64,000 nucleotides of DNA from Halobaculum sp. XH14 (GTDB lineage: Archaea > Halobacteriota > Halobacteria > Halobacteriales > Haloferacaceae): positions 2,852,001-2,916,000 of the forward strand of contig NZ_CP134949.1 in NCBI RefSeq assembly GCF_032116555.1, in the 5' to 3' direction. The position numbers and the translations under genes were made by a program. Positions within the stretch are counted from its first letter, which is position 1. The number at the start of each line of letters is the position of its first letter. The notes below the pieces were generated by a model. It had not been told where the DNA came from, did not search any database, and saw nothing but the letters and a program-made list of their open reading frames with translations. This document shows, in pieces, positions 1-64,000 of the stretch.

Positions 1-549
1 CGCGGCGAGCAGGAGGACCGGGACGAGGGAGCGAGCGCTCGCGTGCTCGGAGAGTGCGGAGCCGAGCCCCTCGTGGGTCGCCGAGCCGAGACAGACGACG
101 GTCGCCATCGCCGCCTTCGCCGCCACCTCGGCGGCGACGACCAGGGGGAGCGCCCTCGCGGGGAGGCCGACGAGGCCGGCGCCCGCGGTGGCGAGCCCGA
201 GCACGATCACCGCGATCGCGACCGCGCCGCCGACGCCGACGACGGTGTCCCGCATGACCTCGCGCCGCTCCGCGGTGGGGCCGTGGACGACCGCCGCGTC
301 GCCGAGGTCGGCGACGCCGTCGAAGTGATTGATGCCGGTGACGACCGCGACGCCGACGACGAACAGGAGCGCCGCCGTCGCCGGCGGCACGGGGAGGAGC
401 AGCGGAAGCGCGACGAGCGGGCCGAGCACGTAGCCGACGAACGGGAAGGCGCTGGGCGTCCGCGCGAACGCCGCCCAGGCCTCGTCGTCGTGGCCGACGG
501 GGAGCCGGGAGAGGAAGCCGAGCGCGCCCCGGAGCGCGGTCAGAACCAC
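1..549 (-). CDS. cobS: Adenosylcobinamide-GDP ribazoletransferase (cobalamin synthase), 3' end beyond window
   Basis: Membrane enzyme joining adenosylcobinamide-GDP and alpha-ribazole, the last assembly step of cobamide synthesis. Translating the minus strand from a GTG at 549 gives a protein starting VLTALRGALGFLSRLPVG, the usual CobS N-terminus, followed by hydrophobic segments and the family signature GINHFDGVADLGDA around residues 70-85. The reading frame runs off the left edge, so the C-terminal part is missing. The start overlaps the stop of cbiB by 10 bases, so the two are probably translationally coupled in one operon with the cobT-like gene further upstream. Identification is firm; the exact start codon is inferred. 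Confidence 0.88.
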   Translation of the reverse strand, partial: MVLTALRGALGFLSRLPVGHDDEAWAAFARTPSAFPFVGYVLGPLVALPLLLPVPPATAALLFVVGVAVVTGINHFDGVADLGDAAVVHGPTAERREVMRDTVVGVGGAVAIAVIVLGLATAGAGLVGLPARALPLVVAAEVAAKAAMATVVCLGSATHEGLGSALSEHASARSLVPVLLLAA

Positions 550-1442
550 GCGCCCACCCCGGCAAGGATGAACGAGCACAGACCGGCGAGGCCGACGACC
601 CGGATCCCGCGCCGTGCCCGCGCGGCCGTCGGCAACTCGGCAGCCGGGTGTAGCACGTAGACGCCGGGCTTCTCCAGTCGCACGTCGAGGAGCGTCGCGA
701 GCGTCGCCATCGGCCACCCCGAGTTGGGCGAGGGCGGGTCGGCCCGCCAGGCGCGCGCGCGAAGGAGGGCACCCGGACGCCGGCCCGCGAGCGCGACGAG
801 CACCGCGCCGAGCCTCGCCGGAACCCACATGACGACGTCGTCGAGGCGGGCGCTCGCCCAGCCGACCGGCTTCGACCGGTAGCCCAGCATCGAGTCGAGC
901 GTGTTCACCGCCTTCACCCAGACTGCGGCGGCGACCGCGACCGGGAGCGAGAGCTGTGCGCCGAGCGCGAACGCGAACAGCGGCGCGACGAGGCCGTCGA
1001 CGAGGTTCTCCGCGGCGCTCTCGACGGCCGCGCTCCTGAGCTGGCCGGCCGAGAGCGCCGCGGCGTCCCGCCCGACGAGCGCGCGGACGGCCTCGCGGGC
1101 ACCATCGAGGTCCCCCTCGGTGTCGTCGATCACGTCCACAGCCACCGCGTACAGCATTCGGAGGCTCGTCGCTCCGAACAGCGCGAGCGCGGCGAGCGCC
1201 GCCGCGAACGCGGGGCCGGCGAGCGAAGCGAGCCGGACCGCGCCGCCCGCGACCGCTGCCGCCCCGAGCGGGAGGAACAGCGTCAGGAGCGCGCCGACGA
1301 GTTTCGGTCTCGACCAGCGCCGGTCGAACGGCTCGACCAGCCGGCCGAACAGCGCGACCGGGTGGACGCGGGCCGGGAACTCCGCGAACAGCACGTCGAG
1401 CGCCAGCGCGAGGCCGACCGTCGACGCGGCAGTCAGCCCCAC
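540..1442 (-). CDS. cbiB: Adenosylcobinamide-phosphate synthase CbiB
   Basis: Membrane protein that attaches the aminopropanol (phosphate) arm to adenosylcobyric acid. The 300-residue product is of family length, starts at a GTG (1442), and shows the CbiB opening with FAEFPARVHPVALFGRLVE, several hydrophobic segments, a conserved SAAENLVDGLVAPLF stretch near residue 145 and an NTLDSMLGYRS motif near 183. It lies between a cobT-like gene, 16 bases upstream, and cobS, which overlaps its 3' end. The order cobT-cbiB-cobS fits a salvage or late-assembly operon read leftward. Confidence 0.93.
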   Translation of the reverse strand: MGLTAASTVGLALALDVLFAEFPARVHPVALFGRLVEPFDRRWSRPKLVGALLTLFLPLGAAAVAGGAVRLASLAGPAFAAALAALALFGATSLRMLYAVAVDVIDDTEGDLDGAREAVRALVGRDAAALSAGQLRSAAVESAAENLVDGLVAPLFAFALGAQLSLPVAVAAAVWVKAVNTLDSMLGYRSKPVGWASARLDDVVMWVPARLGAVLVALAGRRPGALLRARAWRADPPSPNSGWPMATLATLLDVRLEKPGVYVLHPAAELPTAARARRGIRVVGLAGLCSFILAGVGAWF

Positions 1443-1458
1443 GGTCCCTCCGCGCCCC

Positions 1459-2466
1459 TCATGGCTCGACCGCGGGCGCGTCCGCGAGCAGTCGGTCGTA
1501 CACGGTGACGATCCGCTCGCGGAGGACGGCCATCGGGACCCCCGATTCCGCGACCAGCGCGAGCGCGCCGCCCATCCCGACGCCCTCCTTCGCCTCGCCG
1601 GCGACGTAGGCGTCCGTCGCCGGATGCTCCAGACGATCGAATCCGGGGTCCGTGACGGTGACCTCGAGGTCGAGGTCGGCCGCGAGGTCGCGGATCGCCG
1701 CCGTCGGGTCGGCGGCGACGAACGAGGTGGTGGCGAGTTCGAGCGGCGCGTCGACGCCCGCGTGCCTGGCGAGCGCGGCGGCGGCCGCCAGTTGCGTCCC
1801 CCCGGCGAGCGTCACCGACGTCCCGGATTCCGCCGCGCCGACCGTCAGCCCGGCCACCGCGGCGAGCACCGGGTCGCCGACCTGCCGAACCGCCCCGGCG
1901 GGGTCGCCCGCCGCGTCGCCCTCGGCGAAGCCGCTCGATTCGAGCGCGTCCGCGACGACGTCGCGTTTGAGCGCGAGCGGGTTCTCCGGGAGCGACGAGG
2001 ACACGGTCGCGCGCTCGCCCAGCGCCACGAGCACCCCCATCGCGGTGGTCGTGCCGCCGGGGATCGTCTCGCCGACCGCGAGTTCCTCGTCCGGGAGGCC
2101 GCGTCCGAACTTCCGGGCCGCCTCGAACGTCCGCTTCGCGTCGGGGACCGGGTTCGGGTCCCGGATGTCCCCGCCCGGTTCGCCGCCGAACTCGACGGTC
2201 GGGGCTCCCGTCGGGCGCGCGAGGCCGGCGTCGACGGCGAGGACGTCGAAGCCCAGCAGGTCGCGCGCGGCGCGGGTGAGGACGGCGGGCGTCGGACAGC
2301 CGGAGGGGCTGACGGGCACGACCGGCGACCGGACGGGCCGTCCGTACTCGATGATCTCCAGGTCCGCGCTCGGCGTGTGTGCCATCAGGTCCGGGTCCGC
2401 GCCCGCGGCGCTGATTCCGTCGATCCGGGCGGTGGCGGTGCTCCCGCCGACGAGGACGACCCTCAT
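1459..2466 (-). CDS. cobT: CobT-like nicotinate-nucleotide:dimethylbenzimidazole phosphoribosyltransferase family protein (UPF0284 type)
   Basis: Archaeal CobT-related protein, presumed to activate the lower-ligand base of cobamides. The ATG at 2466 gives 335 residues, the normal size. It begins [19 protein letters not shown] and contains [18 protein letters not shown]-like and [15 protein letters not shown]-like glycine-rich motifs typical of the family, plus [12 protein letters not shown] near the C-terminus. The frame is open further upstream, but the extension looks like low-complexity shadow. It is the first gene of the cobT-cbiB-cobS group. Archaeal members lack the exact catalytic context of bacterial CobT, so the lower-ligand substrate is uncertain. 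Confidence 0.85.
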
Positions 2467-2513
2467 CGGGCGGCTCCCCCGGTCGGGCGCGTGGTAGCGT
2501 CGGTGACGGACAT
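2463..2513 (-). CDS. Possible 16-codon upstream ORF coupled to cobT
   Basis: On the minus strand an ATG at 2513 opens a 16-residue frame ([16 protein letters not shown]) whose TGA overlaps the cobT ATG by the bases ATGA. It could be a leader peptide for coupled translation, a remnant of a lost gene, or chance. No cobalamin-riboswitch-like structure was recognised between cobT and dphB. Confidence 0.25.
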
Positions 2514-2720
2514 GTGCGACTGACTGCGTTCGAATCGAGGGAGAGCGGACGCGGGCGTAAAGCTTGGCATGGGTCTTCGGAGCGGGTGGCTCGCCGATGC
2601 ACAGTTGTGAGGCGGCCCGGCGGCTCGGTTCGCTCACGTGGGTCGCCGCCGCGGATGGGCGACGCTGACGAGCCGTCCACAAGCGAAACCGGCAAGCGCC
2701 CCGCCGCCCCAGATCCGGCA

Positions 2721-3530
2721 ATGCTCACGTTCATCGGCCTCGGCCTGCACGACGAGCGCTCGGTCACCGTCGAGGGACGCGAGGCGCTGCGGGCGGCCGA
2801 CCGCGTGTTCGCCGAGTTCTACACGAGCCGGCTCGTCGGCGCGACGGTCGCGGACCTGGAGGCCCACCACGGCGTCGAGATCGAGGTACGGGACCGGGCG
2901 GGCGTCGAACAGTACCCGGAACCGATGCTCGAGACGGCAGAATCCGAAGACGTCGCGTTTCTCACCGCCGGCGACACGATGATCTCGACGACCCACGTCG
3001 ATCTGCGGATGCGTGCGGCCGAACGCGGGGTCGACACGCGGGTGATCCACGGCGTCACCGCCCAGTCGGCCGCCTCGTCGCTCACCGGCCTGCAGAACTA
3101 CCGCTTCGGGAAGGCCGTCACGCTCCCGTTCCCGTACGCCCACGGCGCGGACGGCGTCCCCGCGAGCGTCGTCGATGGCATCGAGGACAACCGCGAGCGG
3201 GGGCTCCACACGCTGGTGTATCTCGACATCAAGGTCGCCGGCTCCTCGCCGGCCGGCCCCGCCGAGGGCGAGCCCGACGAGTTCATGACCGCGAGCGAGG
3301 CCGCGGGGATGCTCGCGGCGGACTGGGATCCGGACGCGCTCGGCGTCGCGGTGGCGCGGGCCGGCAGTCCCGACCCCGTCGTCGCCGCCGACACGCTCGC
3401 CTCGCTTTCCGAGCGGGAGTTCGGCGGCCCGCTCCACATGCTCGTCGTTCCGGGCGAGGTCCACCACCTCGAAGCCGAGGCGGTCGGGACGCTGGCCGGC
3501 TGTCCGGACGAGATTCTCCCCGAGCGCTGA
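2721..3530 (+). CDS. dphB: Diphthine synthase
   Basis: SAM-dependent methyltransferase that methylates the modified histidine of translation elongation factor 2 on the way to diphthamide. The ATG at 2721 gives 269 residues, normal for archaeal DphB. The protein begins [19 protein letters not shown] and carries the tetrapyrrole-methylase-fold signatures [20 protein letters not shown] and [20 protein letters not shown], then [10 protein letters not shown]. The frame is open upstream, but only the 2721 start gives the family N-terminus. It is transcribed away from the cobT operon and stands alone. Confidence 0.95.
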
Positions 3531-3551
3531 CGATCGGCCATGGAGGGCGTC

Positions 3552-3878
3552 TCAAACCGACGAGAGCCAGAGCGGCTCCACGTCGGCCGGGTCGAACGGC
3601 ATCGCGTCGATACGTGCGATCGCCGCCCGGACGCTTCCCCCCGACATGTCCTGTGGTGCGACGAACACCGGAACACCAGCATCACGGTCGGTAAAATCCT
3701 TCACGTCAGTCGAGAGAATCGCCCACCCGTCCGATTCCGCGAACTCGAGTATCGATGCGTCCGTCGCTTCCGGCCCGAGGTCCGAGACCTCACGGGAGAA
3801 CACGACCGTGTGGTCATCCCCGCGAAGCGCCGAGACGTACTCCTCCGGGACGTTCGTATCGGCGAGAATCCGCATCAC
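3552..3878 (-). CDS. DUF5615-type PIN-like protein, probable toxin
   Basis: Small acidic protein of 108 residues opening MMRILADTNVPEEYVSALRG, the N-terminal Asp of a PIN-like nuclease fold, with a second acidic pair in the segment AILSTDVKDFTDRDAG around residues 73-87. This matches the DUF5615 (Mut7-C-like) group, usually paired with DUF433 proteins as toxin and antitoxin. Its start directly abuts the stop of the DUF433 gene at 3879, consistent with a two-gene operon, antitoxin first. The start could also be the second Met (3875). RNase activity is inferred from fold and context only. Confidence 0.7.
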   Translation of the reverse strand: MMRILADTNVPEEYVSALRGDDHTVVFSREVSDLGPEATDASILEFAESDGWAILSTDVKDFTDRDAGVPVFVAPQDMSGGSVRAAIARIDAMPFDPADVEPLWLSSV

Positions 3879-4190
3879 TCAGTCGGCCCGTTCGGCGGTG
3901 TTCGAATCGTCCCCGCGAACGTCCTCGAGAAGCTGTCGAGTTCGTCGTTCGCCCTCACTGCGCGTTACTTCCGCCTCCTGTTCGCGGTCACGGACGCGGT
4001 CCCGGTTGTCGTAGTAGTAGGCGAGCGCCCGGAAGAGATCGCCGATCGAAAGGTCGTGTTCGCCGGCGACGACGTGCGGGTCCTCGTCGTTGTCGATGAC
4101 GCGCCGCTTGAGATCCAGCACGGTGACACGAGTCCCTTCGATGTGGGGGTCGCCCGAGCGGACCGCATCGTCGCACACGATCCCGGCCAT
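3879..4190 (-). CDS. DUF433-family protein, probable antitoxin
   Basis: 103-residue protein beginning MAGIVCDDAVRSGDPHIEGT, followed by TRVTVLDLKRRV and HDLSIGDLFRALAYYYDN: the DUF433 pattern (GxPxIxGTRV, then an HTH-like helix pair). A charged Arg/Glu-rich tail follows. DUF433 proteins are small HTH partners of DUF5615 PIN-like toxins, and exactly such a gene follows with no gap. The ATG at 4190 is preferred over the longer open frame because the family motif begins here. Confidence 0.72.
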   Translation of the reverse strand: MAGIVCDDAVRSGDPHIEGTRVTVLDLKRRVIDNDEDPHVVAGEHDLSIGDLFRALAYYYDNRDRVRDREQEAEVTRSEGERRTRQLLEDVRGDDSNTAERAD

Positions 4191-4267
4191 GGCATGGGAT
4201 AGACCCGGAGCCGTGTTAACAGTTTGGAGCCGTCGGCTCACGAGAGTGCAAGCCCGGAACGCTGCGA

Positions 4268-5305
4268 CTACTCGGAGTCCGACCCGTCGGTCCGCATCGG
4301 CCCCCGGGCGGACTCTTCGGGCAGGTCGAGCGAGCCGTGGAGGTCGTACTCCTCGTTAGTGACGAGATACAGCACGTCCTCGATGACCGTCAGGAGTTCG
4401 GGGAGTTCGCGGACGACGAGGTAGGTGACGCCCACGAGCGCGACGACCGCGAGCACCTGGCTGATGACCCGATCCGAGAGGAAAAACGAGACCATGTACG
4501 GGTCCGAGGAGCCGAACAGGAACAGCACCTCGTCGACGAACACCTGGAGGTACTGGTTGCCGAACGTGACGCCGATGAACGTCGTGCGCACGAGGTTAAG
4601 CGACCAGATGACGGGGACGGCGATCGCCAGCCCGCGGAGCTTCCTGCCGAGCGGGGCACGCACCGCGCCGATGAGCCCGACGAAGATGGCGATGCTCCCC
4701 AGGCCGGTGCACGCGAGCACGATCTCGAACAGCAGCGTGTGCCCGCCCGCGGTGGTGAACTGGAAGGCGTTCAGGTAGCCGAGCTCGGGGCCGCGGACGA
4801 GTTCGGGGTCGTAGCCGAGCAGCCGGATGAGAACGCCGGTCTGGACGGTGACGGTCCGGATGAGGGCCGCCTTCGGGGCGGGGTAGGCCGTGCCGAACAG
4901 CGAGACGGAGGGGATCGTCTCGAACGGGAGGTACACCAGGCCCATGCCGGCGACCGCACGCGAGAGGACGAACAGCGAGTCGCGCCCCTCCCAGAGCAGT
5001 TTGGCGACGTAGAGACACGCCGGCACGGCGACGATGGCGAGTATCCCCTCGACGTAGCTCTTCTGTGCGAACGCGAAGTGTGGGAACAGCACGAGCCAGA
5101 ACAGCGCGAACATGGCCCACGCGCCGGCGACGACGCCGCGGGCGGTCCGGACGTATCCGGCGTCGAGCCGGCCCGTCCTGGCGGCCCACTCCATCCCCGC
5201 CCCGACGAGGAACGTCAGGACGACGAGCCACGCGAGCGCGTCGGTCGCGGCGTTGGGGGCCGCGAGGAGGACGTCGGTGGCGACGTCGAGGAGGGCGCTC
5301 TGCAT
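4268..5305 (-). CDS. artA: Archaeosortase A
   Basis: Multi-pass membrane cysteine transpeptidase-like enzyme that removes the PGF-CTERM signal of surface proteins and couples them to lipid. The 345-residue protein has about eight hydrophobic segments. The catalytic set is visible: Cys199 in LACTGLG, Arg240 in NLVRTTF and Arg279 in LSDRV. The 41- and 39-residue spacing equals that of the characterised Haloferax volcanii residues (Cys173, Arg214, Arg253; from memory). A probable substrate, the S-layer-type glycoprotein ending in PGF, is encoded immediately upstream on the same strand. The acidic C-terminal tail of about 45 residues is probably cytoplasmic. Confidence 0.95.
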   Translation of the reverse strand: MQSALLDVATDVLLAAPNAATDALAWLVVLTFLVGAGMEWAARTGRLDAGYVRTARGVVAGAWAMFALFWLVLFPHFAFAQKSYVEGILAIVAVPACLYVAKLLWEGRDSLFVLSRAVAGMGLVYLPFETIPSVSLFGTAYPAPKAALIRTVTVQTGVLIRLLGYDPELVRGPELGYLNAFQFTTAGGHTLLFEIVLACTGLGSIAIFVGLIGAVRAPLGRKLRGLAIAVPVIWSLNLVRTTFIGVTFGNQYLQVFVDEVLFLFGSSDPYMVSFFLSDRVISQVLAVVALVGVTYLVVRELPELLTVIEDVLYLVTNEEYDLHGSLDLPEESARGPMRTDGSDSE

Positions 5306-5456
5306 GGTCGACGCGACGTGTCGGGCTCCTAAAGCCCTTGTCTTGTTCCGTTCGGGTCAGGCGGGTACGCCGTCGCTGGTCGGGGGGTTGGGTCGAAAGA
5401 AAGGGTCCGCGTGAAGCGGATGAATGACCGGTAACGCCGGTCAGTCGTGGTTCACG

Positions 5457-7688
5457 TTAGTCGCGACGGGTCGCGAGGAACGCAGCGCCGATGAGCGCGA
5501 TCAGAGCGAGCACGGCCGTGAAGCCGGGCGTCGTCGTGGTCGTCGGCGGCTCCGTCGGCGGCTCCGTACCCGGATCCTCCGTCGGCGGTTCCGTCGTCGG
5601 CGGCTCCGTCGGCGGTTCCGTCGTCGGCGGCTCCGTCGGCGGCTCCGTCGTCGGCGGTGCCGTCGTGTCGGTGTCGAGCGTCTCGACGACGTTGCCGTCG
5701 GCGGTCACGGTGTCGACGTTCGAAGCGTCAGCTTCCACGGTGAAGGTGTCACCGGTGCTCTGCTCGCTGAAGTCGAGTTCGGCACTCCACGTGCCGTCAG
5801 GCTGGACCACGGCGGTGGCCGACTTGAAGAACGCCGGCTGGACGCCGTCGTCGGACTCGGCGCGGACCTGAATCTCGCTACCGGGCGCGAGAGACGAGGT
5901 GCCGCTGACGGTCTGGTTCGTACCGACGGTGACGTTAACCGGGTCATCGTCGATCGAGACCGTCCGGCTGGCCGTGTCGAACGTGGTGTTGACCGACTGG
6001 TGGTCGTCGGAGTCGGTGCTGCCAAGCAGGAAGTCGTCCTCGACCGTGTAGGTCGCTTCGTAGGTCTCGCCGTCAGACGGCGTGACACTCTCGTTGTTCA
6101 CCGTCCGGTTCCACTGGACCTCGTCGGTCTGGAACGCGATGTAGTAGGAGTCGGAGTCCTGATCGGTGAACAGCGAGATGGATCCCTGGCTTGCGGAAAC
6201 GTTCAGGGCCTTCGGCTGGAAGTTCCCGATGTTTCCGGTCTGTTCGACCGTGAGGTCACCGCCGAATTCTTCATCGCCGGTGAAGTTCGCAGCACTGAGC
6301 TGGGCCGTACCGTTGAGACCCGTGGCGGAGACCTGCACGACGACGTAGTCGCCGAGCGCGATCTCGTCGCTCTCGGTGAGCGAGCCGCCCTCCATCCGTG
6401 CCTCGAGGTCGTCGATGCCCACAGCGTCGTCCTCGTCGTCGTCGGTGTCGAGGTCGGTGCTGGGAGCGGTCCAGATGGTGGCGCTATTCGTCGACCGTTC
6501 GCGGATGACGAGCGTCCCGACGTCGTCGGGATCGTCCATCGCGCTCACGTACTGGTTCGCGTTCGCGGCGGTCCCGAGCCGGTAGTTACCGGTCGCGAGA
6601 ACCGAGCCGAGTTCGCCCGTACCGGCCTCGTCGCGGTTGGTGACCGAGTCGTCCTCGGAGGTCGCGTACACGACCTCGTCGATGGTCGAATCGGGGTTAC
6701 CCGCCGCGTACGTGTTGATGGCGACCGTAACCTGACCGTCACCGCTGCCGTCCTCCGCGGTGAAGTTCAGCTGGTAGCCGATCGAACTGTAGTCACCGAA
6801 GGTGACCGACGCCGTGTCGGCCGCACCGGAGATGGAGACGTTGAACGTCGCAATGTCACCCTGCTCCTCTTCGATGGTGCTGGTCTCGAACGACGTCGCG
6901 CCGCCGCTGACGTCGTTCACCGTGATGTTGGCCGTGTCGGAGGCCGTCGTGTCGGTGGCATCGACGGTGAACGTGTAGTTCCCGGCGTCGATGTCGGTGA
7001 AGTTGGCGGTGTAGTCGCCGTCGTCAATGTTGCTGAGCTGGACGGCGTCGTCGTCACCGTCGGTACCGGTGTCGACGGTCATGCTCGCCGCAGCCGAGTC
7101 GTTGAAGATCTCGTGAAGTTCGTCAGCATCGAGATCCTCGGACGAGATGGTCACGTTGTAGCTACCGCGGTTGGACGAGATCGAGAGCTCCGTGGAGTTC
7201 GACGGGCCGGCGTTGCCGGCCTCATCGTCGGCGAACTCCGTGGTCAGCGACATCGGAGCAACCTCGAAGGACGCGTCGTTAGCGTCAGTCTCGTGCCCGT
7301 CGGCATCGCCGTCGGTGAACGTAATCGGGTCACCGGTCGAGTTGACGACGACGTAGGTACCGTCGAGGTCACTCGTGTCGATGACGGCCGTTCCGTTCTC
7401 GTCGAGGGTGAACTCCTCTTCGAGTCCACCAATGTTGTTCGGCGCGTCCGTGTCGACCGAACGGACCTGCCACGATTCGCTGGCGTTGTCGTCACCAGTG
7501 TCAATCAGGACCTGCTGTCCTGCCCAATACGTCGATCCCGTGTTCATCTCCGCATCGCGTGTGAGGTCGGACTGATTGCCGACCGCCGCCGCGGCGGAGC
7601 CACCGAAGGCTACCGTCATGGCGAACACGGAGAAGACCATCAGCGCTGTCAGGAACAGCGCGCGGATCTTATTGTTTGTTTCTGTCAT
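5457..7688 (-). CDS. S-layer-type cell surface glycoprotein with PGF-CTERM signal
   Basis: Secreted surface protein of about 743 residues, strongly acidic with many N-x-S/T sequons. From the Met at 7688 it has a Sec-type signal peptide (KIRALFLTALMVFSVFAM, ending near SAAAAVG). A long region of beta-sandwich-like repeats follows, then a Thr/Pro/Glu stalk made of repeated TEPPTEPPT units. The C-terminal tripartite signal is PGF, a hydrophobic span, then ATRRD. This is the S-layer glycoprotein architecture, with lipid anchoring by archaeosortase, whose gene lies 151 bases downstream. An alternative start at 7703 adds five residues. Whether it is the major S-layer protein or a paralog cannot be told here. 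Confidence 0.9.
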   Translation of the reverse strand: MTETNNKIRALFLTALMVFSVFAMTVAFGGSAAAAVGNQSDLTRDAEMNTGSTYWAGQQVLIDTGDDNASESWQVRSVDTDAPNNIGGLEEEFTLDENGTAVIDTSDLDGTYVVVNSTGDPITFTDGDADGHETDANDASFEVAPMSLTTEFADDEAGNAGPSNSTELSISSNRGSYNVTISSEDLDADELHEIFNDSAAASMTVDTGTDGDDDAVQLSNIDDGDYTANFTDIDAGNYTFTVDATDTTASDTANITVNDVSGGATSFETSTIEEEQGDIATFNVSISGAADTASVTFGDYSSIGYQLNFTAEDGSGDGQVTVAINTYAAGNPDSTIDEVVYATSEDDSVTNRDEAGTGELGSVLATGNYRLGTAANANQYVSAMDDPDDVGTLVIRERSTNSATIWTAPSTDLDTDDDEDDAVGIDDLEARMEGGSLTESDEIALGDYVVVQVSATGLNGTAQLSAANFTGDEEFGGDLTVEQTGNIGNFQPKALNVSASQGSISLFTDQDSDSYYIAFQTDEVQWNRTVNNESVTPSDGETYEATYTVEDDFLLGSTDSDDHQSVNTTFDTASRTVSIDDDPVNVTVGTNQTVSGTSSLAPGSEIQVRAESDDGVQPAFFKSATAVVQPDGTWSAELDFSEQSTGDTFTVEADASNVDTVTADGNVVETLDTDTTAPPTTEPPTEPPTTEPPTEPPTTEPPTEDPGTEPPTEPPTTTTTPGFTAVLALIALIGAAFLATRRD
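5540..5660. repeat. Tandem repeat coding the Thr-Pro-Glu stalk
   Basis: Within the surface-protein gene the plus strand reads as alternating copies of a short unit around ccgtcggcggctccgtcgtc, encoding repeated TEPPTEPPT on the minus strand. Such stalks are usually O-glycosylated and span the cell-wall space. The tandem DNA units make stalk length prone to slippage. Confidence 0.8.
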
Positions 7689-7815
7689 GATTGTGTCTGT
7701 CATCCGGCGACAACAGCTTTCGTCCCACCTTCACCGAAGCGCCCGCGAAGCGGACTCGGCCGGGGGTACTTTCTGCTGCCACCATGGGTAGGGGTACATC
7801 TCAACGACATGCGCT

Positions 7816-7826
7816 CGTTATAAATG
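7816..7826 (-). promoter_or_regulatory. Probable TATA box of the surface-glycoprotein gene
   Basis: The minus strand reads catttataacg here, the best TATA-like motif upstream of the surface-protein gene. It lies about 115-130 bases before the start codon, so the mRNA would have a leader of roughly 90-100 bases, unlike the leaderless norm in haloarchaea. Long leaders are known for some haloarchaeal S-layer genes. Confidence 0.55.
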
Positions 7827-8428
7827 TCTTGTGGTGAGGCGAGGGGCGAGTGAACGCTTCACACACCCGATTTCGAGCGCGAGAGCGGTTCTGGGTGGGT
7901 AGCGGTACAAGTACTTTGTGTCGCGCTTCGCTCGTCGGGGACTCGCATGCGAGTGGTAACCATGGGCCAGTGGCCGGTCCGAGTCCGGTCCGTCGTCGAG
8001 AAACGACCGCATTCGAACGGACTGCGGGGAGGAGAGCCGGTCGTCGTCGCGCTCGGGGGACTCCCTGTCAGGCTTCCCGTCGTCAGTGCACTCCTTCGTG
8101 CGGGCGCGCGTGGCCGCCGGCCAAGCACGAGGAAACGACGGGCGTTCACCAGTCGGGTGCGGCGACGGGACGGGTCGCTGTCCGCACTGAACCCCCGCAC
8201 GGCCCCAACTGTCGACACCGATCCGCTGGCCGCCGCGAACCGACACGCAGCCTACTACTTCCTGACTCACTCTTCGCCCGGCCAGTTCCGCCGCCGTCGA
8301 ACTCGATGACGCCGACGTCCTCGAGTCAGAGAGGTTCCGATGGGCCTGCTTGTCGTCTCGATCCACCAGTTCCGCGGACTCCCGAATGCTCTCGGGATCG
8401 TGCCCAGCAAACAGCACCTGCTGACAGC
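7827..8428. other. Intergenic region without a convincing gene
   Basis: About 600 bases between the surface-protein promoter and a small hypothetical gene. Open frames exist on both strands but are Arg/Ser-rich and look like G+C-driven shadows. No tRNA, repeat or mobile-element end was recognised. Confidence 0.5.
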
Positions 8429-8701
8429 TTACTCGTTTACGTCGTCCCTGTCGTCTTCCAGCGCTGTGAGTTCTGCATCGAGTTCCTCGTCAGTGCGACC
8501 GTCACCGATCTGTTTCTCAGGTTCTTCAGATGTCGCTCCCTCGTCGCGGTGGCGACCGAACATCCGGTTTACCGAGGTGAGGCTAGAGACGTATCGTCGG
8601 ACGTCCTCCCGTTCGCCGAGGACGTGGTAGTAGCCGTCGTCCGTTTTTCCGATGTAGTCAGTCAGTTGTATCAGGAAGACGTTTCGGTCAGCTCGCAGCA
8701 C
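8429..8701 (-). CDS. Small acidic hypothetical protein
   Basis: 90-residue protein, unrecognised. The first half (LIQLTDYIGKTDDGYYHVLG onward) looks like a compact domain with conserved-type aromatic residues. The second half is a Glu/Asp-rich tail (TDEELDAELTALEDDRDD) typical of haloarchaeal cytoplasmic proteins. Amino-acid use is consistent with a real gene. It lies alone downstream of the ABC transporter operon on the same strand, about 85 bases after the ATPase stop, so it could be a distal operon member. No function is proposed. Confidence 0.5.
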   Translation of the reverse strand: MLRADRNVFLIQLTDYIGKTDDGYYHVLGEREDVRRYVSSLTSVNRMFGRHRDEGATSEEPEKQIGDGRTDEELDAELTALEDDRDDVNE

Positions 8702-8786
8702 TACTGAGCGGACGATTCGACCACGTCCGACCCGAGATCGGCCTCGCGAATCGGTCTACGGCATCGATCGGTCCGCCGCTTCGATG

Positions 8787-9956
<1,170 letters not shown>

Positions 9957-9958
9957 TG

Positions 9959-10852
9959 TTACGTTTGCTGGATGCTAATCGTCTCTAGCAGCGGTTTTCG
10001 GAACACGATCATCAACAGAAGCGGCGGCAGTAGCGTCAGCGTCGACCCGGCCATCACGAGCGACCACGAGAGCTGGCCGCCCTGGACGTCACCCTGGAGT
10101 AGCTGGAGCCCGACCTGGGCGACCTGATTGGCCTCCGCGTCGATGATGATCAGCGGCCAGAGGTACTGGTTCCAGGCGTACACGAACATGATGATCGAGA
10201 CCCCGACGAGGACGCCCCGCGACATCGGCAGGAGCACGAACAACATGAATCGTCCCGGCCCGACGCCGTCCATTCTGGCGGTCTCGACGATCGACGTCGG
10301 GATCGACATGAAGTGCTGGCGCAGGATGAACACCGTCGTCGCGCTGGCGACGTAGGGGACGGTGATGGCGAGGATCGTGTTGCTCCATCCGAGATCGTTC
10401 ATCAGCTGGAACAGCGGGACGAACCGAACGGGGACGGGCAACAGCAGCGTGAACAGGATGAACAGGAAGACGAGGTCCTTGTACGGGACCCGGTAGTAGA
10501 CGATCGCCATCGCCGCGAACACGGAGACGACCAGTTTCCCGACGACGACGACGAGGGCCATCACCAGCGAGTTCCACATGAATCGGCCGAACCGGTAGTC
10601 GACCAGCGCCTCCCGGTAGTTCTCGACGGCGTAGCCGCCGGGGACGAGATCGCCGAGGCCCGTGACGACGCCCGTCTCCTTCGTGCTGACGAGCACCGCG
10701 ACCACGATCGGGAACACCACGGCGAGCACGAGGACCCACAACTGGAGGTGCGTCCCGGGGGGATCGCCGCGGATCGTCCTCCTCGCCGGGTCCCCTCCCA
10801 GCGCGTCGACCTGCCGTCTCGCGTATTCGACGATGCCGATCATGTCAGGCAC
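9959..10852 (-). CDS. ABC transporter permease (MalG/UgpE type)
   Basis: Inner-membrane permease of 297 residues with about six transmembrane segments and the EAA loop ETARMDGVGPGRFMLFVLLP that contacts the ATPase, near residue 200. It belongs to the second permease class of sugar or glycerol-3-phosphate importers. The start overlaps the end of the first permease gene by 8 bases, so the pair is translationally coupled. The first 30 residues are hydrophilic, and a Met further in is possible but less likely given the coupling. Confidence 0.92.
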   Translation of the reverse strand: MPDMIGIVEYARRQVDALGGDPARRTIRGDPPGTHLQLWVLVLAVVFPIVVAVLVSTKETGVVTGLGDLVPGGYAVENYREALVDYRFGRFMWNSLVMALVVVVGKLVVSVFAAMAIVYYRVPYKDLVFLFILFTLLLPVPVRFVPLFQLMNDLGWSNTILAITVPYVASATTVFILRQHFMSIPTSIVETARMDGVGPGRFMLFVLLPMSRGVLVGVSIIMFVYAWNQYLWPLIIIDAEANQVAQVGLQLLQGDVQGGQLSWSLVMAGSTLTLLPPLLLMIVFRKPLLETISIQQT

Positions 10853-11729
10853 CGTAGTACGAGTAACTGTCAGTCACTCTGAACTGGACGTACATCAGCA
10901 CGCCGACGATGAGGAACAACACGACGGATTTCGTGGAGGCGACCCCGAAGTTGAAAAAGGAGAACGCCTCCTGATACAGGTCGAAGATCAGGACGTTCGT
11001 CGCGTTCGAGGGGCCCCCGCTCGTCAGGAGATCGACGAAGGCGAACGTGCTGAAGAAGGCGTAGATCGTGTTGATGATGACGAGGAAGAACAGCGTCGGC
11101 GTCATGATCGGCACGTAGACGAACACGAGCCGACTCAGTCCGCCCACGCCGTCGAGCGCCGCGGTTTCGGTGAGCGTGTCGGGGACGTTGTTCATCGCCG
11201 CGATCATGAAGATCACGTTGTAGCCGATCTGCTTCCAGATGGCCGCGAGCGCGACGACGACGAACGCCTGGGGTCCGTCGTTGAACCAGTCGACGTCGAC
11301 GCCGAGCGCCTCCACCGGACCGGTCAGGACGCCCAGCGTCGGGTGGGCGATGAAGAGGAACACGAGCGCGCCGACCGCGGGGGGGAGCGCGTACGGCCAG
11401 ATCACCGAGAGCAGATAGACGCCCTGTCCGGTGTCGACCTCGTGGATGAGAAACGTCAGATACAGCGAGACGGCGATGACGCCGACGACGACGACGGCAG
11501 CGAACACGATCGACACGAACAGGCTCGAGTGATACCCCGAGTCCGTCAACAGGGAGAGGTAGTTCTCGAGGCCCACGAACTCGTCCTCCTGACCGAACCC
11601 GGAGTTGAAGAAACTGGTTCGCACGGCGAGTGCCGTCGGGTAGTACAGGAACACGACCGAGACGAGCAGCGTCGGCAACAGCAGCAGCCCGGACTCGAGC
11701 CGACCGGTGAAAATTTCGCGTGTGGACAT
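10845..11729 (-). CDS. ABC transporter permease (MalF/UgpA type)
   Basis: 294-residue multi-pass permease with an opening segment GLLLLPTLLVSVVFLYYPTA and the EAA loop around TLTETAALDGVGGLSRLVF near residue 195. It pairs with the downstream MalG/UgpE-type permease to form the channel heterodimer. It follows the binding-protein gene by 18 bases and overlaps the next gene by 8. The substrate cannot be read from sequence; sugars, polyols or glycerol-3-phosphate are the usual candidates. Confidence 0.92.
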   Translation of the reverse strand: MSTREIFTGRLESGLLLLPTLLVSVVFLYYPTALAVRTSFFNSGFGQEDEFVGLENYLSLLTDSGYHSSLFVSIVFAAVVVVGVIAVSLYLTFLIHEVDTGQGVYLLSVIWPYALPPAVGALVFLFIAHPTLGVLTGPVEALGVDVDWFNDGPQAFVVVALAAIWKQIGYNVIFMIAAMNNVPDTLTETAALDGVGGLSRLVFVYVPIMTPTLFFLVIINTIYAFFSTFAFVDLLTSGGPSNATNVLIFDLYQEAFSFFNFGVASTKSVVLFLIVGVLMYVQFRVTDSYSYYGA

Positions 11730-11747
11730 GCGTGTGGCTCCCGGTAG

Positions 11748-13103
11748 TCAGTCGTAGTACTCGCTCAACACGGCGTCGACCTCCGTTTTGAGCGCCTCGA
11801 TTTCGGCGTCGACGTCGGCGGCGTTCAGGATGTCGACCGACTTGTCCTGGATGACCGTCTGCACGTTGCGTGCCGGTCCGAGGAGCGCGCGTTTCGTCGC
11901 GGGATCGCTCGCGTCGCCGCTCTGGAGCTGTTCGAGCGCGACCCCGTACATCGGGTTCTCCTCGAACCACCCGTCCTCCCGGAGCGAGTCGACCGACGGT
12001 TGCGTGATCGGGTAGTAGCCCGATCCCTTGTGCCACTCGGTCTGGACCGCCGGCTGTGACATGTACTCGAGGAGCCGGCCGATCTCCCCGTACCGCTCCT
12101 CGGGCAACCCATCGGGGACGTAGAAGGAGGCGCCGCCGATCACCGGGCCGACGCGGGTCTCGCTGATGCTCGGGTACTGTGCCGCGCCGACCTCGAAGTC
12201 TTCCGAGTCGGCGATCAGCCCGGCGACCGAGGCCGTGCTGGTGAGCACCATCCCGACCTCCTGCTCGATGAACAGGGAGGTCGCCTCGCCCCAGGCCTCG
12301 ATTCCCGGGTTCGTGTAGAGGTCGTCGTCGGACATGCCTTTCCACCACTCGTAGAGGTCGTAGGTCGCCTGGGGGGTCCGGAACTCCGACGGCGTCCCGC
12401 CGTGGCCGTTCTCGCCGTCGGTCAGCAGTTCGCCCTCGAAGCCGTACCACGTCTCGACGAACCACACGTGGTTCGGCCAGGTGATGCCGTACTGGGTGAC
12501 GCCCTGGTCGACCAGCGACCGGGACGCGCTCCGGACCTCGGCCAGCGTTCGCGGCGGGTCGTCGGGGTCGAGACCGGCTTGCTCGAACGCGTCCCGGTTG
12601 ATGTACATGATCGCGTTCGAGTTGTTGAACGGCAGGGAGGCGAGTTCGCCGTCAACGGTGAAGAACTCCGCGACGTTGTCGAGGAACACGTCGGCGTCGA
12701 AGTCGTCCGGAAGGATCTCCTCGACGCGACGCACCTGTCCGGTGTCGAGCACCTGTTGGGCGAAGAGGCTGTCGACCTGAAGCATGTCCGAGACGTTCCC
12801 GGAGTCGAACGCGGACAGCGTGTTCGTCAGGACGTTCTCGTAGGAGTCCTGAAACTCCATGTTCACGCCGATTCCGGACTGATCCTCGAAGTCCGTGGCG
12901 ATCCGATCGAGGGTCTCGCCGTTCGTCCCGCCCATCGCGTGCCAGACCGTGAGGTCCTCCGCGATCGGGGAGAACTGTGAACTGCTGCCGCTGCTACCGC
13001 CGATACACCCCGCGAGTCCGGTCGCGGCGGCGAGCGCGGCTCCGGTCGTCGTGAGCGTGTTTCGCCGTGAGAGTCCAGCCGCCTGCTCGGAAGTTGGCGC
13101 CAT
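11748..13103 (-). CDS. Extracellular solute-binding lipoprotein (family 1) of the ABC importer
   Basis: 451-residue binding protein captured at the cell surface. From the ATG at 13103 the N-terminus has a twin-arginine motif (LSRRNTLTTTG), a hydrophobic stretch and a lipobox ending GLAGC, so it is a Tat-exported lipoprotein as is common in haloarchaea. The mature part resembles UgpB/MalE-like proteins (VWHAMGGTNGETLDRIATDF; later NSNAIMYINRDAFEQAGL and EIGRLLEYMSQPA). It heads the operon with two permeases and the ATPase. The longer open frame upstream lacks signal-peptide character and is rejected. Confidence 0.9.
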   Translation of the reverse strand: MAPTSEQAAGLSRRNTLTTTGAALAAATGLAGCIGGSSGSSSQFSPIAEDLTVWHAMGGTNGETLDRIATDFEDQSGIGVNMEFQDSYENVLTNTLSAFDSGNVSDMLQVDSLFAQQVLDTGQVRRVEEILPDDFDADVFLDNVAEFFTVDGELASLPFNNSNAIMYINRDAFEQAGLDPDDPPRTLAEVRSASRSLVDQGVTQYGITWPNHVWFVETWYGFEGELLTDGENGHGGTPSEFRTPQATYDLYEWWKGMSDDDLYTNPGIEAWGEATSLFIEQEVGMVLTSTASVAGLIADSEDFEVGAAQYPSISETRVGPVIGGASFYVPDGLPEERYGEIGRLLEYMSQPAVQTEWHKGSGYYPITQPSVDSLREDGWFEENPMYGVALEQLQSGDASDPATKRALLGPARNVQTVIQDKSVDILNAADVDAEIEALKTEVDAVLSEYYD

Positions 13104-13476
13104 ACGTGTTCGACCATCCGGACGCCCAGGATAACTGTTGATAATAGCATTGCCGTGCAGTAGCGATCCCTCGGTGGGTATCCATACGGCTCTACGGGGT
13201 CCAGTGACGGTCACGAGTGCTGGGGCGATCACGGTGACCCGGACCCGTGCCGATGGGACTGGAACGTGGCGCGTCCAGTGATGGAGGAACCGGACCCACA
13301 CGACGGTCGCCGACTCGCTCGGAAGCGTCGAGTCGTCGCGGATGAGTCGCTCAACGCGGCTCTCAACGGGACAGTCCGCCCGATACAGGTGTCCTCAGTC
13401 CCGGAGGTAGCCGTCCCAAAGCACCCGCCGAGGGACCCAACGAGGTTATCGGCGTAGAACGCGAATCGGCAGGACC
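13104..13476. other. Divergent intergenic region
   Basis: About 370 bases separating the transporter operon from a plus-strand HTH regulator. A+T-rich motifs near 13128-13150 are candidate TATA boxes for the binding-protein gene. A ttatc motif near 13446 lies about 30 bases before the regulator ATG, as expected for a leaderless transcript. No gene was found. Confidence 0.4.
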
Positions 13477-14136
13477 ATGAGTCTCATCGCCGAGTTCACC
13501 GTCGCAGCCGACAATTTTGCCCTCCGTGATGCACTGACCGCTGCCCCGGAGATGCTCATCGAGATCGAGGAGGTCGTGGCGACGATGGAGGACCGGGTCA
13601 TGCCGTACTTCTGGGTCAGCAACGGCGACCGAGCGGAGTTCGAATCGGCGCTCCGGGACGACGCGTCCGTCCAGAACATCACGCAGGTGGACGAACTGGA
13701 GAACGCCGTCCTCTATCGCGCCGAGTGGACGAGCAACGTCGAATCCGTCGTGTACGCCTACACCGAGGTCGGCGCGACGATCCTCCAGGCGACCGGGCAG
13801 GGTGACCAGTGGGAGCTGACGATGCGCTTCGACGACAACGACAGTCTCTCCCAGTTTCAGACGTATTGCCGTGACCACGAGATCGACTTCGACCTCACGC
13901 GCCTGACCGAACAGGACCAGCCGATGGCGAGTACCCAGTTCGGGCTCACCGCGACCCAGCGCGAAACGCTCGTGGCCGCACGCGACGCCGGCTACTACAG
14001 CGTCCCCCAGGAGGTGACCATGGACGACCTCGCGGCCGAACTCGGAATCTCCCGACAGGCGCTCTCGAAGCGATTACACTACGGCCATCACAATCTCATC
14101 ACGAGCACGCTCACCGTCGGGCAGCCGGACGAATAA
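13477..14136 (+). CDS. Bacterio-opsin-activator-type HTH regulator (paralog 1)
   Basis: 219-residue transcription regulator. The first about 150 residues form the sensor-like region of this family (MEDRVMPYFWVSNGDRAEF; FQTYCRDHEIDFDLTRLTEQ). The C-terminal 55 residues are the HTH_10 domain: LTATQRETLVAARDAGYYS, then the recognition-helix region AAELGISRQALSKRLHYGH. It is divergent from the ABC importer operon, so it could control it, though the family acts on many targets. A close structural paralog lies at 16711, sharing the PYFWV and FQxYCRDHxI motifs. Confidence 0.85.
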   Translation: MSLIAEFTVAADNFALRDALTAAPEMLIEIEEVVATMEDRVMPYFWVSNGDRAEFESALRDDASVQNITQVDELENAVLYRAEWTSNVESVVYAYTEVGATILQATGQGDQWELTMRFDDNDSLSQFQTYCRDHEIDFDLTRLTEQDQPMASTQFGLTATQRETLVAARDAGYYSVPQEVTMDDLAAELGISRQALSKRLHYGHHNLITSTLTVGQPDE

Positions 14137-14273
14137 GTTCACGTTGACACCCGTGGCGTCCGGCCGAACGAGTCCGTCGACTGCGAGCGGTCACCGAACC
14201 AGGTCCGGTCGTTGGTTTAATCGAGTGGAATATTCACCCGTACGTTCCAACCACGTGAGGACACTACCGGGAA

Positions 14274-14699
14274 ATGATGACATGCCAGACGAGGTTCCCC
14301 GGAGACGCTGACCGGATATACACGGCGCTTGGGAAGCAGCGGCGTCGGTCCGTCCTCTATACGCTCGTTCAGCAAGGCGGACGGGCGGAGATATCTCCCC
14401 CGGCACGGCGACTCGCAGCGGCGGAACAGCGGACGAGCGTCGCGGACGCGACCGAGGAGATGGTCACGCAGGTGGAACGCCAGCCGTATCACGTCCACCT
14501 CCCGAAACTGGACGACAATGGGTTCATTGGCTTCGATACGGACACGGGCGCGGTGACGCTCACCGAGAACGCCGGCCGGATTGCCGAACCGGTAGCGCTG
14601 GTGAGCGAACTGGAGGACACCGCCGAGCGCCTGGAGGGCTCGACCGAACAATCCCGGAAACGGGTGGGAACGGGAGCGGTGGAATCGAGCGATGAGTGA
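14274..14699 (+). CDS. DUF7344-type winged-helix protein (copy 1)
   Basis: 141-residue protein with the DUF7344 pattern: IYTALGKQRRRSVLYTLVQQ as the first helices of a winged-helix fold, followed by YHVHLPKLDDNGFIGFDTDT, the wing and recognition region with the characteristic H-LPKL-D-G. It probably binds DNA or acts as a partner of HalOD1-type proteins. Its last codons overlap the start of a tiny zinc-ribbon gene by 8 bases, implying coupled translation. Two other DUF7344 genes occur in the window (15529, 50397). Confidence 0.75.
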   Translation: MMTCQTRFPGDADRIYTALGKQRRRSVLYTLVQQGGRAEISPPARRLAAAEQRTSVADATEEMVTQVERQPYHVHLPKLDDNGFIGFDTDTGAVTLTENAGRIAEPVALVSELEDTAERLEGSTEQSRKRVGTGAVESSDE

Positions 14700-14859
14700 G
14701 CGAGTGCTGGCACGGTGTGGGGACTGTGGGCGAGGGTACGCGGCGCGAATCCTCGACGACGGGACGCTCCACGTGATGGGCGGGATAAGCGACTGCCGCT
14801 GTGGGTCCGACGCGTTCACGCAGGCGACGGTGAGTTTGGAGCGGCGCGACCCAGCCTAG
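14692..14859 (+). CDS. 55-residue zinc-ribbon-like micro-protein
   Basis: A short frame starting at the ATG in ATGAGTGA, overlapping the DUF7344 stop. The product (55 residues) has CGDC near residue 9, and CRC near residue 36 within SDCRCGSDAF, with Cys35 adjacent: a four-cysteine zinc-ribbon arrangement. Small zinc-finger proteins of this size are widespread in haloarchaea. The coupling suggests it works with the DUF7344 protein, perhaps as a regulator subunit. No precise family is assigned. Confidence 0.6.
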   Translation: MSERVLARCGDCGRGYAARILDDGTLHVMGGISDCRCGSDAFTQATVSLERRDPA

Positions 14860-15200
14860 CGGGCGATACGCAGTTCCCCCGAACGGCTGTTTCATGGCCC
14901 GTCATAGATCAAGAAGAGGAGCTCACCAGGGCGACTACTCCGCTCGTTCGGCCGAGCGGGACGGGTCAGTCGGTGGGACCGACGAGCACCGCCCGCTCTA
15001 GCTTGCATCGGTAGAACGTTCGAGTCGGGGAGTTACCGATGCACCGGTACGGTATCGAAGAAAGAGCGGCTCTGTTGAAACCCGATCGGTCAGACGCTAT
15101 TTGCGGTGAAACAACCGTAGATAGGGTTGCGAGTTGACCGATGGCCTCGTCCAATCGGGCGGGGACACACTACCGTTGTCCGGGATTCGGCCGACAGCGG
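14860..15200. other. Intergenic region with an IS-end-like sequence
   Basis: About 340 bases without a gene. It contains one copy of a 17-base sequence (15067-15083) repeated in inverted orientation at 16626-16642. Confidence 0.5.
15067..15083 (+). repeat. IS-terminus-like inverted repeat, left copy
   Basis: Sequence cggctctgttgaaaccc. The reverse complement of 16626-16642 is identical except for one base (T for A next to the final CC). The motif resembles terminal inverted repeats of haloarchaeal insertion sequences. No transposase lies between the copies. Confidence 0.55.
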
Positions 15201-15473
15201 TTACGTGACCTGGACGAACTCCGCGGTGCCGCTCTGCTCGACGGTAATACGGTAGCCGCTGTACGTGAATTCGACCGTCATCTGTGCCTCCGGTGACGGC
15301 GGATTCGAATACAGCGCCGAGATCATCCCGTCGATGCAGTCGTAGGTCGGTGTCAATTCGTCTGTTTGCGTTCCCTCAAGGTCGGCGATTACTTCCGCTA
15401 TCGCAACAGCCGGGTCCTCCCTGTCGGTGTTCAGTTTCCGGTGAACGATCTCGTCGTCGTGGGTTTCTGTCAT
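15201..15473 (-). CDS. HalOD1 output-domain protein (copy 1)
   Basis: 90-residue protein starting MTETHDDEIVHRKL. The HalOD1 pattern is visible: DPAVAIAEVIADLEGTQTDELTPTYDCIDGMISALY, then a C-terminal beta-hairpin TVEFTYSGYRITVEQSGTAEF. HalOD1 is a haloarchaeal domain thought to serve signalling. It follows a DUF7344 gene on the same strand by 55 bases. The ATG at 15473 was chosen over a longer open frame because the domain and family N-terminus begin here. Confidence 0.8.
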   Translation of the reverse strand: MTETHDDEIVHRKLNTDREDPAVAIAEVIADLEGTQTDELTPTYDCIDGMISALYSNPPSPEAQMTVEFTYSGYRITVEQSGTAEFVQVT

Positions 15474-15528
15474 AGTATCTCTATAGTTCGGCCTCGTGGA
15501 CGGAGTTGATGTGGTCGAAGCGCTGTTC

Positions 15529-15885
15529 TCAATCGCCCGCGGCGGGCGGTGCATAGCCGTCAATACGTGCCGCTTGGTCGATGAACTGGCCGTGCCCATT
15601 TACCCCGCCGAGTTCGATCGATTGCCTATCCTGGGCAACCGTAATGAGGCCAGCATCGGCAAGTTTCGGGAGGTGCATATGACGAAGTTGTACCTCGATG
15701 GTAGCACTACTGGTGTTCTGGCTCGCTTCGGGTTGGCCGGGATCCCAGTTGGCGAGTGAAGCCGCCAGCGTGTCGAAATCCACGGCCTCGGACTCCCGGG
15801 TCAGGTGATACAGGACGTAGCGTCGATACGGATGCGTCAAGAGGTCGAACATCTCGTTCAGCCCCGTTTTGGGTTGTGCTTCCAC
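15529..15885 (-). CDS. DUF7344-type winged-helix protein (copy 2)
   Basis: 118-residue protein with LNEMFDLLTHPYRRYVLYHL at residues 9-28 and RHMHLPKLADAGLITVAQD near residue 70, the DUF7344 winged-helix signature. It precedes a HalOD1 gene in the same orientation, so the two are probably co-transcribed. Upstream (15915-15945) is a T-rich, A+T-rich patch suited to a promoter. Function is presumed regulatory, from the fold only. Confidence 0.75.
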   Translation of the reverse strand: MEAQPKTGLNEMFDLLTHPYRRYVLYHLTRESEAVDFDTLAASLANWDPGQPEASQNTSSATIEVQLRHMHLPKLADAGLITVAQDRQSIELGGVNGHGQFIDQAARIDGYAPPAAGD

Positions 15886-16059
15886 ACCGATCTTCTGGTC
15901 CAGACCACCGTTACATCTTTTTTAGATAATTCTAAGTATTTGATAATCCAGGCAGGAGCGGCTGTTTGCTTTACTTTCCCAAGCACAACAGAGCGGACAG
16001 TCGGGCCACCTCCAGTATGAATACAGTACTCCAACTATTGCTGTCCTTCCCGCCGGTGG

Positions 16060-16517
16060 CTACCCCTCGGCCGAACCGATTTCCTCGGGCGCATCGGCGT
16101 CCTCTCCGGCGAACTCCTGATGGAAGTGATTCCACGGTTGGATGTGTTCTTCTGCCAGAATGTTGCTACTCACGATTCGCAGGCCGAGGTCGTCTAACTG
16201 GTCGGTACTTTCCTCGATCTCGGAGGTCGATTCGGCGACGACCTCGACGTGGATGTTCTCCTCGCCGGACAGCATCTCCCGGGCGTTGACGACACCCCGA
16301 ACGTCGAGGGCTTCCTCCGCCATCTCCGACCGACGGGAGAGTTCCGGATTGTATCCAAGGATGATCCCGTCCTCCTCCAGTTGCGTGATTCGGTTGTGGA
16401 TGGTCGTTCCGGTTACTCTGTTTCCTCCGCAATGTCCGTGTCGGAGGCCCCCCGGGCGTCCACCTGCAACAGGTGCAGGATGCGGCGATCGAGGTTGTTG
16501 ATGGGGGTATCGCTCAT
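16060..16517 (-). pseudogene. Lrp/AsnC-family regulator broken by a one-base deletion
   Basis: The minus strand from the ATG at 16517 encodes an Lrp-type HTH (INNLDRRILHLLQVDARGAS; DTDIAEET) that hits a stop at 16413-16415. In the next frame the protein continues perfectly as VTGTTIHNRITQLEEDGIIL, GYNPELS, then the AsnC ligand-binding domain to 16060. The expected codons are ACA-GNA-GTA-ACC; the sequence has ACAGAGTAACC, one base short. The full-length product would be about 152 residues, normal for Lrp. Either a recent inactivating deletion or a sequencing error. Confidence 0.82.
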
Positions 16518-16625
16518 GACGGTCTTTTCGTTGCCGAGTCAGTTGAATCGCTCGCCCGGACGGGACGCGCGTGGAGTCCCCCCTCTGGACGAATCACACA
16601 CTCGTTGGACTGTATCACTGGTTGG

Positions 16626-16642
16626 GGATTTCAACAGAGCCG
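16626..16642 (-). repeat. IS-terminus-like inverted repeat, right copy
   Basis: Sequence ggatttcaacagagccg, the inverted counterpart of 15067-15083. The two copies bracket about 1.58 kb containing the HalOD1/DUF7344 pair and the broken Lrp gene. Confidence 0.55.
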
Positions 16643-16710
16643 GTGAGGGTACCCGTCGGCGACGGTGAATGAGACAATACATCTTTTCAGCGGCCGCTCG
16701 TATCGTGGCC

Positions 16711-17358
16711 ATGGCAATTGAGGCGACGTTCACTGCGACTGACGGTGAGTTTCCACTGGCTGCGGTCTTCTCGGAGTTTCCCGCCGCCGAAATCGAACTG
16801 GACCGCGTCGTTCCGACGGATGAGTTTCTCATCCCGTATTTCTGGGTTCGAGATATCGAAATCGAGAACATCTCGATGGAGAACGTCGCGCACCCGGGCA
16901 TCCACGATATTCGGGTGGTCGATACCGTGGATGGAGCGGCGTTTCTTCGTATCGACTGGGACTTGGCGTACGAGAGCGTCTTAACCGCAATCATCGAAAC
17001 CAACGTAACGCTCATCTCCGCGCTCGGGAGCCAAACCCAGTGGTCGTTCGAATTTCGGGCTGAATCACAACAGGATCTCGCCGACTTCCAGTCGTACTGC
17101 CGAGACCACGACATTCCTCTTGAGCTTACGAAGCTTCACGCGCTCTCGCCGTTAGCATCGGGCCAGGAGTACGATCTGACCGATGCACAACGAGAAGCAA
17201 TGACGGTCGCGTACACGCTGGGCTATTTTGAGTCTCCGCGAGAGGCGACTCGGCAGGACGTAGCGAACGAACTGGGGATTTCACCGCAGGCTGTTGGGTC
17301 TCGGCTTCAGAGAGGGACTCGACGATTAATCGCAAGCACGCTCATGCGACTTAAATAG
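16711..17358 (+). CDS. Bacterio-opsin-activator-type HTH regulator (paralog 2)
   Basis: 215-residue regulator with the same plan as the gene at 13477: an N-terminal region containing DEFLIPYFWVRD, then FQSYCRDHDIPLELTKL, then the HTH_10 domain LTDAQREAMTVAYTLGYFES, VANELGISPQAVGSRLQRGT. The ATG at 16711 is favoured because an A+T-rich element (acatctttt, about 16678) lies 25-35 bases upstream, fitting a leaderless mRNA, and because homologous protein starts here (MAIEATFTATDGEFP). Targets unknown. Confidence 0.85.
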   Translation: MAIEATFTATDGEFPLAAVFSEFPAAEIELDRVVPTDEFLIPYFWVRDIEIENISMENVAHPGIHDIRVVDTVDGAAFLRIDWDLAYESVLTAIIETNVTLISALGSQTQWSFEFRAESQQDLADFQSYCRDHDIPLELTKLHALSPLASGQEYDLTDAQREAMTVAYTLGYFESPREATRQDVANELGISPQAVGSRLQRGTRRLIASTLMRLK

Positions 17359-17422
17359 TAATATATAAATATATTTCTAATGAAAAGGTTAGAAACATCC
17401 TACTGGCTCTCGTAGTTGGAGT

Positions 17423-18253
17423 ATGGAACGCGGTCTCAGAGGTAGACCTCAAGCGATGACTATGGAGCCACCCTTGTCATCCCAGCAATCCGAGGCAGGT
17501 CCGTTACGCGTCCTTCACGTCGATGACGAGCCTGATCTCTCGGAGCTAGTCGGTATTTTCCTGGAGCGTGAAGACGAACGATTCGCTGTCCAGACGGCGA
17601 CCAGCGCCAGTGAGGGCTTGGACCGACTTTCCCAGCAGGCGTTCGACTGCGTTGTCTCCGATTACGACATGCCCGGCTGTAATGGCATCGAGTTCCTTGC
17701 GGAGGTTCGAGAAGAGTATCCCGATCTCCCGTTCATACTATTCACTGGGAAAGGCACCGAGGAAGTTGCGAGCGACGCGATTTCAGCAGGCGTTACCGAA
17801 TACCTTCAAAAGGAAATGGGCACGGATCAATATACCGTGCTGGCCAATACCGTTTCGAACGCGATCGACCATTACCGGTCCCTCCAGATGGTCGGACAAC
17901 GCGAGCAACAGTTCCGGGAAGTCATCGAACGCGTAACGGATGCCATCGTCGAGGTGGATTCGAATTGGTGTTTCACTCTCGTCAATCAGCAGGCTGAGGA
18001 CCTCTACGAGATGGACGAGGAGTACCTTCTCGGTCGGGACTTCTGGGAGGTCTTCAACGAGGCGCTCGACACTCGATTCGAAGCGGAGTATCGACAGGTC
18101 ATGGAATCACGAGAACCCGCCTCGTCCGTCGAATACTTCTCCCAGCTCGACGGTTGGTTCGACATCGAGGCGTATCCAGCGCACAACGGCGGCATCACGT
18201 TCTATTTCGTCAACGTCCCGAAACCGCGAGACCATCCACCAGCGGCTGAGTGA
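17423..18253 (+). CDS. Response-regulator receiver plus PAS protein without output domain
   Basis: 276 residues. The receiver domain spans about 28-145: RVLHVDDEPDLSELV (acidic pair), phospho-acceptor Asp in CVVSDYDMPGCNG, the switch Thr in LFTGKGTEE and the Lys in EYLQKEMG. A PAS domain (about 155-260, REVIERVTDAIVEVDSNWCF; YFVNVPKP at its end) follows. No histidine-kinase, HalX or HTH region is present: the frame closes just after PAS. It may act as a single-domain signalling adaptor for a separate kinase. Upstream is a very A+T-rich promoter-like tract (17358-17400). Confidence 0.8.
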   Translation: MERGLRGRPQAMTMEPPLSSQQSEAGPLRVLHVDDEPDLSELVGIFLEREDERFAVQTATSASEGLDRLSQQAFDCVVSDYDMPGCNGIEFLAEVREEYPDLPFILFTGKGTEEVASDAISAGVTEYLQKEMGTDQYTVLANTVSNAIDHYRSLQMVGQREQQFREVIERVTDAIVEVDSNWCFTLVNQQAEDLYEMDEEYLLGRDFWEVFNEALDTRFEAEYRQVMESREPASSVEYFSQLDGWFDIEAYPAHNGGITFYFVNVPKPRDHPPAAE

Positions 18254-18572
18254 TGTACCGGAACCGGTGCTTTGGGGTTCGACCGCGCCGCCGGACACGG
18301 GGCTGGAACCACTCTCGTTACGCGAGAGACTCCCGAGTCGCAACCGAGAGATACGTTCCCCCGAAACGTCCCCCAAACCTGACGATGGCGACCGGGAACA
18401 CCCCGAGGATGCCGAGCGTCCGACAGCCGAGGAGTCCCCCGCGGGGGACCCATCCGCAGCGGAGTTGTTTTTCCTCCACGAACGAGGGAGGCGACGTTCC
18501 GGATACGTTCATCGTCGAAAGTACGTTCGGTGACTCCACAACGTTCTTCATCGTGGCCCGAGGGGTCCCGCT
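18254..18572. other. Intergenic region, no gene seen
   Basis: About 320 bases between the receiver-PAS gene and a membrane-protein gene. No kinase-like sequence continues from the PAS protein in any frame, so there is no sign that the gene was simply interrupted by a frameshift. Confidence 0.4.
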
Positions 18573-19355
18573 ATGGCAGTCATCAAGGCCCTCCGACGGT
18601 CCCCCGGCGCGCTCCTCGGGACGCCCGGACTCGTCGTCCCGGCGATCGTGCTGTTCCTGTTTCAGGTCCCCCAGCTCGTCCTGCAGTCGAGTCACCCCTT
18701 GCTCGCCTCCCTCGTGTCGCTCGGGGGATCGCTCCTCCTCCTCGTGTTCGTCCCGTTCTTCCAGGGCGGGATGGTCGGCATGGCCGACGAGGCGCTCGAC
18801 GGGCGGAGTTCGCTCGGCACGTTTCTCGCGGCCGGGAAGGCCAACTACCTCCAGATCCTCATCGCGTACGTCCTGATCCTGGTGGTGAACGCCGTCCTCG
18901 GCGGCATCCTGTTCGTCGCCGGGTTCGGGGCGCTGCTCTCGGGAGTGCTCGAACTCGGGACGGCGGCGCTCGCCGTGCTCGGGATCGTCGCCGCGGTCGT
19001 GGCCCTCGTCTACCTGCTGATCGCCTTCTTCATCCAGTTTTACGCCCAGGCGATCGTCCTCGAGGGCGACTCGGCGATCGAGGGGCTCAAGCGGAGCTAC
19101 GGCGTCGTGCGGTCGAACCTGCTCGCCACGGCCGGCTACATGGTCGTGGCGTTCCTCGTCAGCGGGGTGCTCGGCGTCGTGTTCGGCGGGCTGTCGCTAC
19201 TGACCACGCCCGAAACGGCCACGACGCTCGGACTCCCCGCGCTCTCGACGGGCGCGATACTCGCCGTGGCGCTGGCGATGACGGTCGTCGGGGCCGCCAT
19301 CTCCGCGTTCCTCCTCGTCTACTCGGTCGCCTTCTACCGGCTCATCGCCCGCTGA
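18573..19355 (+). CDS. Multi-pass membrane protein (DUF7847-like)
   Basis: 260-residue hydrophobic protein with about six transmembrane segments: PGLVVPAIVLFLFQV near residue 17, GSLLLLVFVPFFQGGMVGMA near 52, and further spans up to LAVALAMTVVGAAISAFLL. The opening MAVIKALRRSPGALLG and the motif EGLKRSYGVVRSNLLAT (about 170-186) match a common haloarchaeal membrane family of unknown role (DUF7847/DUF4013-like). It is monocistronic by appearance. No transport signature is seen, so no function is proposed. Confidence 0.75.
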   Translation: MAVIKALRRSPGALLGTPGLVVPAIVLFLFQVPQLVLQSSHPLLASLVSLGGSLLLLVFVPFFQGGMVGMADEALDGRSSLGTFLAAGKANYLQILIAYVLILVVNAVLGGILFVAGFGALLSGVLELGTAALAVLGIVAAVVALVYLLIAFFIQFYAQAIVLEGDSAIEGLKRSYGVVRSNLLATAGYMVVAFLVSGVLGVVFGGLSLLTTPETATTLGLPALSTGAILAVALAMTVVGAAISAFLLVYSVAFYRLIAR

Positions 19356-19471
19356 GCGGCGGCGGGGTCGAGACGGCGTGTTTCCGACGCGCTGGGTTCG
19401 GTGGTCGCCAGCCGTCTGAACAGCCATGCTGGCGCTCATGGTGATGTTCTGACTCCGAGGGCGATGGGTTG

Positions 19472-19618
19472 TCACGATACCAGCCGCGTTATCGACTGGC
19501 GGACGATGATCGGATCGGCATCGATGAGGCGAGCAGTCCGGTCGTGAATCGCCTCGAGGTCAAGCCCCGAGGCACTCGCCTTGCTTATCCGTAGAGTCTC
19601 TTTTACGAAGACATTCAT
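19472..19618 (-). CDS. Possible 48-residue protein or gene remnant
   Basis: A short minus-strand frame: MNVFVKETLRISKASASGLD and LEAIHDRTARLIDADPIIVRQSI. Composition is protein-like rather than Arg/Ser shadow. It sits divergently from the AbiE operon and near A+T-rich DNA (19620-19665). It could be a small regulator or the end of a decayed gene. Confidence 0.3.
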   Translation of the reverse strand: MNVFVKETLRISKASASGLDLEAIHDRTARLIDADPIIVRQSITRLVS

Positions 19619-19669
19619 TGGACGCACCTCCATCAAAACATTTGATTTTTGACTTGATTTAGTTTCTCT

Positions 19670-19682
19670 GTTCGCTGAGCGG
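19670..19682 (+). promoter_or_regulatory. Operator-like repeat 1 upstream of AbiE operon
   Basis: gttcgctgagcgg. An almost identical copy, one base different, lies at 19752-19764, and an inverted copy of its first ten bases at 19712-19721. Probable binding sites for the AbiEi antitoxin. Confidence 0.55.
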
Positions 19683-19711
19683 TTTACACCGCGACTTTCA
19701 CCGAACTAGTT

Positions 19712-19721
19712 CTCAGCGAAC
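19712..19721 (-). promoter_or_regulatory. Operator-like repeat 2 (inverted) upstream of AbiE operon
   Basis: ctcagcgaac, the exact reverse complement of 19670-19679. It directly precedes the TATA-like cctttatcac (about 19723-19732), which lies 35-44 bases before the ATG. Confidence 0.55.
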
Positions 19722-19751
19722 ACCTTTATCACTGCTGGATTTAGACTCTAT

Positions 19752-19764
19752 GTACGCTGAGCGG
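19752..19764 (+). promoter_or_regulatory. Operator-like repeat 3 overlapping the AbiE transcription start
   Basis: gtacgctgagcgg, ending three bases before the AbiEi ATG at 19767. Its position over the expected transcription start suggests repression by blocking initiation. Confidence 0.55.
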
Positions 19765-19766
19765 CT

Positions 19767-20600
19767 ATGGAGTCAACAAACGAAGAAGAGACTCTACGAA
19801 AGGGCCTGTCGACGCGTGAGTCGCAGGCACTGTCACGGCTCGCAAGCGAGGATCGGCGGGTCATCAGCAGTAGTGACATCGCGGACGTCCTCGACATCCC
19901 TCGGAAGTCGGCCACGGACATGGCGTATGCCCTCAAGGAGAAAGGCTGGCTTGAGCGGATCGTGCACGGGACGTACCTCATTCTGCCGCTCGCTGCCGGC
20001 GAGAACCCCGTGTATACCGAACACGAGTTCGTGATCGCGTCTGCACTCGTGGAGCCGATGTACATCGGGTACTGGAGTGCGATGAATCATCACGAACTGA
20101 CGGAGCAGCTGTCCCGGACGGTGTACGTCGTGACGACAGCGCGCGCCCGAGAGCGTGACATCCACGGGGTCACGTATCGTCCGGTGTCGGTCACGGAGCA
20201 GAAGTTCTTCGGCTATCAACCGACGGCGGTCGGGTCGAACCAGGTGAACATTTCGAGTGTCGAAAAGACGCTGGTCGATTGCGCCGATCATCCGGAGTTC
20301 TGCGGGGGTATCAGCGAGCTTGCGAAGGCGATGCAGAACGCTGGCAACATGCGATGTTCGTGGGAACGCGTCGTCGAGTATCTGCGGCGAGTTGGAAACG
20401 GTGCCGCAACGAAACGACTCGTGTATCTCGCCGACCAGTTGGACATCTACCTTCCGGAGTACCGGGACCTCGTCGAGAACTTCACGACGGGATACCCGCT
20501 GCTCGATCCGACGAGGGAAGCGACGGGGACCCGCGACAGCACGTATCAACTCCGTCTGAACGTTGCCCCCGAATCGTTCCTCCCTGGTGACTTCTCATGA
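19767..20600 (+). CDS. AbiEi-type antitoxin and autoregulator
   Basis: 277-residue protein with an N-terminal winged helix (STRESQALSRLASEDRRVIS; DIADVLDIPRKSATDMAYAL; KGWLERIVHGTYL). The AbiEi C-terminal domain follows, with YIGYWSAMNHHELTEQ near residue 105 and NISSVEKTLVDCADHPEFCG near 160. Known AbiEi proteins repress their own promoter through inverted repeats and neutralise AbiEii. The stop overlaps the AbiEii start by four bases (ATGA). Three operator-like sites precede the gene. Confidence 0.88.
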   Translation: MESTNEEETLRKGLSTRESQALSRLASEDRRVISSSDIADVLDIPRKSATDMAYALKEKGWLERIVHGTYLILPLAAGENPVYTEHEFVIASALVEPMYIGYWSAMNHHELTEQLSRTVYVVTTARARERDIHGVTYRPVSVTEQKFFGYQPTAVGSNQVNISSVEKTLVDCADHPEFCGGISELAKAMQNAGNMRCSWERVVEYLRRVGNGAATKRLVYLADQLDIYLPEYRDLVENFTTGYPLLDPTREATGTRDSTYQLRLNVAPESFLPGDFS

Positions 20601-21403
20601 TTTCCGACGCGCAATTACGACGGCTGGCCAGAGAACTGGATGTTCGCCTCGGCTACGCGGAGAAGAACTACGTCAATTCGTGGATCCTCTGGGCGATCTA
20701 CACGAGTCCCTCCGGTGACAACCTGCTCTTCAAGGGTGGAACTGCGCTCAGCAAGTTGTACTTCCCGGAGACGTGGCGCTACTCGGAAGACCTTGATTTC
20801 GGTGTCGAGGGAGCGTACCACGGGAGCGAAGTGGAGTTGCAAAGCACATTGGAAGACGCGACGAGCGCATCCGGTATCGACTTCGAGGTGACCAAACACC
20901 GCGAACTGCAGAAAGAGGAGTATCCGACGCACTACGTCGATATCGATATCCAGTACACCGCCGTTCTCGGCCACAAGAACACGACGAGTCTTGACGTTAT
21001 GATCGATGAACACGTTGCGTTCGCTTCGGTAGACCATCGCCACAGCTACGAGGATGTCCCGGAATTCGAGGTGACCGCGTACAGCCGTGAGGAAATTTTC
21101 GCGGAGAAGTTGCGAGCGCTCTATCAACGGTCACAGGCTCGTGACTACTTCGACCTGTATCGGATGATTACCGAGGCCGACGTTGATGAGTCGGATGTAC
21201 TTCCGGCATTCACGCGGAAGTGTGAACACGACGGTCTTGACATCGACCTTCGGGACGGGCTTCCCGGAGAGAAACGGAATGAGATCCGTGACGGTTGGCA
21301 AAATACGCTCCCCGATTTGGTTGCAGACCTCCCCGAGTTCGGCCCCGTGTATGACACACTCGAAGACTACGTCCATTCGCTGGTCGACGAACAGCAACGC
21401 TAG
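20597..21403 (+). CDS. AbiEii-type nucleotidyltransferase toxin
   Basis: 268-residue protein of the AbiEii/AbiGii nucleotidyltransferase family, toxin of type IV toxin-antitoxin systems linked to phage abortive infection. The motifs are clear: LLFKGGTALSKLYF (about 42-55) and the catalytic RYSEDLDFGV (about 60-70), with a further acidic strand TSLDVMIDEH and a lysine-containing EIFAEKLRALYQRSQARDYFD around 165-185. It is translationally coupled to the AbiEi gene. Length and motifs look intact. Confidence 0.88.
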   Translation: MISDAQLRRLARELDVRLGYAEKNYVNSWILWAIYTSPSGDNLLFKGGTALSKLYFPETWRYSEDLDFGVEGAYHGSEVELQSTLEDATSASGIDFEVTKHRELQKEEYPTHYVDIDIQYTAVLGHKNTTSLDVMIDEHVAFASVDHRHSYEDVPEFEVTAYSREEIFAEKLRALYQRSQARDYFDLYRMITEADVDESDVLPAFTRKCEHDGLDIDLRDGLPGEKRNEIRDGWQNTLPDLVADLPEFGPVYDTLEDYVHSLVDEQQR

Positions 21404-21490
21404 TCCTGGAGGTGGGCAACGGCACGACCCTGGAGTTCACGGGGCTTCCCGACCTGGTCGACCAGTTCCAAACCGAGGTGAACGAATTCC
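21404..21490 (+). pseudogene. Short protein fragment after AbiE
   Basis: Directly after the AbiEii stop another plus-strand frame reads LEVGNGTTLEFTGLPDLVDQ, then FQTEVNEFHERRTN and a stop. It looks like the C-terminal end of a protein, with no start codon or body. The parent family is not recognised. Confidence 0.35.
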
Positions 21491-21529
21491 ATGAGCGACG
21501 AACCAACTGACACCGAGCCCGCGCAGGAC

Positions 21530-21690
21530 GAATCCATCCCCGAGCCCGACGATATCGATCTCGTCACCGCCGAACCACCACCGACCGACCGCCGAGTACG
21601 GGTCGAACTCACTCTGTCGAACCGCCTCCCACACCTCCTCAGTACAGACATCCGCGGACGTCGTCGCGACGTAATCGTAGCGAACCAATC
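21530..21690 (-). pseudogene. Remnant of an archaeal AAA ATPase (DUF234 C-terminal region)
   Basis: On the minus strand around 21679 to 21533 a frame reads EEVWEAVRQSEFDPYSAVGR then WWFGGDEIDIVGLGDG. The GRWW-x-EIDIVGL signature is that of the DUF234 nuclease-like domain ending many archaeal AAA ATPases. Nothing of the ATPase core is present on either side, so this is a small leftover. Confidence 0.55.
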
Positions 21691-21701
21691 GCGTAGTGGA
21701 C

Positions 21702-22175
21702 CTATGGATTCGAACGGATGCTCTCGGGGAGATCCGGGGTACGGTCTCGAAGCTCACTGAGACAGGTTTCGAGGATTGCCATCGGATTCGAATCCGTGAA
21801 GGATGCGGATTCACGGTGCGGTGCTGCCCACGCGTCGTGATCAACCTGGAAGTGGCTCGGGCCCAAGTTCTCGTGCGTTCCGTCCTGATGCCAGCCGCAT
21901 GACCACGGTGTCCCCGGTTCGTTGTACTGGATACGGAACTCATCACGCTCGGAACGTGGACGCCACTCGAATTCAAGCGTCGCTTCGTCCGCGTCCAGAT
22001 CCAGATCAAACAGGATCGCGCGATCGAGTGTCGCCACGAGACGGGCTGGACGCATCGGACTTGGATCAGCGGTCACGGCCGTGACGCCAGCTTCTCGTCG
22101 AAGGCGCGTGGTGACACGTTTGTGGACCTCATAGCGGTGGAGATGCGTGTCTCCAGGAATCGGTGAGTTTTCCAT
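21702..22175 (-). CDS. Partner protein of DUF7342 HTH module, copy A (putative toxin, TumE/DUF6516-like)
   Basis: 157-residue protein following a DUF7342-type HTH gene on the same strand by 14 bases. A beta-rich central part (ATLEFEWRPRSERDEFRIQY) is followed by an aromatic/His segment SCGWHQDGTHENLGPSHFQ and a C-terminal helix MAILETCLSELRDRTPDL. The His-rich pattern and small size recall TumE/DUF6516-type toxins. The analogous gene after the second HTH copy (40951) has a comparable motif. Toxin role is inferred from gene pairing, not shown. Confidence 0.55.
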   Translation of the reverse strand: MENSPIPGDTHLHRYEVHKRVTTRLRREAGVTAVTADPSPMRPARLVATLDRAILFDLDLDADEATLEFEWRPRSERDEFRIQYNEPGTPWSCGWHQDGTHENLGPSHFQVDHDAWAAPHRESASFTDSNPMAILETCLSELRDRTPDLPESIRSNP

Positions 22176-22189
22176 TCGCTGTGATCGAG

Positions 22190-22708
22190 TCAGTTGGCGG
22201 ATGCGAGCCGAGTATCGCGAGTCGCCTCGATCGTGTCGTAGAGCTGAATTGCCTGCTTGATGAGCGTAGCCTGGTGCTCGTAGTACTCCCAATCCTCCGC
22301 GTCGTGCCGCCGCTGTCGGCGTTCGGCTGCCGGAATATCAGCACCGACGGTCGCCCGGAGCTCGTCAGCAGACGCCACAACGTATGCATCCTTCCACTCA
22401 TCGATATCGTCCCTGATGGCCGCCAATTCAGCCGTGAGTTCGTCCTTCTGGTGCTCAGTGATGAGGTCACGGATCTGATCGAAATACTGGGTGACTGGAT
22501 CTGGATAGTAGCAGGTCTCGCGGCCACGCTGGATCGTTTCGAGTGTATTCGCCTCGACGAGTTGGGTGAGGTACTTTTCGGCCGTGTTCCGGGCAACACC
22601 AGCAGCATCGGCTATCTCTCCCGCGTTTTTTGGGTCGCGAACCGTCATCGCGACCTCGCGAATCCGGGCGACCTTTGCCGTGTGGTCCATGGGCCCCGTG
22701 TCGTTCAT
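22190..22708 (-). CDS. DUF7342-type winged-HTH protein, copy A (putative antitoxin/regulator)
   Basis: 172 residues. N-terminal winged helix: ARIREVAMTVRDPKNAGEIA, DAAGVARNTAEKYLTQLVEA, NTLETIQRGRETCYYPDPVT. The C-terminal half is a long charged helical region (LIKQAIQLYDTIEATRDTRL) matching haloarchaeal DUF7342. A TATA-like taatactg lies 22-31 bases upstream of the ATG, fitting a leaderless transcript, and a nested palindrome sits just beyond it. It precedes the partner gene, as an antitoxin would. Confidence 0.72.
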   Translation of the reverse strand: MNDTGPMDHTAKVARIREVAMTVRDPKNAGEIADAAGVARNTAEKYLTQLVEANTLETIQRGRETCYYPDPVTQYFDQIRDLITEHQKDELTAELAAIRDDIDEWKDAYVVASADELRATVGADIPAAERRQRRHDAEDWEYYEHQATLIKQAIQLYDTIEATRDTRLASAN

Positions 22709-22742
22709 ACACCTGCTCGTCTCTCCAACAGTATTAGCGTTT

Positions 22743-22782
22743 TGAAACCTGATTCAACATATTGAATTAGAGCTGGGTTTCA
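22743..22782. promoter_or_regulatory. Nested palindrome upstream of HTH module A
   Basis: Outer arms tgaaacc (22743-22749) and ggtttca (22776-22782) enclose inner arms attcaa (22752-22757) and ttgaat (22762-22767), all exact. It lies just upstream of the likely TATA element of the minus-strand HTH gene, where an autoregulator would bind. Confidence 0.55.
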
Positions 22783-22971
22783 TCCGCAGACCGATGAACG
22801 GGTCTCGTGCCGGCGCAGCCGTGGTCCATCGAACGATCTCACGATGTCGACCTGTCGGTCGAAGATCCCGCATGCTCGATAGGCCGCCCCATCGATCCGA
22901 GCCGCGGGCCGAGTACTCACCCCCGAGTAAGACGGAGACTTTAACCCGAACCGTCTCCGGTGACGTAGGTA

Positions 22972-24396
22972 ATGAACGGCGGTTGGCGGTACCGACTGCT
23001 GGGCGTCCTCGGCGTCGCGGTGCTCTCGGCAGTCGCCGTCTCGCTCGTCAACAACGCCAGCGTCCAGCTGCTCGTGGGCGGGCTGCCGGTCCTCTCGCGG
23101 CTCCCGACCGACCCGCCCGGGACCGCGGAGCTCGGGTACGAGGTGCTGACGACGGTGGTGGTGTGTCTCGCGGCGTTCCTCCCGCTGTACAAGCCGCGCC
23201 CGCGGCGGATCCTCGACGTGGTGGCGCTGGCCCAAAAGCGCGTGCTGGTGGCGCTGTTCGCGCTGGCGGCGATCGGCTACTTCGATTACACCTACCGGCT
23301 GCCGCGCCAGACGGTGCTGCTCCTGGCGCCGCTGCTGCTGGTGCTGCTGCCGGCGTGGTTCGCGTGGATCCGCCGCCGTCCCGCCGCCGGCCAGGAGCGG
23401 GCGATCGTCGTCGGCGACGACCCCGAGTTGATTCAGGAGGTCGCACGCGAGGTGGAGATTCCCCTGCTGGGGTATCTATGTCCGACGAGTTCGTTCGTCG
23501 AGGTCGGCGACGGCGGGCGGGTGCCGACGATGGCCGACGGCGGCGAGCGGTTCGTCGGGCTGGATCGACTGGGTGGGCTCTCCAGGATCGAGGACGTGCT
23601 CGTGGAGTACGACGTGAATACGGTGGTGCTGGCGTTCGAACACGCGGACCGGGCGGAGTTCTTCGGGGCGCTGGACGCGTGTTACGAGCACGGCGTCGCC
23701 GCGAAGGTGCATCGGGATCACGCGGATTCGGTGTTGACCTCGGAGGATGTTGGTGTCGGGCAGTTAGTGGACGTGGAGGTCGAGCCCTGGGACGTCCAGG
23801 ACTACATCGTGAAGCGTGGGTTCGACGTCGTGTTTTCCGTCGTGGGGTTGGTGGTGCTGGCTCCCGTTGTTGTGGGAATCGCGTTGGCAATCAAACTGGA
23901 CGACGGTGGATCCGTGCTGTATCGGCAGGAACGGACCGCCGTGTTCGGTGAGACGTTCGACGTGTACAAGTTCCGGTCGATGGTGGAGGATGCCGAGTCT
24001 GAGACCGGGGCAACGATCAGCGAGGAGGATGACGGAGGTGTGGATCCACGCGTAACTGACGTGGGGCGGGTGTTACGGCAGACGCATCTGGACGAGATCC
24101 CACAACTATGGTCGGTATTGAAAGGTGATATGAGTGTGGTTGGACCTCGGCCGGAGCGGCCCGAGCTGGATTCGGATATTCAAGTGGGGACCGTGGACTG
24201 GCAGAAGCGGTGGTTCGTGAAGCCTGGGTTGACTGGACCGGCTCAGGTGAGCGGGGTGACCGGGACCGAGCCGGAGGAAAAAATTCGGTACGACCTGGAA
24301 TACGTTCGTGACCAGTCGTTCGGGCTTGACCTGAAGTTAGTTACACGGCAGGTATGGCGTGTGGCCATCGACGCAGTTGGAATAGATCGAGGATGA
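22972..24396 (+). CDS. Polyprenyl glycosylphosphotransferase (initiating sugar transferase)
   Basis: Integral membrane enzyme that moves a sugar-1-phosphate onto a polyprenyl phosphate, the first step in making a lipid-linked glycan. The 474 residues have about five N-terminal transmembrane spans and a nucleotide-binding-like middle (RAIVVGDDPELIQEV). The bacterial sugar transferase domain starts near residue 280: KRGFDVVFSVVGLVVLAPV, VYKFRSMVEDAE, HLDEIPQLWSVLKGDMSVVG then PRPERPE, and KPGLTGPAQVSG. It opens the polysaccharide island. G+C falls along the gene towards the island. Confidence 0.92.
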   Translation: MNGGWRYRLLGVLGVAVLSAVAVSLVNNASVQLLVGGLPVLSRLPTDPPGTAELGYEVLTTVVVCLAAFLPLYKPRPRRILDVVALAQKRVLVALFALAAIGYFDYTYRLPRQTVLLLAPLLLVLLPAWFAWIRRRPAAGQERAIVVGDDPELIQEVAREVEIPLLGYLCPTSSFVEVGDGGRVPTMADGGERFVGLDRLGGLSRIEDVLVEYDVNTVVLAFEHADRAEFFGALDACYEHGVAAKVHRDHADSVLTSEDVGVGQLVDVEVEPWDVQDYIVKRGFDVVFSVVGLVVLAPVVVGIALAIKLDDGGSVLYRQERTAVFGETFDVYKFRSMVEDAESETGATISEEDDGGVDPRVTDVGRVLRQTHLDEIPQLWSVLKGDMSVVGPRPERPELDSDIQVGTVDWQKRWFVKPGLTGPAQVSGVTGTEPEEKIRYDLEYVRDQSFGLDLKLVTRQVWRVAIDAVGIDRG

Positions 24397-24540
24397 GAAG
24401 CATATTTACGATCAAATAGGATACTGTATTGCCTTACACTGCATATTATTACAGAAACTTCAAAATAGACCCCGTCATGGTAAATTTGGTTCCCATAGAA
24501 AACCTCAGACACTAAATGGTGGCTTGTTAACGGAGACAGT

Positions 24541-25521
24541 ATGTCGAACTCGCCTGGTGTTGTCACGGTTTCACTGGACACCGAACTCGCGTGGGGGTGT
24601 TTCGATACCGTCGGCGTTGCAGCACACGAATTGGCCTACGCTGAAACAAGATCAGTAATTGAACGTCTTTGTCAGTTATTTACGGACTACGATGTGTCGG
24701 CAACGTGGGCACTCGTGGCACATCTCATAGATGACTGTAGTTTGAGATCAAACAGGCATAATGAGATGATTGATCCAGGTTTCGAGTGGATTGACAATTG
24801 GGCAGACTCCCTACCCTGTCAAAGTGGCGTCGACGAGGCTCTCTGGTACGCACCGGAGATTCTGGAGACTATTCAGGACTGTCCCACCAACCAGGAGATT
24901 GGACTACATGGCTACTCGCATATGATACTCGATGAGAAGAGCTGTCAGCCAGATGCTGCAAGACAGGAGTTAAACAGTGCCGTCTCGGTCGCCGAGGAAG
25001 TCGGTATTGTCCCCGAAAGCTTTGTCTATCCCCGCAACCGGATTGGATTTCGTTCGATCTTAGCAGATCGCGGCTTTGGAGTCTATCGAAGCCCGGACGC
25101 AAACTGGTACGAGCAAATGGAGCTTCCGGAACCCGTCAAGAAGGGACTTCGGTTCGCCACGGAATGCCTTATGACCACCCCACCGCCCGTGACGCCTACT
25201 ACGGTCGACGACCTGATTGCAGTTCCCGGTTCTCAGGTGTTTCGACCGTCCCACAGCGGGTGGCAGTACACGCCAAGCAACTCACAAAGAGTCAGGGCAA
25301 AAAAGGGGATTGAACGGGCCGCCAAAACTGGGGAGATATTCCACCTCTGGTTTCACCCGTTCAATCTCGCACGAGAACCCGACAAGTTGCTATCAGCGCT
25401 CGAAGATGTGCTCCAGCACGTGGCAAACCAGCGTGCTGCTGGGCGAATTGAGGTGCTGAGCATGGCCGAGATCGCGCAGCAATTCCGGGATGGTCGCTGG
25501 CAAGAAGAGGAAATGCAATGA
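24541..25521 (+). CDS. Polysaccharide deacetylase family protein
   Basis: 326-residue NodB-homology protein, expected to remove N-acetyl groups from sugars. Motifs seen: the N-terminal catalytic strand VTVSLDTELAWGCFD (about 8-22), then EIGLHGYSHMILDE (about 120-133) with the metal-binding His pair, SFVYPRNRIGF (about 160) and, late, IFHLWFHPFNL (about 270). It has no signal peptide, so it probably acts on cytoplasmic precursors. The stop overlaps the next glycosyltransferase start by four bases, showing operon structure. Confidence 0.85.
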   Translation: MSNSPGVVTVSLDTELAWGCFDTVGVAAHELAYAETRSVIERLCQLFTDYDVSATWALVAHLIDDCSLRSNRHNEMIDPGFEWIDNWADSLPCQSGVDEALWYAPEILETIQDCPTNQEIGLHGYSHMILDEKSCQPDAARQELNSAVSVAEEVGIVPESFVYPRNRIGFRSILADRGFGVYRSPDANWYEQMELPEPVKKGLRFATECLMTTPPPVTPTTVDDLIAVPGSQVFRPSHSGWQYTPSNSQRVRAKKGIERAAKTGEIFHLWFHPFNLAREPDKLLSALEDVLQHVANQRAAGRIEVLSMAEIAQQFRDGRWQEEEMQ

Positions 25522-26645
25522 CCGAACCCCACGTTTTACATCTAATCACCAGATTTCACCACGGCGGGGCCGAGGAGACAACAATCAATACACTCGAAGC
25601 ACTTGCGACCGATTCACGGGCGTATAACCTCCAACTTGGCGTTGGTGCGAGTTACGATTCCGACCGACTCGCGTCAATCGAGGAATGGGGGATCAATACT
25701 GTCGTATTCGACTCAATTCGCCACTATAACCCAGTAGCGGCCGTCATTGCGGTGGTAGCCGTCGCCCGGTACCTCAGGCGTGAGGAAATAAGAATTGTCC
25801 ACACCCACAGTACAGAAGCGGGAATCATTGGACGGTTCGCCGCGCGACTGGCAGACGTTCCGATTGTGATACACGAGATTCACGGTGATCCGGTCACTTC
25901 GGATCGGAACCAGTTACTCAATGCTACTATCTGCCGTCTAGAACGACTCGCGACCAACTCTGAGACAATTCTTCTCGTGAAATCAGAACATATCAAACAG
26001 GCATATCTGGACCGGGGAATCGGCACATCGTCTCAGTATCGGACCATCTATCACGGCGTTGACTTGGAGCTGTTCCAGACAGCGACACCAGTCCGCGACG
26101 ACGGTGTCCCGATAGTCTTGTTCATAGGCCGGCTCGCGGACGGCAAAGGCTTATACGACCTTCTCAATGCCGTTCAGCGTCTTCAAGGAAAGGTTTCGTT
26201 CAAATTACTTGTCGCCGGTGACGGTCCTTTAGCGAAGGATTTAACGAATCAAGTAGAAACTAGAGGGCTCTCAGGGGTCGTCGAACTCTTGGGATACCGG
26301 GATGATGTACCTGGATTGATGGCTAGTGCGGACGTACTGGTCCTCCCATCGTATCGCGAGGGAACGCCAAGAGTGATCACCGAAGCACTCGCAGCCGGGA
26401 CTCCCGTCGTGTCCACGCAGATCGCCGGTATCCCAGAACAGGTTGAGGAGGGTGTGACTGGTTTTCTGGTCGAACCAGGAGATGTCAATAATCTAATTAA
26501 TCGTCTGCATCGACTGTTGGCTGACAGAGAGATGCGGATCACAATGGGTGAGCGTGCAATGGAGTCCGTGACGAAATTCGACGTAGCAGAAGCCAAGGAA
26601 GCCTACCGAAAGCTATATGCCGAACTCCTGACTGTCAATTCGTGA
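25518..26645 (+). CDS. Glycosyltransferase family 4 protein
   Basis: 375-residue GT-B retaining glycosyltransferase. N-terminal acceptor domain: HLITRFHHGGAEETTINTLE; HTHSTEAGIIGRFAARLADV. C-terminal donor domain: LFIGRLADGKGLYDLLNAV, the GT4 E-x7-E signature in YREGTPRVITEALAAGTPVV, and GVTGFLVEPGD. It adds a sugar from a nucleotide donor to the lipid-linked glycan on the cytoplasmic side. It overlaps the deacetylase stop by four bases. Confidence 0.92.
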   Translation: MTEPHVLHLITRFHHGGAEETTINTLEALATDSRAYNLQLGVGASYDSDRLASIEEWGINTVVFDSIRHYNPVAAVIAVVAVARYLRREEIRIVHTHSTEAGIIGRFAARLADVPIVIHEIHGDPVTSDRNQLLNATICRLERLATNSETILLVKSEHIKQAYLDRGIGTSSQYRTIYHGVDLELFQTATPVRDDGVPIVLFIGRLADGKGLYDLLNAVQRLQGKVSFKLLVAGDGPLAKDLTNQVETRGLSGVVELLGYRDDVPGLMASADVLVLPSYREGTPRVITEALAAGTPVVSTQIAGIPEQVEEGVTGFLVEPGDVNNLINRLHRLLADREMRITMGERAMESVTKFDVAEAKEAYRKLYAELLTVNS

Positions 26646-26709
26646 TTTAGTGAGGGGAAACCAACAATCTTGACCCCTCTCACCAAATAGAAGAAATACT
26701 ACGAATACG

Positions 26710-27780
26710 ATGCCAGGGTTGTCAGCCACCGTTTACGAATCTATTGATGCAGTCGCGGCCAACCAGTGGAACCACATAGTCGAACAGTCTGACCGTGGTA
26801 GTATCTATCAGCGTACGGAGTGGCTAGCTGCACTCGAACAAGGGTTAGACCTCAACGGGAAACACGTCGTCATCGAAAAAAACGCCGAACCGGTAGGTGT
26901 GTTCCCGAATCTCGTTGTACCGCTCCGGCTCCCAGACACAGTACGTGAGCAGGTTCCCGATTTGATTATAGAGCGAGCCAAAGAACTTGCTTCAACGCGT
27001 CCTGGATTTGGCGGACCAGTCCTCGCTAGCAATGAGAGAAAAGCGCTTGAACTGGCACTTAGCCGGCTTGATGCGGCCTGTGGACCCAAGATCCTCTCTC
27101 ACTACGTTCGTTCACCAGACGTTGACTATATCCGTTATGCAGAACAGTTCGAGGCACAAGGGTACACTCCAAACGTCTCACGTTGTCGTCCCGTTATTGA
27201 TCTAAATCGAGAGTATGACGATATTCTCGCAAATATGCACAAGGATCGGCGATATAACATCCGAAAAGCTAGGGAGAACAACGCTGAAATCGTCATCCAA
27301 CCGCCGACGATCGATGTTCTTCGAAGGTTCCACGCCATCTATAAGGAAACTCTGGATCGTGTAGGGGCGGAACCACAGCCCTTCGCCGTGTTCCGCGAGA
27401 TCGCAGAACAGTTGGACACAGCAGTTCAGATCGTAACCGCCAAACTTGACGGTAAGCCCGTCGGCCAGCACTTCTATCTCTTGGATGAAATTCAGTCAGC
27501 TATACGACACGAATTCTCCGCCGTCACTGCCGACAACTTTCAGTATTACCCTTCAGAACTCATCCACGAGCATATGATGCAATGGGGACAGGTGGAAGGA
27601 TATCGAACCTACGACTTCGGCCCGACTCCTTCAAATCACGAAGATGGGCTGTTCTCGTACAAAAATCAGTACGGTGGAACAATGCTGCCGATTCTGACTT
27701 GGGAACAGAAACAGTCACCGCTCTGGGGACTCTACGCAAAAACTCGAACGCTCTACAAACGGTATAGTCAGGAGCAATGA
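26710..27780 (+). CDS. FemAB/GNAT-type acyl- or aminoacyltransferase
   Basis: 356 residues of the FemAB-like double-GNAT fold. Recognisable parts: an opening around WNHIVEQSDRGSIYQRTEWL, the lysine-arginine signature DDILANMHKDRRYNIRKARE (about 165-185), FHAIYKETLDRVG, and a C-terminal IHEHMMQWGQVEGYRTYDFG, then LFSYKNQYGG. In polysaccharide clusters such proteins are annotated as lipid II:glycine-like or BioF2-like transferases and may add an amino acid or acyl group to an amino sugar. It lies in line with the deacetylase, which could expose the acceptor amine. The acyl donor is unknown. Confidence 0.78.
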   Translation: MPGLSATVYESIDAVAANQWNHIVEQSDRGSIYQRTEWLAALEQGLDLNGKHVVIEKNAEPVGVFPNLVVPLRLPDTVREQVPDLIIERAKELASTRPGFGGPVLASNERKALELALSRLDAACGPKILSHYVRSPDVDYIRYAEQFEAQGYTPNVSRCRPVIDLNREYDDILANMHKDRRYNIRKARENNAEIVIQPPTIDVLRRFHAIYKETLDRVGAEPQPFAVFREIAEQLDTAVQIVTAKLDGKPVGQHFYLLDEIQSAIRHEFSAVTADNFQYYPSELIHEHMMQWGQVEGYRTYDFGPTPSNHEDGLFSYKNQYGGTMLPILTWEQKQSPLWGLYAKTRTLYKRYSQEQ

Positions 27781-27820
27781 TTGCAGGAGATTATAAACGC
27801 GTGGTTCGAAAGGCTCTGAT

Positions 27821-29269
27821 ATGACTGACGGTGATGTCCTAGCGATTGCGATCGATGGAGCTTGCTGGCCACTGGTTAATCAGTGGATTGACGACGGCGA
27901 GTTGCCGAACATCGCCCGTCTTCGGGAGGAGGGAACCTGGGGTAATCTCGAATCTTGCGTCCCGCCGGTTACCTGTCCTGCATGGAAGTGTTACTCTACA
28001 GGCAAAAATCCAGGTAAACTTGGTGTTTTCTGGTGGGAGAACCTTGACCTACACGAACAGACGTCGACGATTCCAACTGCCAACGACTTCACCGAACCTG
28101 AACTGTGGGATCTGTTGAACGAAAATGGCATCTCGACCGGTGTCGTCGGGATGCCGCTGACCTATCCCCCAAAATCCTTAGACGGGTTCATGGTCGCAGG
28201 AGGCCCTGGTGTTCCCGACACAGGTTTCGCACAACCCCGTTCAGTCGAGGACGAACTGAGAGAGAAATTCGATTATACGCCACGCCCTACCTACCCCAGT
28301 AGTGTTGAAGAGGGATCTACAGAGGTGTTCGTTGAAGAGAGCATCGAACAGATTGATCAAGATTTCACAATCGCTGAATATCTTTTCGATGCGTATGAGG
28401 TCGACTTTCTCCAAATTTGTTCGTTCGAGATCAACGGCCCACTTCAACATCTCTTTTACGATGGTGAACCGACTAGGCGAGCTTGGCAGGTCATCGACAA
28501 ACATGTGGGGAGCCTCGCCGATAGGTTCGAGACCGTAGTAATTCACTCTGATCACGGGACAAGCGAGATGGACAAACAGTTCTACATAAACAGTTGGTTG
28601 GACCAAGAGGGCTTTCTCACCCGCAAGCAGTCTCATTTCGAGCGGCTAGCATCATACGGACTCACTCGTGACAATATCCGCGGTGCTCTCGAACGTGTGG
28701 GGCTCCGCAGGCCACTAAGTAACATCCAGTTCCTGCGGTCACTGGCCCAACACATACCCGACTCAACGGGACAGTTCGGCGAAACAGAGGGGAAAGCGAT
28801 TTTCGATAAGATCGAATGGGACTCGACCAAGGTCGTCGGGCTTGCACAGGGACCGATCTACATCCATGACACAGAAATGGATGCCGGCACTTACGAAGAA
28901 CTCCGAGCGGAATTGATCCGAGAACTAGAAACACTCGAAGACGACGAGACCGGCCAGCATCCGATCCAATCAGTATTCAGCCGCGAAGAGATTTATTCTG
29001 GACCGTATCTTGAGGATGCACCCGATCTCGTTGCGCTAGATACACCTCGATATCACAACAAGGGTGGCATCGGAAAACAGACGCTTTTCGGAGAGTCTGA
29101 GTGGCGCGGAAATAATGCCCGACAAGGACTGTACATCCTCAACGATGGGGCTGAATGCGGAACACGAATCGACGCAGAGATCTACGACCTTGCCCCGACG
29201 ATTCTCGAACTCTTCGATGTCTCGATACCGGAAGAAATGGACGGGGAGGTGCTTGACGTCGTCGATTAA
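27821..29269 (+). CDS. Alkaline-phosphatase-superfamily protein 1
   Basis: 482-residue member of the type I phosphodiesterase/nucleotide pyrophosphatase group. Metal and nucleophile region: LAIAIDGACWPLVNQWIDDG, then PPVTCPAWKCYSTGKNPGK with the probable Thr nucleophile. Second metal cluster: TVVIHSDHGTSEMDKQFYIN around residue 240-260. A C-terminal segment HNKGGIGKQTLF precedes the last metal His expected in the family. There is no signal peptide. It may transfer or remove phospho-groups on a glycan. Its 3' end overlaps the convergent second AP-superfamily gene by four bases. Confidence 0.85.
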   Translation: MTDGDVLAIAIDGACWPLVNQWIDDGELPNIARLREEGTWGNLESCVPPVTCPAWKCYSTGKNPGKLGVFWWENLDLHEQTSTIPTANDFTEPELWDLLNENGISTGVVGMPLTYPPKSLDGFMVAGGPGVPDTGFAQPRSVEDELREKFDYTPRPTYPSSVEEGSTEVFVEESIEQIDQDFTIAEYLFDAYEVDFLQICSFEINGPLQHLFYDGEPTRRAWQVIDKHVGSLADRFETVVIHSDHGTSEMDKQFYINSWLDQEGFLTRKQSHFERLASYGLTRDNIRGALERVGLRRPLSNIQFLRSLAQHIPDSTGQFGETEGKAIFDKIEWDSTKVVGLAQGPIYIHDTEMDAGTYEELRAELIRELETLEDDETGQHPIQSVFSREEIYSGPYLEDAPDLVALDTPRYHNKGGIGKQTLFGESEWRGNNARQGLYILNDGAECGTRIDAEIYDLAPTILELFDVSIPEEMDGEVLDVVD

Positions 29270-30849
29270 ACGTAACCGAGGTCCTCTAGATGTTCCCGCA
29301 CCGCATTAGCATTTCCACCGCGGCTTTCCACTGATTCGACGATTTCGTAGTCGCGAAACTCTATCTCTCGATTTTCCTTGTGCGCGGGCGTGAACGCATC
29401 CTCGATGACAGATCCATCCATGTCTGAAGATATTGGAACCCCCTGATTGTACAGTATCGTCGGGGCAATATCCAGCAACGACGCGTTGGCACCGGTTCCC
29501 GTTGCTGCCCCTTCGCCACTGACGATAAATATTCCATTCCGCTTGTGACCTCCGCTCCGCGATGGTGATGGCGGACGCTCTACTAAGACTTCCGAACCAG
29601 GTGACCGACCGGCTTCGAGGGCGTATTCGAAATCCTCGATGGTATAGAGAATATCCGGAGCACGGTCTATCGCTGGTCCTGCATAGAGGTCATCGGGCGA
29701 GTAAATTTCGTATGCTAAGCCGTTTTGCTCGAATAGATTAGTTAACTTTTCAACAACTCGCCCCCGGTCTGTTGGATTATCTGAGAGCATATGGATAAAT
29801 CCCTTGTCACTTGCACAGGCGATGCTACGTTCCGTATCGACAGTTTCTACCGGCGACGGTTTGATCGATCTACCAATGGATTTCGCAAAGTCGTTGAGTA
29901 TTGGTACGTTACTGACAAGTGGCTCTGCAATCCGACGTAAGTGGGGGAAAAACGTATCTCGGGCACGCTGAAGTGATGATTGGTCGGCTGGGATACGGAG
30001 TCCCTCTGATTCAAGCCAATCATTCACATAGAAAGTCCCATTGAATGGTCCAAAGCCGTGGTCGGAAATGAGAATTAGAGTTGCGTCGCGTTTCTGGGCA
30101 ATCCTGTGGACGGCACCGACAGTCTCGTCAACTTTCTTCCATATATCCTGATAACACAATACACCATCTGTAGCAGTTGAATCGTACAAAACATGTTGCT
30201 CATCAATATACTTCCAGTAATAGTGTTGCATCCAGTCAGTAACACTAATGACACCACAAAATACATCAGTGGATCGTTTAGTCAATAGATGTTTAATCAT
30301 CTCCTTGCGGTTATCGAGATGGTCAAGGAGCGCCATCGAAAGTTCTCCAGGACGTCCAATGTACTTGGGATCAGAAAATGGAACCGTAATCTCGAACTCT
30401 CCAGCAACGTCTTCAAGTTCCGATTGGAGTTCCGACGGGTAAGCAAACTTGTCGTCCTCAGGGGCACCAAAGCCACTCACCATGTACCCGTCCACTTCGT
30501 AAGGCGGGTGAAGCATAGGGAAGTTGAACACCCCAGTTGATTGTCCTTCCTGGGAAAGTAGATCCCAGAAGCTTCGCCCCTTGAAGTCACGGCTACTCAT
30601 CGGTTCGAATTCGAATGTGTCAGAGTTTACACGGTTGAGAAAATAGTAGATGCCAGTCTTGCCAGGGTTCTTCCCAGTGGCCATCGATGCCCAGGCAGGG
30701 CCACTAGTGGGCGGATACACGCTCTCTAATGAGCCAGAATAGCCGTTATCCTTGAGAGCCGCCAGATTAGGGAGGAGATCTTCCTGAATGAGCTGATCTA
30801 GTACACTCCAAGTAGCTCCATCCAATCCCAAGACGATTGTGTCTGTCAC
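29266..30849 (-). CDS. Alkaline-phosphatase-superfamily protein 2
   Basis: 527-residue paralog of the upstream protein, in opposite orientation. Motifs: TIVLGLDGATWSVLDQL at the start, PPTSGPAWASMATGKNPGK with the Ser/Thr nucleophile, LILISDHGFGPFNGTFYVND in the middle, and a C-terminal region with GGHKRNGIFIVSGEGA containing the last metal His. Cytoplasmic by absence of a signal peptide. It is more A+T-rich than core genes in the window. A biosynthetic phosphotransfer or phosphodiester role in glycan decoration is inference. Confidence 0.85.
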   Translation of the reverse strand: MTDTIVLGLDGATWSVLDQLIQEDLLPNLAALKDNGYSGSLESVYPPTSGPAWASMATGKNPGKTGIYYFLNRVNSDTFEFEPMSSRDFKGRSFWDLLSQEGQSTGVFNFPMLHPPYEVDGYMVSGFGAPEDDKFAYPSELQSELEDVAGEFEITVPFSDPKYIGRPGELSMALLDHLDNRKEMIKHLLTKRSTDVFCGVISVTDWMQHYYWKYIDEQHVLYDSTATDGVLCYQDIWKKVDETVGAVHRIAQKRDATLILISDHGFGPFNGTFYVNDWLESEGLRIPADQSSLQRARDTFFPHLRRIAEPLVSNVPILNDFAKSIGRSIKPSPVETVDTERSIACASDKGFIHMLSDNPTDRGRVVEKLTNLFEQNGLAYEIYSPDDLYAGPAIDRAPDILYTIEDFEYALEAGRSPGSEVLVERPPSPSRSGGHKRNGIFIVSGEGAATGTGANASLLDIAPTILYNQGVPISSDMDGSVIEDAFTPAHKENREIEFRDYEIVESVESRGGNANAVREHLEDLGYV

Positions 30850-31088
30850 TCAATTACTACAGTGGATTTTGTCCGTATATCGTTATTGGTTTTGTGCTAC
30901 TGAGAAGTGTCAGTCTGCCACATAGTGGATAAGACTAAATCTGATTTCGACAGGGTCAGTCATGATATAGAGCCGACTACATCACAGTTTACTAAATTCA
31001 GGACAGACAGGGCATGAGAATACGATCTAAAGACTGAATCGCTCATCAATAGAAAAGTTGATTTGGTCTGTAGAGAGCACTAATTTAC

Positions 31089-31964
31089 ATGCCCTCAGTT
31101 GCGCTAGGTGTGAAGGTGTTCTCTAGAGTTTCGAAGCTTTCTGAATTGCTAAATTCAATTCCAAAAGGCATATTTGATACCGTCTATGTTGCCGATGATG
31201 GGGAAAGTGACCCCCAAAAGAAAGAGTTATATTCAAATAACCATGATTATGATTTAATAATATTAGATTTGGAATATGACTCAGGATTGGGTTTCGGTCG
31301 GCGTCGTATTATCGAGGAGATGGATGAGGAATACTTACTCATCGTAGATAGCGACCATGAAGTCCCAGATAATGTTGACGTTCTCATCAATCAGATGGAA
31401 TCATCTCCAGAGTTTGGAGGCATTGCGGGCCTGTGGCTGGAGGATGGAAGTTTGGTTGGGGGATGCCATGATCTTTTTGAGGAGGGTAAAGTACTAATCC
31501 GAGATATTCGAGACGGCAAGGAAGCCTCAATAATTGAAGGCCATCCGATTATTCCGTTTGAATTTGTACCCAACACCGCAATTTTTCGGAGTGCTTGTTT
31601 AGATAGCTATGCATGGGATGAGGAATACATCATTGGTTCTGAACATCTCGATTTTTATGTTGGCCACAAACGGCATACAGATTGGAAGTTTGGAGTTTGT
31701 CCAAGCGTCCTTTTTCCCCACAAACCGGGAGGAGATAGTAGTTATCTACAGAATCGGCAGAGTGCGGCAAAGAATATGGATAGTAAATCTTATTTTTTAG
31801 AAAAGTGGGGATATGAGCAAGTTGTTTGGAATGATGTGTTCCCACCACAATATCAACATCGACAGGTACTTTTGAACCAATATTTACTATCCTCGACCAA
31901 GTCAAAAGCTCTCGTTCAATCCTTTCTCGATGCAGTACAAAATATTCGTGGTTTCTTTGCATAA
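31089..31964 (+). CDS. Glycosyltransferase family 2-like protein
   Basis: 291-residue GT-A fold protein. It begins MPSVALGVKVFSRVSKLSEL, shows VYVADDGESDP as the nucleotide-binding acidic loop near residue 36, and LLIVDSDHEVPDNVDVLI with the DxD-type metal motif near residue 85. The C-terminal half, with HLDFYVGHKRHTDWKFG, is family-typical acceptor-side sequence. The gene is markedly A+T-rich with codons such as ATA, TTA and AAT, unlike the flanks, suggesting acquisition from another source. It stands between two minus-strand genes, so it is probably transcribed alone. Confidence 0.8.
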   Translation: MPSVALGVKVFSRVSKLSELLNSIPKGIFDTVYVADDGESDPQKKELYSNNHDYDLIILDLEYDSGLGFGRRRIIEEMDEEYLLIVDSDHEVPDNVDVLINQMESSPEFGGIAGLWLEDGSLVGGCHDLFEEGKVLIRDIRDGKEASIIEGHPIIPFEFVPNTAIFRSACLDSYAWDEEYIIGSEHLDFYVGHKRHTDWKFGVCPSVLFPHKPGGDSSYLQNRQSAAKNMDSKSYFLEKWGYEQVVWNDVFPPQYQHRQVLLNQYLLSSTKSKALVQSFLDAVQNIRGFFA

Positions 31965-32115
31965 TTATTATGTGCCAGATGGGTGTGATTCTCTACAACT
32001 TCAGTTCGGTCAGTCTGCTTCTCGTTAAAACTAACTGAGTTCATCCCAACAGTACGAGACTATAGAATACGAATATTTTCAAGCGAATATAAGAGACACT
32101 ATGGATTGTCTAAAA

Positions 32116-33612
32116 TTATTGTAGTGAATTTATGAGAAGTGTATCATTCTCATCCAGTTGTAAGATGGACATAGTTATACAAAATACGAAAAAGGAAATT
32201 GTACCAATCAATAGAACACGCAAGATCGGGAATACCGGGAGTAACTGGCCAAACCACATCACAGTAGAGGCGAATAGAATAGCTAGAAGTCCTTTCCAGT
32301 AATTTCTACCAAAAGGATTCTGATTCAGTGACCACCAGACTTCTCCCAATCGTAGTAAATTAAGCAAAGCAAGGGCACTACTTGTTGCAAGTGCGGCTCC
32401 GACGACACCAAATTGTCGGATTAAGAAGTAATTTAATATAACGTTTGTAAACGCAACAATAACAGTGTTTGCTGCGTCTAATCGTTCGTATCCCGTCATT
32501 AGCAACAGAAACCCAACTGGTCCAGTAACTGCAACAATAGCCTGCCCAATAGCGAGTATTCGTAGCGAAATTCGTGCTTCAGGAGTTGATGCTCCGAAGA
32601 GTGTGAGAATATCCCCCGCATAGAAAAGAATGAATACAGCCCCTAGTACCGTGAGGTATGTTACCCACTTCGTTACAACATCATGGATCCGTCGCAGACG
32701 TTCGTGCTGGCCTCTAGAATGTAAGTCTGATGTGAGCGCTGGGAAAATCGAATTTGCCGCGTTTAGAACAATAGTAAGCATTACTGAGGTTTGAAAAGCT
32801 GCTTGGTACCATCCAAGCTCGGAGGCCGGAACCAGAAATCCAAGCATCAGGATGTCCGTCCATGAGATAAAATACTGTGTGATTGCGACGATCGTAAGCG
32901 GTGTTGCATACATAATTAATCGCCGCCCCTCAAACTCGGGGCGAATCCACTGAATCCCCCCTTGGCGCCACAATGAAAGTACAACTAACAGAATACCAAA
33001 TAATAGTGAGCCCAAGTATCCCAATACTATGACCCGAATGTCTGCAAAAACATAACCACCGATAACGGCCATAAGGACGGCTAAGCCAGATTGTCCGAGG
33101 TCGCGGATGAGAACGGCGTATTTCGTCTCTTGGAATCCTTTTGTTGCGGACATTCCCACGGTCATCACTGCAAACATTGGGATCCCCAGAAGAAACACCT
33201 GTGTAACCGAAGTGAAGGATTCCCCCGTGATTCGATTCACATAACCCTCTGCTACATAAATAATAATCGCGAGAATAACCCCAAGTATGAGTGGGATGAT
33301 GAGACAAAGGATAACTGTTCCAAGGAGCTTTGAATCGTCATCTTCCATTAGGTAAATCGGTATAAATTTTTGGGCCGCGTTATTTAATCCAACGCGGGCA
33401 GCTACCGCACTAGCTTTCATCACAACTATACCGAAGGCAAATACTCCTAGTGCCTCAGGCCCAAGACTACGAGCAATTATAACATTGAGGAAATAGCGTA
33501 ACCCTCGACCTACCAATCCACCTATAAAAGCAATCGATGCAACCTGGAGAAACGACTTTCGCATTAGACGAAAGTAAGTCAACAGGAGATGGGAAAACTT
33601 CTCCGTTCTCAT
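32116..33612 (-). CDS. Polysaccharide flippase (Wzx/MATE-like)
   Basis: 498-residue protein with about 12-14 transmembrane segments, of the polysaccharide-export/oligosaccharide flippase family. The opening RKSFLQVASIAFIGGLVGRG then LRYFLNVIIARSLGPEALGV is typical, as are later RIHDVVTKWVTYLTVLGAVF and SLRILAIGQAIVAVTGPVGF. It would move the finished lipid-linked oligosaccharide across the membrane. A start at 33564 is an alternative that drops the first 16 residues. A TATA-like ttatatag lies near 33656-33663. Confidence 0.9.
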   Translation of the reverse strand: MRTEKFSHLLLTYFRLMRKSFLQVASIAFIGGLVGRGLRYFLNVIIARSLGPEALGVFAFGIVVMKASAVAARVGLNNAAQKFIPIYLMEDDDSKLLGTVILCLIIPLILGVILAIIIYVAEGYVNRITGESFTSVTQVFLLGIPMFAVMTVGMSATKGFQETKYAVLIRDLGQSGLAVLMAVIGGYVFADIRVIVLGYLGSLLFGILLVVLSLWRQGGIQWIRPEFEGRRLIMYATPLTIVAITQYFISWTDILMLGFLVPASELGWYQAAFQTSVMLTIVLNAANSIFPALTSDLHSRGQHERLRRIHDVVTKWVTYLTVLGAVFILFYAGDILTLFGASTPEARISLRILAIGQAIVAVTGPVGFLLLMTGYERLDAANTVIVAFTNVILNYFLIRQFGVVGAALATSSALALLNLLRLGEVWWSLNQNPFGRNYWKGLLAILFASTVMWFGQLLPVFPILRVLLIGTISFFVFCITMSILQLDENDTLLINSLQ

Positions 33613-34043
33613 TTTGACCAGTGATCCTAATCATTTTTAGTTCGTCTCATAGAACTATATAATTAGTATCCGTTGAGCATTATAATCCATGAAAACAGGA
33701 TAACCTCCGTGCATCGGAGAGGCCATCAAACTGCAAACTCCAATTGTTGCTAACTATGTGGGACGTTAATACGATTCTGGCAAGCATATTAAATCTGGAG
33801 ATTGTGGAGTGGATTGGCTTCATTGACAATTGTTCGTTCTAGCCCACGCCGTCAGAGTAAGTTTCACCCGCCAGGCCGCAGCGTATAGCGCCGGCGAACT
33901 CCCCACTCAGAACGACATTCTGTGCACACCGAGTGGATATAGGATCCAATGTATGAGAGTTGCTAGATTATTGAGACTGAACACAATCGTCAGAACAACA
34001 ACGGATCCATCAAGTATGCATTGGCCTTACAGAGATGTAATGG
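33613..34043. other. Intergenic A+T-rich region
   Basis: About 430 bases with the flippase promoter at its left edge. Short frames are present but none resembles a known protein. The strand composition changes near 33840, which may mark a join between segments. Confidence 0.4.
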
Positions 34044-34289
34044 CTATCCTGTTCTACATCCTAGATCTTCCTGGACGGCCGTAATGGAGACCTCCAGCAG
34101 AAAATGACAGTGAAGCATGCTTCGTCGACTTGATGACTGCTGCTGGTCGTCTGTACTTACATTTCTCTCGTGAGCTAATACTCCCAAGCAAACCATCATT
34201 CCTAGGGCGATCCAGAGCATGATAGTGAGAAAGTGGATACTACTATCACGAACGAAAACTATGGGGAGTTGACTATGTTCAGTACTCAT
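34044..34289 (-). CDS. Possible small membrane protein
   Basis: 81 residues with one hydrophobic helix (HFLTIMLWIALGMMVCLGVL, about 19-38) and a polar C-terminal part of uncertain reality. A TATA-like sequence near 34308-34318 lies about 24 bases upstream of its ATG, the right distance for leaderless transcription, but the same element serves the plus-strand gene at 34340. Not recognised; may be a remnant. Confidence 0.3.
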   Translation of the reverse strand: MSTEHSQLPIVFVRDSSIHFLTIMLWIALGMMVCLGVLAHERNVSTDDQQQSSSRRSMLHCHFLLEVSITAVQEDLGCRTG

Positions 34290-34307
34290 CGTTTCCTTCT
34301 ACGTATA

Positions 34308-34318
34308 GCTTAAATATC
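34308..34318. promoter_or_regulatory. TATA box shared by divergent starts
   Basis: gcttaaatatc. The near-symmetric core is centred about 27 bases before the plus-strand ATG at 34340 and about 24 bases before the minus-strand ATG at 34289, both matching leaderless haloarchaeal spacing. Confidence 0.5.
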
Positions 34319-34339
34319 TCCGCCGAAGAGACGGCTGAT

Positions 34340-35842
34340 ATGAGCAATGAACAGTATCAGTTTACTACTTGGTTTCATCGAATTCGCCGTAATTCATTCT
34401 TACAACTTCGATACTTTCCTGTTCTTACTCTTCTACCGCTCCTAACTTCAAGTGTCCCATCATCATACCTGCCAAGCAGGGAGATTGCCCATTATTTCCA
34501 AGCACTCGCTTTTGCCCGAGACGGGCTCAATTCCTATGGATATCTCACTGTCCGGGAAAGTGGTGCCGCACTACATCTCTACTCGCTTATTCTTGCTCCT
34601 TTCATCAAACTTGGATTCGTTACCTCAGGGCGATTCGTGAGTGCTGTGGCTGCTCTCGGGACTACAATCCTTATCGCGTATCTTGCACGCATTTGGTTTG
34701 ATTCAAACGTTGCATTTCTAGCCCCGATCATTCTCTGGGTAAATCCGTTTTTCTATCGGTTTGCATGGGCCTATATGCCCGATTCCCTTTCAATATTCTT
34801 GACCGTAAGTGCTGTAGGGACGATGGTTCGGTACACTGAAACTGACGCCATTAAATGGTATCTTGTCTCAGTCGCAGCGATTGTACTCGCCATCGCAAAT
34901 CACGGATGGGAGGCAACGATTCTTCTTCCTGTGGCAACTCTACTCTGGGTATATCAAAAGCGTCGAGGTGCTATTATCTATGCAATTCTTACAGTGGCCT
35001 CAGTCGGTACGGTCAAATACCTCGTTGGACTTCAACCACTGCCAACGACGGGATCTGGTTACCTAATTACTGATGTTGGACTATCATTTTATTTTACATC
35101 CGACTTTTGGATGGGGGTCGTCACGCGCCCTTACTCACCGTTTTACCTTGGTCACAGTCTCCACTTTTACCCGGGATTAGTAGCAGTTCTCTATTGGCTT
35201 CGGAATGCCTACCTCGGAGTCCGAAAAGACACATCCCTCATAATGGCTGCATGGTTGTCTAGTGGGCTGTCTATCCCGTTTATACTTCCAGGGGGATTGA
35301 ACCATCACTACTATTTATGGGCACTTGTTGCTCCAGTCACGCTTACAGTTGCTGCCGTCATTCCTAAGATAGTAAATTCGCTCGGAGTTGGGATAACTAG
35401 TCATCAAGAGAGTCGAATTAAACAAGCAGCAACCGTCATACTTATCATATTAGTTTCAGTAAACGGTCTGGTATTCGAAGCAGGGCTGTTTATCGGAGAC
35501 GCAGGATCTCCACCAGCAGTAGGTGACCGCCATGAGAATCCTGAAATAATGCCATCAGAAGCAGTCTCGACAGGCGAGCAATTAGCAAAAATGGACGTTT
35601 CTGATCCGAATAGGATCGTGTTCCTTACAGAGGAGGCCAATGAGCTTCATCGTCAAACGATATTCCGCGTCCTCGTGCATGGGGATGTCTTACTTCGGGA
35701 TACATGGAATCCCTCATTTACTCCCAGCTCGAATACAGTACCTCGGTACGTTACTGATCAAGATGATGTACTTAATTGTGATGTAGTTATTAAAAAGGTT
35801 GATCAAAAACTACTTGTTAAGAGATGTCTGGGGAATGTGTGA
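34340..35842 (+). CDS. GT-C-type membrane glycosyltransferase (ArnT/PMT-like)
   Basis: 500-residue integral membrane protein with roughly 10-12 transmembrane spans and a hydrophilic C-terminal domain. The segment SYLPSREIAHYFQALAFARD near residue 45 has the acidic residue expected in the first extracytoplasmic loop of GT-C enzymes, and later loops contain GLNHHYYLWALV. It would use a polyprenyl-phosphate sugar to extend or modify the glycan on the outer face. Subfamily and sugar are unknown. Confidence 0.72.
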   Translation: MSNEQYQFTTWFHRIRRNSFLQLRYFPVLTLLPLLTSSVPSSYLPSREIAHYFQALAFARDGLNSYGYLTVRESGAALHLYSLILAPFIKLGFVTSGRFVSAVAALGTTILIAYLARIWFDSNVAFLAPIILWVNPFFYRFAWAYMPDSLSIFLTVSAVGTMVRYTETDAIKWYLVSVAAIVLAIANHGWEATILLPVATLLWVYQKRRGAIIYAILTVASVGTVKYLVGLQPLPTTGSGYLITDVGLSFYFTSDFWMGVVTRPYSPFYLGHSLHFYPGLVAVLYWLRNAYLGVRKDTSLIMAAWLSSGLSIPFILPGGLNHHYYLWALVAPVTLTVAAVIPKIVNSLGVGITSHQESRIKQAATVILIILVSVNGLVFEAGLFIGDAGSPPAVGDRHENPEIMPSEAVSTGEQLAKMDVSDPNRIVFLTEEANELHRQTIFRVLVHGDVLLRDTWNPSFTPSSNTVPRYVTDQDDVLNCDVVIKKVDQKLLVKRCLGNV

Positions 35843-35932
35843 ATAGCGTTCTGAAAAATAACACCCATCAAGATACAGTGGTCAAAGGCGACAGAATTCT
35901 GTTCAATATGGGAGGAATTCCTAGAATAAAAT

Positions 35933-36865
35933 GGCTCTGGTGAATCCTAGACTGCGCCGAGTTACACCGTTAGAATTTGGGAGATGAAATGAGAAATCAC
36001 CGATGCTCTATGTCGAAGATCTCCTGCTTCACGAAGGAAGCGGTCACGTTAGCTAAAAATGCTGTTGGGGGGCGAGACGAAGTCGCCGCCCCCGAAGGAG
36101 TGGCGACTTCGATGACACGCCCTCATGTCGCTGCTCTGTCTGTGGGTTTACCTCGATGAATCGTACCGCAACACACTCGATCTGCGAGCGAAATGCCGCA
36201 TATTCTCGGTGAAATCGGCCTTGAAGAGGGCGATCTCCCTGAATCACTCCACGCTAGTGAAGGTGTTTGATAGGTTCGAGATGAAGGTCTGGCAAGTGCT
36301 GCTCCGACTCTCGTCGGAACTGCACGACTCCTCGGGTCACGCCGCCATCAACGCGACGTTCTTCGACCGCGAAAACGACAGCAAGCACTACTGTCGCAGG
36401 ACGAATTGTCGCGTTCAAACGCTCAAAGCGACAGATCTAGTTGACATAGAAAGCAAGCCATCCTCGACGTACACAGTACGACCGAGAAAACGCAAGACAC
36501 ACAGCTCCGCTTGCAGGTCGCCTCCGCAATGCAGGCAATCTGACCAGCCTCGCCGCCGACAAGGGCTACGACTGGATGGACTTACGCGAGAAACTCCGGG
36601 AAGACTGCGTGAGACCGCTATTTAAACATCGTCTCTTCTGACCCATCAACCACGCGCATTACGCGCGGGTCGGTGAGCTTCGATATCGCCAACGATCGAT
36701 GTGCGAGACCGTCTTCTCGTCGATTAAGCGCGCGCACGGCGACGCCGTGCATGCGCGAACCTGGTACCGAGAACTTCGCGAACTAGTTTTGAAGTGTGTC
36801 GTTCACAACATCAAGCGTGCCGCGATACGGTGGAATCAACCCCTGTATAGTGATTCACCAGAGCA
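35933..36865 (+). mobile_element. Decayed IS5-type insertion sequence with both ends
   Basis: About 0.93 kb bounded by inverted ends: left ggctctggtgaatcc (35933-35947) and right gattcaccagagc (36852-36864), matching as GCTCTGGTGAATC. It contains a transposase pseudogene. The size fits a haloarchaeal IS5-group element. Flanks are A+T-rich (aataaaat on the left, aaataaag on the right), possibly a degenerate target duplication. Confidence 0.75.
36010..36840 (+). pseudogene. IS5-family transposase, multiply frameshifted
   Basis: Pieces of one haloarchaeal IS5-type transposase appear in order in different frames. The start at 36010 reads MSKISCFTKEAVTLAKNAVG. Then come DESYRNTLDL, LVKVFDRFEMKVWQVLLRLS, ELHDSSGHAAINATFFDREN (the first catalytic Asp position is now Asn) and HYCRRTNCRVQTLKATDLVD. 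After frame changes, ADKGYD-like and ETVFSSIKRAHGDAVHARTW, then YRELRELVLKCVVHNIKRA, complete it. About 277 codons in total. Several frameshifts rule out activity. Confidence 0.8.
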
Positions 36866-36964
36866 AATAAAGTTGTATTCCGGATTGTTTTTTAGAACAG
36901 CGTTGGTGATATTCTTCCTCCATCGATCTTATCAGATGTCAGCGACTCTATTTCGTTCTGAAAC

Positions 36965-38146
36965 TCATCTGGCAATTGTCCGATTGTTAACCCCGAGCAG
37001 TGCATACCCACTGATAGCTGCTGATAGGACTGAAATTGCACCCAAGCCAAGAATGCTGAATCCTCCAAACGATTGTAGAATGACGACTGCAACGACTGGT
37101 GGCAACAAACGCTCTTGGCTACTTTGGTGGTAGACTAAGGGGAAGATAATCGTCATTAAAGTGAATATGATGTAGAGTACCCCTCCCACAATACCAGACG
37201 TGAGGAAAAACCGGAGGAAAGAGTTGTGTGGAGTATTCGGCGTAGCACCGGACGGTAAATATGGACGAATGAGTTCAGCTCGGTCTCCTGGCCCCCATCC
37301 GACAAGAGGCCTTTGTAGTGTAGCGTTAATAGTGGCTGGCCAAAGATATTCTCTACCGGTTACATCAATAGGGATGTTTCGATTACTTACGACACTGGCT
37401 TGGAACACTGCAAGACCAAATATACCCGAAAATGTCGAAATAGCTGCTGTAATAATGTATTGGCGATTGAGTAACCAGAAGACAGCGATACCACCCAATG
37501 CCGCAATATAACCCGCTCTGGAGTATGTAAAATTCAGGGCAACAAGATTCAATCCTGCGAACACGTATCCGGCGTGATTGTCATATGATCTCCCTTCAAT
37601 TAGGCCCAGAATGGCGGCAACAGATAGGAACTCCCCTGCAAAGTTAGAGTCGTTGAATATACTAGTGAGTACCTGTATATCTGGGCCGAATATTGCCAAG
37701 AACATCGGTCTACCGAACAGTTCCTCCGATTGGAAAGGGGGCACAACTCCAAAGCTAACGAGTAATCCAAGAATAGATAGACCGCCCCCAATCCGGGTCA
37801 CAGCGAAGACAAACTGTTCATGCGGTAGCGTTGACGGAATCCAAAATACTGTGATCAAAAATACAGGAACGAAGATAATTACCCTGACGCTGGCTGAGGT
37901 GACTATATTGGCCCCGCTAGGGTTAGTTACAGCATGCCACCCAAATATAAGGAAGATCCCAACCATAGAAAGGATAGAATATTTTTCGGCCTGAAATGTG
38001 CGACTTTTTTTGAGGAAATAAAGTGACGCTATTCCGAATGTCACCAAGGCGATTATGTATGAATAAAATACGGGGAATAGCGTAGTTAGTGAGAACAAAC
38101 TTCCAAAGAGGAGAAGGACGAACGCCACAGTCGCTCCATATTTCAC
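36965..38146 (-). CDS. O-antigen ligase/polymerase-like membrane protein
   Basis: 393 residues, about 11 transmembrane spans, with the Wzy_C-type motif in a large loop: FNDSNFAGEFLSVAAILGLI near residue 165 and PNTPHNSFLRFFLTSGIVGG near residue 310, where the His-Asn is characteristic. Such enzymes polymerise or ligate lipid-linked oligosaccharides outside the membrane. It would act after the flippase. It is the last gene of the glycan island on this side. Confidence 0.82.
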   Translation of the reverse strand: MKYGATVAFVLLLFGSLFSLTTLFPVFYSYIIALVTFGIASLYFLKKSRTFQAEKYSILSMVGIFLIFGWHAVTNPSGANIVTSASVRVIIFVPVFLITVFWIPSTLPHEQFVFAVTRIGGGLSILGLLVSFGVVPPFQSEELFGRPMFLAIFGPDIQVLTSIFNDSNFAGEFLSVAAILGLIEGRSYDNHAGYVFAGLNLVALNFTYSRAGYIAALGGIAVFWLLNRQYIITAAISTFSGIFGLAVFQASVVSNRNIPIDVTGREYLWPATINATLQRPLVGWGPGDRAELIRPYLPSGATPNTPHNSFLRFFLTSGIVGGVLYIIFTLMTIIFPLVYHQSSQERLLPPVVAVVILQSFGGFSILGLGAISVLSAAISGYALLGVNNRTIAR

Positions 38147-38530
38147 GGGCCAAATGTGTTGGGGCCAGGTAATAAATACCTCGTTTTACCATCCTTAGTT
38201 TGCCATTCAGCCAATGGATCGGAATGTTCAAAAACAGAAGGAGATGGACATTTTGATTCTATCGGCGCTTGGAATTGGCAGGGACACTTACCGAAGCCCA
38301 GACGGTGATTACTGGTCGACCCATACTGACGACCATGCAGACGACTAAACGAAGAATCAACCGACGAGCGCCAAGGAATCGACGTCGTGACGACTCTTAC
38401 ATCCCCGTCGTAAGACGTTGGGATCAATCGGCGCGACCCTGTCGATCGTGAGAACCACGTTCTTCCGTAAATTCAAAGGTCAGTTCGTCTCTATCGCCGA
38501 AATCCGCGTCTCAGTGACCCCCTCCAAAAC

Positions 38531-38548
38531 CGGGGTTGGACATCTCAA
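38531..38548 (+). repeat. Dispersed repeat copy 1
   Basis: cggggttggacatctcaa. Confidence 0.6.
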
Positions 38549-38599
38549 ACGGGGGAAACCGCTGAGCCACCCGATTTCGGCCGTTTCAGCTCGAAAAAG

Positions 38600-38623
38600 G
38601 TCCAACCCCACTCAGAGACCGAG
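38600..38623 (-). repeat. Dispersed repeat copy 2, inverted, with extended arm
   Basis: On the minus strand it reads ctcggtctctgagtgggg then ttggac, sharing the extension ctcggtctctgag with copy 4. Confidence 0.6.
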
Positions 38624-38639
38624 AGAACGGGCAGAAATC

Positions 38640-38656
38640 GGGGCTGGACATCTCAC
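38640..38656 (+). repeat. Dispersed repeat copy 3
   Basis: cggggctggacatctca. Confidence 0.6.
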
Positions 38657-39217
38657 CCCGCGCTCACGCCTCATCGAGCGGTGTTCGTGCAGTCGAAACG
38701 GGCCCCTGAATCAGTCGTCGGTAACTCCATCCAGGGACCCCGAATCTGCAGAATTCGTCCGATACAGCCGCCATATCGGGTGCCCGACGCTGTAGGCGTG
38801 TCGCCGTTAACGTATCACTCTATCCGTCCGGAAAACGGTCAGAATCCGTTCAGTCATGCTGTTTCATCCTCCCGGAGTGTCGATATGAAATCGGGGGCGT
38901 GTCCCGAGCCGATCGGGCGTGACGGCTGCTCGAGTTCCATGTGAAGCGGTGGGATTCGTCGTGTATGACCGCCCGTTTTATCGAATCGTCCCGGTTTCGA
39001 ATGTGAAGGGAGAGGCCCCTTAGCTGGCGTCAGCAGCAAATTTAGTGACGAGTGGTCCCCGCACCCAGCGGTTCAGACCTGATCACTATCGCGGCCGAGT
39101 TCCACCACCCCTTCATCTCGAACGAAATCTCCGAAATTTCACCGGCGACGACCGCTTCAACTCCGCCGGAATCGCCGATGCCCCGAAATCGGTCAGACCC
39201 CAAATCTGGCCTATCCC

Positions 39218-39247
39218 TCGGTCTCTGAGAGGGGTTGGACATCTCAA
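39218..39247 (+). repeat. Dispersed repeat copy 4 with extended arm
   Basis: Reads ctcggtctctgagagggg then ttggacatctca. It combines the extension of copy 2 with the core of copies 1 and 3. Confidence 0.6.
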
Positions 39248-39356
39248 CCAGGGTCGGTACTGGGTCGAATTTCGACGAGAGAGCCATTCTGGCCCGTGAG
39301 ATCGGCCGAAACGACTTCGGTGATTTTGGATCGAATCGGGCCAGAATCGGCCGAAA

Positions 39357-39373
39357 ATGTCCAGCCCCGATCG
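39357..39373 (-). repeat. Dispersed repeat copy 5, inverted
   Basis: On the minus strand it reads cgatcggggctggacat. Confidence 0.55.
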
Positions 39374-39514
39374 TGAAATCGACGCTGCCGGCGATTTAAC
39401 GGTGGAGATCCGCTCTCCCCAGCGATCTCGAAATGGGAGGAGTCCGGGTGGGTTGCGGTTGAGATTCACGAGTGGACCCTCGTGACCAGTGCTACCGGGG
39501 TAGAGTCGTGACCG

Positions 39515-39769
39515 ATGGGTGCCGAGGACCTCCCACCTGACCGGGCGAACCGGATCGCGGACGCCGTGGAGGACGTCGAACGCAACGTCACGAGCCGTCG
39601 TGGATTCCAGCACGTCTCTCGGGATGCGTACACCGATCCGGACGAACAGGACCGACGGGACGTCATCGAACGGAAGTTCGAGAAGCTGACCGAGGCGACG
39701 CTCGAGCAGTATCGCCTGTATACGGGGAAGTCACGTTCGAGCCAGTCGACACCCCGAGCAAGGAGATGA
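39515..39769 (+). CDS. Small protein resembling the N-terminal half of a HepT (DUF86) toxin, probably truncated
   Basis: 84 residues: NRIADAVEDVERNVTSRRGF and SRDAYTDPDEQDRRDVIERK then FEKLTEATLEQ. The dP-x-x-Q-x-x-v-E-R-x-F-x-x-x-t-E-A order resembles the first helices of DUF86/HepT HEPN proteins, but the later helices with the Rx4-6H motif are absent and the tail turns Ser/Arg-rich. No MNT partner is adjacent. It may be a remnant; an unrelated small protein cannot be excluded. Confidence 0.4.
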   Translation: MGAEDLPPDRANRIADAVEDVERNVTSRRGFQHVSRDAYTDPDEQDRRDVIERKFEKLTEATLEQYRLYTGKSRSSQSTPRARR

Positions 39770-39807
39770 ATGACGTTTTATTAGCTCACGTACATCGTAC
39801 ATGAAAC

Positions 39808-40197
39808 ATGGACGGCTGTCCCGAAAAACAGTTAGAAATTTGCAAGAACACATGCGAAACTCAAAAAAAAATTTCGGCCGCCGATCAGGGGCTTCTGATC
39901 GACTTCAGCGACCGGATGGCTCTCCTCAAATCCGAGTACACTGACTACCGCCACGACAAGCTCCTTCGCCACTGCACGATCATAGCCGAGGAGGTCGGTG
40001 GGCTGGCCGGGGCATTCGAGGAACGCGACGCTGCCGAGGACGTTGTTCGGTGGATCAACCGGAACTGCTCTACGACGTTTAGCAAACCCCCGACCTCTCA
40101 GAACGCGTGGGGGAAGACCCGGAACTGTTCGGGGAAGCCCAAGAGTTCTTCGCGCCGAACTCTGGGGAGTGATGCGACTGTGCCGGCCGGTGCATAG
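39808..40197 (+). pseudogene. Truncated tyrosine integrase, N-terminal core-binding domain only
   Basis: From the ATG at 39808 the product reads SAADQGLLIDFSDRMALLKS, EYTDYRHDKLLRHCTIIAEE and VGGLAGAFEERDAAEDVVRW, the SAM-like core-binding domain typical of haloarchaeal XerC/D-type integrases. After about residue 85 the frame turns to Ser/Arg-rich shadow; another frame there reads ERVGEDPELFGEAQEFFAPN before a stop, apparently the end of an unrelated gene. The catalytic domain is gone. A TATA-like ttttatta about 30 bases upstream shows the 5' end is intact. Confidence 0.7.
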
Positions 40198-40258
40198 CAG
40201 GTGACTAACTGAGCGTGAGTAGCTGACGGACACAGTGCCGACAACCACAATTATATTC

Positions 40259-40282
40259 TTGGAGAAACTATATGGTTCCCAA
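40259..40282. promoter_or_regulatory. Imperfect palindrome upstream of HTH module B
   Basis: Arms ttggagaaac and ggttcccaa around tatat, located 34-57 bases before the HTH gene start and just after a TATA-like ttatatt (40251-40257). Position resembles the nested palindrome of module A, though the sequence differs. Confidence 0.4.
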
Positions 40283-40315
40283 GGTCGAATACACCAGTGA
40301 ACGAAAGGTGAGTCC

Positions 40316-40939
40316 ATGTCAGACAGTTCAGATTTGACGGAGCCGTGGAAAGGTAACGTAAACGAGGCGGTCATCAGGGAGTGGAAAGAAGAGACCACCG
40401 CGTTCGATCGCATCACGACCGTCATCGACGCGACGTCGAAGCCAGCGTTTGCGAGAGAGATCGCCGAACGTGCCGTCGTCGCCGAACCGACAGCCCGACG
40501 CCACCTGAAGTCACTGGCCGAGGTGGGCCGAGTAACGGCCGTCTCGGCGGACGGCGGGACCAAATATAAACGGTCCCCGAGCACGCTCGCGATGCGACGG
40601 ATTGCAGGACTCCACGCCCACTACTCGAAAGAGGAACTTCAGGATGCAATTGCAGACCTCCGCGAGAAGTTAGCAGCCCTCCGTGACAAACACGGCGTTA
40701 GTGATGCGGACGATCTCGCAACGGAACTGGAACTCGGTGACGATAGTTGGACCGACGTCTCCCGGTGGCGAGACCTCGAGGAGAATCTTGACATCGCAAA
40801 GGCGGCGCTGAACCTCTACGACTTTGACCCTGATGGAGGCGGACAGGCCGCGATAAGAGCCGTCGAGGAGGCAGACGAGTCAACTTCCCAATCTGTTGTG
40901 GGATCCCTCGCTGGATTCGGTAGTCAAAGTGCTGCCTGA
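40316..40939 (+). CDS. DUF7342-type winged-HTH protein, copy B (putative antitoxin/regulator)
   Basis: 207 residues. Winged helix: TAFDRITTVIDATSKPAFAR, EIAERAVVAEPTARRHLKSL and AEVGRVTAVSADGGTKYKRS. A coiled-coil-like helical half follows (YSKEELQDAIADLREKLAAL) ending in an Ala/Ser-rich tail. The architecture and order match copy A at 22190, though sequence identity looks low, so these are related modules rather than a recent duplication. A partner gene follows after 11 bases. Confidence 0.72.
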   Translation: MSDSSDLTEPWKGNVNEAVIREWKEETTAFDRITTVIDATSKPAFAREIAERAVVAEPTARRHLKSLAEVGRVTAVSADGGTKYKRSPSTLAMRRIAGLHAHYSKEELQDAIADLREKLAALRDKHGVSDADDLATELELGDDSWTDVSRWRDLEENLDIAKAALNLYDFDPDGGGQAAIRAVEEADESTSQSVVGSLAGFGSQSAA

Positions 40940-40950
40940 GAGCCGTCTCG

Positions 40951-41406
40951 ATGTTACCAACTGATGATCTCGACGGAGAACTGGGTACACTCGACGTCGT
41001 CTCCATGGACGAGATCCGAGCCGCGTTTACGGGCCTTGATGGTCTCATTGACGCGGCCGGGTTCCAGAACCCTGCCGACCCGGAGATCATACAGGTGTAT
41101 GTTTCCGATGGCATCGGCGAAGCCACTGATTGTCGATTCGATATCCGATGGTATCGAAACGGATACTACAGCGTTCACCACACCGATTCGATCAGTCGGA
41201 ACTTCCGCTGGGATTACCATCCAAAAATGGGTGCCCCGGACAAACACTTCCACCCGCCACCAGATGCTCCATCTGACAACCCAGAACCGTCATGTCTTAG
41301 CGCAGAAGAGCCACCCGTCGTTGCCCGTGCGGTCCACAAGTTGTGGCGCCGTGCCTACGATACTGGACGGACGACTGCGCTGAATTCGGCCACAGGTAAT
41401 CTATAG
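40951..41406 (+). CDS. Partner protein of DUF7342 HTH module, copy B (putative toxin, TumE/DUF6516-like)
   Basis: 151 residues. Core: ATDCRFDIRWYRNGYYSVHH, then NFRWDYHPKMGAPDKHFHPP, a beta strand followed by a His/Asp/aromatic stretch close to that in copy A (WHQD-x-x-H ... SHFQ). A C-terminal helix PPVVARAVHKLWRRAYDTG ends the protein. The H-x-D and HFH motifs suggest a metal or catalytic site like that proposed for TumE-type toxins. Toxicity is inference from pairing and family resemblance. Confidence 0.58.
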   Translation: MLPTDDLDGELGTLDVVSMDEIRAAFTGLDGLIDAAGFQNPADPEIIQVYVSDGIGEATDCRFDIRWYRNGYYSVHHTDSISRNFRWDYHPKMGAPDKHFHPPPDAPSDNPEPSCLSAEEPPVVARAVHKLWRRAYDTGRTTALNSATGNL

Positions 41407-41475
41407 TACAACTAGTAGAAACACGTTCCGTCCGTTCTCGTCCGATCGTAAGGATCAGTGAGTCTGAGTGGTGGT

Positions 41476-41664
41476 TTATGACTCCATCCCGGAGCGTATT
41501 TCCTCCAGTTCATCCTGCATCTCGTCAACTAGATCAGACTCCCCGAAATTGGCGACCAGAGCTAGCACGGACGCTCGGGCTTCGTCGTTTCCGCAGGCGA
41601 GGACGTGACCGAGCAGTTCCGTATTCTCGCTCACGAACTCGCCGACGTCGTCGAAGTTACTCAT
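41476..41664 (-). CDS. Small acidic hypothetical protein
   Basis: 62 residues from the ATG at 41664: MSNFDDVGEFVSENTELLGH, VLACGNDEARASVLALVANF and a very acidic end (VDEMQDELEEIRSG). Two amphipathic helices are likely. The family is not recognised. It overlaps no other credible gene and lies between HTH module B and a small membrane-protein gene. Confidence 0.55.
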   Translation of the reverse strand: MSNFDDVGEFVSENTELLGHVLACGNDEARASVLALVANFGESDLVDEMQDELEEIRSGMES

Positions 41665-41720
41665 CGATCTCCCTCGTCGAACGTAGTCCGTTATCCCCGA
41701 ACGGACCGACACGAGCCACC

Positions 41721-42032
41721 GTGGATTCCACGGTGACGGTCTACAGGGAAAGAGCCAAGCAAAAGCGGCTTGTCACATCCCTTGTGAATCAGAGGCGAAT
41801 CGGGGACGTTCTTCTCGGGGTGACGATGATCCTGATCGGTGGTGTCCCGCTGGGACTCACCCTGACTGGACGGGGACACCTGATGGCAGGCGACGGATTC
41901 GGTGCTCTCTCAGGGACCCTCAATACGCTTCTCGTAGTGGGTTTCGTGGTCTGTGGGTTGGTGGTAGCCGCCGCGGGGGTCATCGTCGTGAGAAATGGCC
42001 GTTCCGGATCTGAGACGACTTCCCTCCACTAA
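41721..42032 (+). CDS. Small two-span membrane protein
   Basis: 103 residues from a GTG at 41721: a basic N-terminus (VTVYRERAKQKRLVTSLVNQ), hydrophobic span 1 (GDVLLGVTMILIGGVPLGLT), a glycine-rich loop and span 2 (LLVVGFVVCGLVVAAAGVIV) followed by a short tail. Unrecognised; perhaps a small membrane-associated stress protein. The open frame continues upstream but is Arg/Ser-rich shadow there. Confidence 0.5.
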   Translation: MDSTVTVYRERAKQKRLVTSLVNQRRIGDVLLGVTMILIGGVPLGLTLTGRGHLMAGDGFGALSGTLNTLLVVGFVVCGLVVAAAGVIVVRNGRSGSETTSLH

Positions 42033-42322
42033 TACGGAGGATGTTCTCGCGATCCAGTCGAGAATCGTGTATACGCACACCTGCCCACCGTGTGGGTCAC
42101 CGAGAGGACCGGACTACCAGGTATCCAACGGAGCACGAGCGCCCTGACGGACACAGTGCTTGTTCGGAGCCCGCCTGTTCCGAGCGTGCCCAGGTACGAC
42201 TGAACCCGGGGAACGACGCGGGAAACCACGCCCGGCACCCGGTCGGACATCAATCCTGTCGGTTCGAGGCCGCGAAATCAATCCGACGACTTAACCATCC
42301 CCTCGCCCTTGCCCGATCCACC

Positions 42323-42841
42323 GTGGCCGCCCTCCCGGACTGGATCGACGAGCGAATCGATCGCAACCTCAACAACTCGCTGACACAGCAGCACGTGGTC
42401 GAGACGATGCTGGAATCGAAGCGCCCGTTCTTCTCCATCCGGCAGCTCCAGTCCCGGGTACGTCCGGACGTGAGCGACGCGACGGTGCGGAATCGGCTCG
42501 ACGAACTCCAAGAGATCGACGTCGTGGCGACCGAAGCGTACCCCGACTCGGTCACCCTGTACTACGTCGAGTACCCGGAATCGGATTGGCCGGTTCCCCC
42601 CGAAGGACGGGATGCAGTCGCCCAGTCCTCCCCGCTCGATCGGCTCTCCATCCGCGGGTTCCTGACGATGCGAGAGACGGCCGGCATCCGGACGCTCGTC
42701 CTCGCCGGCTTCCAGTTCACGCTCGTCCTGGTGGCACTCGGCGCCGTCCTCGCCGCGGTCGGGCTCGACGGAGGCCCCGGTCGCGGAATCGCCCTCTGGG
42801 GGACTCAGCGTCACGGTCGTCGTGATCGTGTCGGTGAGTGA
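42323..42841 (+). CDS. Winged-helix protein with membrane span, C-terminus possibly frameshifted
   Basis: From a GTG at 42323: DWIDERIDRNLNNSLTQQHV, then a winged-helix region KRPFFSIRQLQSRVRPDVSD, ATVRNRLDELQEIDVVATEA, and a membrane span TLVLAGFQFTLVLVALGAVL. The tail of this frame (IALWGTQRHGRRDRVGE) is unnatural. In the next frame the DNA reads SVTVVVIVSVSDC, a plausible second span, so a one-base shift near 42780 is suspected. Probably a membrane-tethered DNA-binding protein of unknown target. Confidence 0.55.
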   Translation: MAALPDWIDERIDRNLNNSLTQQHVVETMLESKRPFFSIRQLQSRVRPDVSDATVRNRLDELQEIDVVATEAYPDSVTLYYVEYPESDWPVPPEGRDAVAQSSPLDRLSIRGFLTMRETAGIRTLVLAGFQFTLVLVALGAVLAAVGLDGGPGRGIALWGTQRHGRRDRVGE

Positions 42842-42978
42842 CTGTACGGGCGATCTCGCCGGTGGCTCTCTCAGCGAGGTCTTCACTACTCTCTCGAACC
42901 GGCTCCGTCGAAATCGTCGGGAGATCAGGGGTGGAACAAGCATAACCGTCCAGCGCCCCTCCCTGTAGAGAGTAACAC

Positions 42979-44187
42979 ATGGATATCTCTCAGATCCTCT
43001 CCTCACATTTTACGGAGTTCGACATCGGCACACCGCTCTCGAAGGTTGCCGGGGCGTTTGACAATCAGGAACTCGATGCGATCATCGTAACTGACGGCGA
43101 CCAGTATCGCGGCGTCGTTAGCCGCCGACAGCTGGCGTCCTCGTCCACCCAGCCATCTGCAAAGGTGGACTCACGGGTACAGCACGTCCCGACTGTCGAT
43201 CGCACCGAGGACGTCCGCGAGGTCGCGCGACTCATGATCGGCAGCGACGCCAAAACGCTCCCCGTACTCGACGATGACCGTGTTGTCGGCGTGGTGACTG
43301 GTGATGCGGTCCTCGAAGCAGTGCGTCCGTTTCTCGACGCAGTGACCGTCGAGGATGCCTATACGACGGAGTTGATCAGTGCGACGCCCGATACCACGGT
43401 CGGGAAAGCACTCAATCTGCTTCGAGAAGCCGGGATCGCTCATCTTCCGGTCGTCGACGGGGATGACCTCGCGGGAATGGTGAGCCTGTACGACGTCATC
43501 GAGTTCACGACGCGGGCCAGCAGTAAGAGCCAGGGCGGTTCGTCGAGCGGCTTCGGTGGCCGCGGCGGTGGCGGGCAGACTCGTGGTGGATTCGGCGCGC
43601 GCGAGGGCGATACCGACCGAATGCTCGACCTGCCAGTGCGGAACCTGATGTCCGACGTAGTCATCACGGTCGAGCGGAGCGCACCGCTCGACGAGGTCGT
43701 CGAGACGATGTTCGAGCGAGAGATTTCCTCGCTCGTTGTCACGACCGACGACACCTCCGAGCCGACCGGTATCATCACGAAAACGGACGTCATCGAGGCG
43801 CTCACCTGGGAACGCGATGACCAGAACGCCGTGCAGGTGTTCGGACTCGACGTACTGGACGGGATGGACTACGACGACGTCTCCGCACTGATCGAGCGCA
43901 TGACCTCGAAGTACGGGGAGATGAGCGTGATCAAGGCCAGCATCGAACTGCAGGAGCACAAAGAACAACGCCGGGGTGTGCCGCTGGTGCTCGCACGAAT
44001 TCGACTGGTCACCGACCGTGGCTACTTCACGGCAGATGGAGAGGGATACGGCGCCTCTCACGCCCTTCGACTTGCCGCAAACGCAGTCGAACGCCAGCTC
44101 CTCAAGGGGAAGACCTACGGCCAGTCGAAGAAGCGTTCGGACACTGACGAGCAGGCACCGCTCTATGGCTGGTGGCTTGGCGGGTGA
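42979..44187 (+). CDS. Four-CBS-domain protein with HPF/RaiA-like C-terminal domain
   Basis: 402 residues. Four CBS motifs at about 5-55, 62-118, 122-180 and 220-278 form two Bateman modules that usually bind adenine nucleotides. A Gly/Ser/Arg linker (about 186-215) separates the third and fourth. The last 110 residues (DDVSALIERMTSKYGEMSVI; ARIRLVTDRGYFTADGEGYG; HALRLAANAVERQLLKG) resemble the ribosome-hibernation-factor fold. A role in sensing energy state and acting on ribosomes is inference. The gene follows A+T-rich promoter-like DNA and looks intact. Confidence 0.85.
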   Translation: MDISQILSSHFTEFDIGTPLSKVAGAFDNQELDAIIVTDGDQYRGVVSRRQLASSSTQPSAKVDSRVQHVPTVDRTEDVREVARLMIGSDAKTLPVLDDDRVVGVVTGDAVLEAVRPFLDAVTVEDAYTTELISATPDTTVGKALNLLREAGIAHLPVVDGDDLAGMVSLYDVIEFTTRASSKSQGGSSSGFGGRGGGGQTRGGFGAREGDTDRMLDLPVRNLMSDVVITVERSAPLDEVVETMFEREISSLVVTTDDTSEPTGIITKTDVIEALTWERDDQNAVQVFGLDVLDGMDYDDVSALIERMTSKYGEMSVIKASIELQEHKEQRRGVPLVLARIRLVTDRGYFTADGEGYGASHALRLAANAVERQLLKGKTYGQSKKRSDTDEQAPLYGWWLGG

Positions 44188-44855
44188 TCGGATCGAGGTC
44201 TCCGATCGGATGAGCACCCGTTGCTGGCTAGCACACTCGATCCCTGTCAACGCGAGTCCGAATCTTGTGGTCTGTACTGAGGAAGAACGAGCGGGTGGAC
44301 CACGCTGATGCGTGCGCTTCCCGGACGGCCGACCAATGGGGCCGCACCGTCATGGGGCGCAGTCGTTCATCGACGTCATGCAAACGTACCGTTAGATCAT
44401 CCAAAACGTTGTCCGGCATGTGGGAACGTCGCCCTCGCCCGCTCGGAGTAGTGAATGAAAAGCGCGATGAGGACGCCCTCCCCGTCGTGCATACCTGCCC
44501 ACGGTGTGATGGTAGGACGACGTGTTTCTCGTTCGCGCTCCAGCACACGACCGAACTCGTCGCACAACGACGTCGTCCGCCCTCGTCGGGGAGGACGTCG
44601 CGATAGCCGGGACCGCCTCGCAGGCCGATCACGCAAGCGCAGTCGAATTACGGCGGGGGATCGGTGCGGTGAGTGAGCGCGATCCGTCCATGCCGATGAC
44701 CGGGGCCGGTGACGTATCTGCCTCCGGGCGTTAGTGTCGATACGAGTTTGAGCTTCTCAGAACTCGCCACACCAGATCAACTCCCGGGATTCATGCGACC
44801 CGAGTGCGGTAAACAGAGAGGGGACGGGCACTAGTGGATACCGAGACGACGGCGG
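44188..44855. other. Intergenic region without clear gene
   Basis: About 670 bases. Frames on both strands are open but Arg/Ser-rich. One plus-strand frame includes a Cys pair (HTCPRCDGRTTCFSF, about 44490-44535) that could be a decayed zinc-finger gene, with nothing coherent around it. Confidence 0.4.
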
Positions 44856-45188
44856 TTATCGATGTATCAGTCCCAGTATCCGGCTTCTCACGTCGTCAGC
44901 GGAATCGTACGATTGATTATCGGTTGGGGCAAGGACTTCTTCGAGCGATTCTGTCCCGCCCTGCGTTTCGATCTCGTAATCGCCATAGGCCTCGACCAGG
45001 TCATCCGTCGTAGTTGGATAGTCCTGGGCTTCGAGTGCCCCATCGAGATCACCAAGCCGTTCACTAGGGTCACCGCTCATCGCCCGGTCTTCATGGGCGC
45101 GGTCGCGGACGTCCTCTTGCTTCCGCTCTGACTGTTGTCGCCGTTCGTCGTCCGGACTCTCGTCTCGGCCCCGGTTGTCGTCTGACAT
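44856..45188 (-). CDS. DUF5789-family protein
   Basis: 110 residues from the ATG at 45188. A highly charged N-terminal 45 residues precede the DUF5789 domain: GDLDGALEAQDYPTTTDDLV, EAYGDYEIETQGGTESLEEV and SYDSADDVRSRILGLI. This small haloarchaeal family has no known function; its fold resembles DUF2795-like helical domains. The frame is open upstream, but the family starts at this Met. Confidence 0.75.
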   Translation of the reverse strand: MSDDNRGRDESPDDERRQQSERKQEDVRDRAHEDRAMSGDPSERLGDLDGALEAQDYPTTTDDLVEAYGDYEIETQGGTESLEEVLAPTDNQSYDSADDVRSRILGLIHR

Positions 45189-45431
45189 CCTTCGAAATAG
45201 GTGCCCGATTCGGATAACTGTGTGGGCGCTCGTCGGTGTGAACTCCTCGGGGACATGGGGAGGAGTGGCCGCTTCGTCGGACCTACGCAATATCCTCCAC
45301 CGTTCGAGACGAACGACGATTCATCAGTCGGTGAGAGCAGTTCTCCTGTCCGATCGTACCCGTCAGGGTCGTTCGATGTCCCTCACTGCCACGCTGGCCG
45401 TGAGTGGTGAGTAGAGTACCCTGTGCAGTAG

Positions 45432-46041
45432 ATGTTTTTCCGTCCGCGCCAGGAGATACTGCTCGTCCGACTCCCCGACACGGACCCGACGTTGGTCCGG
45501 AAAGCGCTCGACCTCGGGGTCAGGAACGTCTTTCTGCCCCGCGTGGAGACGGCGACAGAGGTCCGTGAGGCGGTCAAATCCGCTCGATTCAGCTACGAAA
45601 GAAGGCCGGGCGATCGGGGTCTCGGGTCGCCCCGAGCCCGGCGCTGGGGGCTCGCCGATGACTACGTTGCCTCCGAGGACCGGGAGACGATCGTCGGCGT
45701 GACCATTGAAACCGAGGCGTCCGTTGAGAAGCTCGACGCGATCCTGAACGTCCCGGAACTGGGATTCGTCTTCATCGCCCCGCTCGACCGCTCCGTCTCG
45801 CTCGGCTGTCCCGGCGAAGTCGACCATCCGGACGTGCGGGAAGCCGTCGAGACGGTTCGTTCGACCGCCGTCGATGCGGGCGTTCCTGTTGGCGGCCTCG
45901 GCTTCGGGATGGACGATGTCAACGAAAAAGGTGACGAACGGGTATCAGCTGCTGAACCTCGGGAGTACGACCGGCGCGCTCAAGCAATCCGTCGCTGGTT
46001 GGTTCGACGCCTACGAGGGGGAACGATCACCGAACGAGTAG
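45432..46041 (+). pseudogene. HpcH/HpaI-family aldolase remnant, 5' truncated and frameshifted
   Basis: The frame starts inside the aldolase: QEILLVRLPDTDPTLVRKAL, DLGVRNVFLPRVETATEVRE, then VGVTIETEASVEKLDAILNV and LGFVFIAPLDRSVSLG. The first about 70 residues, including the catalytic His region, are missing compared with the intact paralog at 63169. At a run of five A near 45928 the frame breaks; removing one A restores KVTNGYQLLNLGSTTGALKQ and a normal C-terminus ending at 46041. Non-functional by both lesions. Confidence 0.8.
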
Positions 46042-46239
46042 GTACACCGTTCGAATGGCAACTCACCTGTGTCGAATCACTGAGAGACGTGGAGAGATCG
46101 CCCGATTTGCCACGCAGTGTTCGGCGCGCCGCTATCGAAATTAGAAGAGGATAGATTGATCTGACTATGACGGATAGACGGTGCGTACGTAGCACTCAGT
46201 GATGCATTCACGGAAACGTACAGCGAACGATCAGCTCTC

Positions 46240-46605
46240 ATGACCGACAAAACTGATATCCAAATTGAACTCGCTCGGGAGAGAACCCCGTTAGCACGCG
46301 AACGTACCATCCTCGCCCATATCAGAACTGGCTTCGCGTCCTTTCTCTTTGGAGCAGTACTACTCGGGTTGTTTGGAGCCACAGTCTCCTTTGTCGGGGG
46401 CGGATTTATCCTCATTGGTGTCGTATTATTTTTGCGAGTGGGATCTCGCATGTGCGTAGTAACCAACGGGTTAGCCATCTGCGGGGAGGTCTCGACCGTC
46501 CGTTCCACTGGAACGGGTAGTACGGCTCTTTACCTTGACGAGCGACTCGATTCGAGAACACGGAACCGAGCGTCACCACCCTCAATTCTACTGCGGTACA
46601 AGTAA
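46240..46605 (+). CDS. DUF202 (YidH-like) membrane protein
   Basis: 121 residues. The DUF202 signature is at the N-terminus: ELARERTPLARERTILAHIR, followed by TGFASFLFGAVLLGLFGATV and FVGGGFILIGVVLFLRVGSR as two transmembrane spans. The last about 45 residues are polar and not family-typical, so the gene may have a shifted or extended 3' end. DUF202 proteins are small membrane proteins of unknown function. Confidence 0.75.
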   Translation: MTDKTDIQIELARERTPLARERTILAHIRTGFASFLFGAVLLGLFGATVSFVGGGFILIGVVLFLRVGSRMCVVTNGLAICGEVSTVRSTGTGSTALYLDERLDSRTRNRASPPSILLRYK

Positions 46606-46662
46606 CTGTGAGAACGTTCAGACCAGTGCAACGTCTGATCTCAGCATAGCTGCCGTTCTCTA

Positions 46663-47172
46663 TCAGTTCGGAGCATCCTCCGTTACCTCCGCTTCTGGTG
46701 CATTCTTCAGCACACTCTGGAGTCCGTTCCATGCGTTATGTTTGCGTGTGTACCCCTCGCCACTGGTTGCGATGATGTTCCCATTGTGGTGACGGAGTCG
46801 CCATCGCCATTCCTCGCCCTGGTCACGGAAGACTTCAAATCGGGCCAGTGCCTGTGAAGCGTCGGCGGCACCGACGGGTACTGATAGTTTGTCGTCTTCC
46901 TCTTCAGGGACATCTTCGATGGGAGTGGTCCCGGATTCCTTGCCTTTTGGAGAGGGCCATGTTAGTTCGAGCTCCAGACTCAACTCGTCATCTTCAGCCT
47001 CCAGTTCGATCTCAAGAGCGATTTCCTCAGGAGTCACAACAGTGACAGCGTCCTTGCCTTCACCCACCCGAATTGAGCCAGCGAGTATCCCATCTACTAC
47101 GCTACTCAATACGGCTGCGATCTCTTCACGATTGGCCGTCAGTTCGGACTCATAGTCGTTTGCTTCGCCCAT
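46663..47172 (-). CDS. Amphi-Trp plus DUF1508 (YegP-like) protein
   Basis: 169 residues from the ATG at 47172. The first about 80 form the amphi-Trp domain (TANREEIAAVLSSVVDGILA; ALEIELEAEDDELSLELELT, then W). The last about 60 are a DUF1508 module: ARFEVFRDQGEEWRWRLRHH, NGNIIATSGEGYTRKHNAWN, GLQSVLKN. This two-domain arrangement is a known haloarchaeal combination of unknown function. Convergent with the DUF202 gene. Confidence 0.82.
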   Translation of the reverse strand: MGEANDYESELTANREEIAAVLSSVVDGILAGSIRVGEGKDAVTVVTPEEIALEIELEAEDDELSLELELTWPSPKGKESGTTPIEDVPEEEDDKLSVPVGAADASQALARFEVFRDQGEEWRWRLRHHNGNIIATSGEGYTRKHNAWNGLQSVLKNAPEAEVTEDAPN

Positions 47173-47384
47173 ACTCAAGAGTATGGGAACAACAATGGTA
47201 AACCATCGCAAAGTCGTCTCTCGTTCGATAGGATGGATCCGCACGACGATTCTGAACCGACGGTCGATTCGGAGTGTGAGACGCCAGCTGACTCGCTGAT
47301 ACCAACTATTTAGAGATCAACTTCGGAGGCCTATTCCATGGTTCAGTCGGTAGAGCTCTTCTCGATTCCGCTGGTGAACCTGTG

Positions 47385-47530
47385 ATTGCTCCTCGGTGGC
47401 GCTGAGATCGTCACAAACTCGGTTGCGTGGTTCGATCACCACCCTGGCGTGAGCGAGAGCACGACGGGAAGCATCTTGTCGCCGTCGGGACGGCGTTACC
47501 CGAAACGATGATCCCCGTTATTGCCATGTC
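47385..47530 (+). pseudogene. Fragment of a sodium/calcium exchanger-family protein
   Basis: Plus-strand reading LLGGAEIVTNSVAWFDHHPG, VSESTTGSIL, then after a frameshift VAVGTALPETMIPVIAM. GAE...W...GVSE...G...AVGTALPE is the alpha-repeat signature of the CaCA antiporter family. Only about 48 residues of one repeat remain, so it is a relic. Confidence 0.6.
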
Positions 47531-47599
47531 TCGGTGACCAATTTTGATTATCCGGGTGAAAAGCGCACGACGTTTTAGTCGGCCAGCCCTACTGGGGTT

Positions 47600-47902
47600 G
47601 TGGAGTACGAAATTGATCCGACTGAATCAGTGAGTACGGCTGTCGTGCGCGCGGTGAGCGCCGTGGAAGGACGGGAACCCTGTTCCCTTCGACCGCTGGC
47701 GTTCGTCCTCAACCCGAACGCGCTTGATGCGCTATTCGAGTCCCGGTCGAACGGTCAACCACGGACGGGTGGCTGTCTCTCGTTCGTCTATAGCGGCTGT
47801 CGCGTCTCCATCGACAACGGCGAATATCTCTCCATTGAACCGCTCGAAAGCGTTCGTCGAGTCCCTACTGATGGAGGATCGGACGGGAACGCAATGTGTT
47901 GA
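47600..47902 (+). CDS. HalOD1 output-domain protein (copy 2)
   Basis: 100 residues from a GTG at 47600: EYEIDPTESVSTAVVRAVSA, VEGREPCSLRPLAFVLNPNA, LDALFESR, then the hairpin LSFVYSGCRVSIDNGEYLSI, matching the HalOD1 pattern (two helices, then a C-terminal beta hairpin). It lies tail-to-tail with a TrmB-family gene. Role presumed signalling; no receiver or sensor domain is attached. Confidence 0.75.
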   Translation: MEYEIDPTESVSTAVVRAVSAVEGREPCSLRPLAFVLNPNALDALFESRSNGQPRTGGCLSFVYSGCRVSIDNGEYLSIEPLESVRRVPTDGGSDGNAMC

Positions 47903-47932
47903 CGAGTGGACCGATAGTCGCGGCCAGGCAGG

Positions 47933-48736
47933 TCACTGCTTGGGGTCGCGAACGGTCAGCAGTCCCTGTGCCATGAGGCGGCGCGCGATCACGACGAGAC
48001 CGTTCCCCAATCCCTCACCGAAGATCGCCTGTTCCTCCTTCGTCCCGGGCATGATGGAACTAACAAGGAGTGCCGATCGATCGACCAGCAGCAACCGGCC
48101 GATCGCCGTATCGTTCCTCGCGGCGTTCTCCCCGTGTAACCACTCCAGCCCCGAGATGAACGTCGTGGCGTCCGGTACGGTCGTTTGAATCCGGTCCTGA
48201 AGGGTCTCGGTCAACGCGCCGATGAGCAGATCGACCCCGTTCCCGACCCCGTTGAGGGTATCGATGAGGTCCTCGGTCAACAGTGACTCGTTGCCCACCA
48301 CGAGCACGATCTCGTCGGTCGCCTCCCCGACGAGGTCGTTCGTCCGATTCTCGATCGCGTCACGGCCGGTCATCGCCCACACCTGTTGGACGGGGGATTC
48401 GTCATCCGCATCGACGACTTCGACCGTCTCGAGCGCGTCGTGGAGTCGCTCGACGCGAGCCTCGTATTGATCCCGGAGCGTTTCGGTCGCCTCCTCAAGG
48501 GGAACCGCGCGGAACTGTTGCGGGCTCGAATGCTGAATCTCGACGAGGCCCTGTGCCTCCAGCATCCGGATCGCACTGTAGACTCGCGTCCGGGGCACTT
48601 CAGTTGTCTCGCTCAGTTGCTTTGCCGTCCCTGAGCGTAGGCGCGACAACCCAACGAAACATCGCGCCTCGTACTCCTTCAAACCGAGTTGCTGGAGGAC
48701 TTCAACGGCTTCCTCCAAATTCTGATTCGCATCCAT
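47933..48736 (-). CDS. TrmB-family transcriptional regulator (copy 1)
   Basis: 267 residues from the ATG at 48736. N-terminal winged helix of TrmB type: VLQQLGLKEYEARCFVGLSR, LRSGTAKQLSETTEVPRTRV, YSAIRMLEAQGLVEIQHSSP. A C-terminal PLD-like/effector region (VLVVGNESLLTEDLIDTLNG; GRLLLVDRSALLVSS) follows. TrmB proteins often sense sugars, but short members like this one have unknown ligands. The frame is open upstream without family sequence. A paralog lies at 49122. Confidence 0.85.
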   Translation of the reverse strand: MDANQNLEEAVEVLQQLGLKEYEARCFVGLSRLRSGTAKQLSETTEVPRTRVYSAIRMLEAQGLVEIQHSSPQQFRAVPLEEATETLRDQYEARVERLHDALETVEVVDADDESPVQQVWAMTGRDAIENRTNDLVGEATDEIVLVVGNESLLTEDLIDTLNGVGNGVDLLIGALTETLQDRIQTTVPDATTFISGLEWLHGENAARNDTAIGRLLLVDRSALLVSSIMPGTKEEQAIFGEGLGNGLVVIARRLMAQGLLTVRDPKQ

Positions 48737-49030
48737 GTGTCCCAACTCCCCGGTTAGCCCGGGACTTGGTTGAGGTTGGTCACCGGAACAGATAGGTATT
48801 GTCACTGAACCCATAACGCCGCGCGACGATGAAAGGCGTGAAGCTGGCCCAACTAGTTGATTTCGCCGATCCGAAAAGGAAGCCAAATGTGTTGTGACTT
48901 TCAAAGTGACTACGGATTCGATAGGCTATTCAGGCAATACAGCCCCATGAATCAGGGGTGGAATAGTATTCACCCGTTTAATCACAAAAGGTATAACTCT
49001 CCTGGACTCTATCTCTCCACACGCACGCAG

Positions 49031-49129
49031 GTGAGTACTGTGTCCCAACCACCTTACTTCTGCGTGCCGACCTGCAACCTCGCGTGGCAGGTTCGAGACG
49101 GCGAGATAGTTCAGGAACCTGATGAGTAG
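49031..49129 (+). CDS. Possible 32-residue leader ORF before TrmB copy 2
   Basis: A GTG frame VSTVSQPPYFCVPTCNLAWQ then VRDGEIVQEPDE whose stop overlaps the TrmB ATG by 8 bases (ATGAGTAG). The C-x3-C and clean overlap hint at a coupled micro-protein, but it may be chance. Confidence 0.28.
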   Translation: MSTVSQPPYFCVPTCNLAWQVRDGEIVQEPDE

Positions 49130-49922
49130 TGATCCCACCGGAGACCCGGAGTCCACCGCCGTCGAGCAGCTCGAACACTTCGGGTTGAGCACCTATGCGG
49201 CCCGGACGTTCGTGGCGCTCGCCAGCCTCGGCACGGGAACGGCAAGGGACGTGAGCCAGGTGTCGGAGGTACCCCGCACGAGGGTGTACGACGCCATCGA
49301 CGAGTTACACGACCGGGGGCTCGTGGATGTTCTGCAGTCGTCACCCAAGCAGTTCTGGGCCATCTCGGCCGAAACCGCCAGTCGCACGTTCGAACACGAT
49401 CTACAATCTCGAACGGAGTTATTGCGAACCGCCCTCAGTGAACTCGAACCCGTCGAGCGGCGAGCGGAACAGCGCGGTGTCTGGACCGTCGACGGACAGT
49501 CCGCGGTCACGGAGCGTGTACGCGAGTTCTTCGCCAGCGCGGAGGAGGAAATCATCTACATGACCGTCGAGGACCTCCTCATCGAGGATCTGATCGAGGG
49601 ATTAGGCGAGGCGGCGGATCGGGGGGTTTCGATCAAGCTCGCGGGCGTTTCACCGGAGGTGCAGGATCGAATTCAGGATGCCATCCCCGGCGTGACGATG
49701 TTCGAGTCGTTGTGGATCTGGTCGGATACCTCGGCCGGCCGGCTCATGATGGTGGACGGGCGGAAAACACTCGTGAGTGCCATGGTCAACGGCGAGGACG
49801 CGAGCCCGACTGATCCCCGGTCGGAGACCGCCATCTGGGGTGAGGGCGAGGCGAATAGTCTGGTCGTGGTTCTGAATGCGATCTTCACGTGGCGACTCGA
49901 GACGGCTGAATCGGATACCTGA
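49122..49922 (+). CDS. TrmB-family transcriptional regulator (copy 2)
   Basis: 266 residues with the same plan as copy 1: winged helix EQLEHFGLSTYAARTFVALA, SLGTGTARDVSQVSEVPRTR, VYDAIDELHDRGLVDVLQSS, and an effector region (EEEIIYMTVEDLLIEDLIEG; GRLMMVDGRKTLVSAMV). The two copies share the EVPRTRVY recognition core, so they may bind similar sites. It is followed by a HalOD1 gene in the same orientation, mirroring the copy 1 neighbourhood. Confidence 0.85.
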   Translation: MSSDPTGDPESTAVEQLEHFGLSTYAARTFVALASLGTGTARDVSQVSEVPRTRVYDAIDELHDRGLVDVLQSSPKQFWAISAETASRTFEHDLQSRTELLRTALSELEPVERRAEQRGVWTVDGQSAVTERVREFFASAEEEIIYMTVEDLLIEDLIEGLGEAADRGVSIKLAGVSPEVQDRIQDAIPGVTMFESLWIWSDTSAGRLMMVDGRKTLVSAMVNGEDASPTDPRSETAIWGEGEANSLVVVLNAIFTWRLETAESDT

Positions 49923-49998
49923 AGTGCCAAATCACCCGAAACGCGTTCAGAGAACCTCATGATCCAAAACATTCAGGACGAGCACGGTGGTATCTTGT

Positions 49999-50328
49999 AT
50001 GACTGAGTCAGAGGACTCAGACGGTGACGTGCCTGCCTCAGATTCATGCGGAGCGATTCAGGCCGAATTTGATTGGTCAGTAGTGACCCCGAGCACGGCG
50101 GTTGTCGAGACGGTTGCCATCGCTGCAGCGTGTGAGCCTACCGTACTCGAACCGCTGTACGAAACGGTCGATCCGGATGCCCTCGATACGCTCATTCGTT
50201 CGATTGGGACCGATTCAAAAGATGGCGACGCGACTGTTACGTTCGCGCTCGATGGCTACCAGGTGACGGTTGAACGTGACGGTCGGGTCGACGTTCGACC
50301 ACATGAGGCACGCGCGGAGTCGGAGTAA
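49999..50328 (+). CDS. HalOD1 output-domain protein (copy 3)
   Basis: 109 residues from the ATG at 49999 (a GTG at 49987 is possible). HalOD1 pattern: TPSTAVVETVAIAAACEPTV, LEPLYETVDPDALDTLIRSI, then ATVTFALDGYQVTVERDGRV as the C-terminal hairpin. Its end faces a DUF7344 gene 68 bases away on the other strand, the second place in the window where these families adjoin. Confidence 0.8.
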   Translation: MTESEDSDGDVPASDSCGAIQAEFDWSVVTPSTAVVETVAIAAACEPTVLEPLYETVDPDALDTLIRSIGTDSKDGDATVTFALDGYQVTVERDGRVDVRPHEARAESE

Positions 50329-50396
50329 CGGAACTTGGTCCCCAACGATCCAGTTCGCCGCTTCCGGACGATACTTCGACGGTTTGGTCTGAACGT

Positions 50397-50771
50397 TCAG
50401 AGGCTGGCGAGGGGCAGTTCGTCGGGTAGTGAATCCAGTATCGTCTCGAACTGGTCGTCAGACCGATATCGGATGGTGCTGTTTTCGGGATCGAATTCAA
50501 CGATACCGTGGTCGGCTAACTTCGGCAGGTCGGCGTGTCGCAGTCGGACGGCAATCTGGTCCCGGTCGGTAGTTTGGCCGTCGGCACCCAGTTCACCGTT
50601 GTGCAATCGATCGACGAGGCCGTCCACCGTCGTTTCGCCGTTAGCTTCGTGCCGTAAATGGTGGAGTGTCTGCCGTCGGCGTCGATCAGCCACGAGCAGG
50701 AGAAGCGCGTCGAGATCCTGTTCGGTCATAGTATCTAGTAACGCACCCCTATATTCTTCAAGCGGCGACAT
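50397..50771 (-). CDS. DUF7344-type winged-helix protein (copy 3)
   Basis: 124 residues from the ATG at 50771 (50729 is an alternative start that fits the family N-terminus). Signature: TEQDLDALLLLVADRRRRQT, LHHLRHEANGETTVDGLVDR and AVRLRHADLPKLADHGIVEF, with the H-x-LPKL-D-G motif of DUF7344. Convergent with HalOD1 copy 3. Confidence 0.75.
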   Translation of the reverse strand: MSPLEEYRGALLDTMTEQDLDALLLLVADRRRRQTLHHLRHEANGETTVDGLVDRLHNGELGADGQTTDRDQIAVRLRHADLPKLADHGIVEFDPENSTIRYRSDDQFETILDSLPDELPLASL

Positions 50772-50890
50772 CTTCACACACACTGGAATTGTGATAAAGT
50801 GAGTCAAAATCGTTGGAGACGTTGCATGGAGTATCAAGCAGTTCGCGTTACTGCGCTCCACAATGGCTCCGCGCTCGTTCTGGAAAACGG

Positions 50891-51952
50891 TTAGAAGCCG
50901 GACGATTCCGTTTGCTCCCGGGCGAACAGGTCGAGGACGACCTTCGCTCCACCGAGCACGACAGGCCCGACGAACAGGCCCATCGCCCCGAACAGGACGA
51001 TGCCGCCGAAGATTCCGACGACGATGATCGCGACGTTGAGCGCTCCGCTCCGGTTGATGATGGCCGGACGAAGGTAGAAATCCGAGACACTAACCACGGA
51101 TCCGAAAACGAACAGGAGTACCGCCGCGGTGGGACGACCGACAGCGAACAGGTAGAGTGAGACCGGTATCCAGACGCCGAACGCTCCGACGAGGGGGAGT
51201 AACGTGAGGATGAACGTCGATACGGTCAAGAATACGACCCCCGGCATTCCAAGGAGCGCCAAGCCGATGCCGAGGAGTATCGCCTGGATTCCCGCGACGG
51301 CGACGTTCCCAATAACGGACGCCCACATGAGGGTGTCGAGTTCTCTGAACAGTTCCTGCTGGACGTGCTCCGAGACGGGAAGGACTGCTCGCAGCCAGCC
51401 AAGGAACTGTTCGCCGTCTCGCAACAGGGTAAAGAGCACAAACATCGTCACGGTGAGTCCGATGAACAGACCGGGGAGGCCACTGATGACGGTTAGCGCG
51501 CCGGTAGCGAGACGTTGCAATCCCGCCGTGATTGGCTCTCGATATGTAGCATACACGAGGTCTAAATCGATCACGTACCCGATGGTTTCGATCCGGTTCT
51601 CAATGTTGTCTAGACTGAGTTCCCCGTCTTGGATGACCGTCAGGAACCCCAGTCCTTGCTGAATTGCGATCGTGAGGATGTAGGCGACCGGAATGAAAAT
51701 CACGAAGACCGAGATCACGATGAGCGTAATGGCAGCCATCGTTGAACTCAGATGTCGCTCCAGACGCTGTTGTACGGGTGCAATGACGTACGCCAGTACG
51801 ATAGCGAGGAGAACGTATTGAAGCTGTGTGAGAACGATGAGACCAGCGAGAGTTCCACTGACAATCGCCAACATCGATATCCCAATACGATCCGGAGACC
51901 ACGGTCGCTGCGTCCCTTTTTCAGTCATTGCTTCGTGAGATACCCTTTTCAC
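50891..51952 (-). CDS. AI-2E family transporter-like membrane protein
   Basis: 353-residue multi-pass protein of the AI-2E/PerM family, about eight transmembrane spans: QYVLLAIVLAYVIAPVQQRL near residue 45, GLPGLFIGLTVTMFVLFTLL near 165, TFILTLLPLVGAFGVWIPVS near 245 and LRPAIINRSGALNVAIIVVG then IFGGIVLFGAMGLFVGPVVL near the end, the family's most conserved part. Family members export diverse small molecules or ions; AI-2 transport should not be assumed in archaea. The start at 51952 is favoured by TATA placement. Confidence 0.88.
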   Translation of the reverse strand: MKRVSHEAMTEKGTQRPWSPDRIGISMLAIVSGTLAGLIVLTQLQYVLLAIVLAYVIAPVQQRLERHLSSTMAAITLIVISVFVIFIPVAYILTIAIQQGLGFLTVIQDGELSLDNIENRIETIGYVIDLDLVYATYREPITAGLQRLATGALTVISGLPGLFIGLTVTMFVLFTLLRDGEQFLGWLRAVLPVSEHVQQELFRELDTLMWASVIGNVAVAGIQAILLGIGLALLGMPGVVFLTVSTFILTLLPLVGAFGVWIPVSLYLFAVGRPTAAVLLFVFGSVVSVSDFYLRPAIINRSGALNVAIIVVGIFGGIVLFGAMGLFVGPVVLGGAKVVLDLFAREQTESSGF

Positions 51953-51972
51953 AATGCTGCTTTTCGTACGAT

Positions 51973-51981
51973 CGTTATACG
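51973..51981 (-). promoter_or_regulatory. TATA box of the AI-2E family gene
   Basis: Minus strand cgtataacg. It lies about 25 bases upstream of the ATG at 51952, so transcription would begin at or next to the start codon (leaderless), supporting that start over 51928. Confidence 0.5.
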
Positions 51982-52180
51982 TGCCCGCTCTATTTGGCTA
52001 TCTCCCTCCTAATGCCGGTTGTAACCAAGGTAATTGTGTGTTCTCAAGATAGTTGACTGTCTCTTCATGGAGCTGCATGATTGCACGGGCATACGCGGTT
52101 CCGGGCGCTGACGACGGTGGGATTCTCTCGAGGAGTTGTGATGGATACGTGTGAACACCAGTAAGTGGATCCGATCGGAC

Positions 52181-52609
52181 TTACTGTCGGGTTTGACGGA
52201 CGAACTCGTCGAGTTTTGCTTCGATGAGTGTTGCGACGCGCTCGCTGTATTTCCAGAGTGCTGCGTTGAGTCGCTCTTCGGTCTCGTCGTCGAGGTCGTC
52301 GCCGCCACGGAGGACGGAGTCCCTGGTAATCTGTGGATGGTAGACACAGACGACGCCGAGAGAAGTGGCCGAGCTTGAGGTCCCCGCCGTGTGGATTCCG
52401 TACTGATCGGTCCCCCAGACACCATCGCCGCCCTGTCGCTCCAGTTCCGAGTCGAGTGCATCAAGCAGTTGTACCTCTTCGGGGGAGAGGATTGGATCGT
52501 CACCTTCGAATAGTTCAGCGTACGCCGCTCTCCGGGCACTATTCGTCCACTGGGCCAACTGGGAGCGCGCCCGGAGTACGAGCTGTCGTTCGTCTGGAAA
52601 CTCGACCAT
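52181..52609 (-). CDS. Haloarchaeal hypothetical protein (DUF7539-like)
   Basis: 142 residues: EFPDERQLVLRARSQLAQWT near the N-terminus, a central SATSLGVVCVYHPQITRDSV and a helical end TEERLNAALWKYSERVATLI. This matches a small family seen widely in haloarchaea as DUF7539 or hypothetical; function unknown. Composition and length look intact. Confidence 0.65.
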   Translation of the reverse strand: MVEFPDERQLVLRARSQLAQWTNSARRAAYAELFEGDDPILSPEEVQLLDALDSELERQGGDGVWGTDQYGIHTAGTSSSATSLGVVCVYHPQITRDSVLRGGDDLDDETEERLNAALWKYSERVATLIEAKLDEFVRQTRQ

Positions 52610-53148
52610 GCTTCTATGAGGGTGGCCAGGTCAATGAACGTTGTACTCTCATACGGTGCCGAACCCGTCAAGTACGTCGACGACTGGGTGTTCGGCTATG
52701 AGCCTGTGGCTGCTGTCATCTGTACTGTATGGCAAGAGATGAGACGGACGTCCGTCCGAAGTGTGGTGAACCGATGATCGGCGCTACCTGCGCTCAAGAG
52801 ATGCTATGACAAATCACCTGAAATTGATGCTGCACACGCGCCCCGTATTCAGCATCACTCGGGAAGCATCATCTTCGAGTACTGCGATCTCGCAGGGGGG
52901 GAAGTTCTCCACTTGCACTGAACGGATCCTCGCCGCTCACAACATTCGGGGCGGCTCTGACTGTCCCAAGTGCAGGTGGAGCCTGGAGAATCGACCACCA
53001 CATACTCGAACAGGTCACCGGGTAAACGGCCTGAGAGTCAATCGTCGAGAGTGTACGGTAACGAGCTGTAACGGCTGGATCGGCCGACCATAAGAGACAA
53101 ACACGCAACCATTGCTGCCTCGGATCCAATTCGCCACGTAACACCGCG
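52610..53148. other. Intergenic region, possible gene debris
   Basis: About 540 bases. A plus-strand 47-codon frame begins at 52634, and pieces such as FEYCDLAGGEVLHLH occur near 52880, but no coherent gene. Its position between intact genes and the HEPN/MNT-integrase junction suggests decayed DNA. Confidence 0.35.
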
Positions 53149-53640
53149 TTACACCTCACACAGACACTCGTAGCTCACACGACTTCCGTCCACGGGATGC
53201 TGGTGCAACACAGTCGCGAGCTCCAGCATCGCCTCTGCCTGGCCCTTAGTCGCGATCCCCAGCCGGTAGTACGTTTTCGTCCGGTTCTGCGTCCAGAGCT
53301 CCGCGAGTTCGTCGCCGAACGTCCCGTCGTCCAGTCCGACCTCAGCCCCGCGCTGGTAGAGCACTCGGTGGCTGCTGATGACTTCGCTGGGACCCATCGC
53401 CCCGTCGTGGAGCAGCCGGAACTGGATGGTCCGCTCGATGGCGACGAACGCCGACTCGATGCCGACCGTGTAGTACCCGCGATCTAAGAGTAACGACCCG
53501 GCTGCAAGGAGTCGGCACGCGCGACGAAGCTGCACCAGCTCCGCGTCGTCGACATCGAGTCCCTCCTCGATCGTCTCCGGCATGCGCTCAAAGGAATGTT
53601 CTGCTTCTCGTAACACCTCTCGAACGTCCTCATTCTCCAT
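53149..53640 (-). CDS. HEPN-domain protein, toxin of HEPN/MNT module
   Basis: 163 residues from the ATG at 53640. Helical HEPN fold: VQLRRACRLLAAGSLLLDRG, YYTVGIESAFVAIERTIQFR and a C-terminal helix TQNRTKTYYRLGIATKGQAE carrying the Arg-x4-6 motif region (RTKTYYR) that in this family corresponds to the RNase site. It overlaps the MNT stop by 11 bases, antitoxin first. The HEPN part seems complete although its partner is damaged. Confidence 0.8.
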   Translation of the reverse strand: MENEDVREVLREAEHSFERMPETIEEGLDVDDAELVQLRRACRLLAAGSLLLDRGYYTVGIESAFVAIERTIQFRLLHDGAMGPSEVISSHRVLYQRGAEVGLDDGTFGDELAELWTQNRTKTYYRLGIATKGQAEAMLELATVLHQHPVDGSRVSYECLCEV

Positions 53641-54001
53641 CGGCGTACACCTCCCGACGAAGGTCGGCAAGCTCGTCGGACCCGACCAGCGTGAGTCCCT
53701 TATCAAACTGTTCCTGCAACCGTTCGCCGATCCGCTGCGCGCTCTCGACCGACTCGACTAGGCACTCGAACGTGTACCGGTTCCCCTCGAACGGTCTCTC
53801 TTCGAGGTCGCGAACGATCGACTGCACCGCACGCCGGGCGGGCGTTTTCTCACCTCGAACGATTACCAGCAGGTCGATGTCGCTCGCCCGGTCCGCCTCC
53901 CCCCGGGCTACACTGCCGAACAACACGATTCCGACCAGGTCCTCGACCTCTACCTGGAGGACAAGGCCCGGGCGTTCCAGCAGTCGACCGTCGGATCCCA
54001 C
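53630..54001 (-). CDS. MNT nucleotidyltransferase antitoxin, N-terminus lost
   Basis: The readable part contains the MNT catalytic core VGIVLFGSVARGEADRASDI then DLLVIV (GSxxRG-x-DxD), and a C-terminal half RRAVQSIVRDLEERPFEGNR, YTFECLVESVESAQRIGERL to SDELADLRREVYADG. Intact haloarchaeal relatives, as remembered, have about 100 additional N-terminal residues forming a winged helix. Here that part is replaced by antisense integrase sequence from about 53930 on. The catalytic domain could still be made from an internal or GTG start (54001). Confidence 0.72.
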   Translation of the reverse strand: MGSDGRLLERPGLVLQVEVEDLVGIVLFGSVARGEADRASDIDLLVIVRGEKTPARRAVQSIVRDLEERPFEGNRYTFECLVESVESAQRIGERLQEQFDKGLTLVGSDELADLRREVYADGE

Positions 54002-54896
54002 CGCTCCCGGCTCGGCTCCTCATTCGATGGTGCGACGACCAGGGTATCGACAACCTGAACGAGCTGACCGCCCGCGACCTCCACGAGTTCCGAGTCTGGC
54101 GCCGCCAGGACCTCAACGTCGTCAGCGAGAAAACGCAGATGGACACGCTCCGCGTGTTCATCCAGTGGTGCGAAACCATCGACGCTGTCCAGCCTGGTCT
54201 ATTCCGCAAGGTCGACTCCCCGGCCATCCCCGATGGGGGCAACGCCAAGGAGACAGTGTTACACGCCGATCAGGCCCTACGAGTACGCTACCGCCCAGCA
54301 CGTCTGCTGGCTCATCCTCGCCGAGACCGGGATGCGCATGGGCGCAGCCAGGGCGCTGGACGTCGAGGACTACCAGCCCGACGCCGACACGCCACACCTC
54401 CGCATCCGTCACCGTCCGGATACAGACACCCCGATCAAGAACGGCCAGAGCGGTGAGCGCAAGGTGGCCATCTCCCCGGAGGCGACGGACGTGGTCGACG
54501 ACTATCTCGAAACCGCCGACCGGACATGACGGACGACTACGACCGAAAGCCGCTACTGGCGACCCAGCATGGGCGGATCGGATAGTCGACACTCCGGTCG
54601 TACATCTACGACTGGTCCCGCCTGCACGACCTCGGACACGTGCCCCCACGGCCGGGACATCGGCGACTGTGAGGCCGTGCAGACGCTCGACAACGCGCCG
54701 GGCTGCCCGTCCAGCGATCCGCCGGTGAATACACACCTACCTGCTCCAGACCGGTGTGCCCGTCCAGACCGTCAGCGACCGCCGTAACGTCTCACCGGTG
54801 GTTATCGACGAGCACTACGATGTCCGGTCCGATGACGAGAAGATGCAGCAGCGCGAAGAAGCGCTCCGTAAGGCGCTAGACGAAGCCGATAGCTGA
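53900..54896 (+). pseudogene. Tyrosine integrase (XerC/D-type), multiply frameshifted
   Basis: Ordered fragments of one integrase occur in different plus-strand frames. First the core-binding domain: DQVLDLYLEDKARAFQQSTV, GSHRSRLGS, then after a shift near 54020 RWCDDQGIDNLNELTARDLH and EKTQMDTLRVFIQWCETIDA. After another shift near 54275: YEYATAQHVCWLILAETGMR with the catalytic Arg. The end reads LLQTGVPVQTVSDRRNVSPV, VIDEHYDVRSDDEKMQQREE with the Tyr. Part of the RG-x-x-H region is lost. Its 5' end replaces the MNT N-terminus. Confidence 0.8.
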
Positions 54897-55201
54897 CTCC
54901 GTTGGAATTCGGTTCTCGTGGCTCTGTGAAACTCTCAAAATCTGAAACAGAAGAGGCGCTGCATACAGAGCGTCTCTTCAGCAGGACCCGATGCTGATGC
55001 GTCTACTAAATGTTGGAGCCCATGTTCGCAGGCAGTCGGCAGAACGAGGAGGACAGTTGATGGCCTCTAGATCCACGGAACCAGTTCACTACTGACAGCA
55101 GTCAGTCACCCGCGAATTCATTAGATGGTTTTAGTTGATGGAACGAGATGCATGAATATGGACACGCTACAACCGAACGGCAGTACGTTCCAGGGGTACC
55201 G

Positions 55202-56533
55202 ATGGTAAACGTCGTGCTCTCAGCGGCACAAATCGTCTTAGCGCTGTTTCTCGTGGTGCTCAACGGCTTTTTTGTCGCAGCAGAGTTCGCCTTCGTTCGG
55301 ATTCGGGGAACGTCGGTTGAGCAACTCGTCGAGGAGGGGCGGCCCGGCTCGGGAACGCTCCAAGAAGTGATGACGAACCTCGACAACTACCTCGCCACGA
55401 CGCAACTCGGCATCACCATCGCCTCGCTCGGGTTGGGATGGGTCGGCGAACCCGCCGTGGCGGCGCTCATCGAACCCGTACTGGAACCGGTTCTCCCCGC
55501 AAATCTCATCCATCTCGTCGCGTTCGCAATCGGCTTTAGTATCATCACGTTTCTCCACGTCGTCTTCGGTGAACTCGCGCCGAAGACGCTCGCAATCGCC
55601 CAGACCGAGCGACTCTCGCTGTTCCTCGCCCCGCCGATGAAGTTCTTCTATTACATACTCTATCCGGGAATTGTCGTCTTCAACGGGGCAGCCAATGCGT
55701 TCACGCGGTCGCTCGGTGTGCCGCCCGCGTCCGAAACGGATGAGACACTCGGCGAGCGGGAGCTCCTTCGGGTACTAACACGATCCGGCGAGGGCGGGGA
55801 CATCGACGTGACGGAAGTGACGATGATCGAGCGGGTCTTCGATCTCGACGACACCATGGTGCGGGAGGTCATGGTCCCACGACCAGACGTGGTGAGTGTT
55901 CCGGCGGATGCCACGCTATCCGAACTACATTCGACCGTCTTAGAGGCCGGTCACACGCGCTATCCGGTTCTTGACGCCGACGACGGTGACCAGGTGGTTG
56001 GATTCGTCGATGTCAAGGACGTATTGCGAGCAGAGGTAGACGATGGGGATGCCGAGGTAGTCGATGACATCGCCCGCGATATTCTCATCGTCCCGGAAAC
56101 GATGGCAATCAGCGATCTCCTGATACAGTTCAGAGAGGATCGCCAGCAGATGGCCGCAGTCATCGACGAGTGGGGAGCGTTCGAGGGGATTGCGACGGTC
56201 GAAGACATCGTCGAGGCCCTCGTCGGAGACCTTCGGGACGGGTTCGATCTCGATGAGCGCGAACATTCGATACGCCAGCGTGACGATGAGGGGTACGACG
56301 TTGACGGCGGAGTCCCATTATCGAAAGTTTCCGATGCCCTCGATGGCGACTTCGATAGCGAAGCGGTCGAAACGATCGGTGGGCTGGTGCTGGGACGACT
56401 CAACCGCGCGCCAGAACCTGGCGACCGCGTCGAGATCGACGATCACGTCGTTGAGGTAACGAGCGTTGAGGGGACTCGAATTTCGACGGTATGGGTCCAC
56501 GAAAGAGATATCGACGATCCAGCAGTGGACTGA
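55202..56533 (+). CDS. CorC/HlyC-family CNNM-CBS membrane protein
   Basis: About 443 residues: an N-terminal DUF21/CNNM transmembrane domain (LVVLNGFFVAAEFAFVRIRG; TQLGITIASLGLGWVGEPAV; FGELAPKTLAIAQTERL), two CBS domains (about 215-335, VREVMVPRPDVVSVPADATL; AAVIDEWGAFEGIATVEDIV), and a C-terminal CorC_HlyC domain (YDVDGGVPLSKVSDALDGDF; LGRLNRAPEPGDRVEIDD). Related proteins are implicated in magnesium or cobalt handling. The start at 55202 places the first span at the usual distance; 55148 would add 18 residues. Confidence 0.9.
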   Translation: MVNVVLSAAQIVLALFLVVLNGFFVAAEFAFVRIRGTSVEQLVEEGRPGSGTLQEVMTNLDNYLATTQLGITIASLGLGWVGEPAVAALIEPVLEPVLPANLIHLVAFAIGFSIITFLHVVFGELAPKTLAIAQTERLSLFLAPPMKFFYYILYPGIVVFNGAANAFTRSLGVPPASETDETLGERELLRVLTRSGEGGDIDVTEVTMIERVFDLDDTMVREVMVPRPDVVSVPADATLSELHSTVLEAGHTRYPVLDADDGDQVVGFVDVKDVLRAEVDDGDAEVVDDIARDILIVPETMAISDLLIQFREDRQQMAAVIDEWGAFEGIATVEDIVEALVGDLRDGFDLDEREHSIRQRDDEGYDVDGGVPLSKVSDALDGDFDSEAVETIGGLVLGRLNRAPEPGDRVEIDDHVVEVTSVEGTRISTVWVHERDIDDPAVD

Positions 56534-57152
56534 TCGGGATTTGCGTTGATCCTTATACTTTCCAGTGTAGCAGATCACAAATCTGTTGAAATCGGCGTGC
56601 AAGACTTAGAGGGTGTATTCAGCAACCACGATACGCACCACGGTGATGAATTGGATCGCCGCGGGTACCCGCTTGCCAGGCGTCACACTATACGTGGCCC
56701 TCCTGACCGGATACGTCGGGTCACAGAAGCTCCTCCGGCATCCACGACGAGTTCCTCGTTCAACCTCCGCTTCCCGGGCATTCCCTCCGGACGCTGTCCC
56801 AGTCGCCCCCAGCGTACACCTCGCAGAGTGGCTCCCCAGGTTCGAGACACGTGACTCGATCGGAGACACGCTGACCGACAGCGGACCCAACGGCATGCTC
56901 CAGCTGACGCTCGTCGGAGCGACCGATCTGCTCGTCGAGGGTTTCCTCGCCGGACGCGGGCCACTCCTGCTCGCCCAGGTCCTCGGCTTTCCTGCTCCGT
57001 GGTTCGTCGACGACCCAACCGTCTACTGGGCACTCCTCCCGACGAGCACCCTGTGTCCGACCGGTGGCAGGAGCGTCTCCGTCGATACGAGCACAGGGAA
57101 GCTCACAGTGTACACACGGCAAGGGCTAAGTGTGCTGGCTCACAGCGTACAC
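56534..57152. other. Intergenic region without clear gene
   Basis: About 620 bases. A long plus-strand frame is continuous with the RHH gene, but its N-terminal 180 residues look like non-family sequence. A ctgttgaaatc near 56583 resembles the IS-end-like repeat at 15067 over about ten bases only. Confidence 0.4.
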
Positions 57153-57458
57153 ATGATGAGTAGCGAGAAGAAGCGTGTCCAGTTCCGAGCACCGCACCGG
57201 CTCATCGATCGGACCGATGCCCTCGCGGACGTCCTCGGGGAAGACCGAACCGACATCCTCGTGACCGCACTCCGAGAGTACCTCCAGGAGGCGGCCCATG
57301 ACGACGCGCTCACACAGGAGATCGCGGCCGCATTCTACGACGATGAGATCTCCGTCGACCAGCTCAACGCGCTCGTCGGCGCCGAAGAGGCGGCAAACCT
57401 CCGTGTGTTGAAACAGCAGCTGGACGATGACTTCATCGACGAGGTTGCCGACGCATAG
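57153..57458 (+). CDS. RHH-type antitoxin
   Basis: 101 residues. The first 45 show a ribbon-helix-helix-like pattern: EKKRVQFRAPHRLIDRTDAL (beta strand then helix A) and DRTDILVTALREYLQEAAHD (helix B). The C-terminal half (YDDEISVDQLNALVGAEEAA, then LRVLKQQLDDDF) is helical and would grip the toxin. The stop is followed directly by the PIN gene start with no intervening base. The longer open frame upstream is judged spurious. Confidence 0.75.
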   Translation: MMSSEKKRVQFRAPHRLIDRTDALADVLGEDRTDILVTALREYLQEAAHDDALTQEIAAAFYDDEISVDQLNALVGAEEAANLRVLKQQLDDDFIDEVADA

Positions 57459-57977
57459 ATGTCCCGGCTCGTCGCAGACGCCTCCACCCTCGTCAGGATC
57501 GGGGTCGCCGCTGACAGCGACCCCGATCCGCTCTCGATGTGTCTGGCCCGGTACGAGGTCGTCGTCCCAACGGTGGTCATCGAGGAACTCCGGGAGATCG
57601 CTTCCTACGAGGATCACCACGGTCGTGCCGCAACAACCGTCCTCGACAGAACTGATGCACTCACCACTCGGACGGTCGACCTCGACGCCGAGTTTCCGCT
57701 TGATGACGGCGAGAACGCCGCGGTCACCCTCGCGAACGAACTCGAAGCTGCCCTGCTGTGCTGTGACGAGTTCACCCAGCTTGGCTTGATCCACGCGTCA
57801 CTTGCTGATACCAGGCTCGTCACGACGCCGACACTGCTGTCGATTCTCGTTCGAACCGAGCAGCTGACGGTCGCCGATGCTCGCACTCTCCTCGACGAGA
57901 TCAGCGACGCCCGCAGCTGGGACGCGAACAGCTACGTGCAACGGGCCCGCTCGGTGCTCGAAGAGACCGACCACTGA
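57459..57977 (+). CDS. PIN-domain toxin
   Basis: 172 residues of the PIN RNase fold: an N-terminal catalytic Asp in SRLVADASTLVRIGVA, Glu in VPTVVIEELREIASYE, and a C-terminal acidic set in PLDDGENAAVTLANELEAAL followed by LLCCDEFTQLGLIHASLADT. The GEN-x-A and CCDE segments fit the usual acidic tetrad. It is paired with the RHH antitoxin just upstream as a VapBC-like type II module, both genes apparently intact. Confidence 0.78.
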   Translation: MSRLVADASTLVRIGVAADSDPDPLSMCLARYEVVVPTVVIEELREIASYEDHHGRAATTVLDRTDALTTRTVDLDAEFPLDDGENAAVTLANELEAALLCCDEFTQLGLIHASLADTRLVTTPTLLSILVRTEQLTVADARTLLDEISDARSWDANSYVQRARSVLEETDH

Positions 57978-58136
57978 CGTCGAGCGAACCGCCTAGACAC
58001 CCAGCCGTGACCTGCATCGTCACTTCCAGGGGGCCGTCCCCACGGACGGTTCCGAACGTTGACTCGCTCGCTCGTCCCCATCCATCGAGATCTCACCCTG
58101 TCGTGCAACGACTGGTGAGACACAGCGAGCGGAAGG

Positions 58137-58514
58137 ATGCAGCCACCGAAGCATCGAACCCCACAACCCATGCGTTCCGGTCCCTCCATCCGAGATCGAA
58201 TTCGCCCAAGAGTGGTGCTCGTGTTGCTGGTGGTTGTCGGCGCAGCCACCTACTTCGAGTTCATCTACACTGAGTTCACCGTGTATGCGGTCCTTCTCCG
58301 ACTCCTGGTCGTCCCACTGTTGTTTGCAAGCACGGTGACGGGAGTTCGAGACCAGCCCTTGTACAAGTCGCTCGCGTACGTGGGCTTCATCGCGGTTGGC
58401 GTCCTTCAGTACCTCGACGGTGAGTGGGTCCTGCTTGCCGGGGTGTTCATTCTCGCTGGCCGCGCGGGACTGGTCGCTGACCGTCTCAGGCAGGCGTCTC
58501 CTGCAGTTTCGTGA
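58137..58514 (+). CDS. Small membrane protein
   Basis: 125 residues with about four hydrophobic segments: PRVVLVLLVVVGAATYFEFI, TVYAVLLRLLVVPLLFASTV, LYKSLAYVGFIAVGVLQYLD and WVLLAGVFILAGRAGLVADR. Not assigned to a family; the pattern recalls PsiE-like or other short four-helix membrane proteins. A start at Met 12 (58170) would remove a Pro/Arg-rich extension and is equally likely. Confidence 0.5.
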   Translation: MQPPKHRTPQPMRSGPSIRDRIRPRVVLVLLVVVGAATYFEFIYTEFTVYAVLLRLLVVPLLFASTVTGVRDQPLYKSLAYVGFIAVGVLQYLDGEWVLLAGVFILAGRAGLVADRLRQASPAVS

Positions 58515-58839
58515 CTCAACGGCCGCCGGTGTGCTATGCTGCTTTGATACGCCGTCTCGAACTCTGTCGGATGCCGTGGTGACCATCCCTCCTGACGGCG
58601 TCCGCTCTTCCAGTGGTCACGACCGATGGATGCGCCGGACGACGGCACCACCGCCTGGAATACGTCTCCATGTCAATAGAGTCCAAGCATAAATAATTTC
58701 TTATTAAATATATCTGTTTCCCATATTGTATTCTCTATACTTCATTATAAATTATATTGTGCCAGCGGGAACTGGGAAGGACTGATGGGGGGAGGAACGC
58801 GCGGGGTGCTCGCACCGGCGGGAGTGACGACTCACGCAA
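58515..58839. other. Intergenic region with A+T-rich tract
   Basis: About 325 bases, including a very A+T-rich segment at 58685-58760 (taaataatttcttattaaat at its start). No gene. It borders the VirB4 remnant and may be the boundary of a lost mobile element. Confidence 0.45.
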
Positions 58840-59573
58840 CGGGCGAGCCACCTCGCGTCCGCCATCGCCATGGAGACGCTCGTCGACGATCCCGAATCGT
58901 ACGTCGTCCGAACGACGGAGGAAGCGAGCAAACTCCGTGCCGACGCGACGTGGCTCATCGACCAACTGCGGCCGTTCGCGGAGGGCGGCCGGTTCGCAAA
59001 CCTCGGCCGACCGACCGAGTTCGACATTCGGGACGAGAGCCTCATCTGTCTCGATCTCGGCCAACAGGAGGGGAACGTCGGCGGGAGCACAAGCCTGCTG
59101 ATGCAGTTGCTCATCTCGTTGGTGTACGAACGAGTAAAAGAGACACCGCAGGAGGCCGCCTTCGTAATCGACGAAGCGCGCTACGTGATGCAGGATACTG
59201 CCAGTCTCTCGTTCCTCGAGACAGTGTTTCGCCACCACCGGCACCACGACCTCTCGATTCGACTCGTCACCCAGACCGTCGACGAGTTCTTCCAGCACCT
59301 GAATCGGAGGCGATCCTCGACCAGTGTGCGATCAAGCAGTTCCATCGATTAGATGGGATGGACGAAGAGTGGGCCAACGAGTTCGGGCTGAACTACGCAC
59401 AGATGCGCTTCGTGCAGGACGCCGTCCCCGGCAATGACCAGACGGGCTACTCGGAGGCGCTGCTCGGCGTGGACGGAGAGTGGCGCGGGATGGAGCTCCG
59501 AGCCCTGCCCCGAGAGGCTGAGGTGATCGACTTCGATCCGACGAGTGGTGGTGTCGATGTCGATTCGAATTGA
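58840..59573 (+). pseudogene. VirB4-like conjugation ATPase, C-terminal remnant with frameshift
   Basis: Frame 1 reads SHLASAIAMETLVDDPESYV, LRPFAEGGRFANLGRPTEFD, ICLDLGQQEGNVGGSTSLLM, VIDEARYVMQDTASLSFLET (Walker B) and IRLVTQTVDEFFQ. After a shift near 59303 it continues as ESEAILDQCAIKQFHRLDGM, FVQDAVPGNDQTGYSEALLG and REAEVIDFDP. This is the C-terminal half of a VirB4/TraC-type ATPase from a haloarchaeal conjugative plasmid or integrative element. The N-terminal half with Walker A is absent. Confidence 0.78.
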
Positions 59574-60784
59574 AGGAGACCCCGAGCAGTGTACGCTGAA
59601 CTGCTCGAGATCTTCGTTCCGAACTCCATGTTCCGGGCGGTATAGTATCGGGTGCCCACCGACCCTCGCACATGCGGTACGGTCTCGAGCAACGGCGCGA
59701 GCAAATAATACCTGATTTCAGTGTATGACATATAAAATATGTTTTGCGAAGCCAGTCATGAGGAACGTTTCGAACCTCGGGGGAGCGCGCAGTCGCCATC
59801 CTCGGTCATCGCGCCCAGTATGCGTATCGAGCCGCGTTGCCTGGTGCTGCACCGATTGGGTTTGGCCTCACACGAAGATCGCGGACCAGGCGAAGCGATC
59901 TGCACATTTTCGCTGTTTTACGCTACGGGCGTCCGTGGCGTTCACCTCTCGCCAGGGGTGCACTTTCCCGAAATTCGAATTGGCCGGATCGGTTAGTTAA
60001 CGCCGCCGATGGCTTGGTTCCAGATATCTCCACCGCGCTCCTCTGGAGTAGCCGCCGGCAGGTCGGGATCACCAGTCGACACCCCACGTGTTCGCACTTT
60101 CTCAATCGATGATTGCTGACTCATCGGCTCCACCTTCCTCGACCGATCCGTAGACTGTACTTTCAACATCTATGTAATATTATAGTTACCTTCTTTGTTG
60201 TATAATTCTAAATACTGTTATGAGCGATCCGGGTGAATGACTCGTCAGTGAACGCCACCCGACGACGTTCCGGGGCCGTCAGCGGCGTCTCATCGGTCGT
60301 GGCCACAGTCTCACGGGACGGGAACCGCACGAGGAATCGGAATCCGTTCGGGGCCGAACCGCTCGACCTACTGCTGGGGAGGTTTCCATAGCGAAACACA
60401 GTTGCTGAACGCCGCCGGACGGGAGAGCACGGAATTTATATCCACCCGAAATATCCCGGAACTATTTGGAGATAAACCCACTATTCGGGTTATCTTGAGT
60501 ATTCTCGTCATGATATACGAATAATCTACATGATCTCGGGGGAGTGGAGGGTGAGCCAGCCACGACATCGGCCACGCTTCCATTACGTCACTATGATCGT
60601 AATTGCAATGGATGTTGGCACAGTATATCGCCGAACACCGGGTTCGAAAGAGTTTCTCTCGGGAAACATTCTTCTCAGATATCCTAGTTGTAGTCCAAGT
60701 TCGATCGGCACCGATTAACTGAGACGCCGCGACCAGTTCTAATATGAACAAAGAGGCGAGAATCGTTTTCCAGAAGAAACTATT
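59574..60784. other. 1.2-kb region with no recognisable gene
   Basis: Mixed composition with A+T-rich patches (about 59710-59740, 60165-60220, 60490-60530). Short frames on both strands lack family resemblance. The stretch just before 60785 contains likely IclR promoter elements. Probably eroded mobile-element DNA between the VirB4 remnant and the catabolic cluster. Confidence 0.5.
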
Positions 60785-61579
60785 ATGAGTCTCCCGGTTG
60801 ATCCACTTCCCATGCCACCGACCGAGACGGGCACTCCGACGATACAGGCCGTCGAGACCTCACACGAGATCATCGAAGCGCTTCGCGAACTTGATCAGCC
60901 CACCGTCACGGACGTCGCAACGCACATCGAATCCTCAAAAGGTGGCGTGTTCAAACACCTGAAGACGCTCCAGAAGAGCGGCTTCGTCATCCGTGAAGGG
61001 AACCAGTATCGACTCGGACTAAGGTTCCTCGACATCGGCGGAGAGCTCCGATACTCCCATCCTCGCTCCCAGACGATCAAAGAGAAAATGAAAGAGCTGG
61101 CGGAGGAAACCGACGAGACCAGCATCTACACCGTGTTGGATGATACGAAGACGACCACACTGTACCGGGAGACCGGAAGTCGTGGGGTATCCACGAGAAC
61201 ACGAATCGGGAAGCGGCTGTATCCACACGAAACCGCGGCAGGAAAATCAATCCTCTCACAGCTTCCCAGAGGAGAGGTGGAGGACATTATCGACGACGTG
61301 GGGCTTCCACCCATCACGGAGAACACGATCACCGAGAAGGAGCGGTTCATCGAGGAGCTCGATACAGTTCGTGAGAGGGGGTACGCCTACAATCTGGGCG
61401 AGAGCGTGGAAGGGTTAGTCGCTATGGCTGTTCCACTCGTCCCCAACGGGGAGGTCATGGGTGCCTGCTCCGTTACGGGACCGTATCACCGAATGAAGGA
61501 GGATCCGATCAACGAGGAAATCACCGACACGCTGTTGAGCTTCGTGAACGAACTCGAACTGAACATTGCACATTCCTAG
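60785..61579 (+). CDS. IclR-family transcriptional regulator
   Basis: 264 residues. N-terminal winged helix: IIEALRELDQPTVTDVATHI, ESSKGGVFKHLKTLQKSGFV, YRLGLRFLDIGGEL. C-terminal IclR effector domain: GKRLYPHETAAGKSILSQLP, RERGYAYNLGESVEGLVAMA, VPLVPNGEVMGACSVTGPYH. IclR regulators usually control sugar or aromatic-acid catabolism in response to a small molecule. Its neighbours, a 2-hydroxyacid dehydrogenase and an HpcH-type aldolase, fit such a pathway. Confidence 0.92.
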   Translation: MSLPVDPLPMPPTETGTPTIQAVETSHEIIEALRELDQPTVTDVATHIESSKGGVFKHLKTLQKSGFVIREGNQYRLGLRFLDIGGELRYSHPRSQTIKEKMKELAEETDETSIYTVLDDTKTTTLYRETGSRGVSTRTRIGKRLYPHETAAGKSILSQLPRGEVEDIIDDVGLPPITENTITEKERFIEELDTVRERGYAYNLGESVEGLVAMAVPLVPNGEVMGACSVTGPYHRMKEDPINEEITDTLLSFVNELELNIAHS

Positions 61580-61700
61580 TCGGGATGCCGTTCACCGTGT
61601 CACCGGAGCCCTGTGGAGAGTGCTGTTGAACGAGCGGCTGGCTCAACGGTTGTCATATGCGAAAAGTATATTGCACCCTGCGGAAAACGGCTGAGATGGG

Positions 61701-62066
61701 ATGGAAGGAACGATCGACCATATCGAGATAGAAGCTAGCGACGCGGACGAAATGGCAGAATTCTTACAAACACTCGGATTCGAGATTCACCGTGAAACCG
61801 AGCACCACGGGAAGTCATACGAACTCAAACCCCCGAACTCGGACCAACCGCTCTTCGAAATCCACACGGTTGAGGGTGAGGAGGTACCGGGAATCAACCA
61901 CATCGCGTTCGAATCGGACCAGGTCGAATCCCTCGCGGAAGAACTCCGGGAGGACGATGTCGACCAGGTCAGCGATCCGTACTACGTCGAGGCCACCGGG
62001 CGTACGATCGTGAATTTCAGGGATCCCGACGGCCGTCGGTTCCAGGTCGTCTCCTCCGAAGAGTAA
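61701..62066 (+). CDS. VOC (glyoxalase/dioxygenase-fold) protein
   Basis: 121 residues with the two beta-alpha-beta-beta-beta modules of the vicinal-oxygen-chelate superfamily: DHIEIEASDADEMAEFLQTL near the start, GINHIAFESDQVESLAEELR in the middle, and GRTIVNFRDPDGRRFQVVSS at the end. His7, Glu in LFEIHTVE, His in INHIAF and Glu/Gln near the C-terminus are candidate metal ligands. Substrate unknown. Confidence 0.85.
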   Translation: MEGTIDHIEIEASDADEMAEFLQTLGFEIHRETEHHGKSYELKPPNSDQPLFEIHTVEGEEVPGINHIAFESDQVESLAEELREDDVDQVSDPYYVEATGRTIVNFRDPDGRRFQVVSSEE

Positions 62067-62151
62067 CAGCATCGACGAGAGCGGAGTCGAACCGACAGGA
62101 ACGAGTCTCGTGGTGGAAGAGTAACCGCCCCTCCCACGGGCCTATCGTCGC

Positions 62152-63114
62152 TTACTCCGGATCGACTGCGAGGTACTCGTCGTTGATCGATTCACCACGA
62201 AGGAGTGCGAGCGTGTTACCTGCGAGCATGTTGATCCCTCGCTTCCGGTAGTCCTCGGTCATGGCTGCGACGTGTGGCGTGGTGATGACGGTATCCAGTT
62301 CGTGGAGGCGGGAGTGAGACGGCAGCGGTTCCGTCTCGAAGACGTCGAGACCGGCTCCAGCAAGCCGTCCATTGCAGATCGCCTCGATCAACGCGTCCGT
62401 ATCGACGATGGGTCCCCGTGCGGTGTTGACGAGGATTGCGTCGTCCTGCATCGCATCGAACGCACCTTCATCGAACGTCCCACGCGTCTCGTCGGTGAGT
62501 TCCGCGTTTACAGAGATGAACTCGCTCTCGGAGAGGAGGCGCTCGAACGTGACGAGTTCCGTATCGGTGAGCTCCGACTCGATTTCCTGCACGTACGGAT
62601 CATACGCGATCGTGTGGACACCGAACCCCGAGAGGAGCTTTCCGACTCGGCGTCCGATGTTCCCGTAACCGTAGATGCCAACCGTCTTTCCGGATACCAT
62701 CGTTCCCAGTGGAGCCGTATCCCGCCAGTTCCCATCCCGAAGAAGCGCCTGTGTCGGTCCGACCTTTCGCGCGACGGCGAGGAGGAGGGCAACGGTGTGT
62801 TCAGCGACCGAAAGTGCGTTCATTCCGGGCGTATGCGTAACGACGACTCCCCGTTCACTGGCCGCCTCAAGGTCGACGTTGTCGATGCCCGTACCCAGTT
62901 TTGCGACGACACCGAGATCGGTCTCTGCGAGGACCGATTCCGTGACCGACAGCCGGGAAGTGGTGAACAGGACGTCCAGACCGTCTAGTGCGTCGATCAG
63001 CGCCCCTTCGCTCGCGTCGATTCCAATCTCGAGATCGATCTCCGGTGTGACTGCGTCCCGCAGGATTTCGTTGGGCTGAACGTCCTGATCGGCGATCGCG
63101 TGCCACGAACTCAT
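62152..63114 (-). CDS. D-2-hydroxyacid dehydrogenase (phosphoglycerate-dehydrogenase-like)
   Basis: 320-residue NAD(H)-dependent oxidoreductase. The Rossmann loop GIYGYGNIGRRVGKLL lies at about 146-161, the catalytic Arg in LVNTARGPIVDTDALI (about 232-247), the conserved Glu in LDVFETEPLP, and the His in VITTPHVAAMT (about 280-290). The N-terminal part includes VVAKLGTGIDNVDLEAASER. It probably reduces a 2-keto acid. It lies 54 bases downstream of the aldolase on the same strand, so aldolase product and dehydrogenase substrate may be linked. Confidence 0.92.
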   Translation of the reverse strand: MSSWHAIADQDVQPNEILRDAVTPEIDLEIGIDASEGALIDALDGLDVLFTTSRLSVTESVLAETDLGVVAKLGTGIDNVDLEAASERGVVVTHTPGMNALSVAEHTVALLLAVARKVGPTQALLRDGNWRDTAPLGTMVSGKTVGIYGYGNIGRRVGKLLSGFGVHTIAYDPYVQEIESELTDTELVTFERLLSESEFISVNAELTDETRGTFDEGAFDAMQDDAILVNTARGPIVDTDALIEAICNGRLAGAGLDVFETEPLPSHSRLHELDTVITTPHVAAMTEDYRKRGINMLAGNTLALLRGESINDEYLAVDPE

Positions 63115-63168
63115 GCTCGGTTCTCACAGGCCAAGGATAGTATATATTCCCCTTCGTTCGTTTCTCCT

Positions 63169-63936
63169 CTACTGGATCCGCCTCAGCCGATCTCGAACCG
63201 CCCGCTGAACGGCCCCGAATTCGCTCGCGATGCGGACGATCTGATACCCATCCTCAATCGCGCGAGCAGCAGCGTCGGGGTCGCCTTCGATACATCCGAC
63301 GGGGACGCCGGCGTCGAGGCTTCGGGACCGTACCTCCGCGATCCGCCGCTGGAACTCGGGGTCGTCCTTCTCGAAACCCATCTGCACGGACAGATCCGAC
63401 GGGCCGACGAAGGTGAACCCGAGTTCGGGCACCGATAGGATCTCGTCGAGGGTATCGATTGCACTCGCCTTCTCGATCATGACGCCGACACACACCTGCT
63501 CGTCTTCGGTTTGCAGGTATCGGTCGGTGTTACGCCACGTGTTCGTGCGAGCAGTGGAGTTACCTCGCTCGCCCGGCCCGTCCTCGTACGTATACCGCGC
63601 AGCCTCCACACACCGACGAACTTCAGCGGCGGTGTCGATCCGCGGGACGAGAACGTTCCGGACGCCGGTGTCCAGTACTTTGCGCACGAGTGCCGGATTC
63701 GGTTCCGGAATACGGACTAACAACTCCGTGTCGACGAGTTCGGCGGCACGTGACAGGTTCTCGAGAGCGTGGCTGTCCCATGGGGTAGCGCCGTGATGCT
63801 CGTAATCGAGCCACACGAAGTCGAGCCCGAGTTCGCCGTAGAGTTCGACCAGGCTCGGAGCGAACGTGTCCGCGCTCGCGCCCAGAACGACGGTACCCTC
63901 TTCTAGCTTGGTCCGGAATGAGTTCGTCTGATCCAT
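63169..63936 (-). CDS. HpcH/HpaI-family class II aldolase
   Basis: 255-residue metal-dependent aldolase that splits or forms 2-keto-hydroxy acids. Motifs: LDFVWLDYEHHGATPWDS (His pair about 47-48), LLVRIPEPNPALVRKVLDTG with the catalytic Arg, VGVMIEKASAIDTLDEIL (metal Glu) and FVGPSDLSVQMGFEKDD (metal Asp). It is full length, unlike the degraded paralog at 45432. It appears to be the first gene of an aldolase-dehydrogenase pair read leftward. Confidence 0.92.
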   Translation of the reverse strand: MDQTNSFRTKLEEGTVVLGASADTFAPSLVELYGELGLDFVWLDYEHHGATPWDSHALENLSRAAELVDTELLVRIPEPNPALVRKVLDTGVRNVLVPRIDTAAEVRRCVEAARYTYEDGPGERGNSTARTNTWRNTDRYLQTEDEQVCVGVMIEKASAIDTLDEILSVPELGFTFVGPSDLSVQMGFEKDDPEFQRRIAEVRSRSLDAGVPVGCIEGDPDAAARAIEDGYQIVRIASEFGAVQRAVRDRLRRIQ

Positions 63937-64000
63937 TTACGTAGCCTCCTCGTTATCGGATTAGTATAGGTATTTGGGAAGAGCCAGCAACCACCGGATA

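Follow-up and report, generated by a model that had tools for sequence, protein, structure and literature searches.

Two direct 27-bp units around the promoter of a haloarchaeal abiE operon are candidate operators of the antitoxin AbiEi

Autoregulation of AbiE toxin–antitoxin systems is already known from bacteria. According to the accessible parts of two reports (PMC3985639, PMC7319586), two AbiEi monomers of Streptococcus agalactiae sit on 23-bp inverted repeats (IR1/IR2) placed 3 bp apart, so that the promoter is bent and repressed. In Mycobacterium tuberculosis, as far as the accessible part of PMC7319586 describes it, the AbiEi-family antitoxin Rv2827c binds four inverted repeats of differing affinities. 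These are separated by gaps of 13 and 4 bp and spread across about 130 bp upstream of the start codon of the Rv2827c-Rv2826c operon. For the regulation of abiE in archaea our literature search, in which coverage of subscription journals was sparse, found no study.

Here we consider an abiE operon in a window (the whole stretch of DNA analysed, 64,000 nucleotides) of a haloarchaeal chromosome; the host genome has 3.68 Mb in three contigs. Set beside the accessible descriptions of the streptococcal system, the locus shares a winged-helix AbiEi-family antitoxin, bicistronic with AbiEii, and a pair of sites that overlaps the promoter just before abiEi (23 bp there, 27 bp here). The site sequences differ, and the streptococcal sites are inverted with a 3-bp gap, whereas those of the window are direct, 82 bp apart from start to start, and flank an archaeal BRE/TATA; binding and repression were shown there and are inferred here. 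The mycobacterial promoter likewise has several sites for an AbiEi-family antitoxin; however, its four inverted repeats contrast with two direct units here, as far as that source goes (PMC7319586). Repeated sites within the promoter 5′ of abiEi were thus found in the window, as two 27-bp units, but not in inverted orientation with short gaps of 3, 4 or 13 bp. An autoregulated AbiE is a known kind of system, here in a new arrangement: direct repeats set this far apart are unlike the bacterial layouts described in PMC3985639 and PMC7319586.

The operon consists of abiEi (19767–20600, plus strand) and, directly 3′ of it, abiEii, the gene of a nucleotidyltransferase toxin (20597–21403, plus strand); the stop codon of the first overlaps the start codon of the second at 20597–20600. 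The AbiEi product scored above the Pfam cut-offs for AbiEi_4 (29.7 bits, cut-off 25) and AbiEi_1 (26.4 bits, cut-off 22.2) and matched PADLOC AbiEi (1.9e-93); the AbiEii product matched Pfam AbiEii (136 bits, cut-off 22.5; 2e-39) and PADLOC AbiEii (9.1e-87). Judged by family membership of both genes, the operon is an AbiE type IV toxin–antitoxin system. The AbiEi model contains an N-terminal winged helix (pLDDT 62–86), the remainder of the model being poor; its best structural match was Rv2827c (1zel; E 9.5e-06), with a TM-score of only 0.25 for a model that is poor outside the winged helix. When a sequence profile was searched against solved structures, no match was convincing (best E 0.043).

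As to the surroundings, a small divergent ORF (19472–19636, minus strand) would encode 54 aa if read from a TTG and 48 aa if read from an ATG that follows GGAGGTG. An 18-nt stretch within it (19590–19607) has an inverted match (89%) at the start of abiEi (19781–19798). Elsewhere in the window, seven of the eight kilobases of 30001–38000 have a GC content of 0.41–0.47, whereas about 0.6 is seen in much of the sequence; such a dip resembles that of an acquired island.

A sequence-only reading of this DNA had described a 13-base site that occurs twice in direct orientation, with its ten-base core once inverted in between, as a three-site operator array. The two direct copies are indeed there: GTTCGCTGAGCGG at 19670–19682 and GTACGCTGAGCGG at 19752–19764, identical at 12 of 13 positions. 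The similarity continues over 30 nt (19653–19682 and 19735–19764, 25/30 identical, spacing 82); among 1000 dinucleotide-preserving shuffles of 19560–19766 no 30-nt direct pair reached at least 25/30, the maximum being 21. The repeats are real, but the 13-base unit was drawn too short, as the true unit is 27 nt long. The distal operator-like unit, TTTAGTTTCTCTGTTCGCTGAGCGGTT, occupies 19658–19684 (plus strand) and contains 19670–19682; the proximal one, TTTAGACTCTATGTACGCTGAGCGGCT, occupies 19740–19766 (plus strand) and contains 19752–19764. The proximal unit covers the predicted transcription start, and its last base stands directly before the start codon of abiEi. The distal unit begins 82 bp upstream of it, with 55 bp between the two. 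When up to three mismatches were allowed, the longer unit was found at these two sites only in the 3.68 Mb host genome.

Conservation was followed in 20 loci from named genomes and 30 loci drawn from a search of 392 genomes of the order, 79 of which had matches; removal of 10 of these 50 loci as duplicates left 40 distinct loci. Of these, 37 form clade I (AbiEi 76–100% identical), where one, L020, was included by a 72-residue match only and was left out of later clade-I counts, leaving 36 loci. The alignment A1 was made without L011 and L018 (internal stops); the N-terminus is missing from L098. The clade-I consensus of the unit is TTTAGANTCTATGTACGCTGAGCGGCT, 27 bases. A proximal unit directly precedes the start codon in 37/37 clade-I loci (the start is ATA in the broken L044), and a matrix built from the proximal copies detected a distal copy in 32/37 promoters. 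Spacing from start to start, tallied by eye, was 83 bp in 20 loci, 84 bp in seven, 82 bp in two (including the window) and 81 bp in two, both weak; it fell within 81–84 bp in 31 of the 32 loci with a distal copy. The exception is L011 (131 bp). An insertion of ~48 bp separates the units of L011, and both its genes are broken; the insertion resembles what we take to be a haloarchaeal transposon end. Four low-scoring distal copies were counted as present by position (L014, −2.6; L045, 7.9; L046, 8.0; L033, 9.5; of 50), that of L014 being better called decayed. In five of the 37 loci the matrix scan found no distal unit (L027, L029, L040, L043, L044); as both genes are intact in L027 and L029, the distal unit is not essential.

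Mean pairwise identity was computed for 30 loci (the 36 minus the five without a distal unit and minus L011). It was 0.92 for the proximal and 0.77 for the distal unit, 0.93 for the TATA block, 0.67 for the BRE block, 0.52 for the linker, 0.43 for the spacer and 0.32 for the upstream DNA. Identity at four-fold degenerate sites of abiEi was 0.60 (630 pairs, 36 loci), against 0.92 in the proximal unit. The DNA between the units has drifted in sequence, with its length nearly constant. A search for the motif upstream of other haloarchaeal abiE operons had been proposed along with the array, and it bore out the direct pair: orthologous operons do carry the repeats. For both direct copies, this comparison strongly supports a conserved regulatory site before abiE; the proposed autoregulatory site stands in so far as the two direct copies are conserved at abiE loci, without its inverted third member, to which we now turn.

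The string CTCAGCGAAC at 19712–19721 is the exact reverse complement of 19670–19679, and the exact inverted match in the window reaches 11 nt (CTCAGCGAACA, 19712–19722, minus strand). The inverted core was reported correctly, but appears to be of a different nature, a BRE-like element beside a TATA element. In haloarchaea the BRE is CGAAA and the TATA element TTWT, according to the accessible part of PMC4983044. The inverted stretch forms the upstream part of the core promoter and includes a BRE-like CGAA at 19717–19720; downstream of it is the TATA-like TTTAT of the abiE promoter (19725–19729, plus strand), which fits TTWT and is conserved in the 30 aligned loci (first base in 29/30, the other four bases in 30/30). 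Aligned clade-I loci preserve the middle element in the form CTCAAC..A.TACCTTTAT. Position 19716 is G in the window, as a perfect inverted match requires; of the other 29 aligned loci, 28 have A there and one has a gap. As the middle element fits BRE plus TATA and the relatives have A at 19716, we read 19712–19729 as the core promoter. From TTTAT a transcription start near 19752–19756 follows, a fair prediction by what we take to be the haloarchaeal convention for the distance from TATA to start.

No inverted copy of the 27-nt unit was found in the 37 clade-I promoters, where every minus-strand matrix score was negative; with the A for G at 19716, this led us to reject the three-site operator. 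That AbiEi has a true third site in the inverted element, be it in this genome alone, is unlikely in our estimate. We retain the idea because an exact inverted repeat of at least 11 nt arose in only 3 of 1000 shuffles (dinucleotide-preserving, 19560–19766), a figure that counts against the core-promoter reading; also, the CTCAAC block, conserved in the family, lies slightly upstream of the minimal BRE.

Considering the whole order, we saw that the pattern TTTAGANTCTATGTANNNTGAGCGG, with at most one mismatch, has 43 sites in 31 of 392 genomes; the reversed control pattern had no match in the 392 genomes. By comparison of coordinates, 41 of the 43 sites adjoin abiEi matches, among them broken genes of G300 and G303. 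Two sites are left, both in decayed loci: in L104 the unit survives together with the ATG and about 20 abiEi codons, whereas L114 retains the distal unit with its downstream linker. In L114 abiE is gone, and the remnant sits at the 5′-end of an ORF whose product would begin with a zinc-ribbon-like CxxC segment and finish in a hydrophobic tail. An end repeat of a mobile element was rejected as an explanation, since the two copies share one side of the operon and keep a fixed spacing. Viral carriage, or decoy operators, was also rejected: for a 14-base pattern the matches listed in viral contigs were uninformative, and an 18-base pattern was found in 15 contigs (36–44% GC, without AbiEi) as one similar stretch that reads by eye as coding (LEELDSMYIER). 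No AbiEii relatives were found by search in viral contigs.

More distant AbiE loci have units of their own. In clade II (42 loci scored, AbiEi 54–61% identical; L077, with no clear start codon, was left out) a version with consensus TTTATACTCTATGTAAGAAACGCAGGT stands at the same position in 42/42 loci, the weakest scores being 15.8 (L090) and 24.2 (L089) of 47.7. There is no second copy in these 42 loci, where other upstream sites never exceed −3.9. Clade III, five more distant loci, has the left part in common (TATA-N-TCTAT or close); L019/L097 (AbiEi 48% identical) has no recognisable unit. Clade I and clade II AbiEi share 0.49 identity in the winged helix and 0.62 in the C-terminal domain; thus, the larger change has fallen on the domain that reads DNA, and likewise on the right half of the site. 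Three genomes (G161, G017, G266) carry one clade-I locus together with one or two clade-II loci, each with its own version of the unit.

At the place of clade I's distal unit, 26 of the 42 clade-II loci have an inverted repeat, TTAACCAAC-N-GTTGGTTAA, in a region that runs from about −121 to −68 relative to the start of abiEi (e.g. L062, L053, L064). The ORF before this repeat contains HE(Y/F)AHALLHF in four of six loci read (L062, L085, L079, L053), presumably a mark of an ImmA/IrrE-like metallopeptidase. Another relative, about 59% identical to the window AbiEi and accompanied by abiEii, is found on pNRC200 of Halobacterium salinarum NRC-1, a laboratory strain (L264, VNG_RS10855); its identity is at the level of clade II. 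It is flanked by Cdc6/TRAM and ParA genes, a setting that one would expect of a plasmid-maintenance module.

The 36 clade-I loci were divided into 25 with both genes intact, eight with an intact abiEi and no full abiEii, and three with a broken abiEi (L038, with an AbiEi of 276 residues, was counted as intact). Hence 8 of 33 intact abiEi genes lack a full abiEii, and none of the three broken ones is accompanied by a full abiEii; this pattern of gene loss fits toxicity of AbiEii and its neutralisation by AbiEi. The eight orphan abiEi loci, with abiEii deleted or broken (L005, L009, L014, L032, L039, L040, L041, L043), keep the proximal unit in 8/8 cases and the distal unit in 5/8; such orphan antitoxins may serve as immunity. 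The distal unit is in place in 23/25 intact loci and in 6/11 others (Fisher p 0.018, a value that ignores shared ancestry). DNA before the remaining unit, compared with DNA upstream of distal units, gave 120 in L104 (shuffled maximum 30) and 54 in L029 (32); the same comparison for L040 was not significant (28, shuffled maximum 31). As the flanks of L104 and L029 match DNA upstream of distal units, recombination between the two direct units seems to have deleted the promoter that lay between them. Since then abiEi has decayed in L104; both genes are still open in L029.

Units of fixed position and spacing, restricted to abiE loci and varying in sequence with the AbiEi clade, are established here. 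On our analysis they are probably operators at which the antitoxin AbiEi represses its own operon, and AbiEi is most likely the protein that binds each 27-bp unit. The reading is supported by the spacing of 81–84 bp in 31/32 loci beside a linker and a spacer of low identity (0.52 and 0.43), by the restriction of the motif, across 392 genomes, to abiE loci or what remains of them, by the clade-II version in 42/42 loci and the three two-clade genomes that keep both versions, by the stronger divergence of the winged helix than of the C-terminal domain between clades, by retention of the proximal unit in all eight toxin-less loci with AbiEi, and by binding of bacterial AbiEi and Rv2827c to promoter repeats with ensuing repression, as the accessible parts of PMC3985639 and PMC7319586 have it. 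Against it stand the five of 37 loci without a distal unit, the single copy of clade II, the absence of a unit in L019/L097 and the known bacterial sites, which are inverted and close, whereas those here are direct and 55 bp apart; the 83-bp spacing could also partly reflect shared descent.

As for mechanism, we infer repression on binding and possible cooperation between sites. AbiEi on the proximal unit, over the predicted start and just 3′ of TATA, should block RNA polymerase. The distal unit, about eight helical turns upstream and on the same face of the helix, may cooperate by bending or looping, and BRE plus TATA would be enclosed between two bound AbiEi molecules. One could speculate, rather tentatively, that AbiEi on two direct operators ~eight turns apart closes a promoter loop around BRE and TATA, and that co-resident clades are insulated by their different operators.

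The units could instead be core-promoter or translation-start elements, with a leaderless transcript that has TTTAGA/TTTATA at −27 as its TATA, and with a second promoter in the distal copy. Much of clade II does have TTTATA 27 nt upstream of the ATG, and most transcripts of Haloferax volcanii (72%, according to the accessible part of PMC4983044) are leaderless. However, a core promoter does not need TCTATGTA...TGAGCGGCT, which is yet conserved in the distal copy too; clade I has a better BRE and TATA at 19717–19729, and the unit is absent elsewhere in the host genome, so that we consider this explanation quite improbable. Binding by a host regulator other than AbiEi is very improbable, although a defence operon could fall under host control, for the 392 genomes hold no sites beyond abiE loci and their remnants and the unit varies with AbiEi clade inside a single genome.

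With AbiEi preferred as the binder, the units provide a precise candidate operator for an archaeal type IV toxin–antitoxin system. A natural experiment is offered by the two AbiEi clades, each with its own operator sequence and three times found together in one genome, and their comparison would let the DNA code of the AbiEi family be worked out. It would also reveal how a two-site repressor acts on a TBP/TFB promoter.
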